In this document: positions 1 to 64,000 of the stretch, one piece after another
Layout: each line of letters opens with the position of its first letter
Numbering within the stretch: the first letter of the stretch is position 1
DNA from: Caulobacter sp.
GTDB lineage: Bacteria > Pseudomonadota > Alphaproteobacteria > Caulobacterales > Caulobacteraceae
Assembly: GCA_017745235.1 (NCBI GenBank)
Contig: JAGHZU010000006.1
Coordinates: 124,001 to 188,000, forward strand
DNA length: 64,000 nt
Direction: 5' to 3'
Translations under genes and position numbers: made by a program
The notes under the pieces: generated by a model
The model's database searches: none
The model's input: only the letters and a program-made list of their open reading frames with translations
Told to the model about the DNA's origin: nothing

Positions 1-34
1 GGACGTAACGGCAAACGTCATTCAGCTTGGGCAT
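1..34 (-). CDS. DUF4387-family protein, 5' fragment (MPKLNDVCRYV...), runs off the window edge
   Basis: Reverse complement of 1-34 reads ATGCCCAAGCTGAATGACGTTTGCCGTTACGTC; N-terminus typical of DUF4387 proteins, which accompany AtuA/DUF1446 genes; overlaps the upstream stop. Confidence 0.65.
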   Translation of the reverse strand, partial: MPKLNDVCRYV

Positions 35-1421
35 GTTCGCGCGCTCCAGTGGTTAGGGCCAGGGGCAGAATGGTCCTGCGCACCAGTTCATGGCCGTCGG
101 TCGTCTCGACGACGTGGTTGAGAACGAAAGCGTAGGTTCGCCCTAGTTCGATTTCCGCCGGAGAGAATGGGAAGCCGTAGCTGGGCAACTCCTTGTCGCG
201 GCGCATCGGGAAGTGGAAGAAATAGGGATTGCAGATCTTGGCGATGCGCAGGGCCAGTTCCTTCGTCTCGGCCGTCGCCACGAGGAGCAGTCCGATCTCG
301 CGGGTCGGGAAGCCATCGGTGACCGGCAGGCCCAGGACCGCGTTCCAGCCATAGGGTCGCAGCGAGATGTCGAACTCGCCAGCCGCGTCGCCCAGCACGG
401 CCTTGACACGACCGACCAGGGTCGCGTGCATGTCGGCCAGGAACTTGTCCAAGGCGGCCAGCACCTGGGGATCGGTGATGCCAACCAGCATGATCGACTG
501 GAACGGGCCGTTGGCCGCGCCCTCCAGCTTCATGGTGTAGGGCTTTTCAATGAAGCGCGAGCCGCTCACCCGCACGATCCGATCGTCTTTCGGTTCGTAG
601 CGCGCCTGGCTGACATCGAGCACCCCGCCCGGCTCATGCAGCAGGTAGGGATCGCTGTTCTCGTAGAGCATGTGGGCCGAAACGCTGTATGGGGTGCAAC
701 GGTTGGTGGCGCTGAGCGGCTCGATCTCGAAGGCGTCGGCTCCGACCCGGATCACCACACCACCCTCGAACGGCGTGATCGTGCATAGGCCTCCGCATTC
801 GGCGATCTTGCCCGCGTGCCAGGCCGGACCAACGCCCGCGCCTCGCATGATCGGCACGGCGGCGATCACGGCGGTGTCGGTCGTGCGGCCGCCCAGCACG
901 ATATCAGCTCCCGCCTCGAGGGCCGCGATGTAGGGCTCGGGACCCATCAAGGCGACAACGTGCTCACAGGACTTGAGCGTATCTTCGGTAAGCGCTCCCA
1001 AGGGCGCCAGCGGCAAGACCCGGCCCTCGGCCAACCGGTCGCGGATCACCGACTTCTCCTGCTCCGAATAGAGCATGGCGAGGGTCGGGGTCAGGTTCAG
1101 TTCCTGGCAAATCTCCAGCACGATATCGCGGGTCCAGTCGACGGCCATGTCGCAGCCGGACGTCCCGCAGGACCCGACCAGTAGCGGCACGCCCCACTTG
1201 GCCTGGGCCGCCACGAGCAGCTTCAGGTCGCTCTTGACCGCGTCGCGGCTGTATTTGGAAAGGCCGGTGGCCAAGGCGGCGGGGCCGCTGTCGGTCGATC
1301 CGGCGTCCATGGCCATGGCGTGGGCGCCGGCGGCCAGGCCGGCTTCGAGGTGCTCGAACTTGATGCCCGCGCCCAAAGCGCCCACGGGCACGACGACGAC
1401 GGTGGGGTTGTCACTGTTCAA
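18..1421 (-). CDS. Acyclic terpene utilization AtuA family protein (DUF1446)
   Basis: ORF 18..1670; conserved part starts at TTG 1421 (LNSDNPTVVVVPVGALGAGIKFEHLEAGLAAGAHAMAMDAGSTDSGP...), overlapping the transporter stop codon. Confidence 0.8.
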   Translation of the reverse strand: MNSDNPTVVVVPVGALGAGIKFEHLEAGLAAGAHAMAMDAGSTDSGPAALATGLSKYSRDAVKSDLKLLVAAQAKWGVPLLVGSCGTSGCDMAVDWTRDIVLEICQELNLTPTLAMLYSEQEKSVIRDRLAEGRVLPLAPLGALTEDTLKSCEHVVALMGPEPYIAALEAGADIVLGGRTTDTAVIAAVPIMRGAGVGPAWHAGKIAECGGLCTITPFEGGVVIRVGADAFEIEPLSATNRCTPYSVSAHMLYENSDPYLLHEPGGVLDVSQARYEPKDDRIVRVSGSRFIEKPYTMKLEGAANGPFQSIMLVGITDPQVLAALDKFLADMHATLVGRVKAVLGDAAGEFDISLRPYGWNAVLGLPVTDGFPTREIGLLLVATAETKELALRIAKICNPYFFHFPMRRDKELPSYGFPFSPAEIELGRTYAFVLNHVVETTDGHELVRRTILPLALTTGAREHAQAE

Positions 1422-2766
1422 TGGACGATCCTTGGACGTGAGGGAGAGGCCGGCCCGAGGCCGAAAAGGGAACGGCCCCGGTAAGAACGGCGGCGACGAC
1501 CAGCAGCGCGGCGAGGGCGGCGGCCCATTTGAGCCCGAAGCGCTGCATGGCTCCGACATCCACGTCGAGCATGCCGGCAACCAGGTAGACCGCCGCGACC
1601 AGGGGGCTGAGCGCGTGAATGTTCTGGCCCAGCAGGCAGGCGCGGCCGATCTCGACGGGCGAGACGCCATAGTGCGAGGCGGCTTCGGCGAGGACGGGGA
1701 CGATGCCGAAGTAGTAGGCGTCGTTGGACATCACGAAGGTGAGCGGGCCGCTGGCGACGGCCGTGATCAGAGCCAGGTGACGGCCCATCGACGGCGGCAC
1801 GATGTCGACGAAGCTGGCCCCCATCGCCTTGACCATGCCGGTGCCGTCGAGGATGCCGGTGAACACGGCCGCCGCGAAGACCAGGAGGATGATCGGCAGG
1901 ACATTGGCCCCGTGGGCCGCGATCCGCAGGCGTTGAACCCCGATCTGGGGGTAGTTCAGGGCCAAGGCAATCACCAGGCCGATCATGAAGATCACCGGCA
2001 TCGGCAGGATGTGCATTACGGCGGCGGCGATGACGGCCAAGGTGATGATCAGGTTGGGCCAGAACAGCTTGGGCCGGGCGAGATCGGCGGCTTCGTCGCG
2101 CAGGCCGCCGAACCCGTCGGAGGGCGTGAGTTCGGTGACGACGCCTAGCCGGCGAAGCTCCTTGCCGCCCAGATACCAGGCCAGGACCAGAACTCCGACG
2201 CAGCCGATGATCATAGCCGGGATCAGCGGCAGGAAGAGGTCGTTGATCTCCACACGCAGGACGCTGGCCACGCGTGGCATGGGGCCGCCCCAAGGCGCGA
2301 TGTTGATGATGCTGTTGGCCGCGCCCAGCAGCGTGGCCAGGATGAGCGGGTTCATGCCCAGGCGGCGATAGATCGGCAGGAAGGCCGTGATCGTGACCAG
2401 GGCCGTCGTGGCGCCGTCGCCATCCAGGGAGACCAGGATCGCCACCAGCGCGGTGCCGATCGCGACCTTGCGCGGATCGCCGCCGACGGCCTCGACGACC
2501 TTGCGCACCATAGGGTCGAACAGACCCGCGTCGATCATGACGCCGAAGTAGAGGACGGCGAACAGCAGAACCACGGCGATGGGCGCGAGCGTCACGACGC
2601 CCTTCATGATCATGCCGCCCACCTGGCCGCCGAACCCGGCGCATACGGCCACGGCGATCGGTACGGCGATCAAGGCGACCACGGCCGAGGCGCGCTTGCT
2701 CATGATCAACGCCATGAAGACGATGACCATGCCAAAGCCCAGGCCGGCTAACAGCGGCTGGCTCAT
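1411..2766 (-). CDS. CitMHS family citrate/tricarboxylate:cation symporter
   Basis: 451 aa polytopic membrane protein with CitMHS-type sequence (DGDGATTALVTITAFLPIYRRLGMNPL). Confidence 0.85.
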   Translation of the reverse strand: MSQPLLAGLGFGMVIVFMALIMSKRASAVVALIAVPIAVAVCAGFGGQVGGMIMKGVVTLAPIAVVLLFAVLYFGVMIDAGLFDPMVRKVVEAVGGDPRKVAIGTALVAILVSLDGDGATTALVTITAFLPIYRRLGMNPLILATLLGAANSIINIAPWGGPMPRVASVLRVEINDLFLPLIPAMIIGCVGVLVLAWYLGGKELRRLGVVTELTPSDGFGGLRDEAADLARPKLFWPNLIITLAVIAAAVMHILPMPVIFMIGLVIALALNYPQIGVQRLRIAAHGANVLPIILLVFAAAVFTGILDGTGMVKAMGASFVDIVPPSMGRHLALITAVASGPLTFVMSNDAYYFGIVPVLAEAASHYGVSPVEIGRACLLGQNIHALSPLVAAVYLVAGMLDVDVGAMQRFGLKWAAALAALLVVAAVLTGAVPFSASGRPLPHVQGSSIEQ

Positions 2767-3728
2767 GCCGAAGCCTTCTTCGCAAAGCCGTAGAGGCGCT
2801 CAGGATTGTCGACCAGGATCCGCCAGCGCGTAGCCTCGTCGCCGGCCCAGGCGCCGAGGAGGTCGAAGAGCCTGGCGTCGTCCGGCGGAACCTTCTCGGT
2901 GGCGTGCGGCCAGTCACTGCCCCACACCAGACGCTCTGGCGCCTCGGACACAAAGGCCTGGGCGATGCGGGTGGCGTCCGGATAGTCCGGCGGGCCCTTT
3001 TCGGTGTTGAGGTATGCCCCCGTGAGCTTCACCCAAGCCTTTTCCTTGGCCATCAACCTGCTGATGACCACGAACGCCGGATGGTCGGGGCCTTGTGCGG
3101 GCGGCAGCCGTCCCATGTGATCGAAGACGATCGGACACGGCAGCCGCGAGAGTATGTCGGCGGCGTCGACGATCTGATCGCCCAAGGCGTGGATCTGGAC
3201 ATGCCAGCCCAGGTCGGCGATGCGCCGGGCCAGCGGTTCCACCATGTCCAGGGTCGTGAAGGCGTCCGCGGGATTCCAGACGCTGAAGCGCAATCCCCGA
3301 ATGCCGCCCGCATCGAGACGGCGAAGCTCGGTTTGGTCGACATCCGGCGTGACGACGCCGACGCCGCGCCCGTTCGGCCCCAGCTGTCGCAGGGCGTCCA
3401 GGAGGCAGGCATGGTCGACGCCGTGAATCTTGGTCTGGACAATCACGGCGCGCGAAACGCCCAGACGTCGCTGGAGCTTCCGATAGTCCTGGAACGTCGC
3501 GCCCCCGAACTGCTTCGGGAAATCGGGCCGAAAGCGAGGATCGGCGATGTGCAGGTGGGCGTCGCAAGCGCCGGCCGGCGCCTTAGCTTTGGGCGGTTCG
3601 GTTCCCGCCGAGTGCGGAACGTCGGTGGCTTCACCGGCGAGCGACGAGGTCGCGGCCGCGCCAAGGCCGATGGAAGACATGGCTTGGAAAAGCTTGCGTC
3701 GGGTCAAGGTCATGGGTCGCCAATTCAA
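2763..3728 (-). CDS. Amidohydrolase family protein (TIM-barrel, 2-pyrone-4,6-dicarboxylate hydrolase-like) with Tat-like leader
   Basis: CDAHLHIADPRF, VFDHMGRLPP and LVWGSDWPHATEK motifs; N-terminal TRRKLFQAM twin-arginine-like segment. Confidence 0.85.
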   Translation of the reverse strand: MNWRPMTLTRRKLFQAMSSIGLGAAATSSLAGEATDVPHSAGTEPPKAKAPAGACDAHLHIADPRFRPDFPKQFGGATFQDYRKLQRRLGVSRAVIVQTKIHGVDHACLLDALRQLGPNGRGVGVVTPDVDQTELRRLDAGGIRGLRFSVWNPADAFTTLDMVEPLARRIADLGWHVQIHALGDQIVDAADILSRLPCPIVFDHMGRLPPAQGPDHPAFVVISRLMAKEKAWVKLTGAYLNTEKGPPDYPDATRIAQAFVSEAPERLVWGSDWPHATEKVPPDDARLFDLLGAWAGDEATRWRILVDNPERLYGFAKKASA

Positions 3729-3773
3729 GCTGAACAGGAAAGCCGGAGAGGCGCGCCCCTCCGGCCGCGCGTG

Positions 3774-6700
3774 TTAGAAGTGGGCCTTGGCCGAAACGTA
3801 GAAGCGCCGTCCCGCAAGGTCGTAGGTGTAAAGGTCCGACCGCGTCAGCCCGATCAGGCTGTCGTTCAGCACGGGCGGTTCCTTGTCGGTCAGGTTCACC
3901 GCCCCGACCCTCAGCTCTAGGGCGTCATTGACCGCCCAGGCGACGTCCAGGTCGAAATAGCTGACGCTCGGCACGCCGTGGGCGACGCCGCCCGTTCCAA
4001 CGTTGTTGGCGTTGTCCATCGCACCGATGTAGCGCCACTTCAGACCGGACTTGACCGGACCGATCCGCCAGCCGGCGTTGACGCTGCCCTTCCACTCCGG
4101 ATGGGCCGTGGCGAAGAAGTCGACCTGCGTGTTGCCGATCGTGCCGGCATATTCGAGCTTGGGGCTGGTCGGCAGGGTCTGGATCTGGAAGGTGTCGAGA
4201 TAGTTGATCACAACGCTCAGACTGAACGTCCCCGCCTTGGAGCCAAGCCCGGCCGCTTTCAACGGCACGGACCAGTCGGCCTGGAAATCGACGCCTGAGC
4301 TCGAATAGCCGCCCAGGTTCAGCAATGGATTGCCTATGTTGACGGCCTGGCCGGTCGAAGGGTCGCGGGTGATCAGGGCGCAATAGTAGTTGCTGTTGGT
4401 CAGGCTCGGGTTCGCGACCGTATTGAAGCACTGGGTTGCGGCGACCGTGTTGGTCACCTGGCCGATCGCGCCATCCAATTTGATCTTGTAGTAGTCGACC
4501 GAGGCGGTCAGACGCGACAGCCACTCGCTTTGGAAGGGCGACTTCAGCACCAATCCGACCGAATAGGTGTCCGAAACCTCGGGCTTCAGCCCAGTGTTGC
4601 CCTGGGTCGTGTAAGGTGTGCGACTGACGGTATTGGTGAAGCTGTCGATCACCGCGCTGGGAACGCCCTGGGCCAGGCAAAGGGCGCGGACCTGTGCGGC
4701 GATCGACGAACTGGCGGAACGATAGGCCCCGCGTACATCGCACGGATCACCCGAACCGACAGGGCCTGGCGTGCCTAGCGCGGTCAGACCGTTGGCGGCT
4801 GCGGCGTAGAGGTCGCCGACGCTGGGCGCGCGCACGGCCCGGGCGTATCCTCCCCGCACCGTGACGACGTCGTTGACCTTCCAGGAGCCGTCGGCCTTGT
4901 AGGTGTCTACCCCTCCGACCGTGTCGTAGTCGGAATACCGGTAGCCAAGATCGAGCGAAACCTCCTTGGCCAAGGGTAGGTCCCGCAGAACGGGAACCAG
5001 AAGCTCGCCGAACACTTCGCGCACGCTCGCCTCACCGCGGGACGGCTGGATCGGCAGGTAGTTGGCCAACTCGCCGGTCTGGATCAGCGCATCGGGGACG
5101 TAGTCGTAGGAATTGCTGCGATAGTCCGCCCCAATCGCGAAGCGCACTTCTCCGGCCGGCAGGGTGAGCAGTCGGCCCTGGGCCGAGCCCTCGACGATCT
5201 TCTGTTCGAGGGTCGTGGTGTTGCGGGCGGTGCGCCGGATGTAGGACACGCAGTTGGCCGAGAGACTGTCGATGCGGTTGAAGTCGTAGCCGCCTTCGCA
5301 CAGGCTGCGCCCGCCATCGGCGGCGTTGGCCAATCGCTGCAGCGCCGTGGTGCTGGGGAAGTTGATCTCCGATTGCAGCAGCTCGGTGCGCCCGTAGCTG
5401 CCATAGATGTTCCAGGTCAGGTCCATCGGCTCCATGCGCCCTTCGGCGCCGATGGTCAGTTGATACACGTTGTAGCGGTTCTCTTCGGCGCGGCCGCCGA
5501 CGGGCGTGATGATCTGGGCGATGTTGAAGGGCGCGGTCGGGTTGGGCCGCGAAGCGAGGATCTGGGCCAGATCCGGCGAAATGAACGGATTGCTGACCGG
5601 GATCGTTAGCGGCGCGCTCGATACCGACCCGACGACCACGGGATTGGCCCGGGTGGTCACGGTGTAGTTGGTGAAGAGCCCTTCGGCGAAGACCGAGACC
5701 TTGTCGTTGAGCGCGTAGTCAGCGTGGCCAAACATCGAGTAGCGTTCCAGCGGGACCTGGGCGAGGAAATAGTCCCCGGTCGCGGCCAGAACGGTGTTGC
5801 TGTAGATGGTCTGGAGCGTGCTCTGCGGGCTGCGGAAATTCACCGCGCCGGCGTTCAGGAAGAGTGAGCCATCGGGATTGAGCGACAAGGTCGCGGTGCG
5901 GCCGACCGTCCCAGCGGCGACGCCGTAGCGGCCAAAGACGGTGTTGATCGCCGCCTGGGTCGGCAGGTTCGTCGCGGCGGCGGTGATCAGGCCGCCAGGC
6001 GAATTCGACGAGAAGGCTTGGCCGCGCAAATAGTCCCGGTCGCGAAACGCGATCGAGTTGCGGTTGGCGTAGCTGAGTGAGAGGTAGGCGTTGCCGTGAT
6101 CGTCGGCGAAATCGGAGCCGATCGTTAGGGCCGCGCTCTGGGCTGTCCCATCGCCACGGCCCGTCTGGCCCATGTTCAGATCGATCCCGATCCCCGTGAA
6201 GTGTCTCTTCAGCTTCAGATTGACGACGCCGGCGACAGCGTCTGAACCGTAGGCTGCCGACGCGCCGCCCGTGATGACCTCGACATTGTCGATCAGGGTG
6301 CTTGGGATGACGTTCAGGTCGACCGTGCCGTCGTTGCCCGAGGGTTGCATGCGACGCCCATTGACCAGGACCAATGTGCGTTGCTGCCCCAAGCCCCGCA
6401 GGTTGATGCTCGCCTGTCCCGCCCGCGATATCAGGCTCGCCTGCGATCCCGCCGAAGCGGCGACCTGAGGCAGTTGGTTGAGGCTTGTTTCCAGGGTCGA
6501 GGCGCCCGTCGCGGCGATCGTCTCGGCGTTCACCGTGGTGATCGGCGTATGGGCGGTGTAGTCGCGCCGCGCGATCCGGGAGCCGGTCACGACGACCTCT
6601 TCCACCTGAACCGAGCTTTGGTCAGTTGGCGATTGTGTCTGGGCGAAGACCTGAGGCGCCCCCATCGAAAGACAAGCTCCCAAGGCGTAGACGGCTGTCG

Positions 6701-6812
6701 TGGTGGCGACTCGCATGATTTTCCTCCCCTGGACGGCGTTGTTCGCCGACACGTCTGTTGAGGAAACGATAGAAAAAGGGCGCATCCGGTCAATCTTGAC
6801 GCGGTCCGTCAA
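3774..6812 (-). CDS. TonB-dependent receptor
   Basis: Plug motifs VVVTGSRIARRDY, NLRGLGQQRTLVLVNGRRM, GGASAAYGSDAVAGVVNLKLK; C-terminal aromatic (RRFYVSAKAHF). Confidence 0.95.
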   Translation of the reverse strand: MTDRVKIDRMRPFSIVSSTDVSANNAVQGRKIMRVATTTAVYALGACLSMGAPQVFAQTQSPTDQSSVQVEEVVVTGSRIARRDYTAHTPITTVNAETIAATGASTLETSLNQLPQVAASAGSQASLISRAGQASINLRGLGQQRTLVLVNGRRMQPSGNDGTVDLNVIPSTLIDNVEVITGGASAAYGSDAVAGVVNLKLKRHFTGIGIDLNMGQTGRGDGTAQSAALTIGSDFADDHGNAYLSLSYANRNSIAFRDRDYLRGQAFSSNSPGGLITAAATNLPTQAAINTVFGRYGVAAGTVGRTATLSLNPDGSLFLNAGAVNFRSPQSTLQTIYSNTVLAATGDYFLAQVPLERYSMFGHADYALNDKVSVFAEGLFTNYTVTTRANPVVVGSVSSAPLTIPVSNPFISPDLAQILASRPNPTAPFNIAQIITPVGGRAEENRYNVYQLTIGAEGRMEPMDLTWNIYGSYGRTELLQSEINFPSTTALQRLANAADGGRSLCEGGYDFNRIDSLSANCVSYIRRTARNTTTLEQKIVEGSAQGRLLTLPAGEVRFAIGADYRSNSYDYVPDALIQTGELANYLPIQPSRGEASVREVFGELLVPVLRDLPLAKEVSLDLGYRYSDYDTVGGVDTYKADGSWKVNDVVTVRGGYARAVRAPSVGDLYAAAANGLTALGTPGPVGSGDPCDVRGAYRSASSSIAAQVRALCLAQGVPSAVIDSFTNTVSRTPYTTQGNTGLKPEVSDTYSVGLVLKSPFQSEWLSRLTASVDYYKIKLDGAIGQVTNTVAATQCFNTVANPSLTNSNYYCALITRDPSTGQAVNIGNPLLNLGGYSSSGVDFQADWSVPLKAAGLGSKAGTFSLSVVINYLDTFQIQTLPTSPKLEYAGTIGNTQVDFFATAHPEWKGSVNAGWRIGPVKSGLKWRYIGAMDNANNVGTGGVAHGVPSVSYFDLDVAWAVNDALELRVGAVNLTDKEPPVLNDSLIGLTRSDLYTYDLAGRRFYVSAKAHF

Positions 6813-6870
6813 CTAGCCTGAAACCTCGACCCCCGATGTGCAATCCGCTGACGGGAAAACGTGATTGGAT

Positions 6871-6969
6871 TCAAATAAATTTATTGATTATATTGGGATA
6901 TTTTCCAAATATCTGACAAATTCGTTTCCACGAAAATCAGGCGACTTTTTTGCCAGATTTGGGCCAAAT
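6871..6969. promoter_or_regulatory. AT-rich divergent regulatory region with multiple inverted repeats
   Basis: TCAAATAAATTTATTGA (6871-6887), GATATTT-TCC-AAATATC (6897-6913), TTCGT-TTCC-ACGAA (6921-6934), ATTTGG-G-CCAAAT (6957-6969). Confidence 0.55.
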
Positions 6970-7021
6970 AGGTTGATCGCCTAGGCATTGACGCAGTGAA
7001 TCAATATAATCTCGGACTGAT

Positions 7022-8206
7022 ATGGATGACGACCTCTACCTGACTGCGGCGGAAGCCGCGGCGATCCTGGGCGTCGAGCCCGCGACGCTCTACGCCTATG
7101 TCAGCCGAAAAAAGCTTCGCTCCCTGGCGACGCCGGGTTCACAGAAGCGCCGCTACTTGCGATCGGACGTCCTGGCCCTGGCCGCCAAGGGCAAGCCCTC
7201 CTCTGACCACACGCTCTTGGCCGGCGAGACGGCGATCACGCTGCTGACCGAAGAGGGCACCTACTACCGGGGCCAGAGCGTGATCGCATTGGCCGAAACA
7301 GAATCAGTGGAGTCGATCGCGGGCCTCCTTTGGCAAGCCGATCCCGAAGAGATCTTCTCGGCGCGCCTGCCGAAACCCGCGCCGGACCAGGACGCGATCC
7401 TCGCCAGCCTCGCGGCGATGCCCAGGTCGGATCGCGTTATGGCCCTGCTTCCCGTTCTCGAGCGCGCCAATCCCATGGCGTTCGATCTCTCGCCGTCCGG
7501 CTTCACTCAAGCCGGGGCGGATATGTTGCGCTGGCTGACCGCGCTCTATTTCGATCAGCCGCGACCATCAGCCGACCCCATCCATCAGGTCGTGGCGCGG
7601 GCCACGGGATCGACGGACGCCGTCGCCGACCTGGTGCGGCGCGCGATGATCCTCGTCGCCGATCAACAGTTTGGCGACACGACCCGGGCGGTTCGCGCTG
7701 CGGCGATCACAGGGGTCACCCCCTACGGGATAGCCATCGTCGGCCTTGTGGTAGGGGGCGGGCAACTGATCCGGTTTAACCGGATCGACACCGTGCGGCG
7801 CTTCGTCCTCGAAGTGGTGACGTCGGCGCATCCGGAAGAGGCGGTGATCAGTCGCGTTCGCACCGGCGAAAAAGTCCCCGGCTTTGAACCGTTGACACAC
7901 CATCGAAAGGGCGACGTTCGCGCCGACGCGCTGATGCGCGCCTGCGAGCGAGTATTCAATGGTGATCCCGATTTCGAACGCCTGCGGCGAGCCCTGACAC
8001 TGGCGAGCGAGCTCACGAGGCGAACCCCCGGCTTCGTCATTCCCCTCATCTTCCTCGGGCACAGACTTGGCGTTCCCGGCAACGAGCTGGCCGTGGCGAC
8101 AATCGGTCGCGCGATTGGATGGATCGCTCACGCACAGGAAGAAATGCAGCGATCCCCCGCACGCCCGAAAGCGGCCTATGTTGGAGCACTTCCGCGCCCC
8201 GAGTGA
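7022..8206 (+). CDS. Citrate synthase-family protein with N-terminal helix-turn-helix domain (putative regulator)
   Basis: N-term YLTAAEAAAILGVEPATLYAYVSRKKLRS (MerR/excisionase-like HTH); C-term RAIGWIAHAQEEMQRSPARPKAAYVG is a citrate synthase signature. Confidence 0.85.
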   Translation: MDDDLYLTAAEAAAILGVEPATLYAYVSRKKLRSLATPGSQKRRYLRSDVLALAAKGKPSSDHTLLAGETAITLLTEEGTYYRGQSVIALAETESVESIAGLLWQADPEEIFSARLPKPAPDQDAILASLAAMPRSDRVMALLPVLERANPMAFDLSPSGFTQAGADMLRWLTALYFDQPRPSADPIHQVVARATGSTDAVADLVRRAMILVADQQFGDTTRAVRAAAITGVTPYGIAIVGLVVGGGQLIRFNRIDTVRRFVLEVVTSAHPEEAVISRVRTGEKVPGFEPLTHHRKGDVRADALMRACERVFNGDPDFERLRRALTLASELTRRTPGFVIPLIFLGHRLGVPGNELAVATIGRAIGWIAHAQEEMQRSPARPKAAYVGALPRPE

Positions 8207-8322
8207 GGCGCTCCGCCATCTCGCTCAGAGCCATATGAGTCACATTTCGTGTTCACAGGATCGATGTTGCTAGCGCCCCCGGTCGCCGCCAGGAAGCAGC
8301 CCTTCCGGAGTTCGGAGATGAG

Positions 8323-8550
8323 TCACGAAGTACGCTTGCCGGGGTCTGGGCGGTATCCGGCTGGATCAGCGATCCACCGATTGATCGCGGACTCATGCCA
8401 TCCCGCACCGTGGACGCTGATCGGGACCTGGCAGGGGAAGGTACCCTCGCCGATTTTCCGATAGAGGGTCGAGCGGCTCAGGCCAGTGCGTGCCAGCACG
8501 GTCTTGAGGCGGATGATGCGGTCGAGATCGGCCATCGTTTCAAGCTCCAC
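8323..8550 (-). CDS. AlpA family phage-type transcriptional regulator
   Basis: RIIRLKTVLARTGLSRSTLYRKIGEGTFPCQVPIS...AINRWI. Confidence 0.85.
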   Translation of the reverse strand: MELETMADLDRIIRLKTVLARTGLSRSTLYRKIGEGTFPCQVPISVHGAGWHESAINRWIADPAGYRPDPGKRTS

Positions 8551-8747
8551 AGACTGGGATCTGAAGGCATTCGATGGGCCAGAATTGGATTGCTTGTCTC
8601 TAGCGGCAAGGCCTCGCGGGGCCAGATCGTACTCCAGGAAACAAAGACAGGCTCTAGGCGCCGCTAGCGAAGGTGAGAACGTACCTTCGTGAAGCTGGCT
8701 GCGCCCCTGGCGCGGCGAATTCCGTCCTAGGCCCCGGACTAGCTCCG

Positions 8748-8984
8748 CTATTTTTTCAGGCGCACACCCGGGCCGCCAGCTTCGTCAGCCGACAAAAACG
8801 TCACCCCGGCATTTTCCAACGACTGGCGTACTGCATCGACATTGGCGGCGGAACTCCGGCCAGGACCGGCCGCACCCTCCATGCGAACAATGGTCGGCAG
8901 GGAGACACCTGAGGCCGCCACCAGTTGCGGCTGGCTCCAGCCCAAGAGAGCGCGAGCCGCCTTGATCTGTTCGGCGGTAATCAT
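8748..8984 (-). CDS. Small XRE-family helix-turn-helix regulator
   Basis: ITAEQIKAARALLGWSQPQLVAASGVSLPTIVRMEG. Confidence 0.85.
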   Translation of the reverse strand: MITAEQIKAARALLGWSQPQLVAASGVSLPTIVRMEGAAGPGRSSAANVDAVRQSLENAGVTFLSADEAGGPGVRLKK

Positions 8985-8989
8985 GGGGC

Positions 8990-9063
8990 GATAATTTTAT
9001 TATCGTATGTGATCATTTTATAATTGACCTCACCGGAATGCCGAGTGATAATAAAATTGTCAC
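8990..9063. promoter_or_regulatory. Putative operator pair for the adjacent XRE regulator
   Basis: GATAAT-TTT-ATTATC at 8990-9004 and GTGATAAT-AAA-ATTGTCAC at 9045-9063, with a degenerate third copy near 9010-9026. Confidence 0.6.
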
Positions 9064-9085
9064 CCATGATTATAGGGTCCAGGCT

Positions 9086-9583
9086 ATGGAGTCACGTCGA
9101 AAGGCGGGGCGTGCAGCTGCGCGCCTTCACGAACCTTCTAGGCGAGCAATCATAGTTGGCAGCTCTGCTGCTTGCGCGACTGTGGCTAACCCAGCGCCCC
9201 ATGAGTCAACCGAGCCCTCGATCAACATCTGTCGTCGGTGGCTGACCATCGACGCGGAGCAGCGGCGGCTTCAGTTAGAATGGGGCGCGCTGGAAGGCTG
9301 GCTGATCACCCACCGCAGTTGGTACAAAATCACGCCCGCTCAGCAGGCCGAAATCCCCGAAGGCGCTAGGCTCTCTGAAATCGACGCACGGCTCGATGTG
9401 CTGGAGGTCGAGGGACACGCCCTCCTCAAGGCCATGCGGCCAAGGCCAGCCAAGAGCGTCGAGGCCATCATCGCCAACCTGTCATTGGCGGCGCGCCTGA
9501 TCTTCGTGGAAGACCACCCCGAAGCGCATGGCTTGATCACGCGCGCCGTCCGCGACCTCACCGCCTTCTCCGGTGGAAATTGA
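9086..9583 (+). CDS. Hypothetical protein with twin-arginine-like N-terminus (paralog of 10372..10866)
   Basis: ORF 9038..9583; start moved to in-frame ATG 9086 because the annotated start lies within the palindromic operator. Confidence 0.55.
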   Translation: MESRRKAGRAAARLHEPSRRAIIVGSSAACATVANPAPHESTEPSINICRRWLTIDAEQRRLQLEWGALEGWLITHRSWYKITPAQQAEIPEGARLSEIDARLDVLEVEGHALLKAMRPRPAKSVEAIIANLSLAARLIFVEDHPEAHGLITRAVRDLTAFSGGN

Positions 9584-10041
9584 CCCGCCGCGTCCCGCGA
9601 CGACGGGACGGCGCCGACCGCCCACTGGCGGCGACGTTTCTCCGTAACGCCGCCGGCTTCCACCACGGCGCCGAGGCGGTGCTGGCGCGACACCACGAAG
9701 GCGCCCGCTACTTCCTGGCCATTGCCATCGAACTGGCGCTGAAGGCTTACCTGCTCGACCGAGGGATCAGCGACGACTGGAACCGCGTCTATCTCAGGCA
9801 CGATCTCGTCAAGGCGCTCCGGTACGCGAGGCGTGCCGGCTTCACCGACGCTCTCACCAAGCTCCCCGAACTGGCCGCACTTCTGAGCCCCTACTACAAG
9901 GTCCACGCCATCTCGGAGATGTCGCCGGAAGCCATCGCGTCGGTCTGCTGGACCGAGGCCTGCACAACGGTCCGCGACCTGATCGGCGCTGTTGCCGAGG
10001 CTGCCAGGCGGCGCGTTTCCAGCGATGAGGGCGCAGCGTGA
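9580..10041 (+). CDS. HEPN-like domain protein
   Basis: GARYFLAIAIELALKAYLLDRG....RHDLVKALRYARRAG resembles HEPN helices with R..H motif; TTG start overlaps preceding TGA. Confidence 0.5.
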   Translation: MTRRVPRRRDGADRPLAATFLRNAAGFHHGAEAVLARHHEGARYFLAIAIELALKAYLLDRGISDDWNRVYLRHDLVKALRYARRAGFTDALTKLPELAALLSPYYKVHAISEMSPEAIASVCWTEACTTVRDLIGAVAEAARRRVSSDEGAA

Positions 10042-10379
10042 TGACTCGTCTTCGCGTGCCTTGGCCGCTTGCCGTTAGCCAATGGTGGCGATGGCGACAT
10101 CCTATGCTCTGGCGGGGCCGGACCTTCGATCCGCACAACAACCAGCAGGTCATGTCCTACGCGGTCTTGCGCCTTCGCCGAGAAGCGCGAGACGTCTTCC
10201 TCCTCAATCATATCAAGTCGCTCGACTACGCGCTGATCGCCCGCCATCTCAGTCTTTCCATCGCCGACGTTCAGGCGCACTTGGCCGACGCGCTCTACGA
10301 GATCTCGCGCACGGTCGACCTGATCGAGCGCGTCCGCCCCAATCCAAAACCCTCTGAAGCGGAGCATCCCAATGTCTGA
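10038..10379 (+). CDS. Small protein with sigma-70 region 4-like HTH
   Basis: ARDVFLLNHIKSLDYALIARHLSLSIADVQAHLADALYEISR; GTG start overlaps preceding TGA; no region 2. Confidence 0.55.
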   Translation: MMTRLRVPWPLAVSQWWRWRHPMLWRGRTFDPHNNQQVMSYAVLRLRREARDVFLLNHIKSLDYALIARHLSLSIADVQAHLADALYEISRTVDLIERVRPNPKPSEAEHPNV

Positions 10380-10866
10380 CGACAAGGGGCCATTCGCCAT
10401 GTCCCGGCGTGTCGTGATCGGAGCCGCCAGCGCTGCGCCTGTGGTCGCTGGGGCTGGGGCTGGGGCACTGCCAGATCCGGCCATCGCCCGGTGCGCAGAG
10501 TGGATGGCGCTCGACGCGGAGATCGATCGCCTGGGCCTCCGCTGGTCGGACTTGGAAACCATCTTGGTGCGGGAAAAGCGCTGGGAGCAGATGACGCCCG
10601 ACGAGCGGGTCGCGTTATCGCCGACGCAGGAAATGGACGCGATCGACGAGCAGCTTGAGCCGCTGTTCGAGCAGAGGGAGGCGTGGCTAGAAGCTCTTCC
10701 TGCTGTGCGCGCCAGCGACACGTACGGAGTCGTCGCCAAGCTGGAAGTGGCGCTGCGCGTCATGGTCCACCAACAAGGCGACGGCTACGACCTCTTCAAG
10801 GCGACGATGGAGGAATTGCGCATCGCGCGCTGTCCAAACTGCGGGGCGCCCGTTTGCAAGCGCTAG
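10372..10866 (+). CDS. Hypothetical protein with twin-arginine-like N-terminus
   Basis: MSRRVVIGAASAAPVVAGAGAG leader; body similar to the 9086..9583 product. Confidence 0.55.
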   Translation: MSDDKGPFAMSRRVVIGAASAAPVVAGAGAGALPDPAIARCAEWMALDAEIDRLGLRWSDLETILVREKRWEQMTPDERVALSPTQEMDAIDEQLEPLFEQREAWLEALPAVRASDTYGVVAKLEVALRVMVHQQGDGYDLFKATMEELRIARCPNCGAPVCKR

Positions 10867-10961
10867 CCGCCCCCCCTCCGGCAACCGCCTTACCCACCCC
10901 AACCGGCGGGAGCCAGGACCGGAACGGTCGGTGCTCGCCCTGGAGCGCTTGGACAGCCTCT

Positions 10962-11054
10962 GCCGGGCGGGATGGCGCGGGTCAAGGGCGGCTTCGCCGT
11001 CGCTCCGCGACGCGCCCGCCGGGCGCGCCCTTGACGCGCGCCAGCCCGTCCGGC
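10962..11054. repeat. Large imperfect inverted repeat (29-nt arms, 26/29 matching, 35-nt loop)
   Basis: Left arm GCCGGGCGGGATGGCGCGGGTCAAGGGCG (10962-10990), right arm CGCCCTTGACGCGCGCCAGCCCGTCCGGC (11026-11054). Confidence 0.8.
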
Positions 11055-11156
11055 CCTTGTTCCACCAAGCGATCCAGGGCGTCTTGTCTCCGAGCGAAGG
11101 TCGGCGACGGCTGCAAGCTCAGCGCCCGGCCGGATAGGTCCGGCCAGGCGGTCTCG

Positions 11157-11405
11157 TCAGCGCACGCGCTTGAAGCGGACACGCTCCTTGCCAGCGATGA
11201 GAAAGGCGTCGTAGCCGGCGTCGCCCCAGGCCTTGCGCTGCACGTGACTCGTGTAGGGATCGGTGGTGTTGGCCCACCATTGCTGACGGGCCGCGCTCTT
11301 GGGAAGCATGGCGCCGAGGATGCGCTCGATCTCGGCGAAGGTCAGTTCGAGTTCGTCTTGACGCTGGCGACGCAAATGACCCGACAGGGGATCGTATTTT
11401 GACAT
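11157..11405 (-). CDS. DUF7662-like small protein
   Basis: MSKYDPLSGHLRRQRQDELELTFAEIERILGAMLPKSAARQQWWANTTD...QRKAWGDAGYDA; start trimmed from ORF 11157..11702. Confidence 0.65.
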   Translation of the reverse strand: MSKYDPLSGHLRRQRQDELELTFAEIERILGAMLPKSAARQQWWANTTDPYTSHVQRKAWGDAGYDAFLIAGKERVRFKRVR

Positions 11406-11549
11406 TCCGCAGTATCGCCGATTGGTCCGGACACGTCGAATCCGCACGCGACTAGCGCGAGTGGAGAACGACCTTGAAAAGCCACGCTTCGGGGCGTTTC
11501 TGCGCCCCAAGCACTTTCCCGGATCGGCGGCGCTGCCGGCGAACCGACC

Positions 11550-11990
11550 ATGGAGACTTTCGTGACCGATACCTCTGAAGCCCGCACGCTCAATGTCGTC
11601 GATCTTCACGTCGGAGGCCGCGTGCGCATGCGCCGCAAGTTGCTGAACATCACCCAGGAGCAGCTTGCCGACGCGCTGAAGCTCACCTTCCAGCAGGTTC
11701 AAAAGTACGAACGCGGCGCCAACCGCGTCAGCGCCAGTAAGCTCTACGAAATCGCCAAGACGCTTCAGGTCCCCGTGTCATTCTTCTTCGACGGTCTGGC
11801 TGACCCGATGACCAACGAGGTCGATGAGGCCGGCGCCGCTGCCGAGCGCGTCGTCACTGAGTTCCTCAACACGCCCGAAGGCCTGGAACTAGCCGAAATG
11901 TTCCCGAAGATCGGCCGGGGCCGCGTCCGTCGGCAGGTCCTCGACCTCGTCCGCGCCATGGCCGACGATGAGAGCGCCGACAAGGCCTGA
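11550..11990 (+). CDS. XRE family transcriptional regulator
   Basis: GGRVRMRRKLLNITQEQLADALKLTFQQVQKYERGANRVSASKLYEIAKTLQVPVSFFFDG. Confidence 0.9.
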   Translation: METFVTDTSEARTLNVVDLHVGGRVRMRRKLLNITQEQLADALKLTFQQVQKYERGANRVSASKLYEIAKTLQVPVSFFFDGLADPMTNEVDEAGAAAERVVTEFLNTPEGLELAEMFPKIGRGRVRRQVLDLVRAMADDESADKA

Positions 11991-11997
11991 CGATCTC

Positions 11998-12405
11998 TCA
12001 GCGGATCTCAGACGCGGATTGAGCCTCCGCGTCGAACGCCCGCTTTCCGCCGCGCCGCCACAGCGCCAGGCTATGCTCGGCGTCGTCGGCCTTCAGCATC
12101 GAGGCCAGGAACGTAAACGCGCCATAGAGCGCGGCGCGATCATCGCCGGTCAGCTCGACGAGACCTGACTTCTGCACTAGGCCGCCCAACTCGATCAGGT
12201 GGCGGGTGCGCTCGCGCCGCTTCACCACCCAGGCCCGCGTATCGAGCCTGGCCCGCTGCGCGTCCAGACGATGGCGCGCAGCAGTGGCCCTGCGCTCGGC
12301 ATCATTGGTCGCCGCCAGCGCTTGGCGGAGCGCCAACCTTGTCGCCGCGAAAGAACCCCGCGCCGCGCTTCCGCCAGCCTTCCTTGCGAGCGACGTTCCC
12401 AGCAT
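11998..12405 (-). CDS. traD: Conjugal transfer protein TraD (Ti-type)
   Basis: VVKRRERTRHLIELGGLVQKSGLVELTGDDRAALYGAFTFLA; start uncertain. Confidence 0.7.
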   Translation of the reverse strand: MLGTSLARKAGGSAARGSFAATRLALRQALAATNDAERRATAARHRLDAQRARLDTRAWVVKRRERTRHLIELGGLVQKSGLVELTGDDRAALYGAFTFLASMLKADDAEHSLALWRRGGKRAFDAEAQSASEIR

Positions 12406-12568
12406 CGGCCAGATCCAGCAGGCCGCCAGCCAGGATGTCGATGTCCAGCGCGTCGGCGCCGGTGGCGATGACCAGCTCGCCAAGCTGTTTGACCTTTCTC
12501 TCCTTTAGCGTCTTGGCCTTGTCTTCGAGGCTCTTCAGCTCGGCGTCGAAGTCTCGTGGTTTGCGCAT
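12302..12568 (-). CDS. traC: Conjugal transfer protein TraC-like (Ti-type)
   Basis: MRKPRDFDAELKSLEDKAKTLKERKVKQLGELVIATGADALDIDILAGGLLDLAD...KEGWRKRGAGFFR. Confidence 0.7.
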   Translation of the reverse strand: MRKPRDFDAELKSLEDKAKTLKERKVKQLGELVIATGADALDIDILAGGLLDLADAGNVARKEGWRKRGAGFFRGDKVGAPPSAGGDQ

Positions 12569-12681
12569 CCCAAGTCTCCGGGTTTGGATGATGCGCCAAG
12601 CGTAAAACAGACGGTCCGGGAATGCTGTAAGGTCGCCGGAACACACTGGGACGGTCCGATCCCTTCCGAGATTCTAATCTT

Positions 12682-12720
12682 GGAGGGCGCGCTTATACGT
12701 CGTGCCGACGTGCGCTCAGG
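12682..12720. other. oriT: Putative origin of transfer (oriT), RSF1010/pTi-type nic region plus inverted repeat
   Basis: GGAGGGCGCGCTTATACGTCG followed by ACGTCG-TGC-CGACGT hairpin (12697-12711), between divergent traCD and traA. Confidence 0.75.
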
Positions 12721-12740
12721 GGCGTAGGTGGTCTGTCGCC

Positions 12741-15614
12741 ATGGCGATCTACCACTTCAGCGTCAAAGTCATCAGCCGCGCCACCGGGGCCAGCGCCGTC
12801 GCCTCGGCCGCTTATCGCTCCGCCAGCCGGCTGCACGACGAGCGGTTGGACCGCGACCACGACTTCACCAACAAGAGCGGCGTCGTCCACTCGGAGATCA
12901 TGCTGCCGGAGGACGCGCCCGCGCAGCTCGCCGACCGGGCCACGCTGTGGAACACCGTCGAGGCCGGCGAAAAGCGCAAGGACGCCCAGCTCTCCCGCGA
13001 GGTCGAGTTCGCCATTCCCCGCGAGATGGACCAGGCACAGGGCGTCGAACTGGCCCGCGACTTCGTCCAGCGCGAAATGGTCGATCGCGGCATGGTCGCG
13101 GATCTCAATGTGCATTGGGACATCGGCGAAGATGGTCTGGCCAAGCCCCACGCCCACGTCATGCTGTCGATGCGGGAAGTTAGCGAAGAGGGCTTCGGCG
13201 CCAAGGTCCGCGACTGGAACCGCACCGAGCTGGTCGAGCATTGGCGCGAGGCCTGGGCTGATCACGTCAATGAGCGGCTGGCGCAACTCGATATCGACGC
13301 GCGGATCGACTGCCGCAGCCTGGAAGACCAGGGCATTGACCTGGAGCCGCAGCACAAGATCGGCCCGGCGGCTGGGCGCATGGCCGGCGAAGGCGTCGAG
13401 ACCGAGCGGCTGGAAGATCATCACCGCATCGCCCGCGAGAACGGCGAGAAGATCATCGCCGATCCGCGCATCGCGCTGGACGCCATCACCCACCACCAGG
13501 CGACCTTCACCCGCTACGACCTGGCGAAGTTCATCCACCGCCATTCGGACGGCAAGGAGCAGTTCGACCGGGCGATGAGCGCGGTGCAGGCCTCGCCCGA
13601 GATGGTGGCGCTGGGCCAGGACGGGCGCGGCCAGGACCGCTTCACCAGCCGCGACATGATCGCCGTCGAGGACCGGCTGCATCACGCCAGCGAGGTGATG
13701 GCGCAGCGCCGGGCGCACGGCGTCAGTGAGCTTGAACAACGGCGGGCATTGGCGCGCGCCGAGCAACGCGGCCTTGTTCTCTCCGGCGAGCAGCAGGTGG
13801 CGTTCGAGCATGTCACCGAGGGGCGGGATCTTGGCGTCGTCGTCGGCTATGCCGGCACGGGTAAGTCGGCGCTTCTGGGTGTCGCTCGCGAGGCTTGGGA
13901 GGACGCCGGCTATCGCGTCCAGGGCCTGGCGCTGTCGGGCATCGCCGCCGAGAACCTGGAGAGCGGATCGGGCATCGCCTCTCGCACCATCGCCAGCTTG
14001 GAACACCAATGGGCGAAAGACCGCGAGCTGCTGGATGCGCGCGACGTGCTGGTGATCGACGAGGCCGGCATGATCGGCTCGCGGCAGATGGAGCGGCTGT
14101 TGTCGGCCGCCGAGAAGGCCGGGGCCAAGGTGGTGCTGGTCGGCGATCCCGAGCAGCTCCAGGCCATTGAGGCCGGCGCGGCGTTCCGGTCGATCGCTGA
14201 GCGTCATTCCCACGTCGAGATCACCCAGGTTCGACGGCAGCATGAGGACTGGCAGCGCGACGCCACGCGGCATCTGGCGACTGGTCGGACGGGCGAGGCG
14301 CTGGCGGCGTACGAGGCGCGCGGCATGGTCCACGTCGCCGAGACCCGCGACCAGGCACGCGAGAATCTGGTCGAGCGCTGGGATCGTGAGCGCGTGGCCG
14401 AGCCCGGCAGAAGCCGGATCATCCTCACCCACACCAATGACGAGGTGCGCGAGCTGAATCTGACTGCCCGCGAGCGGCTGCGCCAGGCCGGCGTCTTGGG
14501 TGAGGACGTGACGGTGGAGGCCGAGCGCGGCGAGCGTTCGTTCGCGACCGGCGATCGGCTGATGTTCCTGAAGAACGATCGCGGACTGGGCGTGAAGAAC
14601 GGCATGCTCGGCGAGATCGAGCAGGTGTCGCCGACGCAGATGACGGTGCGGCTCGATGCCGGGCGTCCCGACGCGGAGCGCTCGGTCGTCTTCGACCTGA
14701 AAGACTACGCCCAGGTCGATCACGGATATGCCGCCACCATCCACAAGAGCCAGGGCGTCACTGTGGATCGCGCCCATGTGCTGGCGACGCCGGGCATGGA
14801 TCGTCACGGCGCTTACGTCGCCCTCTCTCGCCATCGCCACAGCGTGCAGATCCACTATGGGCGCGACGAGTTCGAGGATCTCGGCAAGCTGACGCGCGTG
14901 CTGTCGCGTGAGCGGGCCAAGGACATGGCCAGCGACTTCGCCGAGCGGCGTGACATCCACGTGCCGTGGTCGATGCGGGCGAAGCAACCGCCGCAGCGTC
15001 GGCGCGGGATGTTCGACGGGTTCAAGCCTGCAAGCCCGACGCGGCAGCCGGAGGCGCCCACGCGGGAGGTCGCTCAGCTCGACCAGCACCGCGCAATGGA
15101 GCGCCACGCGCGCGCCGCGGCCGATGTTATGCGGATGAACGACCGCGGCTTGCCGGTGCTCGCCCACCAGCGGCGAGCGTTGGAGGAGGCGCGCGAGGGT
15201 CTGGGGAGGATCGGTCCGCATGCGGTCAAGGATCTGGAGCGGGCATATGTCCGCGAGCCCAGCCTAGCCACTGAGACGGCTTCTGGCCGAACGCGGCGGG
15301 CAATCAGAGTCCTTCAGCTTGAAGCGGAGGTTCGGGCCGATCCACGCCTTCGGGCCGATCGCTTCGTCCAGCGCTGGCAGGGCCTGGAGCGGCAGCGATC
15401 AACCCTGCACCGCGAGGGCGATATGACCGGAGCCCGCCAGGTCAAGGATCGCATGGGCGCCATGGCCAAGGGCCTGGAGCGAGACCCGCAGGTGGAGTCG
15501 CTGCTGCGCGGGCGGCGCTCCGAGCTTGGTCTGCCTTCGAACATGGGACGCAGCGTCGGGCAGGGGCTGACGGAATACCTCGGCATCGGCCGTGGGCGCG
15601 GGCTTGGCATCTAG
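12741..15614 (+). CDS. traA: Ti-type conjugative transfer relaxase TraA (MobA/MobL relaxase + RecD-like helicase)
   Basis: MAIYHFSVKVISRATGASAVASAAYRSASRL; HAHVMLSMR; Walker A GYAGTGKSALL; VIDEAGM; HGYAATIHKSQGVT. Confidence 0.93.
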   Translation: MAIYHFSVKVISRATGASAVASAAYRSASRLHDERLDRDHDFTNKSGVVHSEIMLPEDAPAQLADRATLWNTVEAGEKRKDAQLSREVEFAIPREMDQAQGVELARDFVQREMVDRGMVADLNVHWDIGEDGLAKPHAHVMLSMREVSEEGFGAKVRDWNRTELVEHWREAWADHVNERLAQLDIDARIDCRSLEDQGIDLEPQHKIGPAAGRMAGEGVETERLEDHHRIARENGEKIIADPRIALDAITHHQATFTRYDLAKFIHRHSDGKEQFDRAMSAVQASPEMVALGQDGRGQDRFTSRDMIAVEDRLHHASEVMAQRRAHGVSELEQRRALARAEQRGLVLSGEQQVAFEHVTEGRDLGVVVGYAGTGKSALLGVAREAWEDAGYRVQGLALSGIAAENLESGSGIASRTIASLEHQWAKDRELLDARDVLVIDEAGMIGSRQMERLLSAAEKAGAKVVLVGDPEQLQAIEAGAAFRSIAERHSHVEITQVRRQHEDWQRDATRHLATGRTGEALAAYEARGMVHVAETRDQARENLVERWDRERVAEPGRSRIILTHTNDEVRELNLTARERLRQAGVLGEDVTVEAERGERSFATGDRLMFLKNDRGLGVKNGMLGEIEQVSPTQMTVRLDAGRPDAERSVVFDLKDYAQVDHGYAATIHKSQGVTVDRAHVLATPGMDRHGAYVALSRHRHSVQIHYGRDEFEDLGKLTRVLSRERAKDMASDFAERRDIHVPWSMRAKQPPQRRRGMFDGFKPASPTRQPEAPTREVAQLDQHRAMERHARAAADVMRMNDRGLPVLAHQRRALEEAREGLGRIGPHAVKDLERAYVREPSLATETASGRTRRAIRVLQLEAEVRADPRLRADRFVQRWQGLERQRSTLHREGDMTGARQVKDRMGAMAKGLERDPQVESLLRGRRSELGLPSNMGRSVGQGLTEYLGIGRGRGLGI

Positions 15615-15625
15615 GAGGCAAGGTT

Positions 15626-16282
15626 ATGGAGCAAGGTGGAGGACCGGCAGAGTCGCCCGACGCAGCGGCGGCGTTCGAGGCGCTGCGGCGGGAGGTTGCG
15701 TTGCTGAATGTCGCCGTGGCGGGACTGGCGGCCGAGCGGGCTCCGGCACCGGACTACAGTGAGACGCTGGGCGAGATCGCCAAGGGTGTGTCGGTGGCGG
15801 TTGGGCGGCTTGGTAAGGTGATGGCCAGTCCCGCCTTTGCCCTAAGCCCGGCAGACTTGGCGCGGCAGATCGCGGCGGCGGGCGACGAGATTAGGCGGCA
15901 GGACCGCGCGGCGGTTCAGCAGGCTCAGGAGGCGCTTCAGCGTTCCGCTCGCGATCTCGATGGGTGGATTGATCGTGCGCGGTTGGCCAGCGTGCAGAAC
16001 TGGCGCTTGGTTCAGGCGGCGGCTGTTAGCGTCGTCGCTGGCGCAATTCTCTATGCGAGCGCCTCGGCCATGATTGTCAATGCTGCGCCAGCCGATTGGG
16101 CGTGGCCGGAGAAAAGGGCGGCGCAGGTGTTGCACCGCGATATGTGGTCGGCCGGTGAACGGCTGATGTTTGTCGCCAATCCAGAGCGTCGGAAGCAGCC
16201 CTTAGAGGAACCCAAACGATCTGCGACTCGAGATGCGCACGCCGCTCAAGGCCGCAAGTCGCGCCGGTGTCCCCGCATGTAA
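15626..16282 (+). CDS. DUF6118-like membrane protein
   Basis: ALRREVALLNVAVAGLAAER...YSETLGEIAKGVSVAVGRLGKVMASPA; single TM; downstream of traA. Confidence 0.65.
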   Translation: MEQGGGPAESPDAAAAFEALRREVALLNVAVAGLAAERAPAPDYSETLGEIAKGVSVAVGRLGKVMASPAFALSPADLARQIAAAGDEIRRQDRAAVQQAQEALQRSARDLDGWIDRARLASVQNWRLVQAAAVSVVAGAILYASASAMIVNAAPADWAWPEKRAAQVLHRDMWSAGERLMFVANPERRKQPLEEPKRSATRDAHAAQGRKSRRCPRM

Positions 16283-16353
16283 TGTGCAGTTCGAATCCAC
16301 TGAAGCGGGCCATTGGCCGGCGCTGGGTGCCATCAGAGGCATACTGTTGTAGG

Positions 16354-16545
16354 CTAGGTGCTTAGTCCCGAGGTCAAGTGGACAGGATCGTGCCTGAAGC
16401 GATGCGGCTCTTCGGTCCAAGCTTTTAGGATGGCTTCGTAGGGTGTGAGGCCGCGCAGGGTCTTCAGTCTCTTTGCGAAGTTGTAGGCGGCAAGGAAGGC
16501 GGCGAGGTGATCTTCGAGCTGCCTGTGCGTCTCGGCCGCGACCGA
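16354..16545 (-). pseudogene. IS481-family transposase C-terminal remnant
   Basis: Minus-strand translation THRQLEDHLAAFLAAYNFAKRLKTLRGLTPYEAILKAWTEEPHRFRHDPVHLTSGLST* with native stop; N-terminal part absent. Confidence 0.8.
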
Positions 16546-16692
16546 GGCCTTGGGCTCGCGCTGTGACGCTGCGTTTCGCTCATGGGAAAGGGGACCTGGG
16601 CGGCGCTCACGGTCGTTTTCACGACCGCCGCCGTGCGGGACTAAGGGCGTTTTCGGCTTAATGAAATGTTGAGACCGTGCACTCGCCTGGCG

Positions 16693-17490
16693 TCAGGCGG
16701 CCGCGCGGCCGTGAACGTCACGCAGCTCGTCGCTGATCGCCCGGGCGGCGGCGACCAGATCGTCGGCGTAGCGGCCGGCGGCCTCGTCCATCTTGATGGC
16801 GGACGAGAAGAACACCAGCGTCAGCGCGCCGCAGACCAGGCCGTTCTCGAAGATGGGCGCGGCGATCGACGACGTCTTGCCCGGCGTGGAGGTGAAGCGG
16901 TTCCTGGCGCGCGTCGCATAGCCCGCGTCGCGGATCTCCTCGAACAGGATGCCCGACTGGAACAGCGACAGGGTGTGCGGATCGATTCCAGGCCCGACCT
17001 CGTCGATGCTCTCCAGGATGCCCGCCCGCTCCTCGTCGGTGGCGAACGCCATGTAGGCCCGCCCGGAGGCGCATTCGAGCAAGGGAAAGGTGTCGCCGGG
17101 ATGATAGTTGTTGAAGCTCAGCGACGTCAGGGCATGGGTGCTGTCGCGCACCATCATTGATTGCCCGACGCGGGTGGCGATCAGCATCGGCCACAGGTGC
17201 TTCTTCGTCAGGGCCACGATGTGCGGACGCGCGATCGAGGTGACCCGGCTAAAGTCCTGGTAGCCGCTGGCCAGCGTCTGAACCAGCGCCGTCGGGCGAT
17301 AGTGCTTTCGGGCCGGCTCCCGTTCGATCATGCCCTCGTGCAGCAGGGTCTGCACAATCCGACAGGCGGTCGGATAGGGTACCTTCGACTGGACGGCGAT
17401 ATCCATCATCGATAACGAGCCGGCGCGGTTGATCGCCCGCAGGACGGACAGGCTTCGCGTAACGGACCGAATTGGAACGCCTTTTTCCAT
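16693..17490 (-). CDS. IclR family transcriptional regulator
   Basis: RSVTRSLSVLRAINRAGSLSMMDIAVQSKVPYPTACRIVQTLLHEGMIERE plus IclR effector domain. Confidence 0.93.
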   Translation of the reverse strand: MEKGVPIRSVTRSLSVLRAINRAGSLSMMDIAVQSKVPYPTACRIVQTLLHEGMIEREPARKHYRPTALVQTLASGYQDFSRVTSIARPHIVALTKKHLWPMLIATRVGQSMMVRDSTHALTSLSFNNYHPGDTFPLLECASGRAYMAFATDEERAGILESIDEVGPGIDPHTLSLFQSGILFEEIRDAGYATRARNRFTSTPGKTSSIAAPIFENGLVCGALTLVFFSSAIKMDEAAGRYADDLVAAARAISDELRDVHGRAAA

Positions 17491-17761
17491 TTGGCGAACT
17501 CTCCCCAGAACATTGTTCGAAACTTTGTGCCGGATTCAGCGCGGGCGAACCGCTTAGGTGTTTATGTCCGCCTGGCGATAAAAATAAAACTACAATAGAA
17601 CCCGATGAGAGGTTTTGCTCGCTCAGGAGACCGACTGGCGGCTAAGCGGATTAAGTCGCAGGCGCCCGTCGCGGGCTCTGATACGCCGGGTGACGGTTTC
17701 GAAGGCTCTCCCTATGCTCACACAGCTATTTCCCGTTAGACTCACGAGGGAACTGACGAGC

Positions 17762-18574
17762 ATGGCCGTAAAGGCTCACGTGTCGAACTTCGAAGCCATG
17801 GTGGCCGCGCGCGCTCGCGGCGGCGATCTGCTGGCGGTGCCGGGCTGCTGGGACGCCTTCAGCGCCCGAGTGGCCGCCGAGGGCGGGGCCGCCGCGCTCA
17901 GTCTCTCGCCCCGTACGGTGGCCATGGCCCGGTACGGTCGTCCCGACGAAGACCAGGTCGCGTTCGGAGAGGTCGTCGACCTCACGCGCTCCATCCGTGA
18001 AAGCGTCGACCTGCCTTTGATCGTCGACGCCCAGGCCGGCTACGGCAACGCGCTCAACGTCATCCGGACGGTAAAGCTATTCGAGCGCGCCGGCGCCTCG
18101 GCGATCGACATCTCGGACGCCGTCAGCCCCGGCAGCGTGCAGGAAGGGGCCGGCGACGTCGTCGTCCGTCCGGCCGACATGATCGGCAAGCTCAAGGCGG
18201 CGCTGGATACGCGCGTGGACGCCCTGATCGTCGTCCGCACCCGGGCGGCGGCCGTCGAAGGCCTGGCCGCGGCGTTCGACCGGCTGGAAGCCTATCTCGA
18301 GGCCGGCGCCGACCTGATCCTGGTGGAGCGCGCGCCGGATCGCACGTCCGCGCAGCGGGTGGCTGCGCACTTCGCCGGCCGGGTCCCGCTGATCTACGAC
18401 TTCGGGGTGGGCCCCGAAGACGACATGACGGCCGCGGCGCTGGAAGATCTCGGCTATGCGATGGCGTTGAGCCCGCTGGCCCTGCTGAACGCCATGTCGC
18501 AGGCCGCGCCGCGCGCGCTGAGCAGCCTTGCGCCCCCGCGCCGGCTTCGGCCGATCGGCGTCGTGAAATCCTGA
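17762..18574 (+). CDS. Isocitrate lyase/PEP mutase family protein (paralog A; lacks KKCGH Cys)
   Basis: GCWDAFSARVAAEGGAAALSLSPRTVAM...LPLIVDAQAGYGNALNV; start trimmed to ATG 17762. Confidence 0.85.
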   Translation: MAVKAHVSNFEAMVAARARGGDLLAVPGCWDAFSARVAAEGGAAALSLSPRTVAMARYGRPDEDQVAFGEVVDLTRSIRESVDLPLIVDAQAGYGNALNVIRTVKLFERAGASAIDISDAVSPGSVQEGAGDVVVRPADMIGKLKAALDTRVDALIVVRTRAAAVEGLAAAFDRLEAYLEAGADLILVERAPDRTSAQRVAAHFAGRVPLIYDFGVGPEDDMTAAALEDLGYAMALSPLALLNAMSQAAPRALSSLAPPRRLRPIGVVKS

Positions 18575-18679
18575 CGCCGTTCGGGCGCGGCTATCCGCAG
18601 TTCGGGCAAATGCACGCCAGTCCCCGTCGGCTTTCCCCGCGGCGCTAGTGTTCTCAGCTGATTTGGGGGAGCTGGGCTA

Positions 18680-19903
18680 TTGGGACCTCTTAAGGGCGTA
18701 ACGGTGTTGGATCTCACCCGCGTGCTGGCGGGGCCGTGGGCGACCCAGACCCTGGCCGATCTGGGCGCTGAGGTGATCAAGATCGAGCGTCCGGGCGCCG
18801 GAGACGACACCCGCGCCTGGGGCCCGCCGTTCCTCGACGGCGACGACGAGGCCGGTGCGCACGGCGACGCGGCCTATTTCACCTCGGCAAACCGCAACAA
18901 GCGGTCGGTCACCGCGAACCTGGCGACCGAGGAGGGGCGCGACATCGTCCGCGCCCTGGCGATGCAGGCCGACATCCTCGTCGAGAACTTCAAGGTGGGC
19001 GGGCTGGGCCGCCATGGCCTGGACTATGCCAGCCTCGCCAAGCTGAACCCGCGGCTGATCTATTGCTCGGTCACCGGCTTCGGCCAGACGGGGCCAGAGG
19101 CCAGCCGGGCGGGCTACGACGCCATGATCCAGGCCATGGGCGGGTTGATGTCCATCACCGGCCAGCCCGCCGGCGCGCCGGGCGATGAACCGATGAAGAC
19201 CGGCGTCGCCGTCGTCGACCTGTTCACCGGCATGTACGCGGCGACCGCGATCCTGGCGGCCCTGCTGCACGTGCGGGCGACCGGGCAGGGGCAGCACATC
19301 GACCTGGCCCTATTCGATGTCCAGCTGAGCATGCTCGCCAACCAGGCCTCGAACTATCTGGTCTCGGGACGGTCGCCCGGGCGGCTGGGCAACGCCCACC
19401 CCAATCTGGTTCCCTACCAGGTGTTCGAGACCGCCGACGGCGCCCTGGTCCTGGCGATCGGCAACGACGCCCAGTTCCGGGCCTTCGCGGCCCTGTGCAG
19501 CGACGCATTGGCGACCGATCCGAGGTTCCAGACCAACGCCCTGCGCGTCGGGAACCGGGTCGAGCTGGTCGACGTCCTGCGGCCGCATCTGCGCCGGCGG
19601 ACGACGGCGGAATGGGCGGGGCTGCTCGACGGCGCCGGCGTGCCGTGTGGTCCGATCAACTCGGTCGCCCAGGCCTTCGCCGAACCGCAGGCGATCGCGC
19701 GCGGGGCCGTGGTCGAGCAGGCCCGCGACGACCTCCAGGCGCCGATCCGCACCGTGGCCTCGCCGATCAGGCTCTCGGAGACGCCGCTGGAGTATCGCCT
19801 GGCGCCGCCGGCCCTGGGCGCCGACACCCGCGCGGTGCTGGGCGAGCGCCTGGGGCTGCCGGAAGACGCGCTCGACCGCCTGGCGTCGAGCGGCGCGATC
19901 TGA
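18680..19903 (+). CDS. CaiB/BaiF family (class III) CoA-transferase
   Basis: GPLKGVTVLDLTRVLAGPWATQTLADLGAEVIKIERPGAGDDTRAWGPPF. Confidence 0.95.
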   Translation: MGPLKGVTVLDLTRVLAGPWATQTLADLGAEVIKIERPGAGDDTRAWGPPFLDGDDEAGAHGDAAYFTSANRNKRSVTANLATEEGRDIVRALAMQADILVENFKVGGLGRHGLDYASLAKLNPRLIYCSVTGFGQTGPEASRAGYDAMIQAMGGLMSITGQPAGAPGDEPMKTGVAVVDLFTGMYAATAILAALLHVRATGQGQHIDLALFDVQLSMLANQASNYLVSGRSPGRLGNAHPNLVPYQVFETADGALVLAIGNDAQFRAFAALCSDALATDPRFQTNALRVGNRVELVDVLRPHLRRRTTAEWAGLLDGAGVPCGPINSVAQAFAEPQAIARGAVVEQARDDLQAPIRTVASPIRLSETPLEYRLAPPALGADTRAVLGERLGLPEDALDRLASSGAI

Positions 19904-20596
19904 CTACCGCGCGGACAGCCAGGCCTCGACCTCCTCGACGCCGACCACGTCGGCATATTTGAGCTGGAGGTCGGTCAGGTTGGCGAAGTGGTAGCTCTCG
20001 TGCTTGTCGGCGACGCACTGCTCGGGGACGATGGTGCGGTAGCCGTGCGAGAGCGAGTCCACCGCCGTCGCCCGCACGCAGCCCGAGGTCGAGCCGCCGG
20101 TGATCACGACGGTGTCGACCTTGTGCCAGACCAGGTAGCTGGCCAGCGGCGTCTCGAAGAAGGCCGACGGCATGCGCTTGGTGAACACCAGGTCCCGCGC
20201 CTCGTCGATCTCGACCCGCGGATCGAACAGGTGGCGTTCGCTCTCGTACTTGATGTTCTGCAGGGAATCCGGCGTGTCGGTCCGCGTGCCCCAGACGCCG
20301 GCGTCGCCGCCGTCGGGCTTGTAGGCGACGTGGCTCCAGATCACCGGCATGCTCTTGGACCGCGCCAGGGCCGAGATGCGGTTGGTGTGCTCGATCTGCC
20401 TCGGGTCGGTGATGTACGCGCTCTTCGGAAATAGGTCGGGCCGCGTATAGGCCTGCTGGAAGTCGATGTTCACGATCGCCAGCTTCTGGCCGAAGCCGAA
20501 CCGCGCCCGGGCGGGATTGGCCTTCACGGCCTCGTAAAGCTCCCGCGCGGTTTTGTGCTCGCAGACCATGGTCGGTTCGAAGGCAAGATCCGTCAT
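19904..20596 (-). CDS. Isochorismatase-family cysteine hydrolase (N-carbamoylsarcosine amidohydrolase-like)
   Basis: LAIVNIDFQQAY, FTKRMPSAFFET, GGSTSGCVRATAVDSLSHGYRTIVPEQCVADK (D/K/C triad present). Confidence 0.88.
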   Translation of the reverse strand: MTDLAFEPTMVCEHKTARELYEAVKANPARARFGFGQKLAIVNIDFQQAYTRPDLFPKSAYITDPRQIEHTNRISALARSKSMPVIWSHVAYKPDGGDAGVWGTRTDTPDSLQNIKYESERHLFDPRVEIDEARDLVFTKRMPSAFFETPLASYLVWHKVDTVVITGGSTSGCVRATAVDSLSHGYRTIVPEQCVADKHESYHFANLTDLQLKYADVVGVEEVEAWLSAR

Positions 20597-20624
20597 CGGT
20601 TCAACTCCTTGCTGGCGGGTCTGG

Positions 20625-21812
20625 TTAGAAGGCGCTCTCGCCGGTGATGGCGCGGCCCAGGATCAGGGCGTGGACGTCGTGCGCGCCCTCGTAGGTGTTC
20701 ACCGTCTCGAGGTTCGCGGCGTGACGCATGACATGATACTCGCCGGAAATCCCGTTGCCGCCGTGCATGTCGCGGGCGACGCGAGCGATGTCGAGCGCCT
20801 TGCCGCAATTGTTGCGCTTCATCATCGAGATGGCCTCGGGAATCCACGCGCCCTCGTCGAGCAGCCGGCCCAGCGCCAGGGCCCCTTCGAAGCCGAGCGC
20901 GATCTCGGTCTGCATGTCGGCGAGCTTCTTCTGGACGAGCTGGCGCGACGCCAGGGTGCGCCCGAACAGCGAGCGGCTGGAGACGTAGTCGCGGCTGGCG
21001 TGGAGGCAGAACTCGGCGGCGCCCATCGCGCCCCAGGCGATCCCGTAGCGCGCCTTGTTGAGGCAGGAGAACGGGCCGCGCAGGCCCGACACCCCCGGCA
21101 GGATCATGTCTTCCGGCACGAACACGTCGGCCAGCGCGATTTCCCCGGTGACGGAGGCGCGCAAGGACAGCTTGTTGCGGATCGTCGGTGTCGCGAAGCC
21201 CTCGGCGCCCCGTTCGACCAGGAAGCCGCGGATCGCGCCGTCGAGCTTGGCCCAGACGATGGCCACGTCGCAGATGGGGCTGTTGGTGATCCACATCTTG
21301 GCGCCGTTCAGCACGTAGCCGCCGTCGACCGCCCTGGCGACCGTGCGCATGGAGGCCGGGTCCGAGCCGCCGTCGGGCTCGGTCAGGCCAAAGCACCCCA
21401 CCACCTCGCCCGCCGCCATGGCCGGCAGGAACTTGCGCTTCTGGGCTTCGGAGCCGAAGGCGTAGATCGGATACATGACCAGCGAGGACTGCACGCTCAT
21501 CGCCGAGCGATAGCCGGAGTCCGCGGCCTCGATCTCCCGGGCGATGAGCCCGTAGGCGACGTGGCTGACGCCGGCGCCGCCATATTCCTCCGGCAGGGTC
21601 GAACCCAGGAAGCCGAGCGCGCCCATCTCCCTGAGGATCTCGCGGTCGAAGCGCTCCTCGGCATAGGCGTCGACCACGCGGGGCATCAGCTTCTCGCGGG
21701 CGTACTGCCGCGCCGTCTCCCAGATCATCCGCTCTTCGTCGGTGAGCCGCGCGGCGAGGTCGAGGGGATCTTCCCAGCGAAACGTCTTCTGGCTTTGCCC
21801 AGGGGCGGACAT
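20625..21812 (-). CDS. Acyl-CoA dehydrogenase (glutaryl-CoA dehydrogenase-like)
   Basis: [59 protein letters not shown]. Confidence 0.93.
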
Positions 21813-21972
21813 GGAGGCTCCTCTGGCCGGGTTTCGGGATCGGCCGCTGTCAGTTCGTACTCGGGTTCCAACTCCGCCGAGCCCGGCCGGATCGCCAGTC
21901 CGGAGACTGCCGTGGTCGCACAGCGGATAAGGCTATAGCTTCCTCCCGTACGGGGCCTCGCCACCGCCTAGG

Positions 21973-23325
21973 ATGGACCTCGTGATGCGAAGGAGCGGGG
22001 AGACGCTGTTGCCTGGTGCGATGGGGGATGCGGCAAGGCCGACCGCGATGACGATGGTCGAGAAGATCATCGCGCGCGCCGCCGGCTTGAGCACCGTCAG
22101 GCCCGGCCAGATGGTGACCGCCAAGGTCGACCTGGCCTTCGCCCACGACTCCTCCGGCCCGCGCCGCTGGCGTCCGATGCTCGAGGAACTGGGCGTCGGG
22201 CTCTGGGACCCCGAAAAGGTGGTCATCGTCGCCGATCACTACGTTCCCGCCGTCGACGCCGAGACCGCCGAGATCCTGCGCGTCACCCGTGAATTCGTCC
22301 GCGACTACGGCGTGCGCAATTTTTTCGACATGGTCGGCATCAGTCACCTCGTGCTGCCCGACCACGGCCTGATCCGGCCCGGCGCCTTCATCGCGGGCGG
22401 GGACAGCCACACGCCGACGGCCGGCGCCTTCGGAACCTATGCGGCCGGCTACGGCGCGACCGACATGGCCGGCATCGTGGCCACCGGCGAGACCTGGCTG
22501 CAGTGCCCCGAGACGGTGCGCGTGGTCCTGAACGGCCGCCTGCCGCGCGGCCTCTCGGCCAAGGACGTCATGCTGCGCCTGTGCAAGGCGCTGGGCCTCG
22601 ACAACGCCTTCCGCGCCATCGAGTACGCCGGGAGCGCCGTCGAGGCCATGGGCATGCCCGAGCGGATGGTGCTGACCAACATGGCCGCCGAGCTTGGGGC
22701 CGAGACGGGCGTCATCGCGCCCGACGCCGTCACCTTCGCCTATCTGCGCGAGCGGGGCCGTCCGGTGGAGGACGAAGCCGCCGCCCTGGCGCTGGCCTCT
22801 GGTCCAGACGCCGTCTTCGCCGCGACCCACGTCTTCGACGCCTCGGCGATGGCCCCGCAGATCGCCGCGCCGCACTCTCCGGCCAACACCTTCGATGTCG
22901 GCGACCTGGCCGGCCAGAGGATCGACCAGGCCTATATCGGCGCCTGCGTGGGGGCCAAGATCGAGGACCTGCGCATGGCCGCCGCCGTGCTCAAGGGCCG
23001 CAAGGTCGCGCCCGGCGTGCGGCTGCTGGTGGCGCCGGCCTCGTCGAAGACCACCACCCTGGCCGCCGCCGACGGCACGCTCTCGGCGCTGATGGAAGCC
23101 GGCGCCACGCTGATGCCGTCCGGCTGCGGCGCCTGCGCGGGCTACGGGGCCGGCGTGCTGGCCCAGGGCGAGGTCTGCATCTCCTCGACCAACCGCAACT
23201 TCCAGGGCCGCATGGGCTCGGCGGGCGCGAAGGTCTTCCTGGGCTCGCCCTATTCGGTGGCCGCCGCCGCCATCGCCGGCGCGATCAGCGATCCGCGCGC
23301 GCTTCTCGAACAGGGAGCGGCGTGA
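21973..23325 (+). CDS. Aconitase/3-isopropylmalate dehydratase large subunit family (module 1)
   Basis: GAFIAGGDSHTPTAGAFGTYAAGYGATDMAGIVATGETWL; GCGACAGYGAGVLAQGEVCISSTNRNFQGRMG. Confidence 0.9.
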   Translation: MDLVMRRSGETLLPGAMGDAARPTAMTMVEKIIARAAGLSTVRPGQMVTAKVDLAFAHDSSGPRRWRPMLEELGVGLWDPEKVVIVADHYVPAVDAETAEILRVTREFVRDYGVRNFFDMVGISHLVLPDHGLIRPGAFIAGGDSHTPTAGAFGTYAAGYGATDMAGIVATGETWLQCPETVRVVLNGRLPRGLSAKDVMLRLCKALGLDNAFRAIEYAGSAVEAMGMPERMVLTNMAAELGAETGVIAPDAVTFAYLRERGRPVEDEAAALALASGPDAVFAATHVFDASAMAPQIAAPHSPANTFDVGDLAGQRIDQAYIGACVGAKIEDLRMAAAVLKGRKVAPGVRLLVAPASSKTTTLAAADGTLSALMEAGATLMPSGCGACAGYGAGVLAQGEVCISSTNRNFQGRMGSAGAKVFLGSPYSVAAAAIAGAISDPRALLEQGAA

Positions 23326-23822
23326 TGGGGCGCGCGTTCGTCTTCGGCGACAATGTCGACACCGACCTGCTGGCGCCCGGCGCCTACATGAAGTCTAGCG
23401 CCCAGGAGCTGGCCCGCCATTGCCTGGAGGCGCTCGACCCGTCCTTCCCCGTCGAGGTGCGCCAAGGCGACATCGTGGTCGCCGGCGCCAATTTCGGCAT
23501 GGGCTCCTCGCGCGAGCAGGCGGCGGTCTCGCTGAAGCTGCTCGGCGTCTCGGCGGTGCTGGCGACGTCGTTCGCGCGGATCTTCTTCCGCAACGCCATC
23601 AATCTGGGCGTCCCGGCGGTGGTGTTCGAAGAGGCGGCGGAAATCTCACCAGGCGATCACTTGGAGATCCGCCTGGAGGAAGGCACCGTCGATAATCTAA
23701 CGACAGGCAAGACCTACAGGCTCGAGCCTCTCCCCAGCCATATCATGGCGATGATCCGCGACGGCGGGCTGTTGCCGCACCTAAAGCGCCGTCTGTCGGC
23801 GCCGGAGTCCGACGATGAATAA
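23325..23822 (+). CDS. 3-isopropylmalate dehydratase small subunit family (module 1)
   Basis: VFGDNVDTDLLAPGAYM; VAGANFGMGSSREQAAVSLKLLGVSAVLATSFARIFFRNAINLGVP; ATG overlaps upstream TGA. Confidence 0.9.
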   Translation: MGRAFVFGDNVDTDLLAPGAYMKSSAQELARHCLEALDPSFPVEVRQGDIVVAGANFGMGSSREQAAVSLKLLGVSAVLATSFARIFFRNAINLGVPAVVFEEAAEISPGDHLEIRLEEGTVDNLTTGKTYRLEPLPSHIMAMIRDGGLLPHLKRRLSAPESDDE

Positions 23823-24714
23823 AACCCTGTCGCAGCGGCTGGCCCAGGGTGGGGCCCTGCTCGCCCCCGGGGCCTACGATCCGCTTTCGGCCCTGATGAT
23901 CGAGAACGCCGGATTCGAGGCGGTCTATCTTTCGGGCGCGGCGATCTCCTACACCCAGCTGGGCAGGCCCGACATCGGGCTGGTCAGCCTGGACCACGTC
24001 GTCGATGTGACGGCGCGGATCCGCGAGCGCGTGTCCCTACCGATCATCGTCGATGCCGACACCGGCTTCGGCGGTTCGATCAGCGCCCGTCGCACGATCA
24101 AGCTGCTGGAGCGCGCCGGCGCCTCGGCGATGCAGATCGAGGACCAGTCCTTCCCCAAGCGCTGCGGTCACCTGGCGGGCAAGACGGTGATCTCCGTGGA
24201 CGAGATGTGCGGTAAGCTGGCCGCCGTGCTCGACGCGCGCGAGTCCGACGAGACCCTGGTCATTGCGCGCACCGACGCCATTTCCGTGATCGGCTTCGAC
24301 GAGGCGATCGAGCGGGCGGTGCGCTATCGCGAGACCGGCGCCGACATCATTTTCGTCGAGGCGCCGCGCACCGAGGCCGAGATGAGAGCCATCGTGAAGG
24401 CGCTGCCCGGCGTGCCGCTGATCGCCAACATGGTGGAAGGCGGGACGACGCCGCCCTTCACCCTGGACCAGCTTTCCGACATGGGTTTCAAGCTGGTGAT
24501 CTCGCCGGGCGCCCTGGTGCGCAACCTGGTGCATCAGGCCGAGATGTTCCTGAAGAGCCTGCGCGAGAACGGCTCCACCCAGCCGATGCTGCGCAGCATG
24601 CTCGACTTCAAGGGGCTCAACGAGCGCCTGGGCATCGACGAGATGGCCAGTCTCGGCGACCGCTACGATCCGGGCCTCAAGCTGGAACTCTACCGCGCGG
24701 CGGCGGAGCGCTGA
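23815..24714 (+). CDS. Isocitrate lyase/PEP mutase family lyase (paralog B)
   Basis: GAYDPLSALMIENAGFEAVYLSGAAIS; IVDADTGFGGS; EDQSFPKRCGHLAGKTVI. Confidence 0.92.
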   Translation: MNKTLSQRLAQGGALLAPGAYDPLSALMIENAGFEAVYLSGAAISYTQLGRPDIGLVSLDHVVDVTARIRERVSLPIIVDADTGFGGSISARRTIKLLERAGASAMQIEDQSFPKRCGHLAGKTVISVDEMCGKLAAVLDARESDETLVIARTDAISVIGFDEAIERAVRYRETGADIIFVEAPRTEAEMRAIVKALPGVPLIANMVEGGTTPPFTLDQLSDMGFKLVISPGALVRNLVHQAEMFLKSLRENGSTQPMLRSMLDFKGLNERLGIDEMASLGDRYDPGLKLELYRAAAER

Positions 24715-24718
24715 TCGC

Positions 24719-25666
24719 ATGCGCGCCGATCCGAACCTCTACGACTACTGGCCCTACCGGGATCGGCCGAAGATCGTCTGGCCGGGCGGCAAGAAGCTGG
24801 CGTTCTGGATCGCGCCCAATATCGAGTTCTATGAGTTCGACCCGCCGAAGAACCCGTCGCGGCCGGGCTGGCCCAAGCCGTCGCCCGATGTCGTCGGCTA
24901 CTCCCAGCGCGACTGGGGCAACCGCGTCGGTCACTGGCGGCTGATGGAGCTGATGGACCGCTTCGGCCTGCGCGGCTCGATCTCGCTGTCGACCGCGCTG
25001 ATCGACCACCACCCGGAGATCATCGAGGCCTGCGTCGCGCGCGATTGGGAGTTCTTCTCCCACGGCATCTACAACACCCGCTACTCCTACGGCATGGACG
25101 AGGCCCAGGAGCGGGCCATCATCGAGGACTCGATCCGCTCGATCCAGACCGCAACCGGGCAGCGGATCCGCGGCTACCTGGCCCCGGCGCTGACCCATAC
25201 CGAGCGAACCTTCGACCTGCTGGCGGAATACGATTTCTGGTACACCTGCGACCTCTTCCAGGATGATCAGCCCCAGCCGCTGAAGACCAAAGGCGGACGT
25301 CTCGTCTCGATGCCCTATTCGCTGGAGGTCAACGACGTCATCACCTATGGCGCGCTCGCCATGGATCCCTGGCGCTACGCCGACGTCCTGAAGCGGCACT
25401 TCGACCAACTGCTGGAGGAGGGCGAGCGCAGCGGCACGGTGATGTGCATCCCGCTGCACGCCTATCTGGTCAGCCAGCCGCACCGCATCCGCGCGTTCGA
25501 GGACGCGCTGGCCCATATCGCCGGCCACGCCGCCGACGTCTGGTTCGCGACCGCCGCCGAGATCGCCCAGGTCTATCGCGAGCAGTACTGGGACCAGACG
25601 GTGGCCGACATCGAGGCCCGTGGACTGGCGAGCGGCGGGACCGGCTTCGGCCCGGCGGAGGACTGA
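24719..25666 (+). CDS. Polysaccharide deacetylase family protein (PuuE/allantoinase-like), copy 1
   Basis: WPGGKKLAFWIAPNIEFYEFDP; RDWGNRVGHWRLMELMDRFGLRGSISL; EFFSHGIYNTRYSYGM. Confidence 0.85.
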   Translation: MRADPNLYDYWPYRDRPKIVWPGGKKLAFWIAPNIEFYEFDPPKNPSRPGWPKPSPDVVGYSQRDWGNRVGHWRLMELMDRFGLRGSISLSTALIDHHPEIIEACVARDWEFFSHGIYNTRYSYGMDEAQERAIIEDSIRSIQTATGQRIRGYLAPALTHTERTFDLLAEYDFWYTCDLFQDDQPQPLKTKGGRLVSMPYSLEVNDVITYGALAMDPWRYADVLKRHFDQLLEEGERSGTVMCIPLHAYLVSQPHRIRAFEDALAHIAGHAADVWFATAAEIAQVYREQYWDQTVADIEARGLASGGTGFGPAED

Positions 25667-25669
25667 CCC

Positions 25670-26596
25670 ATGCCGATGCCCGACGACTATCTGGAGTATC
25701 CGCACCGCGCCTACGGCATGGACCAGTCGCTGTACGGCTGGCGGCCGGCCACCGCGCGGCCGAGGATCGCCTGGCCGGGCGGCCAGTCCGTGCTCGGCGT
25801 CATTGTCGTGCCGATCGAACATCACATGCTCGATCCGTCGGGCAAGCCGTTCAAGCATCCGGGCGCGATGGTCACGCCGTATCCGGACCTGCGCCATTAC
25901 ACCACCCGCGACTATGGCGCCCGCGTCGGGGTCTTCCGCATCCTCGACGCGCTCAAGCACGAGGGCCTCAAGGCGACCTTCCCGGTCAACGCCGTGCTGC
26001 TGCCGCGCCTGGAGCCGCTGATCGAGGCGATCCTGGAGGATGGCCACGAGGTCGCCGCCTACGGGGTCGACACCGATCATATCCACTGGGGCGGCCTGGA
26101 CCGCGAGACCGAGAAGGCCTGGATTGAAGAGGCCAAGGCGGCGTTCGCCAAGGTCGGGCTTTCACCCAGGACCTGGATGAGCCCGGCGCGCCAGCAGTCG
26201 TTCTCGACGCTGGAACTGCTCGCCGCGGCGGGCTTCGAGGTCTGCCTGGACTGGGAGGCGGACGAGGTTCCGTTGCCGATGACGACGCCGGCCGGCCCGA
26301 TCCTGTCGCTGCCCGTCTCCAACGAGCTGGACGACCGCACGCTGCTGAACGACCGGCGCCAGACCGAGGACCAATGGGCCGATCAGGTCGTGGCCGCGCA
26401 GGCCTATCTGTCGGGCGACGCCGAGCGTTTCGGCGGTCGGATGCTCGGGTTCACGCTGACGCCCTATGTCGCGGGCCAGCCGTTCCGCATCGCGTCCCTG
26501 CGCCGCATGCTCGCCGGCCTGGCGGGCGCGAGCGGCTTCACGGCGGCTACGGCGGGCGAGGCCGCCGACCTGTTCGCGAGAAGCGCGCGGGGTTGA
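25670..26596 (+). CDS. Polysaccharide deacetylase family protein, copy 2
   Basis: WPGGQSVLGVIVVPIEHHMLDP; TTRDYGARVGVFRILDALKHEGLKATFPVNA; starts 4 nt after copy 1. Confidence 0.75.
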   Translation: MPMPDDYLEYPHRAYGMDQSLYGWRPATARPRIAWPGGQSVLGVIVVPIEHHMLDPSGKPFKHPGAMVTPYPDLRHYTTRDYGARVGVFRILDALKHEGLKATFPVNAVLLPRLEPLIEAILEDGHEVAAYGVDTDHIHWGGLDRETEKAWIEEAKAAFAKVGLSPRTWMSPARQQSFSTLELLAAAGFEVCLDWEADEVPLPMTTPAGPILSLPVSNELDDRTLLNDRRQTEDQWADQVVAAQAYLSGDAERFGGRMLGFTLTPYVAGQPFRIASLRRMLAGLAGASGFTAATAGEAADLFARSARG

Positions 26597-26963
26597 GCCT
26601 GGTTCGCCTCTGTCGTCGTCGTCGACGACGGTCGAGGCGAGGAGGAGCATGCCTGGAATCCAGAACACCGAAGGACGTCGGAAGGTTTCGGACAAGTAGA
26701 GGTTGTGACGTCGCCAGGGCTTCGACTGACATTGAGCTTTGTTTTTCTAGTGGTCGGTGCGTCCGATTGCTGTGGTCTCACCGAGCATATATCCGATAGA
26801 CGATCATGTACCTCATTCCAGGTTCCAATCCCAAGATGCGCACATATTCTACGTGATGAGATCATAATTTGGCGACGACATGCGCCAGCGAAGTTTCTCG
26901 TTCCAAGGTCAGATATCGATAAAACACATCAATAATCGCGACATGTGAGGGGGTTGTATAATA

Positions 26964-29141
26964 ATGAACAAGATCAACTATCAAAGCTCTTCAGTTCATA
27001 TCGGTTTGGCTGTCTTCGCGACGGTCTCGGCGGTAGCGTTGCTTTCGGCATCTGGAGCCCAGGCCCAGACCCAGGACGCGCCGAGTGACAAGACCGCCCT
27101 GGAAGAGATCATCGTCACCGCCCAGCGCACGTCCGAGAACCTTCAGCGTTCGCCCGTGGCCGTGACCGCCCTGACCGCCCAAGGGCTCGAGCGGCGGCAG
27201 ATCTCGAGCGTCCGTGACCTCAGCACCAGCATTCCCAACACCCTGATCTCGCCGCCGACCGCCGTGTCCAACGCCGCCCGAATCTATATTCGCGGCGCGG
27301 GCCAAGACAATTCCGGCATCCTGGCCGACCCGGCCGTGGCGATCTATGTGGACGGCGTCTACATGCCGCGCACCAACGGCGCGCTGTTCGACTTCTCCGA
27401 CGTGGATCGGGTGGAAGTGCTGCGGGGCCCGCAAGGCACCCTCTACGGCCGCAACGCCTCGGGCGGCGCGATCAACATCATCACCAAGACGCCCGGCCAG
27501 ACGCCGGAGGCGTCCGGCGACGTCGCCTACGGCAGCTTCAACACCGTCGACGCCCGCGCCTACCTCGCGGGTCCGGTGAGCGACAATCTCACCGCCTCGA
27601 TCAGCGGGCTCTATCGCCGGCGTGACGGGCTGGTGGAGAACACGATCACCGGGGACAAGCTGAACAACCGCAACCTCACCTCGGTGCGCGGGAAGCTGCA
27701 CTACACCCCGACCGACAACTTCACCATCACGGCGACCGCGGACTACACCAAGGACAAGTCACACTCCCTGACGGGCGTCAACCTGACCAACTATCCCGGC
27801 GTGACCTTCCCGCTGGCCAAGCCCGACCGCGATCCCTTCACTACTGAGATCACCGGACGGCACTATGGTAACTTGACCGCCTGGGGCGTCGGGGTGCAGG
27901 CCAGCTACAGGACCGGCGACTGGACCCTAAACTCCATCAGCAGCTATCGCGGCCTGGACAACCGGCTGATCATTCCGCTGGTGATGGTGACGAACACCGT
28001 GCCGATCCTGATCGACTTCGACATTCACGACAAGACGTGGAGCCAGGAGTTTAACGCCAGCTACAGCACCGAGCGGCTCAAGGGAGTTGTCGGGGTCTAC
28101 TACTTCAACGAAAACGCCGACGATCTCGAACCTATTACCTCGCCGCCCAAGAACCTCTATCGCAAGACGGACGCGGCGGCGGCCTATGCCCAAGGCACCT
28201 TCAAGATCACCGACACCCTCGGGCTGACGGGCGGTCTTCGCTACACCTACGAGCAGACCAAGTTCATCCAAAACTATTACACGCAACGGCCCTACGGTCA
28301 GGCGGCGAAGCAGGACTGGAAGGCCTGGACGCCGAAGATCGGCATGGAATGGCAGATCCAGCCGTCGTTCATGACCTACGTGTCCTTCACCAAGGGCTTC
28401 AAGAGTGGGGGCTTCAACGCCATCGCGCCGAACACCAACACCGGTACGGGGATCGAGGGCGGCCCGATCGCCTATGATCCGGAGAAGGTCAAAAGCTACG
28501 AAGCCGGCTTCAAGTACCAGACGCCCGACAACCGCTTCCGCCTGAACGGCGCGCTCTTCCGGGCCGATTACAACGGCTTGCAACTGCCGGTCTATTTCCC
28601 GGGCACGGTCAACACGTTCACGTCCAACGCGACGGGCGCGCGGGTCCAAGGGATCGAACTGGAGGCCAACTACCGACCGAATTCCGTGCTTGAACTCTAC
28701 GGCTCCTTCTCGCATCAGAACGGCAAGTACACCGCGCCATTCTCGTGCAGCGACGCGTTCACCACGATCCTCAATTGCCAGGATCGGGAGATCAAGGCGC
28801 TCATCCCGACACAGGCTTCGGCCGGCTTCACTTACACCCCCGCACTCGACATCGAGGGCACGATCCGCCTGAACGGCGGCTGGACCTACATGTCCGGCTA
28901 TTGGAACAACGTGTCGAACACGGTGGACCTCGAGAAGACCGGCGCGCAGGGCCTGCTCAACGCCTCGGTCGCCTATCAGACCCCGAACGGCCACTGGACC
29001 TTCTCGGTCGAAGGCAAGAACCTAGCGAACGAGAAGTACTACGCCGCCGTCCTGCAGGTCGCCAACGCCACCTCACCGTCGGTGGCCGGCTACCCGGCCG
29101 ACCCTCGCATCGTGATGGCCCGGATCCGGTTCAACTACTAG
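26964..29141 (+). CDS. TonB-dependent receptor
   Basis: EEIIVTAQRTSENLQRSPVAVTALT; VEVLRGPQGTLYGRNASGGAINIITKTPG; C-terminal ...RIRFNY. Confidence 0.96.
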   Translation: MNKINYQSSSVHIGLAVFATVSAVALLSASGAQAQTQDAPSDKTALEEIIVTAQRTSENLQRSPVAVTALTAQGLERRQISSVRDLSTSIPNTLISPPTAVSNAARIYIRGAGQDNSGILADPAVAIYVDGVYMPRTNGALFDFSDVDRVEVLRGPQGTLYGRNASGGAINIITKTPGQTPEASGDVAYGSFNTVDARAYLAGPVSDNLTASISGLYRRRDGLVENTITGDKLNNRNLTSVRGKLHYTPTDNFTITATADYTKDKSHSLTGVNLTNYPGVTFPLAKPDRDPFTTEITGRHYGNLTAWGVGVQASYRTGDWTLNSISSYRGLDNRLIIPLVMVTNTVPILIDFDIHDKTWSQEFNASYSTERLKGVVGVYYFNENADDLEPITSPPKNLYRKTDAAAAYAQGTFKITDTLGLTGGLRYTYEQTKFIQNYYTQRPYGQAAKQDWKAWTPKIGMEWQIQPSFMTYVSFTKGFKSGGFNAIAPNTNTGTGIEGGPIAYDPEKVKSYEAGFKYQTPDNRFRLNGALFRADYNGLQLPVYFPGTVNTFTSNATGARVQGIELEANYRPNSVLELYGSFSHQNGKYTAPFSCSDAFTTILNCQDREIKALIPTQASAGFTYTPALDIEGTIRLNGGWTYMSGYWNNVSNTVDLEKTGAQGLLNASVAYQTPNGHWTFSVEGKNLANEKYYAAVLQVANATSPSVAGYPADPRIVMARIRFNY

Positions 29142-29146
29142 TCTGA

Positions 29147-29183
29147 CAGGTCCGGGACGTCCCTGGCGGGCGCCCCGGACCTG
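29147..29183 (+). terminator. Hairpin immediately downstream of the TonB receptor (no U-tract)
   Basis: CAGGTCCGGG (29147-29156) / CCCGGACCTG (29174-29183), 10-bp perfect inverted repeat. Confidence 0.45.
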
Positions 29184-29220
29184 AACCTGCGTAAGCTTTC
29201 TCGAACTCGCGAGCTTCCCG

Positions 29221-30237
29221 ATGAAAACCCAGGCGGTCGTCTACAAGCGCAACGGCGCCCCTCTCGAGGTCGCCGAACTGGACACGATCGACCTGGGGGA
29301 GCCGCTGGCCGACGAAGCGATCGTGCAGATCGAGGCCACGCCGATCCACATGGCGGACCTCTTCTACATGGAAGGGCGCCTGCCGCAGTGGGCGCCGGCG
29401 CCGCCGGCCATGGCCGGCATCGAAGCGTGCGGACGCATCGCCCAGATCGGCGCCGACGGCGGCTTCGAGATCGGGGACCGCGTCTTTCTTCCGCGCCGCG
29501 GCGGCACGTTCAGCCAGTACGTCAAGGTCAAGACCGCCAAGCTGACCAAGGCCGTCAATCACGGCGACCCGGTGCAGCTGTCGCTGATGCCGATCAACGG
29601 CGCGACCAGCTACGTGATGATGACCCGCGTCGTGGATCTGAAGCCCGGCGAGTGGGTCCTCCAGAACGCGGCGAATTCCAGCTGCGGCCGGTTCAACATC
29701 AGCATCGCCAAGCAGCTGGGCCTGAAGACCGTCAACGTCGTGCGGCGCGAGGAACTCATTCCCGACCTGCTGGCGCTGGGCGCGGACCAGGTTCTGCTCG
29801 ACGGTGACGGCCTGCGGGACCGCGTCTTAGCCGCCACCGGCGGCGCGAAGATCCGCTACGGCATCGACGCGGTGGCCGGGACGGCGACGAACCGCATGGC
29901 CGAAAGCCTGGACATCGGCGGCGTGCTCGCGGTCTACGGCATGATGTCGGGCCAGCCCTGCCAGGTGGCCGGCGACCTGTTCCTGATGCGCGACCTGACG
30001 CTGCGCGGGTTCTGCACCCCGTATTTCGAGGTCGACCTGTCCGCCGACGACAAGCAGAAGATGATGACGGCGCTGGCCAACTGGTCCGCCGACGGCCAGC
30101 TCGTAGCCAAGATCGCCGCGACCTATCCGCTCCGTGATTTCAAGGACGCCATGCGCCATGAGATGGAGAGCGGCTCGGCGCGCGACGGCAAGGTCGTGAT
30201 CCTGCCGAACCCGGAACTGATCGGCGGGAACGCGTGA
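29221..30237 (+). CDS. Zinc-binding/quinone-oxidoreductase-like medium-chain dehydrogenase
   Basis: AMAGIEACGRIAQIGADGGFEIGDRVFL; LQNAANSSCGRFNISIAKQLGLKTVNVVRR. Confidence 0.88.
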   Translation: MKTQAVVYKRNGAPLEVAELDTIDLGEPLADEAIVQIEATPIHMADLFYMEGRLPQWAPAPPAMAGIEACGRIAQIGADGGFEIGDRVFLPRRGGTFSQYVKVKTAKLTKAVNHGDPVQLSLMPINGATSYVMMTRVVDLKPGEWVLQNAANSSCGRFNISIAKQLGLKTVNVVRREELIPDLLALGADQVLLDGDGLRDRVLAATGGAKIRYGIDAVAGTATNRMAESLDIGGVLAVYGMMSGQPCQVAGDLFLMRDLTLRGFCTPYFEVDLSADDKQKMMTALANWSADGQLVAKIAATYPLRDFKDAMRHEMESGSARDGKVVILPNPELIGGNA

Positions 30238-31580
30238 TGACCACCGAGAGCGCCTCTCAGAGCGCCGCGCCCTGGCCCTCGCCCGTCCGCGCCTGGTACG
30301 TGGTCGCGATCCTGGCGTTCGCCTATGCGTTCGCGATCCTGGACCGCATCGCCATCGGCATCCTGGTCATCCCGATCCAGACCGATCTCGGGCTGACGGA
30401 CACCCAGATGGGCCTGCTGCAGGGCGCGGCCTTCGGCGTCTCCTACAGCCTGTTCGCCATACCGCTGGGCTGGTTCGTCGACCGCTACAGCCGGCGCACG
30501 CTCCTGGCCGCGGGCATCTGCGTGTGGAGCCTGGCCACCATCCTGTGCGCCTACGCCCGTGACTTCATGAGCTTCTTCATCGCCCGCGTGTTCGTGGGGA
30601 TCGGCGAGGCCAGCGTCTCGCCCGCGGCGGCGTCGCTGATCGCCGACTATTTCCCGCCCGAGCGCCGGGGGCGCGCCTTCAGCGTCTTCATGCTGGGCAG
30701 CACGCTCGGCATCGGCCTGGCCTATCTACTGGGCGCCGTGGCGCTGCACCTGTCCGGGTTCGTGAAGGGTCTGGGCTGGACGATGCTGGCGGGCATGAAG
30801 AGCTGGGAGATCGTGTTCGTCCTCGTCGGCGCGCCCGGGCTGCTGCTGACCGTCCTGGCTCTGGCCACGGTGCGCGAGCCGGCGCGACGGGAAAGGATCG
30901 CGACCACGACGGGGTCCGCGGTGTCCCTGAAGGCGACCCTGGCGAAGAACCGCTTCTCGTACCTCGCGATCATCAGCGGCGCGGCCCTGATCATGATCAC
31001 GGTCTACGCCCAGCTGGCCTGGCTGCCGACGCACTTCATCCGGCGCTATGGCTGGAGCGCCAGCGAAGTCAGCGTCGCCTTCGGGGTCGGCTTCCTGCCG
31101 ATTGGCGTCTTCAGCAGCCTGAGCGCCGGGTGGGTGTTGAACTGGCTGCGCAAGCGCGGCCGCCGGGACGGCCCCCTGCTGGTGATCGCCTTCCAGGCGG
31201 TGGTCGTGCTGATCTGCGGGGCGCTGATGTGCGTGGGGCCGACGGCGCCGCTCGCCTATCTCGGCTTCATCCTGGTCACGATCCCCGGCACCTGGTCCTA
31301 CGTCGCGGCGCTGGCGGGGCTGAACGAGATCACGCCCAACGAACTGCGCGGGCAGGTCACGGGCCTCTTCACCCTGGTCACCGGCCTGATCTCCCTGGGT
31401 GGCGGCGCGTTCGCGGTCGGGTTCCTGTCCGACACCTTCTTCCACGGACCGAAAGGCGTCGGCCTGGGCCTGATGACCGTCAACACCGTCGCGACGGTCA
31501 TCGCCGCGATCATCGTGCTGCTGACCATCAAGGAATACCGCGCCACCGTCAGCCGGTCGGTCTGGCTGGGCCAGGCCTAG
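30234..31580 (+). CDS. MFS transporter
   Basis: FAYAFAILDRIAIGILVIPIQTDLGLTDTQMGLLQGAAFGVSYSLFAIPLGWFVDRYSRRTLLAAG. Confidence 0.95.
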   Translation: MMTTESASQSAAPWPSPVRAWYVVAILAFAYAFAILDRIAIGILVIPIQTDLGLTDTQMGLLQGAAFGVSYSLFAIPLGWFVDRYSRRTLLAAGICVWSLATILCAYARDFMSFFIARVFVGIGEASVSPAAASLIADYFPPERRGRAFSVFMLGSTLGIGLAYLLGAVALHLSGFVKGLGWTMLAGMKSWEIVFVLVGAPGLLLTVLALATVREPARRERIATTTGSAVSLKATLAKNRFSYLAIISGAALIMITVYAQLAWLPTHFIRRYGWSASEVSVAFGVGFLPIGVFSSLSAGWVLNWLRKRGRRDGPLLVIAFQAVVVLICGALMCVGPTAPLAYLGFILVTIPGTWSYVAALAGLNEITPNELRGQVTGLFTLVTGLISLGGGAFAVGFLSDTFFHGPKGVGLGLMTVNTVATVIAAIIVLLTIKEYRATVSRSVWLGQA

Positions 31581-31608
31581 GACGTCACATGTCTAGCGAG
31601 GCGTAGCG

Positions 31609-32280
31609 ATGAAGATTGGCCAGGACCTGCTCGTGCTGTCCTTCGATCCCCCGAAGGCTCTCGAGGACCTGATCGTCGATCCGGCCTGCCCGCGCACCGG
31701 CCCGGCGGTCCTGCTGTTCGCCGACTCCATCGACCTCGATCTCTGGGCGAAGGAGCCGCTGGAACCGCAGAAGGCGCTGTGGACCGAGGTCGCGATCGGC
31801 TACGGCTGCGAGGTGAAGGGGGAGCCCGCGACGGCGTTCCACTATCCCTACCTGCTGCTCTCGGGCGCCAAGAGCGACCGGGGCGTCGCCGTCGCCGACG
31901 TCGAGATGACCCGCTTCCACGCAGCCTGCCCGGACTACGAGGGCGGCGCGCCCGGCCGGCGTTGCGCGGCGACGGCCCGGACCATCGGCGGCCGCCCCAT
32001 CGCCGACCTCGACGTCACCCTCCAGCAGCCGCAGACCCAGACGCCCGCCGGTCTGCTGCGCTGGGTCAACAGGGTCCGCTACGGCGACGTGACGGCGCCC
32101 GGCGACTCCATCGATCGCGGTCTGTGGTTCGTCCCCGCCATCGACCCGCAGGTCGCCGACCTCTGGACGGGCGTCGGCAGCGCCACCTTCGGCGAGGGCA
32201 TGGGGTGGTCGGGCGCGGTGCGGGGCGAGGCCTGGTCGCTCGGCGTCGTCTACGATCTTGTGGCCGGAGAACGCCTGTGA
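31609..32280 (+). CDS. Acetoacetate decarboxylase-like fold protein, copy 1
   Basis: LWTEVAIGYGCEVKGEPATAFHYPYLLLSGAKSDRGVAVAD; fold-level resemblance only. Confidence 0.5.
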   Translation: MKIGQDLLVLSFDPPKALEDLIVDPACPRTGPAVLLFADSIDLDLWAKEPLEPQKALWTEVAIGYGCEVKGEPATAFHYPYLLLSGAKSDRGVAVADVEMTRFHAACPDYEGGAPGRRCAATARTIGGRPIADLDVTLQQPQTQTPAGLLRWVNRVRYGDVTAPGDSIDRGLWFVPAIDPQVADLWTGVGSATFGEGMGWSGAVRGEAWSLGVVYDLVAGERL

Positions 32281-32969
32281 GCCAGCCGATGAGCAAACGC
32301 GCCTGCGGCCAGACCTCGCTCGCCGCGGTCTGCGAGCTGGAGCCGGGCCGCGCGGCCAAGCTGCTGCCCGCGCCCCTGACGGCCATCGCCGACCGGGCCT
32401 TCATCTACCTGGTCTGGTGCTCGCTCTACAGCGAGACCAGCACGGTCCGCGAGCGCTCGTTCTTCGAGGCCAACATCGCCATCCCGTGCGATGGGCCGGC
32501 CGGGGAGGGCACCTGGTTCGCCGCCGCCTATTTCAACTCGCGCCAGATTGTCCGGCACGCGCATCTCAGCGGCTGGACCGGGGAGCACGCCCATATCGAG
32601 ATCGGCCGCGTGCCCGCGGGGGTCGCCCGTCTCGTGTGGCCGTCGCAGACGCCGGTCGGCGGCTGGGTGGCGCGCGGCGGTCGCCGCGAGATCGAGATGG
32701 TCGTCCGCCCGGGCGATGAGGTCGATCTGGACACGACCCCGCTGCACAAGTTCCTGCGCGTCTATGGCGTTCGCCCGTTCGCCGACCAGCCTGATGTCAC
32801 GCTTGAATGGCACAACGAGGACGTGATCCATCGCATCCGCCAGGCAGAGGCCGACCTGACCCTGGCCGGAGACGCCGCGGCGCTGCTCGGCCCGGTGACC
32901 GTCTCGTCGGCCTATCTGATGGAGTTCGGCATCGACCTGGGCGGATCGCGGCGCGTCTCCGGCAGGTGA
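32277..32969 (+). CDS. Acetoacetate decarboxylase-like fold protein, copy 2
   Basis: GTG 32277 start overlaps TGA of copy 1; FIYLVWCSLYSETSTVRERSFFEANIAIPC. Confidence 0.5.
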   Translation: MSQPMSKRACGQTSLAAVCELEPGRAAKLLPAPLTAIADRAFIYLVWCSLYSETSTVRERSFFEANIAIPCDGPAGEGTWFAAAYFNSRQIVRHAHLSGWTGEHAHIEIGRVPAGVARLVWPSQTPVGGWVARGGRREIEMVVRPGDEVDLDTTPLHKFLRVYGVRPFADQPDVTLEWHNEDVIHRIRQAEADLTLAGDAAALLGPVTVSSAYLMEFGIDLGGSRRVSGR

Positions 32970-33046
32970 TCAGCCGCCCCTTTCCGCGCCGCCGGCCAGC
33001 CCGGCCGACCTAGTCTCGAAGCTCCCGTTTCCCGAGGAGCATTGAG

Positions 33047-33535
33047 ATGTCCAAACAAGACGACGCGCCGGAGAACACGCTCGGCTACACCGCATCGAGC
33101 GCCATCGCCTACTCGCGCTTCCGCATGTACCAGGTCGACGAGAGCGACCTGGAAAAGGCGCCGCTGTTCTCCTTCCCCATGCTCGACGGGGTGATGAACA
33201 AGGCGATCAACGTCGGGATCGACGAGCCCGCCACCCAGGTGAACTTCGAGGAGTTCCTGCCGGGCCACGACATCAGCTGGGCGATGTTCCACGACGAGCT
33301 GCACTACGTCACCTCGGGCGAGTGCGAGGTGACCTATCACCTAGCCCCGATGATGACGATCACCGGCACGGTCGTCGCCAAGCCGGGCTGCATCTACCTC
33401 CTGCCGCGCGGGGCGCACATCAAGTGGAAGGTGCTGGGCGACAAGCCGTTCCGCCACCTCTGCATCTGCATCCCCAACCCGGGCTATCCGGTCGCGCTGG
33501 CCGACAGCGTGCGCAGGGCCGAGGGCGGCCAATGA
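33047..33535 (+). CDS. Cupin domain protein (EutQ-like)
   Basis: DISWAMFHDELHYVTSGECEVTYHL...GCIYLLPRGAHIKWKVLGDKPFRHLCICIPNPGYP. Confidence 0.75.
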   Translation: MSKQDDAPENTLGYTASSAIAYSRFRMYQVDESDLEKAPLFSFPMLDGVMNKAINVGIDEPATQVNFEEFLPGHDISWAMFHDELHYVTSGECEVTYHLAPMMTITGTVVAKPGCIYLLPRGAHIKWKVLGDKPFRHLCICIPNPGYPVALADSVRRAEGGQ

Positions 33536-34566
33536 GCAAGTCGGCGCACTATCGTCGCGACGAGCCGGCCTTCTACAATTTCCTGTCGCTCGAGCGCCAG
33601 GCGCTCGACGCGCCCGACCTGATCGCGGGCATGCGTGGCTCGCTCATGAGCATGGACGCCCACAGCGGCGCGCGGACCTATGTCTGCGAGCTGCCGCCGG
33701 GCTTCCGCACCCGCACGGACGGCAAGGAGGCCTCCCTGGAGTTCTTCGTGCTGCGGGGCGACCTGGCGCTGAACGGGTCGGCGGTCGGCGTCAGCGGCTA
33801 CATCCACGCTCCGCAGCTCTGCGGCGGCGGCGAGATCAGCACGGTTTCCGGCGCGCTGGTCCTGGCGTTCTGGAACCCGAACATGCCAGCCTACGCCTAT
33901 CCGGTGACACGCAACCGCGTGATCCAGACCGACAAGATCGACTGGGTCAACAGCGTGCCGGGCTCGCACGGGGTGATGCACAAGTCCCTGCGCGTGCCGG
34001 ACGCCGTTCCCGGCCCGAGCGGCGAGGGCTTCGACGGCGGTCCCGGCGGGTTCCTGCGCTTCCAGTACATCTCCCCGCAGGCGATCGCGGACCTGGAGCA
34101 CGTGCACCACGAATGCTGGGAGGAGATCATCGTGCTGAGCGGCGACATCCTGCTGGTCAACGAGGGCCAGATGGGCCCCGGCAGCGTCGTCTCGCACCCG
34201 CAGGAATGGTACCACGCGCCCTTCGTCTCGCGCAGCGGCGCGCTGATCCTGTGCCACACCGACGGTCCCATGGGCTATCCGTGGCCGACCCGGGACTATC
34301 CTCGGGGGCGCTGCTTCTGCGAGCGCTACATCGCCGAGACCCCCTGGGACGAACCGGCGAAGCACATCCCCTGGAACGAGCACCCCTATGCGGCCGAGCA
34401 GGAGGCGTCGGCGGAATATCAGGCCTATCGCGCCTCGCCGGGCGGCGTTCGCTGGGGCGGGGACGAGCCCGACGGCGAGGTGCCCCGCGCGCCCGCGGGC
34501 CGTGGCCGGCAGAGCCGCTTCCGCGCCAGCTGGGTGCGTTCCGAAGACGACAAGCCGAAGAGCTGA
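33532..34566 (+). CDS. Bicupin protein (DUF4437-like)
   Basis: VHHECWEEIIVLSGDILLVNEGQMGPGSVVSHPQEWYHAPFVSRSGALILCHTDGPMGYPWPTRDYP; ATGA overlap with previous gene. Confidence 0.65.
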   Translation: MSKSAHYRRDEPAFYNFLSLERQALDAPDLIAGMRGSLMSMDAHSGARTYVCELPPGFRTRTDGKEASLEFFVLRGDLALNGSAVGVSGYIHAPQLCGGGEISTVSGALVLAFWNPNMPAYAYPVTRNRVIQTDKIDWVNSVPGSHGVMHKSLRVPDAVPGPSGEGFDGGPGGFLRFQYISPQAIADLEHVHHECWEEIIVLSGDILLVNEGQMGPGSVVSHPQEWYHAPFVSRSGALILCHTDGPMGYPWPTRDYPRGRCFCERYIAETPWDEPAKHIPWNEHPYAAEQEASAEYQAYRASPGGVRWGGDEPDGEVPRAPAGRGRQSRFRASWVRSEDDKPKS

Positions 34567-34569
34567 GCC

Positions 34570-35046
34570 ATGATCACAGACCTGCATCACACGACCCTGT
34601 TCGTGACCGACATCGATCGCTCGATCGGCTTCTACCGCGACGTGCTCGGCCTGGAGCTGGTCAGCCGCTCGGACGCCTGGGGCGGAACCTATCTGGGCAA
34701 GGTGTGCGGCATGCCCGACACCGACATGAGGCTGAACATCGCGCTGATCGGCGTCGGCCCCAGGGGCAAGATCTTCGAGCTGATCGAGGTCCTGCAGCCG
34801 CTGGGCGAGCCGACCGACGCCTCGTCGCGCGGTCGGGGCATCGCCCGCATCGGCTTCGAGGTCGACGACATCGACGGCGCGGTCGCCAAGCTGAAGGACC
34901 ATGGCGTCGCCTTCCTCAGCGATGTGATCACCGTCGCGGTGGAAGAGGGCCAGCACTACTCGGACGGCAAGGCCGTGAAGTTCCTCGACCCGGACGGCAT
35001 CGTGCTGGAGCTGCAGCAACCGCCAGCGCCGGGCCGGGTGACCTGA
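34570..35046 (+). CDS. VOC (glyoxalase/bleomycin-resistance/dioxygenase superfamily) protein
   Basis: ITDLHHTTLFVTDIDRSIGFYRDVLGLELVSRSDAW...VKFLDPDGIVLELQQ. Confidence 0.92.
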   Translation: MITDLHHTTLFVTDIDRSIGFYRDVLGLELVSRSDAWGGTYLGKVCGMPDTDMRLNIALIGVGPRGKIFELIEVLQPLGEPTDASSRGRGIARIGFEVDDIDGAVAKLKDHGVAFLSDVITVAVEEGQHYSDGKAVKFLDPDGIVLELQQPPAPGRVT

Positions 35047-35078
35047 AGGCCGCGACGGCCCAGAGCTACCTCCCGGCT

Positions 35079-35117
35079 CCCCCGAGCACGCCCGCCGCGC
35101 GCTCGGGGGTTTTTCTT
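35079..35117 (+). terminator. Rho-independent terminator
   Basis: CCCCCGAGC (35079-35087) / GCTCGGGGG (35101-35109) followed by TTTTTCTTT. Confidence 0.88.
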
Positions 35118-35119
35118 TG

Positions 35120-36448
35120 TCAGGTGCGTTCGCCGGCCAGCTGCGCCTGGCTTCCGGCCCGGCCCATCAGGCGATAGAGGCCGAACGTGATCGCCAGCGT
35201 CACCGGCGAGGAGAAGCTGGCCACCGCCCCGCCACTGGCCATCATGGTCAGTCCGACGGCCGCGCCGGCAAACCAGGCGACCAGGCCCCGGGGGATGAAG
35301 GTCCGCGTCTCGGCGGCCGCCGGAGCATCCGACGGCGAGATCGCGGTCGCGGTGATGTAGGCCAGGGCCACGCCGACCCAGGCCGTCAGGATCACCGCCT
35401 GGTAGTTCACGGCGATCAGGATGTATTTCAGCACGTGGCTGGCCGCGGTGAAGGCGAACGCCACGGCGCCCACCAGCAGCGTGCAGATCAGCCTCGGCGC
35501 GCGCAGGCGGAAGGCGTCGCGGAGGAAGGCTTGCAGGTTGCTCGACGACAGGAAAAAGTTCGCCGTGTTGATCCGGGTCTGGGTCACCCAGATGAACAGC
35601 AGGCCCAGCGGTCCGCCCAGCACCGTCAGGCAGACGTCGATCACCGCCGTCTCGGAGACCACGGCCATGTTGGCGCTGGCGGCCAGATAGATGCCGACGC
35701 TCATGTTTACCAGGAAGGTGGCCACGTAGAACGGGAAGCCGAAGGTGAGCTTGGAGTGGTGCTCGATGTCCTCGACCTTGCCGAACCGGCCGATGTCCAG
35801 CGTGATCATCATCAAGAGCTGCATGCCGAACACGGCGATGAAGCAGTACCACCAGCCCGCCGGCGTGGGATTGGCGGCCTTGATGTTCAGCCATTCGGGC
35901 GAATAGCCGAAGCGATGGATCGACATGGCGATCACCGCGACCAGGCCGATGACATAGATCGGCAGCAGGACGGCGTTCAGCTTGTCGAGCCATTTCTGGA
36001 TGCTGCCGACCGCCAGCGCGATGCTGTAGACGGCGATGATCGCGCAGGCCTGGACGTAGTTGATCGCGCTGAATACCTTGACCGCCGCGGCCGCCACGAC
36101 CGCGCTCTCGAACACCGCGTAGTAGATGGCGATCACCGCGAAGATCAGGGTCGCCAGCGAGGCTCCCAGCGTTCCGAAGATCCTGCGCGACAGCAGGTAG
36201 CAGCTCTCGCCACTGCGGATCGCGAAGCGTGAGAAGATGTAGCCCAGGCCGCTCAGGGCCACGACGCCGAGGAACGTCCCGATCAGGGCGTTGCGCGTCC
36301 CGAAGGTCGTGGCCAGGGTCGCGCCCAGCAGCAGGTAGAAGATCGCGCTGCAGAGCGAGAACCACACCATGGTCAGCGGGCCGCGGGACATCCTGTCCTC
36401 GGCGCTGACCGGACGTGTCGCTGAATCGTGGGATCCGCTGTGAGCCAT
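35120..36448 (-). CDS. NCS1/purine-cytosine permease-like transporter
   Basis: Polytopic 442 aa; GPLTMVWFSLCSAIFYLLLGATLATTFGTRNALIGTFLG; WVTQTRINTANFFLSSSNLQAF. Confidence 0.75.
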   Translation of the reverse strand: MAHSGSHDSATRPVSAEDRMSRGPLTMVWFSLCSAIFYLLLGATLATTFGTRNALIGTFLGVVALSGLGYIFSRFAIRSGESCYLLSRRIFGTLGASLATLIFAVIAIYYAVFESAVVAAAAVKVFSAINYVQACAIIAVYSIALAVGSIQKWLDKLNAVLLPIYVIGLVAVIAMSIHRFGYSPEWLNIKAANPTPAGWWYCFIAVFGMQLLMMITLDIGRFGKVEDIEHHSKLTFGFPFYVATFLVNMSVGIYLAASANMAVVSETAVIDVCLTVLGGPLGLLFIWVTQTRINTANFFLSSSNLQAFLRDAFRLRAPRLICTLLVGAVAFAFTAASHVLKYILIAVNYQAVILTAWVGVALAYITATAISPSDAPAAAETRTFIPRGLVAWFAGAAVGLTMMASGGAVASFSSPVTLAITFGLYRLMGRAGSQAQLAGERT

Positions 36449-36673
36449 CCCCGGTCTCCATCTTGGCTTTAGGGCGCGCGCGCCGTGGAGCGCCCCCGAG
36501 GCGCCATGCCAAGCAGCCTGTTCCCAGGCCTCCGAACCACAATGTCGTTCGCAGATTTATCCGAGGTCCGGACACTTCTGCGGTCCGGCATTGCCCTGCG
36601 CCCGGCCGTCCCCGCTAAATCGCGGGCATGGGGCTCGATCCAGGTCCGTAATGACTGATGTTGGAGTGACGAT

Positions 36674-37849
36674 ATGGCTGTTACCGGAGAATTGACCGAA
36701 CAGTTCGCTCACGCGGTTCTGCCCGTAACCACGTCGGAAGAATATTCGCGGCAGGAGTTCGTGAAGTCGCTGAAGTTCCACCTGGCGTCGACGGTCAGCC
36801 TGGGCATCAAGGCCGCCTTCCAGGTGCGCGCCCAGCCGCAGTTCAAGCAGGCCAAGGGCCGCGAGCCCGAGACCTATCGCGAAGTCCAGCACGCCATGGC
36901 GGGCGAGCCCTACTACCAGTTCTGGAGCGCCCTGCAGCGCAACAGCCAGGAAATGATGTGGAAGTCGGCGCAGGTGCCGGTCGAGCGCCAGCTGCCGTCC
37001 CTGATCGACGCCTTCAAGAACGCCTCGGGCTCGAAGGGGTCGCTGACCCTGGATCCCGACCTCGAGGTGCCGCGCTATCACCGCCTGGTCGACATCCACT
37101 GCATGCCGGGCGGGTACCACACCGAGTTCGCCGAGGAGGACATCGCCAACGGCGCCGTCTACGATCGCGCGGTCTATGTCTATGTGATGGGCCGCATGGG
37201 GCCGCTGAACTCCGACATCGGCGACAGCACCGCCAACTTCGTCAAGGCCAGGTTCCCGGACCTGAAGCCGCGCCGGATCCTCGACATGGGCTGCGGCGTG
37301 GGCCACTCGACGCTCTCGTATGTCGACGCCTATCCGGACGCGGAAGTTTACGGCATCGACGTCGGCGCCCCGATGCTGCGCTATGCGCACGCCCGCGCCG
37401 AGTCGCTGGGCAAGCCGGTCCACTACAGCCAGCAGAACGCCGAGAAGATGAACTTCCCGGACGGCTATTTCGACCTGATCGTCAGCCACATCCTGGTGCA
37501 TGAGACCAGCCACGTGGCGATCCGCAACATCATGCGCGAGACCAATCGCCTGCTGTCGCCCGGCGGCGTCGTGGCCCACACCGAGACGCCGCCTTACCGC
37601 CAGTTGGAGCCCTTCGACGCCTTCATGCTCGACTGGGACACCCGCAACAACAACGAGCCCTTCTGGGGCGCCAGCCACGAGATCGTTCCGGCCGACATGG
37701 CCGAGGAGACCGGCTTCGAGGGCGCCAAGGCGTTCGAGGGCCTGCAGCCCAGCGCCTACGAATCCGCCGACGCCCAGCGCACCAAGGTGTTCCAGGGCGG
37801 CGACTTCGGCGGCGGCGGGGCCTGGTACATCTGGGGCGTCCAGAAATAG
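36674..37849 (+). CDS. Class I SAM-dependent methyltransferase
   Basis: RRILDMGCGVGHSTLSYVDAYPDAEVYGIDVGAPMLRYAHARAE. Confidence 0.9.
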   Translation: MAVTGELTEQFAHAVLPVTTSEEYSRQEFVKSLKFHLASTVSLGIKAAFQVRAQPQFKQAKGREPETYREVQHAMAGEPYYQFWSALQRNSQEMMWKSAQVPVERQLPSLIDAFKNASGSKGSLTLDPDLEVPRYHRLVDIHCMPGGYHTEFAEEDIANGAVYDRAVYVYVMGRMGPLNSDIGDSTANFVKARFPDLKPRRILDMGCGVGHSTLSYVDAYPDAEVYGIDVGAPMLRYAHARAESLGKPVHYSQQNAEKMNFPDGYFDLIVSHILVHETSHVAIRNIMRETNRLLSPGGVVAHTETPPYRQLEPFDAFMLDWDTRNNNEPFWGASHEIVPADMAEETGFEGAKAFEGLQPSAYESADAQRTKVFQGGDFGGGGAWYIWGVQK

Positions 37850-37882
37850 ACGCCGCGTCCGTTAGATCTCGGGAGTTTTGCT

Positions 37883-38230
37883 ATGAGCTTGCAACAAGGG
37901 GCCAAGGGGGAGCGGCCGCGTTATTTCGCCGACCCCGGCATCGACAAGGTGCTCTCGATGACGATGGCGCTGGCGGGCGAGGTCGCGGTGATGCGCGACC
38001 GCCTCGACAGCCTGGAGCGTCTGCTGGAGAGCGGCCAGCCCGTCAGCCGCGCGGCGCTGGACGCCTACGCGCCCGACGACGCCGCCCGCGCCGAACGCGA
38101 CCACTGGCGCGCCGGGTTCCTCGACATCGTCCTGCGCACCGTCCACCAGGAGCGGGAAGCCCTGGAACGGCGGCTGAACGCCCAGTCCTACGCGGCCGTC
38201 ATCGAGGATGTCGAAGCGACGACCGCCTAG
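37883..38230 (+). CDS. Hypothetical protein (115 aa)
   Basis: Colinear small ORF between methyltransferase and isochorismatase genes; coding in the operon direction. Confidence 0.6.
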   Translation: MSLQQGAKGERPRYFADPGIDKVLSMTMALAGEVAVMRDRLDSLERLLESGQPVSRAALDAYAPDDAARAERDHWRAGFLDIVLRTVHQEREALERRLNAQSYAAVIEDVEATTA

Positions 38231-38274
38231 GGCGACTGCCCGCCACAGTGACCTAAGAATATTCAAGGAAATCA

Positions 38275-38835
38275 ATGTCAGAGCTTAGCCAGGGGACCGC
38301 GGTCCTGTTGATGGACTTCCAGCCGGGCATCATCGGCGCCCTGCCCAACAACGACAAGCTTGTCGCCACCGCGGCCGACGTGCTGGCGCGGGCGCGCGCC
38401 GCCGGCCTGCCGGTGATCTTCATCCGCGTCGCCTTCCGCCCCGGTCACCCGGAGATCAGCAACCGCAACCAGATGTTCAGCGCGATCAAGAAGGCCGGCC
38501 GCATGCAGCTGACCGATCCGGCCAGCGAAGTCGACCCGCGCCTGGCGCCGCTGGACAGCGAGTTCGTGGTGATCAAGCACCGGGTCGGGGCCTTCTACGG
38601 CACCGAGCTGCAGCCGATCCTCAGCGCCCTCGACGTCGATACCCTGGTCCTGCTGGGCGTGGCCACGGGCGGGGTGGTGCTGTCCACGGTGCGGGCCGCC
38701 GCCGACCAGGACTACCGCCTGCTGGTGGTCCGCGACGGCTGCGCCGACGCCGACCCGCAGATCCACGAGACGCTGATGGACAAGGTGTTCCCCCGCCAGG
38801 CCCAGGTGGTCTCCGCCGCCGACCTGCCGTTCTGA
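38275..38835 (+). CDS. Isochorismatase-family protein lacking the nucleophilic Cys
   Basis: TAVLLMDFQPGIIGAL; VIKHRVGAFYGTEL; GVATGGVVLSTVRAAADQDYRL. Confidence 0.85.
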   Translation: MSELSQGTAVLLMDFQPGIIGALPNNDKLVATAADVLARARAAGLPVIFIRVAFRPGHPEISNRNQMFSAIKKAGRMQLTDPASEVDPRLAPLDSEFVVIKHRVGAFYGTELQPILSALDVDTLVLLGVATGGVVLSTVRAAADQDYRLLVVRDGCADADPQIHETLMDKVFPRQAQVVSAADLPF

Positions 38836-38852
38836 TCGGGCGGGCGGCGACC

Positions 38853-39485
38853 ATGGCCGGGCAGGACGACCTGGATGCGAACTATGCCGTCGCCTTCGAC
38901 GGCGCCTTGCCGTTCGGCGAGCGTCCCGCCTTGCTGGTCGTCGACGTGGTCGTCGCCTACCTGACGCCCGGATCGCCGCTCTACGATCCGGCCTTCGAGG
39001 CGGCGCTGGCCGTCAACGAACGGCTGGTCGCCGCGGCCCGCGCCGCGGGCATGCCGGTGATCTTCACCAATGTCGTCTACCAGCCGGGCGGCGCCGACGG
39101 CGGCCTGTTCTACCGCAAGGTCCCGGTGCTGAAGCTGTTCGACCGCGGCTCGGCCGCCGGCGCCTTCCCGCCCAGCCTGCAGCCGCTGCCGACCGAGACC
39201 GTCGTCTCCAAGCAATACGCTTCGGCCTTCTTCGGCACCTCGCTGGCGTCGACCCTCACGACCATGAAGGTCGACTGCCTGCTGATCACCGGGTTCTCCA
39301 CATCCGGCTGCGTCCGCGCCACCGCCCTGGACGCCCTGCAGCACGGGTTCGCGCCGTTCATCGTCGGCGAGGCCTGCGGTGACCGCCACCGCGCGCCGCA
39401 CGAGGCCAACCTGTTCGACCTGCAGGCCAAGTATGGCGAAGTGGTCAGCGAGCGCGCCGCGATCGCGCTGATCGGAGCGGCCTGA
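38853..39485 (+). CDS. N-carbamoylsarcosine amidohydrolase-like isochorismatase-family hydrolase
   Basis: ALLVVDVVVAY; VVSKQYASAFFGTSL; GFSTSGCVRATALDALQHGFAPFIVGEACGDR. Confidence 0.88.
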   Translation: MAGQDDLDANYAVAFDGALPFGERPALLVVDVVVAYLTPGSPLYDPAFEAALAVNERLVAAARAAGMPVIFTNVVYQPGGADGGLFYRKVPVLKLFDRGSAAGAFPPSLQPLPTETVVSKQYASAFFGTSLASTLTTMKVDCLLITGFSTSGCVRATALDALQHGFAPFIVGEACGDRHRAPHEANLFDLQAKYGEVVSERAAIALIGAA

Positions 39486-40895
39486 ATGTCGGCCTCGGCC
39501 AGGACGCTCTACGACAAGCTCTGGGAAGACCACCTCGTGGCCGACGAGGGCGACGGCGTCGGCCTGCTCTATATCGACCGCCAGATCCTCCACGAGGTCT
39601 CCAGTCCCGTGGCCTTCGCCGGCCTGGAGGCGCGGGGGGCGAGCGTTCGCCGGCCCGGGGCGCAGCTGGCCACGATCGATCACGCCATCCCGACCAAGGA
39701 TCGCGACAGGCCGGTCGCCGATCCCCTCGCGCGCTCGCAGATCGCCCTGCTGGAGGCCAATGCGACCGCGCACGGGATCACCGTCTACGGCGCCGCGAGC
39801 CCGCGCCAGGGGATCGTCCATGTCGTCGGGCCCGAGCAGGGGTTCACCCAGCCGGGCATGACCCTGGTCTGCGGTGACAGCCACACGGCCACGCACGGCG
39901 CTTTCGGGGCCCTGGCCTTCGGCGTCGGCACCTCCGAGATCGAATGCGTGCTGGCCACCCAGACGCTTCGCCAGTCCAGGTCGCGCAACATGGCGCTGAA
40001 GGTCGCCGGAGCGCTGGGCCCGGGCGTCTCGGCCAAGGATCTGACCATGGCCTCGGTCGGCCTCATCGGCGCGGGCGGCGCGTCCGGCTATGCGATCGAA
40101 TATATGGGGCCCGCCGTCTCGGCCCTGTCGATGGCCGGCCGCATGACACTTTGCAACATGACGATCGAGGCAGGCTCCCGGATCGGCATGGTCGCGCCGG
40201 ACGAGACCACCTTCGCCTTCCTCGAAGGCCGCCCCTTTGCGCCCAAGGGCCGACTGTGGGACGAGGCCGTCGCCTACTGGCGCACGCTGTCCAGCGACGC
40301 GGACGCGACTTTCGACTGGGTGCTGGAAATCGACGCCGGCGCCCTGGCGCCGCAGGTCACCTGGGGGACCAGTCCCGACCTGGTGCTGCCGGTCACGGGG
40401 CGGACGCCCGATCCCGACGGCATTGCCAGCGAGGCGGAGCGCGAAGGCGTCCTGAAGTCGCTGGCCTATATGGGCTTGGCGCCCGACACCGCCCTGCAGG
40501 ACATCGCCATCGACTACGCCTTCATCGGATCGTGCACGAACAGCCGCCTGGAAGATCTCAGGGCGGCCGCCGAGATCGTCGCGGGAAGGCGCGTGGCGCC
40601 CCATGTCACGGCCCTGGTCGTCCCGGGCTCGAGCATGATCAAGCGCCAGGCCGAGGCCGAAGGGCTCGATCTCATCTTCCGCCAGGCCGGCTTCGAATGG
40701 CGCGACGCGGGCTGCTCGCTCTGCGTGGCCATGAACAACGACCGCCTGGCGCCGGGGCAGCGCAGCGCCTCGACCTCTAACCGCAACTTCGAGGGCCGGC
40801 AGGGACCGGGCGCGCGCACGCACCTGATGAGCCCGGCGATGGTCGCCGCCGCGGCCGTCGCCGGCCACATCGTCGATGTCCGGGAAATCGACTGA
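39486..40895 (+). CDS. 3-isopropylmalate dehydratase large subunit-like (module 2)
   Basis: [68 protein letters not shown]. Confidence 0.93.
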
Positions 40896-40896
40896 C

Positions 40897-41514
40897 ATGG
40901 AGCCGTTCGTCCGCATCGCCTCGATCGCCGCGCCCTTGCCCGAGCGCGACATCGACACCGACATCATCTTCCCCGCCCGCTACCTGCTGCTGACCAGCAA
41001 GACGGGCCTGGGCCAGTACGCCTTTTTCGAGCGGCGCTACGAGGATGGCGGCAAGACCGAGAAGGCCGACTTCCCGCTCAACCAGCCCGTCTTCCGGGGC
41101 GCCCGGCTCATCGTCGCGGGCTCGAACTTCGGCTGCGGCTCCAGCCGCGAGCACGCGGTCTGGGCCCTGGCCGACCTCGGCGTGCGGTGTGTCATCGCCG
41201 ACAGTTTCGGCGACATCTTTTATTCGAACTGCTTCAAGAACGGCCTGTTGCCGGTGGTGGTCACGCCCGATCAGTGCGCCGACCTGACCGTCCGCGCCGC
41301 GGCGGGAGAACGGCTGGAAGTCGATCTCGAACGCCAGGAGGTCCGCACCGCCGACGGCGGAGTGATCGCCTTCCCGGTGGACGGCTGGCGGCGGGAGGCC
41401 CTGCTGAACGGCTGGGACGAAATCGCCACGATCCTGCGGACGCGGGGCCAGGCCATCGCCGCCTTCGAAGCGGCGCAGAGAACGCGCTTCGCCTGGCTCC
41501 ACGCGGACACGTGA
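40897..41514 (+). CDS. 3-isopropylmalate dehydratase small subunit-like (module 2)
   Basis: LPERDIDTDIIFPARYLL; VAGSNFGCGSSREHAVWALADLGVRCVIADSFGDIFYSNCFKNGLLP. Confidence 0.93.
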   Translation: MEPFVRIASIAAPLPERDIDTDIIFPARYLLLTSKTGLGQYAFFERRYEDGGKTEKADFPLNQPVFRGARLIVAGSNFGCGSSREHAVWALADLGVRCVIADSFGDIFYSNCFKNGLLPVVVTPDQCADLTVRAAAGERLEVDLERQEVRTADGGVIAFPVDGWRREALLNGWDEIATILRTRGQAIAAFEAAQRTRFAWLHADT

Positions 41515-41642
41515 TCGCCGGGGCGGGGGTCCGGGCTGTCCGCGTCGCGGATAGTCTTGCCTCCGTCCGCGCGAACGCCGGCCACTAGCCTAAGTCTCGG
41601 GACGTCGCGGACTTGACGCGGCGGCCCGTTGCAAGGTGACCG

Positions 41643-42512
41643 ATGGCTGATCCCATCATCCGGCAAAAGCTCGACAGCAAGGCGTTCTTCGTCGCGCCGG
41701 GCGTGCAGGACATGATCACCGCCGCCATCTGCCGGAAGGTCGGCTTCGAGGTGGTCTATGGCACGGGCTACTGGCTGACGGCCTCGGCCTATGGCCTGCC
41801 CGACGCGGGCATCGCCACCTACAGCCAGATGCTGGACCGCATGGCGACCGTGGTCCGCTCGTCGACCGGCGCGGTCATCGCCGACGCCGACACCGGCTAC
41901 GGCGGCCTGCTCAACGTGCATCACACCGTGCGCGGCTACGAGGCCGCCGGGGTCACGGCGATCCAGCTGGAAGACCAGGAATTCCCCAAGAAGTGTGGCC
42001 ACACCCCCTTCAAGCGGGTGATCGCGCTCGAGGACATGGTCGACAAGATCCGGGTCGCCAGCGACGCGCGTGAAGACAAGCGGAACTGCCTGATCATCGC
42101 CCGCACCGACGCGCGGGCCAGCGAGGGCTTCGACAAGGCCCTGAAGCGGGCCGAGGCCTATCGCAAGGCCGGCGCCGACGTCATCTTCTTCGAGGCGCCT
42201 CAGAGCGAGGAGGAGATGCGCCGGGCCTGCGAGACCATCGACGCGCCGATGATGGCGAACATGGCCGACGGCGGCGTCACCCCGATCTTGCCGGCCCAGG
42301 TGCTTAAGGACATCGGCTACGCCTTCGCCATTTACCCCTCGATGACCAGCCTAGTCGGCGCCGCAGCGATGGAGGCGGCGCTCGTCAAGCTGAAGACCAC
42401 GGGGGTCAGCGCCGACCCGGCGACCCCGATGTTCGACTTCAAGGAGTTCTGCGGCCTGATCGGCTTCGAGGACGTCTGGGCCTTCGAACGCAAGTGGGGA
42501 GGCCAGCCGTGA
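41643..42512 (+). CDS. Isocitrate lyase/PEP mutase family lyase (paralog C)
   Basis: VAPGVQDMITAAICRKVGFEVVYGTGYWLTASAYGLPD; ADADTGYGGLLNV; EDQEFPKKCGHTPFKRVI. Confidence 0.92.
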   Translation: MADPIIRQKLDSKAFFVAPGVQDMITAAICRKVGFEVVYGTGYWLTASAYGLPDAGIATYSQMLDRMATVVRSSTGAVIADADTGYGGLLNVHHTVRGYEAAGVTAIQLEDQEFPKKCGHTPFKRVIALEDMVDKIRVASDAREDKRNCLIIARTDARASEGFDKALKRAEAYRKAGADVIFFEAPQSEEEMRRACETIDAPMMANMADGGVTPILPAQVLKDIGYAFAIYPSMTSLVGAAAMEAALVKLKTTGVSADPATPMFDFKEFCGLIGFEDVWAFERKWGGQP

Positions 42513-43666
42513 CCGGTTTCACCTTCGAGACGACCCCGCGCATCCTGTGCGAGGACGGCGCCGGCGCCAGGCTGGGCCAGCTCGCCGCCGAGCTCGGGGT
42601 CAAGAGGCCGCTGATCGTCACCGACCGCGGGCTGGTCGCGGCCGGGGCGCTGGAAGGCGCGCTCGAAAGCTTCAAGGCTGCCGGGCTGCCCGTGGAGCTG
42701 TTCTGCGAAGTGCTCGCCGATCCGCCGGAGGACTCGGTCGAGGCTGCCGTGCGGTTCGCCAGGACCCATGGCGCCGATGGCGTCATCGGCCTGGGCGGCG
42801 GCAGTTCGATGGACACCGCCAAGCTGGTCGCCCTGCTGGCGGGTCCCGGCGGGCAGACGCTGACCGAGGCCTATGGCGTGGAACGGGCGCGCGGCCCGCG
42901 CCTGCCGCTGATCCAGGTTCCGACCACGGCGGGCACCGGTTCGGAAGTCACGTCCATCGCCATCGTCACCACGCCGGACGACCAGAAGGTCGGCGTCGTC
43001 TCCCGGCTGCTCTATCCCGACGTCGCCGTCCTGGACGCGACCCTGACGCTGGGCTTGCCGGCCCGCATCACGGCCATGACGGGCATCGACGCCATGGTCC
43101 ACGCCATCGAGGGCTATACCAGCCGCATCCGGAAGAACCCGATCTCCGACAGCCTGGCGCTGAAGGCGCTGGAACTGCTGGCCGGCGCGATCCGCGCCGC
43201 CGTCGCCGACGGGCGCGACATCGCCGCCCGCCGCGCCATGCTGCAGGGCTCGCTGCTGGCCGGCATGGCCTTCGCCAACGCGCCGGTGGGGGCGGTCCAC
43301 GCGCTGGCCTATCCGATCGGCGGCCTGTTCCACGTGCCGCACGGCCTGAGCAACGCGCTGGTGCTGTCGCCGGTGCTGGCCTTCAACCAGGACGCCGCCC
43401 AGGCGCACTACGCCGAGCTCTGCCGCGTGGTCGCGCCCGAGGCCGTGGGCGCGACGACGCAGGCCGCCGCCGAGGGCTTCGTCGCGGCCATGAGCCAGCT
43501 GGTCGCCGACATGCCCTTCGAGCAGCGCCTGACGCAGGTCGGCGTGCAGCGCCAGGACGTCGAGCGCATGGCGACCGACGCCATGAAGGTCTCGCGGCTG
43601 CTCGTGAACAACCCCCGCGACGTTACCCACCAGGACGCCGTGGACCTCTACCTCAGGGCGCTCTGA
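42509..43666 (+). CDS. Iron-containing alcohol dehydrogenase
   Basis: VIGLGGGSSMDTAKLVALLA; PTTAGTGSEVTSIAIV; GIDAMVHAIEGYTS; GTG start overlaps upstream TGA. Confidence 0.92.
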   Translation: MTGFTFETTPRILCEDGAGARLGQLAAELGVKRPLIVTDRGLVAAGALEGALESFKAAGLPVELFCEVLADPPEDSVEAAVRFARTHGADGVIGLGGGSSMDTAKLVALLAGPGGQTLTEAYGVERARGPRLPLIQVPTTAGTGSEVTSIAIVTTPDDQKVGVVSRLLYPDVAVLDATLTLGLPARITAMTGIDAMVHAIEGYTSRIRKNPISDSLALKALELLAGAIRAAVADGRDIAARRAMLQGSLLAGMAFANAPVGAVHALAYPIGGLFHVPHGLSNALVLSPVLAFNQDAAQAHYAELCRVVAPEAVGATTQAAAEGFVAAMSQLVADMPFEQRLTQVGVQRQDVERMATDAMKVSRLLVNNPRDVTHQDAVDLYLRAL

Positions 43667-43724
43667 AGCGTCGAACCGACAGATCGAAGGGGCAGGGGCG
43701 ACCCCGCCCTCGGGAGCAGATCAG

Positions 43725-45773
43725 ATGGCGTATCGATTGGGTGTTGATGTCGGCGGGACCTTCACGGACCTGCTGTTGCTGGAGGAGCAGACCGGCGCGT
43801 TCTGGCGGCACAAGACGCCGTCCACGCCGGCCGACAGCTCCATCGGCATCCTCAATGGCGTGACCGCCATCTGCGAGGCGGCGGGCGTCGCGCCGTCGGA
43901 CATCGAGGTGTTCCTGCACGGCACGACCGTCGCCACCAACGCGGTGCTGGAAGGCAAGGGCGCCCGCGTCGGCCTGATCGTCACCCAGGGCTATCGCCAG
44001 ATCATGCAGATCGCCCGCAGCTTCGTGCCCGGCGGCCTGGCCGGCTGGGTGGTGTGGGACAAGCCCACGCCGCTGGCGGCCCTCGTCGACACCTTCGAGA
44101 TCGGCGGCCGCATGGACGCCCAGGGCGCCGAGCTCGAGCCCATCGATGACGCCGAGATCCGCAAGGCGCTGGAAGGCCTCAAGGCCCAGGGGGTGGAGGC
44201 GATCACCGTCTCCCTGATGAACGCCTATCTGAACGGCGCCCACGAACGGCGCGTCGGCGAGCTGGCGGCTGAGATCATGGGCGACGTCCCGGTCTCGCTG
44301 AGCCACGAGGTCCTGCCCGAGATGCAGGAATACGAGCGCACGCTGACCACCGTAGCGAACGCCAGCGTCCGGCCCATCGTCGGGCGCTATGTCCGCAACC
44401 TGCGCACCAAGCTGCGTGACGCGGGCGTGGCCGGAAAGCTCTCCCTGCTGCGTTCGGACGGCGGCCTGATGTCGTCGGAGAAGTCCGAGCACCATCCGGT
44501 GTCGCTGCTGATGTCGGGCCCGGCGGGTGGCGTCACCGGCGCGCTCTGGGTCGGCAAGAAGGCCGGCATCCACAACATCCTCACCCTCGACGTCGGCGGC
44601 ACGTCGACGGACGTCGCCCTGATCGAGAACCTGGACGCGCGCCGCGTCCGCACGACGGAGGTCGGCCACCTCTCGGTCCGCGCCTCGGCCCTGGACGTGA
44701 AGACCGTCGGGGCCGGGGGCGGCTCCATCGCCTATGTCCCCGAACTGACAAAGGCCCTTCGCGTCGGCCCGCAGTCGGCCGGCGCCGTGCCGGGCCCGGT
44801 GGCCTACGGCAAGGGCGGGACCCTGCCGACCGTGACCGACGCCAACGTCGTCCTGGGCTATCTGCCCGAGGCCCTGCTGGGCGGGACGTTCAAGCTCGAC
44901 CGCGAAGGCTCGATCCGCGCCGTGCAGACCATCGCCGACGCGCTGGGCATCGGGCTCTACGAGGCCGCGCGCGGCATCATCGACATCGTCAACGAGAACA
45001 TGTTCGGCGCCCTGCGCATGATCTCCGTCCAGCAGGGCTACGATCCGCGCAACTTCGCCCTGATGGGCTTCGGCGGCGCGGGCCCCCTGCACGTCAACGC
45101 CGTGGCTCGCCTGATGGGCAGCTGGCCCGCCATCTCGCCCGTGTCCCCCGGCGTGCTCTGCGCGCTGGGCGACGCCACCACGCGGATGCGCACCGAGACC
45201 GCGCGGTCGTTCTCGCGGCGCTTCGACCAGACGACCGAGGAGGAGGTCATCGCCCTGCTGGAGGAGATGGCGCGCCAGACCCGCGGGGAGCTGATGGCAG
45301 ACGGCCTGCCCGAGGCCGAGATCACCTCGCTGTTCGAGATCGACGTCCGCTACGAGGGCCAGGCCTTCGAGGTGCCGCTGGCCATCGATCCGGAGATCCT
45401 GCGACGCGACGGCCTTGCCGGCGTGACCTCGCGGTTCGACGAGGAGCACCAGCGGCTCTTCACCTTCAAGATGGAAACCCCGCACGAGCTGGTGAACCTG
45501 CGCGCCGTGGCGCTGGGGACCGCCCTCGAGCTTCCGGCGGCCGAACCCCCGCAGGGCACGGGCGATCCCATCGCCGCCAAGATCCGCGACCACGAACTGT
45601 GGATCGACGGGCGGATGCACCCGGCCGTGATCTACGACCGCGCCAAGCTGTGCAAGGGCGACGTCATCTCAGGGCCGGCGATCGTCACCGAGATGGACTC
45701 CACCACCCTGATCGAACTCGGCTGCGTCGGCACGGTCGACGCGATCGGCAACATCCTGATCACTCTGGCCTGA
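43725..45773 (+). CDS. hyuA: Hydantoinase/oxoprolinase family protein, HyuA-type
   Basis: YRLGVDVGGTFTDLLLLEEQTG; FLHGTTVATNAVLEGKGARVGLIVTQGYRQIMQIARS. Confidence 0.94.
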   Translation: MAYRLGVDVGGTFTDLLLLEEQTGAFWRHKTPSTPADSSIGILNGVTAICEAAGVAPSDIEVFLHGTTVATNAVLEGKGARVGLIVTQGYRQIMQIARSFVPGGLAGWVVWDKPTPLAALVDTFEIGGRMDAQGAELEPIDDAEIRKALEGLKAQGVEAITVSLMNAYLNGAHERRVGELAAEIMGDVPVSLSHEVLPEMQEYERTLTTVANASVRPIVGRYVRNLRTKLRDAGVAGKLSLLRSDGGLMSSEKSEHHPVSLLMSGPAGGVTGALWVGKKAGIHNILTLDVGGTSTDVALIENLDARRVRTTEVGHLSVRASALDVKTVGAGGGSIAYVPELTKALRVGPQSAGAVPGPVAYGKGGTLPTVTDANVVLGYLPEALLGGTFKLDREGSIRAVQTIADALGIGLYEAARGIIDIVNENMFGALRMISVQQGYDPRNFALMGFGGAGPLHVNAVARLMGSWPAISPVSPGVLCALGDATTRMRTETARSFSRRFDQTTEEEVIALLEEMARQTRGELMADGLPEAEITSLFEIDVRYEGQAFEVPLAIDPEILRRDGLAGVTSRFDEEHQRLFTFKMETPHELVNLRAVALGTALELPAAEPPQGTGDPIAAKIRDHELWIDGRMHPAVIYDRAKLCKGDVISGPAIVTEMDSTTLIELGCVGTVDAIGNILITLA

Positions 45774-45783
45774 GGAGCAGACC

Positions 45784-47658
45784 ATGCCCGCCACCATCAT
45801 CCAGAGCAATTCGACCCCGTTCGCGAAGATCGCCATCGATCCGGTGACCCTCGAGGTCATCGAGAACGCCCTGCGCAACGCCCGCGTGGAGATGGACGCC
45901 ACCCTGGTGCGCACTGCCATGTCGCCCGGCATCCGCGAGCAGGGCGACGCCTTCCCGCTGATCGCCGACCACAAGGGCCGGATGGTCGTGGGCCAGTTCG
46001 GCTCCTATATCGGCCCGTTCCTCGAAGGCTTCGAGGGCACGGTCGAGGACGGGGACATGATCTTCCTGTCCGATCCCTATTCGGTGGGCGGCGCGATCAG
46101 CCACTCCAACGACTGGCTGGTGCTGCTGCCGGTGTTCAAGGACGGCCGGCTGATCGCCTACACCTCGATGTTCGGCCACCAGTCCGACATCGGCGGCAAG
46201 GTGGTGGGCTCCATGCCCATCGACGCCCGCTCGATCTTCGAGGAGGGCGTCCGCATCCCGCCGGTGAAGATCTGGAAGGCCGGCGTCTATAACGAGGACC
46301 TGGTCCGCCTGGTCATGCACCAGACCCGCAAGCCCGACTGGTGCGCGGCCGACCTGAACGCCCTGATCGCGGCCTGCCGCGTGGCCTCGCGCCGCGTGAT
46401 CGAGCTGGCCGAGCGTTTCGGCGACGATGTCTATGTCTCGGCCACCGAGGAGCTGCTGGCCCGCAACTACCGCGCCATGAAGCAGCTGATCCTGACCTCG
46501 GTCAGCGAGGAGGCGGTCAGCTTCGAGGACTATGTCTGCGACGACGGTCTGGGCTACGGGCCCTACAAGATCCGCTGCACCATGCAGCGCGTGGGCGAGA
46601 AGGTGGTGCTCGACTTCGCCGGCACCGACCCGCAGAGCCAGGCCTCGATCAACTTCTTCCTCAACGAGAACATGCTGCGGATGTTCTTCGGCATCTACAT
46701 GATCATGGTCTTCGATCCGCAGATCTTGTTCAACGACGGGTTCTACGACCTGATCGAGGTGCATATCCCGGAAGGCTCGCTGCTGAAGCCGGCCTTCCCG
46801 GCGGCGCTATCGGGCCGCACGCACGCGCTCGGCCGCATCTTCGACATTCTGGGCGGGCTGCTCGGTCAGAAGACGCCGGAGTTCCTGACCGCCGCCGGCT
46901 TTTCGTCCTCGCCGCACCTCTTCTATTCCGGCTTCGACGCCAAGGGGCAGTGGTTCCAGCTCTTCCAGATCGGTTTCGGCGGCATCCCCGGCCGGCCGAT
47001 CGGCGACGGTCCGGACGGCCACTCGCTGTGGCCCGGCTTCACCAACGTGCCCAACGAATTCCTGGAGCGCTACTTTCCCCTCGTGATCGAGCGCTACGAG
47101 ACCGTCGCCGACTCCGGCGGGGCGGGCTTGCATCGGGGCGGCAACGGCATCCACATGACCTACCGGTTCCTGGAGCCCGGCACGATCGCCATCCACGACG
47201 ACCGCTGGTTCATCCCGCCCTGGGGCGTGAACGGCGGCGAGCCGGGGGCCCGCGCGCGCAAGCTGCTGGAGAAGGCCGACGGCGTGACGACCATTGTCGG
47301 CAACAAGGTCGAGGACGTGCCCGTCGAGGCCGGAGATCGCCTGCACTTCATCACCTGGGGCGGCGGCGGCTGGGGCGATCCCTTGGATCGCGACCCCGCC
47401 CTAGTGGCCCTGGAAGTGACGCAAGGCCTGGTCACGGCCGACGGCGCCCGCCGCTATGGCGTGGTGATCGCGGACGTCGGGCTGGACACGGCCGCGACCT
47501 CGGCGCTCAGGGCCCAGCTGCGCGCCGCGCGTCCGGCCGACCAGGGCGTGTTCAACTACGGTCCCGACCTGGAGACGCTGCGCCGCAACTGCCTGGCCGA
47601 GACCGGCCTGGAGCCCCCCAAGCCGCCGATCCGGCCGATGCGGCTCGCCGCCGAATAG
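45784..47658 (+). CDS. hyuB: Hydantoinase B/oxoprolinase family protein, HyuB-type
   Basis: DPVTLEVIENALRNARVEMDATLVRTAMSPGIREQGDAFPLIADHKGRMV; GGGGWGDPLDRDP. Confidence 0.94.
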   Translation: MPATIIQSNSTPFAKIAIDPVTLEVIENALRNARVEMDATLVRTAMSPGIREQGDAFPLIADHKGRMVVGQFGSYIGPFLEGFEGTVEDGDMIFLSDPYSVGGAISHSNDWLVLLPVFKDGRLIAYTSMFGHQSDIGGKVVGSMPIDARSIFEEGVRIPPVKIWKAGVYNEDLVRLVMHQTRKPDWCAADLNALIAACRVASRRVIELAERFGDDVYVSATEELLARNYRAMKQLILTSVSEEAVSFEDYVCDDGLGYGPYKIRCTMQRVGEKVVLDFAGTDPQSQASINFFLNENMLRMFFGIYMIMVFDPQILFNDGFYDLIEVHIPEGSLLKPAFPAALSGRTHALGRIFDILGGLLGQKTPEFLTAAGFSSSPHLFYSGFDAKGQWFQLFQIGFGGIPGRPIGDGPDGHSLWPGFTNVPNEFLERYFPLVIERYETVADSGGAGLHRGGNGIHMTYRFLEPGTIAIHDDRWFIPPWGVNGGEPGARARKLLEKADGVTTIVGNKVEDVPVEAGDRLHFITWGGGGWGDPLDRDPALVALEVTQGLVTADGARRYGVVIADVGLDTAATSALRAQLRAARPADQGVFNYGPDLETLRRNCLAETGLEPPKPPIRPMRLAAE

Positions 47659-47712
47659 GCTTCCGACGCCGTCACACCCCTAGACCCTGGAACTACCGAG
47701 GAGACTCGCGAG

Positions 47713-48822
<1,110 letters not shown>

Positions 48823-48825
48823 GCG

Positions 48826-50310
48826 ATGGAGGGGCGTGTGACCGTGCGGAGGGCCAGCCGGATTCCGGGCCTGCAACGAGACGACCTTGTCCGCGGCGAG
48901 GCGTTCATCGATGGCGCATGGGTTGGTGCCGAGAGTCGGATTTCAGTGGAGAATCCGGCGGACGGTCTAGTTGTCGGGGACGTTCCGGACCTCGGCGCAG
49001 GTGAAGCGACGCAGGCCGTGACCGCCGCCCAGGACGCGATGCCCGGCTGGCAGACCTTGACCGGCAAGGCGCGCGGCCAGGTCCTTCGCCGCTGGTCCGA
49101 ACTCATGCTCGCGCACGCCGAGGATCTGGCCCGGATCATGACCGCCGAGCAGGGCAAGCCGCTGGCGGAGGCGCGTGGCGAGGTGGCCTATGCCGCGGCC
49201 TTCCTCGAATGGTTCGCCGAGGAGGCGCGCCGCGTGAACGGTGACATCCTGACCCCGCACGCATCCGACAAGCGGCTCACGGTGCTGCGGCGGCCGGTGG
49301 GCGTGGTGGCGGCGATCACGCCCTGGAACTTCCCCCTGGCGATGATCACCCGAAAGGCTGGCCCGGCCCTGGCGGTCGGCTGCACGATGGTCGTCAAGCC
49401 CTCGGAGCTCACGCCCCTGTCGGCGCTGGCGCTGGCACGGCTTGGCCAGGAAGCGGGCGTCCCGCCCGGCGTCTTCAACGTGATCACGGGCCAGGCGGCC
49501 CCGATCGGCGACGTGCTGACCGGCGATCCCCGCATCCGCAAGTTCACCTTCACGGGATCGACGGCGGTCGGAAAGATGCTCGCGGCGCGGTGCATGGCGA
49601 CGGTGAAGCGGGTGTCGCTGGAGCTTGGCGGCAATGCGCCCTTCATCGTCTTCGACGACGCCGATATCGAGGCCGCGGTCGACGGCGCGATCGCCTCGAA
49701 GTTCCGCAACACGGGCCAGACCTGCGTCTGCGCCAACCGGTTCTTCGTCCAGGCAGGCATCCACGATCGCTTCGCCGCCGCCCTGGCCGCGCGTGTCGGC
49801 GGACTGCGCCTCGGCCCCGGCCTGATCGGCGCGTTCGACCAGGGGCCGCTCATCGACGCGCGCGCCGTCGCCAAGGTCCGCGCGCATATCGCCGATGCGG
49901 TCGGCGCTGGCGCGCGCATCCTGACCGGCGGCCAGTCGGCGACCGTGGGGCCGCTGTTCTTCCAGCCGACCGTGCTGGTCGACGTGAGGCCCGACGCCCT
50001 GGTGAACAGGGAGGAGACGTTCGGGCCGCTGGCGGCGATCACGCGGTTCGAAACGGAGGCCGAGGCCATCCGCATGGCCAACGACACCTCGACTGGGTTG
50101 GCCGCCTACGTCTTTACCCAGGATATGTCGCGAGGCGTCCGGCTAAGCGAGACCCTTGAATGCGGCATGGTGGGTCTGAATGCTGGACTGATCTCGACGG
50201 AGGTCGCGCCATTCGGCGGCGTCAAAGAGTCCGGGATGGGAAGAGAGGGTTCGCGGTATGGACTCGAAGACTACCTCGACCTGAAGCTTGTCTGCGCGAA
50301 CGTCGCCTAG
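48826..50310 (+). CDS. NAD(P)-dependent aldehyde dehydrogenase (succinate-semialdehyde dehydrogenase-like)
   Basis: ITPWNFPLAMITRKAGPALAVGCTMVVKPSELTPLSALAL; FTGSTAVGKML; LELGGNAPFIVFDDADIEAAV; NTGQTCVCANRF. Confidence 0.94.
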   Translation: MEGRVTVRRASRIPGLQRDDLVRGEAFIDGAWVGAESRISVENPADGLVVGDVPDLGAGEATQAVTAAQDAMPGWQTLTGKARGQVLRRWSELMLAHAEDLARIMTAEQGKPLAEARGEVAYAAAFLEWFAEEARRVNGDILTPHASDKRLTVLRRPVGVVAAITPWNFPLAMITRKAGPALAVGCTMVVKPSELTPLSALALARLGQEAGVPPGVFNVITGQAAPIGDVLTGDPRIRKFTFTGSTAVGKMLAARCMATVKRVSLELGGNAPFIVFDDADIEAAVDGAIASKFRNTGQTCVCANRFFVQAGIHDRFAAALAARVGGLRLGPGLIGAFDQGPLIDARAVAKVRAHIADAVGAGARILTGGQSATVGPLFFQPTVLVDVRPDALVNREETFGPLAAITRFETEAEAIRMANDTSTGLAAYVFTQDMSRGVRLSETLECGMVGLNAGLISTEVAPFGGVKESGMGREGSRYGLEDYLDLKLVCANVA

Positions 50311-50800
50311 CTCCGCCGGGTAGGATCAGAAGAGGCAAGGTCAGCCCCTCGTCGCCCGATCAATCTATCTGGATCTGTCGTCAACGAAGGCTGCGGTTTT
50401 CGTGTGCTCGAATCGGCCAGCGCTCACTTTGAGCGTCTGTCGCCGTCGCTCAGGCGCGCGCTGACCATCGTCTACGACCCCGAAACTCGATCAAGTCGCG
50501 TGGTCGAGGGATACGCGTTCGCCGAGCCCAACAAGGAGGTAGCGTAGTGGCAATCGAAACCGTCCGCATCGACGAGGCTGACCAGCTCCACCAAGGCAGG
50601 CCAAAGTTGGATCGGGCGAAAAGAACTAGTCTGGCGATCCCGCATCTGCGTTGGGACCCAGTTTCATTCCGACTCGCGCCGCCTCACAGGAAGCTCGTCC
50701 TTAGGATCCGATAGTGCGAGTCGAAAGTGGGGCCGAAAATGGGGCCCTTTACATGGTCGCCGAAAATCTTTTTCAAAAACAGGAGCTTAGTGGGCGGTGG

Positions 50801-50890
50801 TGGCGGAGAGGGTGGGATTCGAACCCACGTTACGCTTTCACGTAAACCGCATTTCGAGTGCGGCGCATTCGACCACTCTGCCACCTCTCC
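50801..50890 (-). tRNA. tRNA-Ser (anticodon CGA), CCA encoded
   Basis: Minus strand GGAGAGGTGGCAGAGTGGTCGAATGCGCCGCACTCGAAATGCGG...GGTTCGAATCCCACCCTCTCCGCCA; acceptor stem, long variable arm and T-loop evident. Confidence 0.95.
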
Positions 50891-50971
50891 AGGGGGTCTT
50901 TTCGGCGGCCCGAGGCGCGCCGTAAGAGTGAGGGCGCGATACCTAGCGGCGCCTTCGCGGGAGCGCAAGAG

Positions 50972-50997
50972 CCCTGCGACAGTTTTCTGTCGCAGGG
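50972..50997 (-). terminator. 11-bp perfect hairpin with TTTT loop downstream of the thioesterase gene
   Basis: CCCTGCGACAG-TTTT-CTGTCGCAGGG. Confidence 0.5.
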
Positions 50998-51040
50998 GCG
51001 AATTCCCTGGGCGGGAGGCCGCCGGACCGGGTCGAGGCGG

Positions 51041-51466
51041 TCAGGCGCGGGGGTGGAGGATCATCTGGGTGCAGCGGAAAAGCGCCATGGTCTTGCCGCT
51101 GGCCTCGTTGGAGACGACCGCGTCCCAGACCTGGGTGTTGCGCCCGCCGTGAACCAGGCGGGCCTCGCAGGCGACGCCCTCGCCGATGCGGGCGGTGCCC
51201 AGAAAGTTCGACTTCAGCTCGATGGTGGTGAAGCCTGTCGCGCCCTCGGGCAGGGAGGCCATGCAGGCGTAGCCGCAGGCGCTGTCGGCCAGGGCGATGA
51301 CGCTGGCGGCGTGCAGGAAGCCGTTGGGGGCCATGTGGCGCTGGGCGACGGTCATGCGGCCCCGCGCTTCGCCCCTGGTCACCACGGACCATTCCAGGCC
51401 CAGAAGGCCGGGCAGTTGCTCGGCCTGCGCCTTGGTCAGGACGGCGGCGAGATCTTGGTCGGCCAT
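51041..51466 (-). CDS. PaaI-family hotdog thioesterase
   Basis: MAPNGFLHAASVIALADSACGYACMASLPEGATGFTTIELKSNFLGTARIG. Confidence 0.9.
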   Translation of the reverse strand: MADQDLAAVLTKAQAEQLPGLLGLEWSVVTRGEARGRMTVAQRHMAPNGFLHAASVIALADSACGYACMASLPEGATGFTTIELKSNFLGTARIGEGVACEARLVHGGRNTQVWDAVVSNEASGKTMALFRCTQMILHPRA

Positions 51467-51536
51467 GGGGGGCTCCTTCCAGATGTTTCGTGCGCGAAGC
51501 ATCTGGTCCGTCGCCGTGGCTCGGGCAACTTAGTTT

Positions 51537-52379
51537 TTAAAGAGAACTGATATCGACGTTCGGGAAGCGGCGGCCGTCGTCGCCCGCGGGCGGCAGGCGG
51601 AAGGCGCGGACGCCGAGCTGCAGGGCCGGGGCGACCAGGGGGCCGGGCGCGGCCGAGCCTGAGGCCCGGTGGGCGACGAAGGCCTCGGACGGGACGGCGT
51701 CGCCGGCGTCGATGTTGTCGGCCTTCTGCTGGGCGACGGTGGTGTTCCAGCTGTCCGGGTCGGCGCCGGTCTGGCCGACCAGCAGGCGGGTCTCGCCCGG
51801 CAGGTCCAGCAGCCGGCGGGCGGCGGCGTGCAGGCCGGCGGCGTCGGCGCCGGGCGCGTTGCTGTCGCCCAGGCCCAGGGCCGGCGAGAGCAGGGCCTCG
51901 CCCGTGAAGACCACGTCGCCCAGGCGATAGGCGGTCGCGCCGGGCAGTCGGCCCGGCAGGGCGATGGCCACGAACTCCAGCCCGCCCATGGGCAGGTCGT
52001 CGCCGTCGCGGGCCAGCTTGTCGAAGTCCCAGCCGTCCAGGTCGACGCCGTCGGCGCCCAGCACGGGAACCAGGCGCTGGAGACTCTCCAGCACGCCCGC
52101 GCCGATGCAGATCGAGGCGCCGGTTTCGTATTTCAGGTGGCCGGCGGCCGACAGGTGGCCGGTGTGCAGGCCGGTCTCCAGGATCCAGGTCGGCCCCAGG
52201 TCGCGGGCGCGGACCTGCGCGACGATGGCGTCGACGAAGCTGGTGTCGACCGCCTGGGTGAGGGGGTCGTAGTCGAGCACGGGGTCGACGAAGGCGCACA
52301 GCAGCGTGGCGGGATCGACGACCAGATACGTCACCCGCCCGGTGGCGGGGTGGTGGTAAGCGGTGATTTCCGGCTGCAT
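51537..52379 (-). CDS. MBL-fold protein with degenerate metal-binding motif
   Basis: ETGLHTGHLSAAGHLK where family members carry HxHxDH; GDVVFTGEALLSPALG. Confidence 0.75.
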   Translation of the reverse strand: MQPEITAYHHPATGRVTYLVVDPATLLCAFVDPVLDYDPLTQAVDTSFVDAIVAQVRARDLGPTWILETGLHTGHLSAAGHLKYETGASICIGAGVLESLQRLVPVLGADGVDLDGWDFDKLARDGDDLPMGGLEFVAIALPGRLPGATAYRLGDVVFTGEALLSPALGLGDSNAPGADAAGLHAAARRLLDLPGETRLLVGQTGADPDSWNTTVAQQKADNIDAGDAVPSEAFVAHRASGSAAPGPLVAPALQLGVRAFRLPPAGDDGRRFPNVDISSL

Positions 52380-52534
52380 GCGTACGTCCGATAGCGCCCC
52401 TGGAAGGGCTCGCCCATCCGCAAGCCCGCTTCGAATGAGGCGCACCTTGACCGCAAGCTCTTAAGTATCGGCGAACGTCAGTCGCTCTCGCGCCTTACGC
52501 GAGGGGAAAGCGCCGGGGGGCGTTTGGGACGCGC

Positions 52535-53254
52535 CTAGCGGCGCTCGGCGGCCGAGCAGGAGTCGTTGCGGCCGCGCATTTCCGTCACCCACAGCGGCTC
52601 GACATAGCGGTCGCCGTCACGAAAGCCGGGCGCGCAGCCTTCGGGCGTATCGCGCTTGGACGAGCCGCCCCGCACGTCCAGAGACAGGGCCAGGGACTGG
52701 GTTCGTCCGCCCCGGCCGTAGCCGTAACCGTCGTATCCGAAACCGCCCAGGCCGTTATAGCCGTAACCGTAACCGTAGCCGGGATAGCCGGCGTAATCGA
52801 CGTAGCGGCCGTTCTTGCCGTAGTCGGTCTGGCCCACCGCGACGCCCAGGGTGCTGGCCTCGCCGATCGGGATCAGGGTGGAGACATAGGCGCTGCGATA
52901 GCCGCCGGTGCCGACGCTGACGCCGGCCTCGCCGTGGATCTGGCGCTTGACCGGACCTTCGGGCTCCTGGCCATAGCCGACCGGACCGTTGTCGACCCGC
53001 TCGACCGGCGGGGCGTCGGCCAGCCAGGCGGCGATCTGTTCGCGGGTGGTGACGGGGGAGGCGGCGTGGTCCGCGTCGGCCTGGGCCTTTGCGTCGGCCT
53101 TGGCCTTGGCCAGCTGGGCCTCGGTCGGCGGCGCGAGCGTCGCGCGCGCGGCGGTGGCCACCACCTCGTCGTCCGGTTCGGCGTGGGCCAGAACAGGGGC
53201 GGTTAGCGGCGCGGCGATCAGGGCGGCGGCGAGAACGAAGCGGGACGCGAACAT
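52535..53254 (-). CDS. Secreted hypothetical protein with Gly/Tyr-rich segment
   Basis: Signal peptide MFASRFVLAAALIAAPLTAPVLAHA; YGYGYNGLGGFGYDGYGYGRGG. Confidence 0.7.
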   Translation of the reverse strand: MFASRFVLAAALIAAPLTAPVLAHAEPDDEVVATAARATLAPPTEAQLAKAKADAKAQADADHAASPVTTREQIAAWLADAPPVERVDNGPVGYGQEPEGPVKRQIHGEAGVSVGTGGYRSAYVSTLIPIGEASTLGVAVGQTDYGKNGRYVDYAGYPGYGYGYGYNGLGGFGYDGYGYGRGGRTQSLALSLDVRGGSSKRDTPEGCAPGFRDGDRYVEPLWVTEMRGRNDSCSAAERR

Positions 53255-53348
53255 GGGCTGGACCTCCGACCGCTCCACCCTGGACCCGGCCGTGAGCCAA
53301 ATTAGGGCCTGAATGTAGCGAGACTGCAAGGCGAAGCTGGGGACGCGG

Positions 53349-54416
53349 TCAGAGGGCTTCAAGGGCGGCCTCCAGCGCGGCCATGTCGGGCGGCGGGGGC
53401 GTCTCGAACCGCAGCGTCTCCCCCGTGATCGGATGGACGAAGCCCAGCACCGCCGCGTGCAGGGCCTGGCGGGCGAAGCCGGTCTCGCGCAAGGCCTCGC
53501 GCACGGGGGCGGCGGGGGCGCCGGCGCCGTAGACCGGATCGCCCAGGCACGGACTGCCCTTGCTGGCCATATGGACGCGGATCTGATGCGTGCGGCCGGT
53601 CTCCAGCCGGCAGGCCACCCGCGCGGCCAGCGGCCTGTCGGGCGGGCCGAAGGTCCTTTCCACGCGATAGTGGGTGATCGCCTCGCGCCCGCCGGTCTTC
53701 AGCACCGCCATCTTCTTGCGGTCGTGCGGGGAGCGGCCAAGGCGCGTCTCGATCGTGCCGACCGCCGGATGGGGCGCGCCGCGCGTCAGGGCCAGGTACA
53801 GGCGGTCGATGTCGTGCTTGGAGAACAGGGTCGACAGGCCCTGGTGGGCGGCGTCGGTCTTGGCCGCCACCATCACGCCCGAGGTTTCCTTGTCCAGGCG
53901 GTGGACGATGCCGGGACGGGCCACGCCGCCGATGCCCGACAGGCTGGTCCCGCAATGGTGCAGTAGGGCGTTGACCAGGGTGCCGGTCTCGCTGCCGGGC
54001 GCGGGGTGGGCGGCCATGCCGGGCGGCTTGTCGACCACGATCAGCCAATCGTCCTCGTAGAGCACGGTCAGGGGAATGGCCTCGGGCAGGGGCTCGGCCG
54101 CGATCGGCGGTGGGACGATGATGTGATAGACGCCCAGGATGGCCTTCGCCGAGCCGCTGGTCACCGGCGCGGGCGAACCGTCCGCACCCTGACGCAACAC
54201 CTGACCCTCGGCCATCAGGGCCTGCAGGCGCGCGCGCGACAGGGACGGCGCGGCCAGCGCCAGGGCCTTGTCCAACCGTTGACCGGCCAGGTCGGGGCCG
54301 ATCTCGACCCGCAAGGTCTCGCCGCCAGTCAGGTCTCGTACGTCGAGGTCCTGGGCGTCGAAGTCGTCAAAGGCCTCGTCAGCTGAATCCAGGTCGGGCG
54401 AAATCAAGGGTTTCAC
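53349..54416 (-). CDS. RluA/RluD-family pseudouridine synthase
   Basis: VDKPPGMAAHPAPGSETGTLVNALLHH; GIVHRLDKETSGVMVAAKTD; GRTHQIRVHMASKGSPCLGDPVYG. Confidence 0.95.
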   Translation of the reverse strand: MKPLISPDLDSADEAFDDFDAQDLDVRDLTGGETLRVEIGPDLAGQRLDKALALAAPSLSRARLQALMAEGQVLRQGADGSPAPVTSGSAKAILGVYHIIVPPPIAAEPLPEAIPLTVLYEDDWLIVVDKPPGMAAHPAPGSETGTLVNALLHHCGTSLSGIGGVARPGIVHRLDKETSGVMVAAKTDAAHQGLSTLFSKHDIDRLYLALTRGAPHPAVGTIETRLGRSPHDRKKMAVLKTGGREAITHYRVERTFGPPDRPLAARVACRLETGRTHQIRVHMASKGSPCLGDPVYGAGAPAAPVREALRETGFARQALHAAVLGFVHPITGETLRFETPPPPDMAALEAALEAL

Positions 54417-54503
54417 GGCTCCGTCACGCAGGCGTCGCACCGGCGACACGGCCCACGCCTAACGGCTCCGGTTCCCGAAGCCTGCGTACGAAGGGGATAG
54501 TCG

Positions 54504-57014
54504 ATGCGCGCGATCCACACCACCTTGCTGATGGGCGCCGTCAGCGCCCTGGCCATGGCCGTCGCGGCCGCGGCGCAGGCCGCCGAGGCGCCCGCGCCCG
54601 TTGCGGGCGAGGTCCAGCAGGTCGAGGAGGTCCTCGTCACCGCCCAGAAGCGCGAACAGAAGACCCTGGACGTGCCGATCGCCCTGACGGCCTATTCCGG
54701 CGCGATGCTGGACAAGCTGGGCGTGCAGGAATTCGACCGCCTGTCGACCTTCGTGCCGGGCTTCCAGGTGCAGAACCAGTCGCCCAACAATCCTGGCTTC
54801 GTGATGCGCGGCATCACGTCGGACAGCGGCGACGCCACCACCGAGCCGCGCGTGTCGGTGTTCCAGGACGGCGTGTCGATCTCGAAGTCGCGCGGCTCGT
54901 ACATCGAACTGTTCGACATCCAGCGCATCGAGGTGGCCAAGGGGCCGCAGTCGACCCTGTTCGGGCGCGGCGCCCTGATCGGCGCCGTCAATGTGATCCA
55001 GAACAAGGCCGACCCGCGCGGCCTGGACTGGAGCGTGGCGGCCGAGGGCGGCAACGCCAACTACGGCCTGTTCGAGGTGATGGGGAACCTTCCCCTGTCG
55101 GACACCTTCGCCGTGCGCATCGCCGGCCGCTACAAGCAGCGTGACGGCGCCATCGAGAACGTGCTGGGCGGCCCGAACCTGGGCTCGACCGACACCGGCG
55201 CCCTGCGCCTGGCCGCGCACTGGTCGCCGACCTCTCGCCTGAACGCCGACCTGCTGGTCAATTACGAGGCCGACCACCCCACCGGCACCTCGTTCAAGTC
55301 CAATCAGTTCAATCCCACCGACATCGCCACCGGCCAGCCTCTGGGCGATCGCGATCCCAACAGCCCCGCGGGGCTGTCCAGCGGCTACGGTTTCGAGGGC
55401 GGCGCCGAGCTGGGCCTCAAGCGCTTCGTCAAGGGCGCCACGGCCCTGGTCGATTACCAGCTGACCGACGCCCTGAAGCTGTCGTCCATCACCGCGGCGC
55501 GCCGGTTCCAGAGCACCGAGGTGTTCGATCCGGACGGCTTCTCGCTGCCGATGTTCGTGTTCGCCGAGGATGCGCGGGGGACTCAGTACAGCCAGGAACT
55601 GCGCCTGAACTACGACAATGGCGGCAAGTTCACCTGGTTCGGAGGCGTCAGCTACTTCGACGAAGACGCGCGGACCCGGGTGCCGCTGCAGTTCGACGAG
55701 CGCTACGCTCTGAACCTGCTGACGGGCCAGCTGACCAAGCCCAACCCGCAGCCGACGGCCGTGCTGACCAACACCACGCGCCTGGCCGCCCTCATCACGG
55801 CGCTGACCGGCGGCGCGGCCTCGGGCGCGGTGGCCCAGGGGATCGCCAACAACCTGGGCGTCCACACCGAACAGTACACGAACTATGGCTCGACCAAGTC
55901 GTGGGACGTCTACGGCGACGCCACCTGGCGCCTGACCGACCGCTTCGAGCTGTCGGCCGGCCTTCGCTACACCAATGACGACAAGTCCTCGGGCGTCGCC
56001 TCGCAGGTCAGCCAGCGTTCGATCCTCGGCGGCGTTCTGGGCGCGATGACCCAGGGCGCGGCCACCCGCACGGCCCTCCTGACCGCCCTGGCGGCCCCGG
56101 GGGCGACCAACATCCCGACCTCGGCCGCCTATCCGGTCCCGATGTTCGGCCTGTTCGCTCAGCCCACCACCGGCAATGGTCAGGTCTCGACCCAGGACTT
56201 CAGCGACGACGGCCTGACCTGGCGCCTGGTGGCCCGCTACAAGCCGACCGACGAGGCCAGTCTCTACGCCTCCTACGCCCGTGGCCGTCGCCCCAAGGTG
56301 ATCAGCGCGGCCGCGCCGTCGGCCCCGATGTCGCCGGGCAAGTTCACGCCGGTCGACGCCGAGACGGTCGATTCCTATGAAGTCGGCGGCAAGACCCGCC
56401 TGATGGACGGCCGCCTGAGTCTGGACGGCGCGATCTATTTCTACAGCTACGACAACTTCCAGACGACCGTTCAGCAGAACGCCCAGATCATCACCACCAA
56501 CGCCGGCAAGGCCGAGACCTATGGCTTCGAGGGGCAGGCCACCTGGCAGGCGGCCTCGTTCGCCGAGTTCTTCGCGACCTACAGCTACAGCCACGGCCGC
56601 TTCAAGACGGGGGTGCGCGACGGCAATCGCTTCCGCCTGTCGCCCGACCACAAGCTGTCGATCGGTTCCAGCCTGCACGCCGACCTGCTGCGCGGCCGCT
56701 TCACCTTCACGCCGCTCTATACCTGGCAGTCGAAGATCTTCTTCGACGATGACAACGACATCCCGGCCCTGCAGAAGACCAACCTGATCCCGGACCTGGT
56801 GCAGGACGAGTTCCAGAAGGCCTACGGCCTGCTGGACCTGCGGCTGGAGTACCAGCCCTCGTTCGCCAACTGGAAGGTCGGGGCCTTCGTCACCAACGCC
56901 ACCGACGAGAAGTACATCAAGGACGCCGGCAACACGGGCGACAGCTTCGGCATCCCCACTTTCATCGCCGGAAATCCGCGCTTCTACGGCCTGACCTTCT
57001 CGCTGCGGCGATAG
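54504..57014 (+). CDS. TonB-dependent receptor
   Basis: EEVLVTAQKREQKTLDVPIALTAYSG; IEVAKGPQSTLFGRGALIGAVNVIQNKAD. Confidence 0.95.
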   Translation: MRAIHTTLLMGAVSALAMAVAAAAQAAEAPAPVAGEVQQVEEVLVTAQKREQKTLDVPIALTAYSGAMLDKLGVQEFDRLSTFVPGFQVQNQSPNNPGFVMRGITSDSGDATTEPRVSVFQDGVSISKSRGSYIELFDIQRIEVAKGPQSTLFGRGALIGAVNVIQNKADPRGLDWSVAAEGGNANYGLFEVMGNLPLSDTFAVRIAGRYKQRDGAIENVLGGPNLGSTDTGALRLAAHWSPTSRLNADLLVNYEADHPTGTSFKSNQFNPTDIATGQPLGDRDPNSPAGLSSGYGFEGGAELGLKRFVKGATALVDYQLTDALKLSSITAARRFQSTEVFDPDGFSLPMFVFAEDARGTQYSQELRLNYDNGGKFTWFGGVSYFDEDARTRVPLQFDERYALNLLTGQLTKPNPQPTAVLTNTTRLAALITALTGGAASGAVAQGIANNLGVHTEQYTNYGSTKSWDVYGDATWRLTDRFELSAGLRYTNDDKSSGVASQVSQRSILGGVLGAMTQGAATRTALLTALAAPGATNIPTSAAYPVPMFGLFAQPTTGNGQVSTQDFSDDGLTWRLVARYKPTDEASLYASYARGRRPKVISAAAPSAPMSPGKFTPVDAETVDSYEVGGKTRLMDGRLSLDGAIYFYSYDNFQTTVQQNAQIITTNAGKAETYGFEGQATWQAASFAEFFATYSYSHGRFKTGVRDGNRFRLSPDHKLSIGSSLHADLLRGRFTFTPLYTWQSKIFFDDDNDIPALQKTNLIPDLVQDEFQKAYGLLDLRLEYQPSFANWKVGAFVTNATDEKYIKDAGNTGDSFGIPTFIAGNPRFYGLTFSLRR

Positions 57015-57022
57015 GTCGGGCG

Positions 57023-57048
57023 CGCCCCCTTCCCGCGGGGAGGGGGCG
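57023..57048 (+). terminator. GC-rich hairpin just after the TonB receptor stop (no U-tract)
   Basis: CGCCCCCTTCCC-GC-GGGGAGGGGGCG. Confidence 0.45.
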
Positions 57049-57134
57049 TTCCGCTGGACATTCCTCGTCCTGATGTTGTGTGCTGGCGCCCGCGAGAACG
57101 CCGGACGGCGCCGTGATCCTGGGGAGACGCTGAC

Positions 57135-58844
57135 ATGACCATCGATCGACGCAGGGCCCTGGCCCTTTTCGGCCTGGGCGGCGCGGGCATGGCCGGCGAG
57201 GCGGTCGCCGCCGCGCCCAAGGGCCTGCACGCGGGACCCGTGAGTTTCGAGCATGGGGTCGCCTCGGGCGATCCGCTGCACGACCGCGTGGTGTTGTGGA
57301 CGCGGGTGACCGCCAAGGGCGCCAAGACGCCCGTGGGCCTGCGCTGGGACGTCTCGGCGGATCCTGACTTCAAGGCGATCGTGCGCCAGGGCCACGTCAC
57401 CACCGACGCCTCGCGCGACCACACCGTCAAGGTGGACGTCGCGGGCCTGAAGCCGGACACGGAATACTTCTACCGCTTCCGCCACGCCGTGAACGGCAAG
57501 GCCGTGGGCAAGGCGATCTCGGCCCGCACCCGCACCCTGCCGCAGGGCGCGACCAAGGACGTGGTCCTGGCGGTGGTGTCGTGCAGCCTCTATCCGAACG
57601 GCTATTTCAACGCCTACGACGCCATCGCCAAGCTGCCGCGCGTGGACGCGGTGCTGCACCTGGGCGACTACATCTACGAGTACGGCGCAGCGCCGAGCGA
57701 CTACGGCATGAACTCGCCCACGGCCAAGACGCGCGTACCCGACCCGCCGACCGAGATCGTCAGTCTGGCCGACTACCGCCGCCGCCACGCGCTCTACAAG
57801 ACCGATCCCGCCCTGCAGGCCGCCCACGCCCGCGCGCCCTGGATCGTGGTCTGGGACGACCACGAGACGGCCGACAACAGCTGGGTCGGCGGGGCCGAGA
57901 ACCACCAGCCCGACAAGGAAGGCGACTGGGCCGCACGCAAGGCCGCCGCGCTCAAGGCCTATTACGAGTGGATGCCGATCCGCGAGGTCCCGGCGGGCGC
58001 GCTGCCGGAGGCGGCCTGGCGGCGGTTCCAGTTCGGCGACGTGGCCACCCTGCTGATGACCGAGACGAGGCTGACCGCGCGCACCCACCAGCTGGACTAC
58101 GCCCGCGACCTGAAGATCGTCGACGGCAAGCTCGACATCGCCGGCTTCGTGGCCCAATGGAAGGACCCCTCGCACCGGATGATGGGCGAGGGCCAGGAAC
58201 AGTGGCTGGCCCGCGAGGTTGACGCCTCCGTCAAGGGCGGCAGCGCCTGGCAGGTGCTGGGCAACCAGGTGGTGATGGCCCGCGTGGCCAATCCCAACCT
58301 GAAGGCCACCATGGGCGAGGCCAACTACGCCGCCCTGCTGGCCAAGCTGCCCGATTACGTGGCCACCGCGGTCAAGCAGGGCGTGGCCCTGTCGGCCTTC
58401 GACATCCCCGGCAACCTCGACGCCTGGGACGGCTATCCCGCCGACCGCGAGCGGGTCTACGACATCTTCAAGGCCAGCAAGGCCCGCCCCATCGTACTGT
58501 CGGGCGACAGCCACGCCTTCTGGGCCAACGAACTTTGGGACGACGCCGGTTCGCGCCGGGTGGCGGCCGAGTTCGGCGTCACCTCCGTGACCTCGCCCGG
58601 CTACAGCGACTACCTCCCCGGCGTGCCGATCGCCCAGGCCTTCATCGACCGCAACAAGGAGGTGAAGTTCACCGACCAGGGCGCGAAGGGCTACCTGCTG
58701 CTGACCCTCGAGCATGGCCGCGCGACGGGCGAGCTGGTGGCGGTGTCGACCATCCTGGAGCCCGCCTACGAGACGCGGGTGCTCAAGCGCTATGTGGTCA
58801 CGCCGGACGCTGACGGCGGGGTCAAGGCGCTGGCGGAGGGATAG
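57135..58844 (+). CDS. phoD: PhoD-like alkaline phosphatase
   Basis: Tat-type leader; FEHGVASGDPLHDRVVLWTRVT; VLHLGDYIYEYG; VWDDHETADNSW; VLSGDSHAFWANEL. Confidence 0.95.
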   Translation: MTIDRRRALALFGLGGAGMAGEAVAAAPKGLHAGPVSFEHGVASGDPLHDRVVLWTRVTAKGAKTPVGLRWDVSADPDFKAIVRQGHVTTDASRDHTVKVDVAGLKPDTEYFYRFRHAVNGKAVGKAISARTRTLPQGATKDVVLAVVSCSLYPNGYFNAYDAIAKLPRVDAVLHLGDYIYEYGAAPSDYGMNSPTAKTRVPDPPTEIVSLADYRRRHALYKTDPALQAAHARAPWIVVWDDHETADNSWVGGAENHQPDKEGDWAARKAAALKAYYEWMPIREVPAGALPEAAWRRFQFGDVATLLMTETRLTARTHQLDYARDLKIVDGKLDIAGFVAQWKDPSHRMMGEGQEQWLAREVDASVKGGSAWQVLGNQVVMARVANPNLKATMGEANYAALLAKLPDYVATAVKQGVALSAFDIPGNLDAWDGYPADRERVYDIFKASKARPIVLSGDSHAFWANELWDDAGSRRVAAEFGVTSVTSPGYSDYLPGVPIAQAFIDRNKEVKFTDQGAKGYLLLTLEHGRATGELVAVSTILEPAYETRVLKRYVVTPDADGGVKALAEG

Positions 58845-58855
58845 GGCGTCGCTCC

Positions 58856-59485
58856 CTACCGCCGTTCCAGGGCGATCCTCACGCCGAACGCCACGAACAC
58901 CCCGCCGGTCGCCCGGTCCAGCCACCTGACCACGCCCGGCCGGCGCAGAGCCTTGGCGATCGGGGCGGTGGCCAGGATCAGGCCGGCGGCCCAGGCCAGG
59001 CCCATCACCACGTGCAGGCCCGCCAGCAGCAGGCCGAAGCCCGCAGGACTGGCGCCGGCGGGGATGAACTGGGGCAGGAACGAAACGTAGAACACCCCGA
59101 CCTTGGGATTGAGCAGGTTGTTCCACAGGCCTTTGGCCAGTGCGGCGAGGAGGCCGCCTTGGGGCGAAGCCGCGCCGGCCCCGGTGTCGAAGGCGGTGCG
59201 AGGCTTGCGCAGCAGCTCCACGCCCAGCCAGACCAGATAGGCCGCGCCCGCCCATCTCAGGATCGTGTAGGCCATGTGCGAGGCGGTCAGCAGGGCCCCG
59301 GCGCCGAACGCGGCGGCTGCGCCCCAGGCCAGGCATCCCAGGCCGATGCCGACCGCGCAGGCCCCCGCCCGTCGCCAGCCCTCGGCGGCGGCGGTGCGCA
59401 GGATCAGGGCGGTGTCCAGGCCCGGCGTGATGGTCAGCAGGCCGGCGGCGACGGAGAACGCGATCAGGGCCTGGGCGGTGGTCAT
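58856..59485 (-). CDS. LysE family translocator
   Basis: TTAQALIAFSVAAGLLTITPGLDTALILRTAAAEG; NLLNPKVGVFYVSFLPQFI. Confidence 0.93.
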   Translation of the reverse strand: MTTAQALIAFSVAAGLLTITPGLDTALILRTAAAEGWRRAGACAVGIGLGCLAWGAAAAFGAGALLTASHMAYTILRWAGAAYLVWLGVELLRKPRTAFDTGAGAASPQGGLLAALAKGLWNNLLNPKVGVFYVSFLPQFIPAGASPAGFGLLLAGLHVVMGLAWAAGLILATAPIAKALRRPGVVRWLDRATGGVFVAFGVRIALERR

Positions 59486-59534
59486 GCCCCGAGGATCGGC
59501 CGTCCTCAATCGCCGCGCAAGCCCGCGGCCGCGC

Positions 59535-60599
59535 TCAGGGGCGGGCTTCGAGCACCATGTTGAACGGCCCCTGCGTGGCCCGCCGCACATGGGCGAAGCC
59601 GGCGTCGGTCAGCACGTCCGCCAGCCGCGCCTCGCCCGCCTGCGCCCCCAGCGCCTCGCCCACCTCCTGGCTGAGCGAGGTCGGCACGCAGATCATGGTC
59701 GAGGCGTTGTAGTAGAGCCGGCTGACGGGGCTGCCCACATTGTCGGCGGCGCGATCGGCGGCCAGCGGCTCGACGATCATCCAGGTCCCGTCGGGTTTGA
59801 GCATCTCGTGCACGGACCGGGCGCAGCCGCGCGGATCGCCCATGTCGTGCAGGCAGTCGAAGGCGGTCACCAGGTCGAAGTCGTGCTCGTCGATGGCCTT
59901 GGCCGGGCGGGTCTCGAAACGCACGCGGTCCTCGACTCCATGCTCGCGGGCATGCTCGCGGGCCTGGGCGATCGACGGCTCGTGGAAGTCGAAGCCCACG
60001 AAGCGGCTCTCAGGGAAGGCCTGCGCCATCAGGATGGTCGAGAAGCCCACGCCGCAGCCGATATCGGCCACCTTGGCGCCCGCCTTCAGCCGGGCGCCCA
60101 CGCCGTCGAGCGCGGGCAGCCAAGCCTGGACGATGCTGTTGGCGTAACCAGGGCGGAAGAACGCCCCCACCGCGCAGAAGAGGCAGCCCCCCGTCTCGCC
60201 CCAGCCGACGCCCTCGCCGGTGCGGAAGGCGGCCTCGACCTTGGGCTCGGCCTCGATCATGGCGGGGATCAGGTCGAACGCGCCGGCCAGGTAGAAGGGG
60301 CTGTCGCGGTTGGCGAACACCATGGCCTGCTCTGGCGACAGGCTGAAGGTCTCGGCGTCGGGATCGCAGTCGATGTAGCCGTTGGCGGCCTGGGCCAGGG
60401 CCCATTCGCGCACGTATCGCTCGGCCAGGCCGCAGCGGGCGGCCAGCTGGGCGGCCGTTGCGGGGCCGTCGTGATCCAGGGCGTCGAACAGCCCCAGTCT
60501 TAGTCCGATGCGGACGGTGGGCACGCTGAACGCGCCGCCCAGGTCGCCGAGCATCTTGCCGACCAGGGCGTTGAGGGAGTTTTCGTCGGGAAGCGGCAT
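59535..60599 (-). CDS. Class I SAM-dependent methyltransferase (S30AE-like N-terminal winged helix)
   Basis: VADIGCGVGFSTILMAQAFPESRFVGFDFHEPSIAQARE; FDLVTAFDCLHDMGDP. Confidence 0.9.
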   Translation of the reverse strand: MPLPDENSLNALVGKMLGDLGGAFSVPTVRIGLRLGLFDALDHDGPATAAQLAARCGLAERYVREWALAQAANGYIDCDPDAETFSLSPEQAMVFANRDSPFYLAGAFDLIPAMIEAEPKVEAAFRTGEGVGWGETGGCLFCAVGAFFRPGYANSIVQAWLPALDGVGARLKAGAKVADIGCGVGFSTILMAQAFPESRFVGFDFHEPSIAQAREHAREHGVEDRVRFETRPAKAIDEHDFDLVTAFDCLHDMGDPRGCARSVHEMLKPDGTWMIVEPLAADRAADNVGSPVSRLYYNASTMICVPTSLSQEVGEALGAQAGEARLADVLTDAGFAHVRRATQGPFNMVLEARP

Positions 60600-60674
60600 G
60601 GCCGTGGTCCTCAGTTGGAAACTGACGGGACGCTTACGGCCTTATTCTACGCCTCTTGAGCGCGGCTTTCTCGC

Positions 60675-61082
60675 CTAAAGCTCCGGTTCGCGCTCGACCA
60701 GGGCGCCGTTCTCCCACACGCGGTAGAAGCACGAACGCGCGCCGGTGTGGCAGGCTCCGCCGTCGCCCTGCGGGCGCACCTTGATCAGCACCGCGTCCTG
60801 GTCGCAGTCGATGCGCAGCTCGCTGACGACCTGCAGCTGGCCGCTGGTCTCGCCCTTCTTCCAGAGGGCGTTGCGCGAGCGGCTGAAATAGTGGGCGATC
60901 CCGGTGTCGAGGGTCAGGCGCAGGGCCTCGTCGTTCATCCACGCGAACATCAGGATCTCGCCCGTATCGGCGTGCTGGGCGATGGCCGCGACCAGGCCGC
61001 TGGCGTCGAAGCGCGGCGTGATGGCGGTCCCGTGTTCCAGGGCGGACTTGTCGGGCGCGGCGGGGAAGAGCGGGGCGGTCAT
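60675..61082 (-). CDS. hisI: Phosphoribosyl-AMP cyclohydrolase
   Basis: [73 protein letters not shown]. Confidence 0.95.
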
Positions 61083-61185
61083 GGGGCGCACATATGGCGC
61101 CGATGGCCGGCGGCTCAAAGCCCCCTCCGGCCCTCCGGGCGCCTCACCCTCTGGGGAGCTGTCGGTGAAGCCGACTGAGGGCGCG

Positions 61186-62721
61186 CTATCCCTTCTTCCA
61201 GATCGGCGCCCCGCCGCCGGGCAATCCCAGCCGCGCCCACTTCTCGCTGACCGCGTCGACCACGGCCTGGTCCATGCGGATCTCCTGGCCCCACTCGCGA
61301 TGGGTCTCGGGCGGCAGCTTGTCGGTGGCGTCCAGGCCGATCTTGGAGCCCAGGCCGCTCTCGGGGCTGGCGAAGTCGAGATAGTCGATCGGGGTGTGCT
61401 CGATCACCGTGATGTCTCGCGCCGGGTCCATCTTGGTGCTGATCGCCCACATCACGTCCTTCCAGTCGCGGGCGTTGATGTCGTGGTCCACGACGATCAC
61501 CCACTTGGTGTACATGAACTGGCGCAGGTAGCTCCACACGCCCAGCATCACGCGCTTGGCGTGGCCGGGATAGGCCTTCTTCATCGACACCACGGCGATG
61601 CGGTAGCTGCACCCCTCGGGCGGCAGCCAGAAGTCGACGATCTCGGGGAACTGCTGGCGGATGAGGGGAATGAACACCTCGTTCAGCGCCTCGCCCAGCA
61701 CCGAGGGCTCGTCCGGCGGACGGCCGGTGAAGGTGGTCAGGTAGATCGGGTCCTTCCTCATGGTGATCGCCGTCACCTGGAAGACCGGGAACTTCTCGAC
61801 GCTGTTGTAGTAGCCGGTGTGGTCGCCGTACGGGCCCTCGTCGGCGTATTCGTCCAGCAGGACGTGGCCCTCCAGCACGATCTCGGCGTGGGCGGGAACC
61901 ATCAGCGGCACGGTCTTGGCGGGGACCAGGTCGACCTTGGCGCCGCGGAGCAGGCCTGCGAACTGGTATTCGCTGAGGGTGTCGGGCACCGGCGTCACCG
62001 CGGCCAGGATGGTGCCGGGATCGGCGCCCAGAACGGCGCAAGCGGGCAGGGGCTCGCGGTTGCCCGCCTTCTTGTGGCGCGCGTAGTGCTGAGCCCCGCC
62101 GCGGTGGGCCAGCCAGCGCATGATGCAACGGTCCTTGCCCAGCACCTGCATGCGGTAGATGCCCAGGTTGAAGTCGTCCTCGCGGTCCTTGCCCGGGCCC
62201 TTGGTGACGACCAGCGGCCAGGTGATCAGCGGCGCGGGCTCGCCCGGCCAGCAGGTCTGGACCGGCAGTTTCGCCAGGTCGATCTGGTCGCCGGTCAGGA
62301 CGACCTCCTGCACGGGAGCCTTCTTCACCGTTCCGGGCCGCATGCTCATGACCGTCTTGGCCAGGGGCAGCATGTCCCAGGCGTCCTTCAGGCCCTTGGG
62401 CGGCTGGGGCTGGCGCAGGAACGCCAGCAACTCGCCGACCTCGCGCAGCTCGCCCGCCGTCTGGCGAGGCTCGCCGCCCAGGGTCACGCCCATGGCCACG
62501 CGCCGCACCGTGCCGAAGAGATTGGCCAGGGCCGGCATCGGCGAGCGCGAGCCGTCGGGCAGCAGCACGTTCTCGAACAGCACCGCCGGCCCGCCGGTGG
62601 CCAGGAGGCGCGTCTGGATCTCGGTCATCTCCAGCACGGTGGAGACGGGCTCCTGCACCCGCACCAGCTCGCCCTTCGCCTCGAGGACGTCGATGAATTC
62701 GCGAAGGCTGCGGTACGCCAT
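61186..62721 (-). CDS. ubiD: UbiD family decarboxylase
   Basis: [69 protein letters not shown]. Confidence 0.93.
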
Positions 62722-62890
62722 GAAGGTCTCCGGGAGCCCGCAGGCTCCGATCTCACATAGGGCGCGGCGTTGGACCGCGGCGCGCCGACGGCGCGGAACC
62801 TAGAGGGCGGCCACCGGCGCTGCAAGACGAAGCAGGGGGGGGCGGGCCGGGGCCTAGGCGCCGCCCGCTGGTCGTGGTCCTGTGCCGGCG

Positions 62891-64000
62891 ATGACCGACG
62901 CCGCCCAAACCCGGGTTCCCGGGACCCTCGCCCCGGAAGACCACGACCTGCGCGCCGTGCGCCGGGCCGCCGTGATCCGCCTCGTCACGGGCCTGGCCCA
63001 GGGCCTGCTGCTCTACGCCCTGAACCGCGCCAACGACGCCGAGGTCTGGCCCGCCACCAGCCCCGAGCTCTTCGTGGCCATCGCCATGGCGGTGCTGTTC
63101 GCGCCGTTCGTGGCGCTGGCCGGGGTCTCGGCCCTGCGCTGGCGCACCCTGGCGGCGTGGAAGGCGGTGTCGGTGCTGGTCGCCTCGGGCCTGGGCGTCT
63201 ACGCGATCTGGTCTCGCGACCCGGCGGTGGCCAAGTCGGCCAGCGCGGGACCCGACGGACCGGTGGTGTTCGCCGTCGCGGCCCTGCTGTTCATCGGCCA
63301 TCACCTGGTCCAGCCCGCCGACATGGAGCGGCGGCCGATCGCCCGCTACGCCACCTATTTCGACGTCACCTGGAAGCACGGCGTGCAGATGGTGCTGTCG
63401 CTGCTGTTCACCGGCGCGTTCTGGCTGGTGCTGTTCCTGGCCGCGACCCTGTTCAAGCTGATCGGGATCAAGGCGATCGAGGCCCTGATCCAGAACCAGG
63501 CCTTCGCTTTCCCGGCCACCACCACGATGTTCGCCGCGGCGGTCCAACTGACCGACGTGCGCGCCAACCTGGTGCGCGGCGTGCGGACGGTGGCCCTGAC
63601 CCTGCTGGCCTGGCTGCTGCCGTTGATGGTGCTGATCGGCGCGGGCTTCCTCCTGACCCTGCCGTTCACCGGGCTGGAGATGCTGTGGGGCACGCGCAGC
63701 GCGACGGCCTCGCTGCTGACGGCGGCGGCGTTCCTGATCGTCCTGACCAACGCCGCCTACCAGGAGGGGGCCGAGCCGCCGCCCGCGGTGCTGCGCTGGG
63801 CCGCGCGCCTGGCCGGCGTACTGCTGGCGCCCATCACCCTGCTGGCCGCCTACGGCCTGGCGCTGCGGATCGGCCAGTACGGCCTCAGCGGCGACCGCAT
63901 CGCCGCCGTCGCCTGCGTGCTGGTGGCCGCCGGCTACGCGGTCGGCTACGCCCTGGCGGCCCTGCGGCGCGGGGCGTGGATGGCCACGCTGGAGCCGACC
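62891..64000 (+). CDS. DUF4153-like polytopic membrane protein, 3' truncated by window end
   Basis: Open frame from ATG 62891 to end; IARYATYFDVTWKHGVQMVLSLLFTGAFWLVLFLAATLFKLIGI. Confidence 0.75.
   Translation, partial: MTDAAQTRVPGTLAPEDHDLRAVRRAAVIRLVTGLAQGLLLYALNRANDAEVWPATSPELFVAIAMAVLFAPFVALAGVSALRWRTLAAWKAVSVLVASGLGVYAIWSRDPAVAKSASAGPDGPVVFAVAALLFIGHHLVQPADMERRPIARYATYFDVTWKHGVQMVLSLLFTGAFWLVLFLAATLFKLIGIKAIEALIQNQAFAFPATTTMFAAAVQLTDVRANLVRGVRTVALTLLAWLLPLMVLIGAGFLLTLPFTGLEMLWGTRSATASLLTAAAFLIVLTNAAYQEGAEPPPAVLRWAARLAGVLLAPITLLAAYGLALRIGQYGLSGDRIAAVACVLVAAGYAVGYALAALRRGAWMATLEPT

Follow-up and report, generated by a model that had tools for sequence, protein, structure and literature searches.

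Predicted one-component regulator with a citrate synthase pseudoenzyme as its proposed sensor and a predicted operator common to the HTH-citrate synthase family

Citrate synthases are dimers that close upon the binding of oxaloacetate or citrate. For Escherichia coli GltA, we take His264, His305, and Asp362 to be the catalytic residues and R314, R387, and R407 to be the arginines for the substrate (citrate or oxaloacetate). Among described transcription factors, the MocR/GabR regulators combine a winged HTH (wHTH) with an aminotransferase fold (PMC4944035). In Caulobacter crescentus, citB and citC are adjacent, and E. coli gltA was complemented by CitB, whereas CitC failed to do so (PMC7083601). 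The glutamate mutase/methylaspartate ammonia-lyase/mesaconase cluster of E. coli O157:H7 includes a DUF1446 gene (PMC4682846), a context that, by analogy, may hint at branched carboxylate substrates for AtuA operons. We found no description of HTH-citrate synthase (HTH-CS) regulators in the open-access literature, and database records mostly label HTH-CS proteins as 'citrate synthase family protein' or as citrate or 2-methylcitrate synthase.

Here, we analyzed one such protein, encoded in a window of Caulobacter DNA, by which we mean the whole stretch of 64 kb that was examined. The gene and its domains are the following:

7022..8206, + strand: predicted HTH-citrate synthase pseudoenzyme regulator, 394 aa (P0001; ORF, domain, alignment, and model)
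7037..7189, + strand: HTH_17 DNA-binding domain, residues 6-56 (Pfam E 3e-10, above the cut-off)
7217..8152, + strand: citrate synthase-fold domain, residues 66-377 (Pfam Citrate_synt E 8e-21, above the cut-off)

The initial annotation had described an N-terminal HTH joined to a citrate synthase fold, and this was borne out by Pfam, in which HTH_17 and Citrate_synt were both above their cut-offs, the score for PF00285 being 75 bits. The fold signature that it had called intact was also found, with the C-terminal GWxAH and RP.A.Y.G present as in citrate synthases. The HTH_17 domain has a TLYAYVSR core, which a comparison of sequences indicated to be conserved throughout the HTH-CS family. The AlphaFold model, for which an alignment of 54 sequences was the input, was confident (pLDDT 93.1, pTM 0.84), and its best PDB matches by Foldseek were citrate and 2-methylcitrate synthases (1a59, 3o8j, and 3hwk). 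The CS domain is proposed to serve the protein as both sensor and dimerisation domain.

In a tree from which the catalytic columns were left out, the protein fell in a monophyletic clade of 21 sequences (SH-aLRT 100) from Caulobacter, Brevundimonas, Pseudomonas, Paraburkholderia, Cupriavidus, and other genera, and catalytic loss was placed as one change. Residues were mapped onto E. coli GltA as the reference for these 21 sequences and 87 other HTH-CS proteins, by a MAFFT alignment of more than 100 rows including GltA and, as a cross-check, by a separate hhalign profile-profile alignment. The positions concerned are the following:

7760..7777, + strand: GQLIRF, residues 247-252, in place of GP.HGG; catalytic His264 lost (MAFFT and hhalign)
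7880..7924, + strand: GFEPLTHHRKGDVRA, residues 287-301; His305 replaced by Pro, and R300, corresponding to R314, kept (MAFFT and hhalign)
8027..8041, + strand: PGFVI, residues 336-340; catalytic Asp362 lost (MAFFT and hhalign)
8108..8110, + strand: R363, equivalent of GltA R387, citrate-binding, kept in 21/21 of the clade (alignment)
8162..8164, + strand: R381, equivalent of GltA R407, citrate-binding, kept in 19/21 of the clade (alignment)

GQLIRFN, GFEPLTHHRKGD, and TPGFVI had been read initially as lacking the catalytic His, His, and Asp, and all three readings proved right by both MAFFT and hhalign. An alignment that would restore these residues was sought by sequence and by profile, and neither brought them back, hhalign placing Pro opposite His305. 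In the clade, His264 was kept in 0/21, His305 in 4/21 (the Pseudomonas/Stutzerimonas members only), and Asp362 in 0/21, and the arginines R314, R387, and R407 in 21/21, 21/21, and 19/21, respectively. The corresponding values for the 87 other HTH-CS proteins were 87 for His264, 84 for His305, and 85 for Asp362, with R314, R387, and R407 all kept in 87/87. The His305 position was Ser, Tyr, or Phe in the gapless alignment of basal clade members (Ser or Phe in L058, L060, and L061), and the result is thus independent of the placement of gaps in the window protein. Separately, His305 was Gln in three otherwise intact HTH-CS proteins (L084, L096, and L106), which, judged from their sequences, may mean that activity has been lost beyond the main clade as well.

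An ordinary citrate synthase was rejected because of the missing catalytic residues. A trigger enzyme, namely, an HTH-bearing working enzyme that is citrate synthase-like or a lyase of altered chemistry, is very unlikely as well. Such an enzyme would be in keeping with the retained CS fold and substrate arginines, and the closest HTH-CS proteins outside the clade do have the full catalytic set; however, none of the 21 clade members has His264 or Asp362 and 17 of them lack His305, the separate profile alignment restores no catalytic residue, and the genome itself already has GltA and a second CS. The window protein is better described as a predicted DNA-binding switch, whose proposed CS sensor lacks the catalytic residues and keeps the arginines gripping citrate.

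Another oxaloacetate ligand, His229, is replaced by Gln in the window protein, so that the affinity for or the identity of the ligand may differ. Together with the loss of the catalytic residues, this change would also suit a DNA-binding regulator in which the CS domain merely dimerises and the signal is another one or none. We regard that as unlikely, given that the three citrate-binding arginines have been selectively retained over deep divergence and that the dN/dS of the CS domain is about 0.05-0.10. The HTH had a similarly low ratio, and pairwise values for the whole gene were 0.05-0.09 where computable, indicating that the regulator genes are maintained; because orthologues in independent genomes share the losses at such low dN/dS, decay or chance does not account for them. 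Orthologues were sparse, occurring in 8/390 Caulobacteraceae genomes in a sample of one genome per species, and also in Paraburkholderia, Pseudomonas/Stutzerimonas, Cupriavidus, Sphingomonas, Novosphingobium, Nitrospirillum, and Bradyrhizobium. Paraburkholderia xenovorans LB400 (L079) and Caulobacter sp. RHG1 (L070) are among the strains that have one. A single-sequence scan of the genome contigs with P0001 gave no match; an alignment-based query did find relatives.

The genes on the other side of the divergent region are the following:

3774..6716, - strand: TonB-dependent receptor, leading the divergent operon, with the corrected start ATG 6716
2763..3728, - strand: Amidohydrolase_2 family protein, lactonase-like
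1411..2766, - strand: CitMHS citrate:proton symporter family (TIGR00784, 512 bits)
18..1430, - strand: AtuA (DUF1446) family protein, exact start uncertain
G000:C134 about 123729-124034: DUF4387 gene after AtuA, just beyond the window

The divergent TonB/amidohydrolase/CitMHS/AtuA operon that had been noted at the outset is real by ORF and domain evidence, and the DUF4387 gene, a family on which we found nothing in the open-access literature, then follows AtuA. The likely start of the TonB receptor is ATG 6716, which stands behind a ribosome-binding site, AGGGGAGGA, and opens a signal peptide. The TTG start at 6812 was rejected as over-extended; the ORF so read covers the predicted operator described below. 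AtuA was present in 19/20 clade loci, mostly with DUF4387, and in 0/67 loci of other HTH-CS genes (Fisher P about 7e-19, on sequence counts). In L076, the one clade locus that departs from this, a CoA-transferase III and a CitE-like lyase are present. The transporters differ among clade loci, being CitMHS, MFS, or tripartite tricarboxylate binding proteins, such that CitMHS is not found in all of them, and the Pseudomonas loci add MmgE/PrpD and 2-hydroxyacid dehydrogenase. These neighborhoods point to di- or tricarboxylate metabolism.

The module is flanked by a phage-type integrase on the one hand and a MobA/MobL-TraA relaxase with AlpA-like and Cro-like regulators on the other (window 8323-8550, - strand; 11550-11990, + strand; 12702-15614, + strand; and G000:C134 about 113322-114521), suggesting that an integrative mobile element may carry the regulator/AtuA module. 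An integrase is likewise found near the orthologue at L055, and the Cupriavidus orthologue is on a conjugative plasmid. The plasmid of Cupriavidus oxalaticus (L061) carries two diverged pseudoenzyme HTH-CS regulators (7965-9182 and 14345-15589), each with its own operator match, and two AtuA genes.

A sequence, GTCAATCTTGAC-N7-GTCAA(TAT), is common to the divergent regions of the clade. Palindrome searches conducted per locus had yielded mostly scattered chance matches, the operator being visible only by comparing loci. It was defined from the loci of first sighting and then followed by leave-one-out analysis, in other HTH-CS branches, and genome-wide. Two sites were predicted in the window:

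6789..6812, + strand: main predicted operator, GTCAATCTTGACGCGGTCCGTCAA, perfect family consensus (comparison of loci and matrix)
6988..7011, no strand assigned: partial second predicted operator, TTGAC-N7-ATCAATAT, with 2/3 half-sites

The pattern RTCAATnTTGAY-N7-RTCAA was matched at 6789-6812 with zero mismatches, and the same position was the best matrix match in the 64 kb (17.8 versus 8.9; P about 1e-7 per position). It overlaps the predicted -35 (TTGACC, 6793-6788) of the TonB operon. The partial site, whose TTGAC-N7-ATCAATAT is at 6988-7007, overlaps the predicted regulator promoter (6982-7010); its last half-site stops 18 bp short of the regulator start, which is the commonest distance in the genus. 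The predicted promoters at both sites have spacers of 16-18 nt. Because both promoters are overlapped by sites, they are the predicted targets, which suggests repression of the operon together with autorepression. As a consequence of the corrected TonB start, the fragment 6813-7021, which the initial annotation had put forward for a gel shift, would miss the main predicted operator. An inverted repeat, GATTATATTG/CAATATAATC, was rejected as the operator, its right arm belonging to the partial site and a -10-like sequence.

A ligand-dependent activator, acting by MerR-like remodelling of the promoter, is a tentative possibility; it is a variant of the regulator proposed here and is not exclusive of it. 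The resemblance of the window HTH to the MerR/BldC group and the position of the predicted operator over the -35 region would favor activation, but the spacers are predicted to be short compared with the long MerR spacer, and autorepression is suggested by the site close to the start of the regulator.

For the leave-one-out analysis, the weight matrix was built each time without the tested lineage, and about 34,000 positions were ranked. The upstream site took the first rank in 12/16 loci of the divergent layout, the window being one of them. In the remaining four it came second, behind a site in a different intergenic region on the downstream side of the regulator (for L078, the region separating the genes for a hydroxyacid dehydrogenase and a TonB receptor). 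The non-divergent operon of L077 had its best site 32 bp upstream of the AtuA gene, and the clade locus L071 gave a weak operator match only. Furthermore, a matrix made from the clade alone placed the motif among the top three positions, mostly first, at 64/67 other HTH-CS loci, and the palindrome RTCAAnnTTGAH was found within 150 bp upstream in 63/67 of the non-clade loci against an expected 0.019 per 150 bp, as taken from its density in the 67 loci themselves.

At the genome level, GTCAATCTTGACN7GTCAA with at most two mismatches occurred twice in the 4.9 Mb of the window's own genome, once per HTH-CS gene. A search of 71 Caulobacter genomes with RTCAATNTTGAYN7RTCAA gave 65 sites, the reversed-pattern control giving 0. 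Each of the 53 sites that were checkable from listed gene coordinates lay a short way upstream of an HTH-CS gene; the distance to its start was 12-42 bp, except for the site of the window, at 210 bp. This distribution bears on whether the motif could instead be part of a promoter or be bound by some other factor, with the HTH protein not acting there. TTGAC is indeed like a -35 box, and the two sites each overlap a predicted promoter; nevertheless, such a reading is extremely improbable for a 24-bp pattern that recurs at this frequency, adjoins HTH-CS genes wherever this can be checked, and is conserved across the HTH-CS loci of Proteobacteria, Acidobacteria, Chloroflexi, and Deinococcota. A few matches to the stricter operator lie away from known HTH-CS genes (G083:C1:1598574, G092:C28:13896, G099:C1:2028995, and others), and these could be extra regulon members or chance.

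In many phyla, the HTH-CS gene is divergent from one metabolic gene. Of the 67 non-clade loci, 33 had a plain citrate synthase as the immediate divergent neighbor, 15 had a class III CoA-transferase, and 4 had a pyruvate carboxyltransferase, as counted with a limited set of reference proteins outside which neighbors were left unclassified; the same pattern was seen in annotated plasmid records. The loci beside CoA-transferase genes (L089-L136) and pyruvate carboxyltransferase genes (L109, L125, L129, and L142) share the operator with the clade, and these subfamilies are predicted to represent further regulons. The genome of the window has one such pair (L024), in which an HTH-CS gene (G000:C75:2768-3898, - strand) and a CS gene (C75:3983-5083, + strand) have a predicted operator at 3914-3937 between them. 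The HTH-CS protein of this pair is catalytically intact, and its partner CS has Glu at the catalytic Asp (NVEF). The pair is probably the citC/citB of Caulobacter, with CitC as the HTH-bearing member.

We consider it highly probable that the window protein is a one-component regulator whose dimer binds the operator and whose arginines sense a carboxylate, the ligand resetting the divergent promoter and its own. The reuse of an enzyme fold as a one-component sensor, suggested when the gene was first read, gains support from the residue pattern, the monophyly, the operon linkage, and the conserved operator. In the proposed mechanism, the citrate synthase-fold dimer would carry two N-terminal HTH domains and bind GTCAATCTTGAC-N7-GTCAA at 6789-6812, with weaker binding to the partial site at 6988-7011, thereby covering two promoters, that of the divergent TonB receptor/amidohydrolase/CitMHS/AtuA/DUF4387 operon and that of the regulator gene. 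The loss of the catalytic His/His/Asp would abolish synthesis, and the arginine cluster that was kept would still bind a di- or tricarboxylate imported and degraded by the operon. Closure of the domains driven by this ligand, as in true citrate synthases, may then reposition the HTHs, such that the promoters are released or reset. The DNA binding, the action as a dimer, the identity of the ligand, and the sign of regulation are what we infer for the window protein; repression relieved by the ligand is the most likely mode.

The main new result is a predicted operator at the level of the whole HTH-CS family. Given this shared operator, the family as a whole looks like one of transcription factors that spans phyla. 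It seems reasonably likely that HTH-CS proteins form such a family, so far undescribed, in which intact members would report the status of oxaloacetate/acyl-CoA or citrate to the divergent CS, CoA-transferase, or pyruvate carboxyltransferase promoters, with the AtuA-linked clade as a pure carboxylate-sensing pseudoenzyme. If this is true, a reused citrate synthase would link citrate, oxaloacetate, or acyl-CoA directly to gene expression in many bacteria, and many genes now annotated as citrate synthase may in fact encode regulators, so that metabolic reconstructions would be distorted. This would also offer a possible reason for the failure of Caulobacter CitC as a citrate synthase (PMC7083601). 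Moreover, the pseudoenzyme clade could show how an enzyme turns into a sensor, and the regulator family may provide a handle on the AtuA/DUF4387 pathway.

Compared with known systems, the window protein has in common with citrate/2-methylcitrate synthases (PF00285; E. coli GltA and PrpC) the fold, the substrate arginines, GWxAH, and RP.A.Y.G, but it differs from them in lacking the catalytic His/His/Asp and in its N-terminal HTH, with about 18% identity to GltA. The MocR/GabR regulators are the closest in concept, as a metabolic enzyme fold there serves a DNA-binding regulator as its sensor, although with a PLP fold type I and a winged HTH, in both of which the window protein differs; having HTH_17 and Citrate_synt domains only, it is not a member of that group. 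Nor is it a MerR protein, the MerR match of 19.6 bits being below the Pfam cut-off of 28.2. Its HTH shows weak sequence similarity to the small BldC/MerR-like proteins (PDB 6ama and 6amk), but BldC chains, at about 70 aa, lack a sensor domain. Its operon shares the AtuA and DUF4387 gene pair with other AtuA/DUF1446 operons. Other HTH-CS proteins (e.g., G000:C75:2768-3898) have the same domain order and operator and are likewise divergent from one metabolic target gene, but keep His/His/Asp and have as partners CS, CoA-transferase III, or pyruvate carboxyltransferase rather than AtuA. The clade thus appears to be the pseudoenzyme branch of a widespread and apparently undescribed regulator family with a common recognition site in several phyla.
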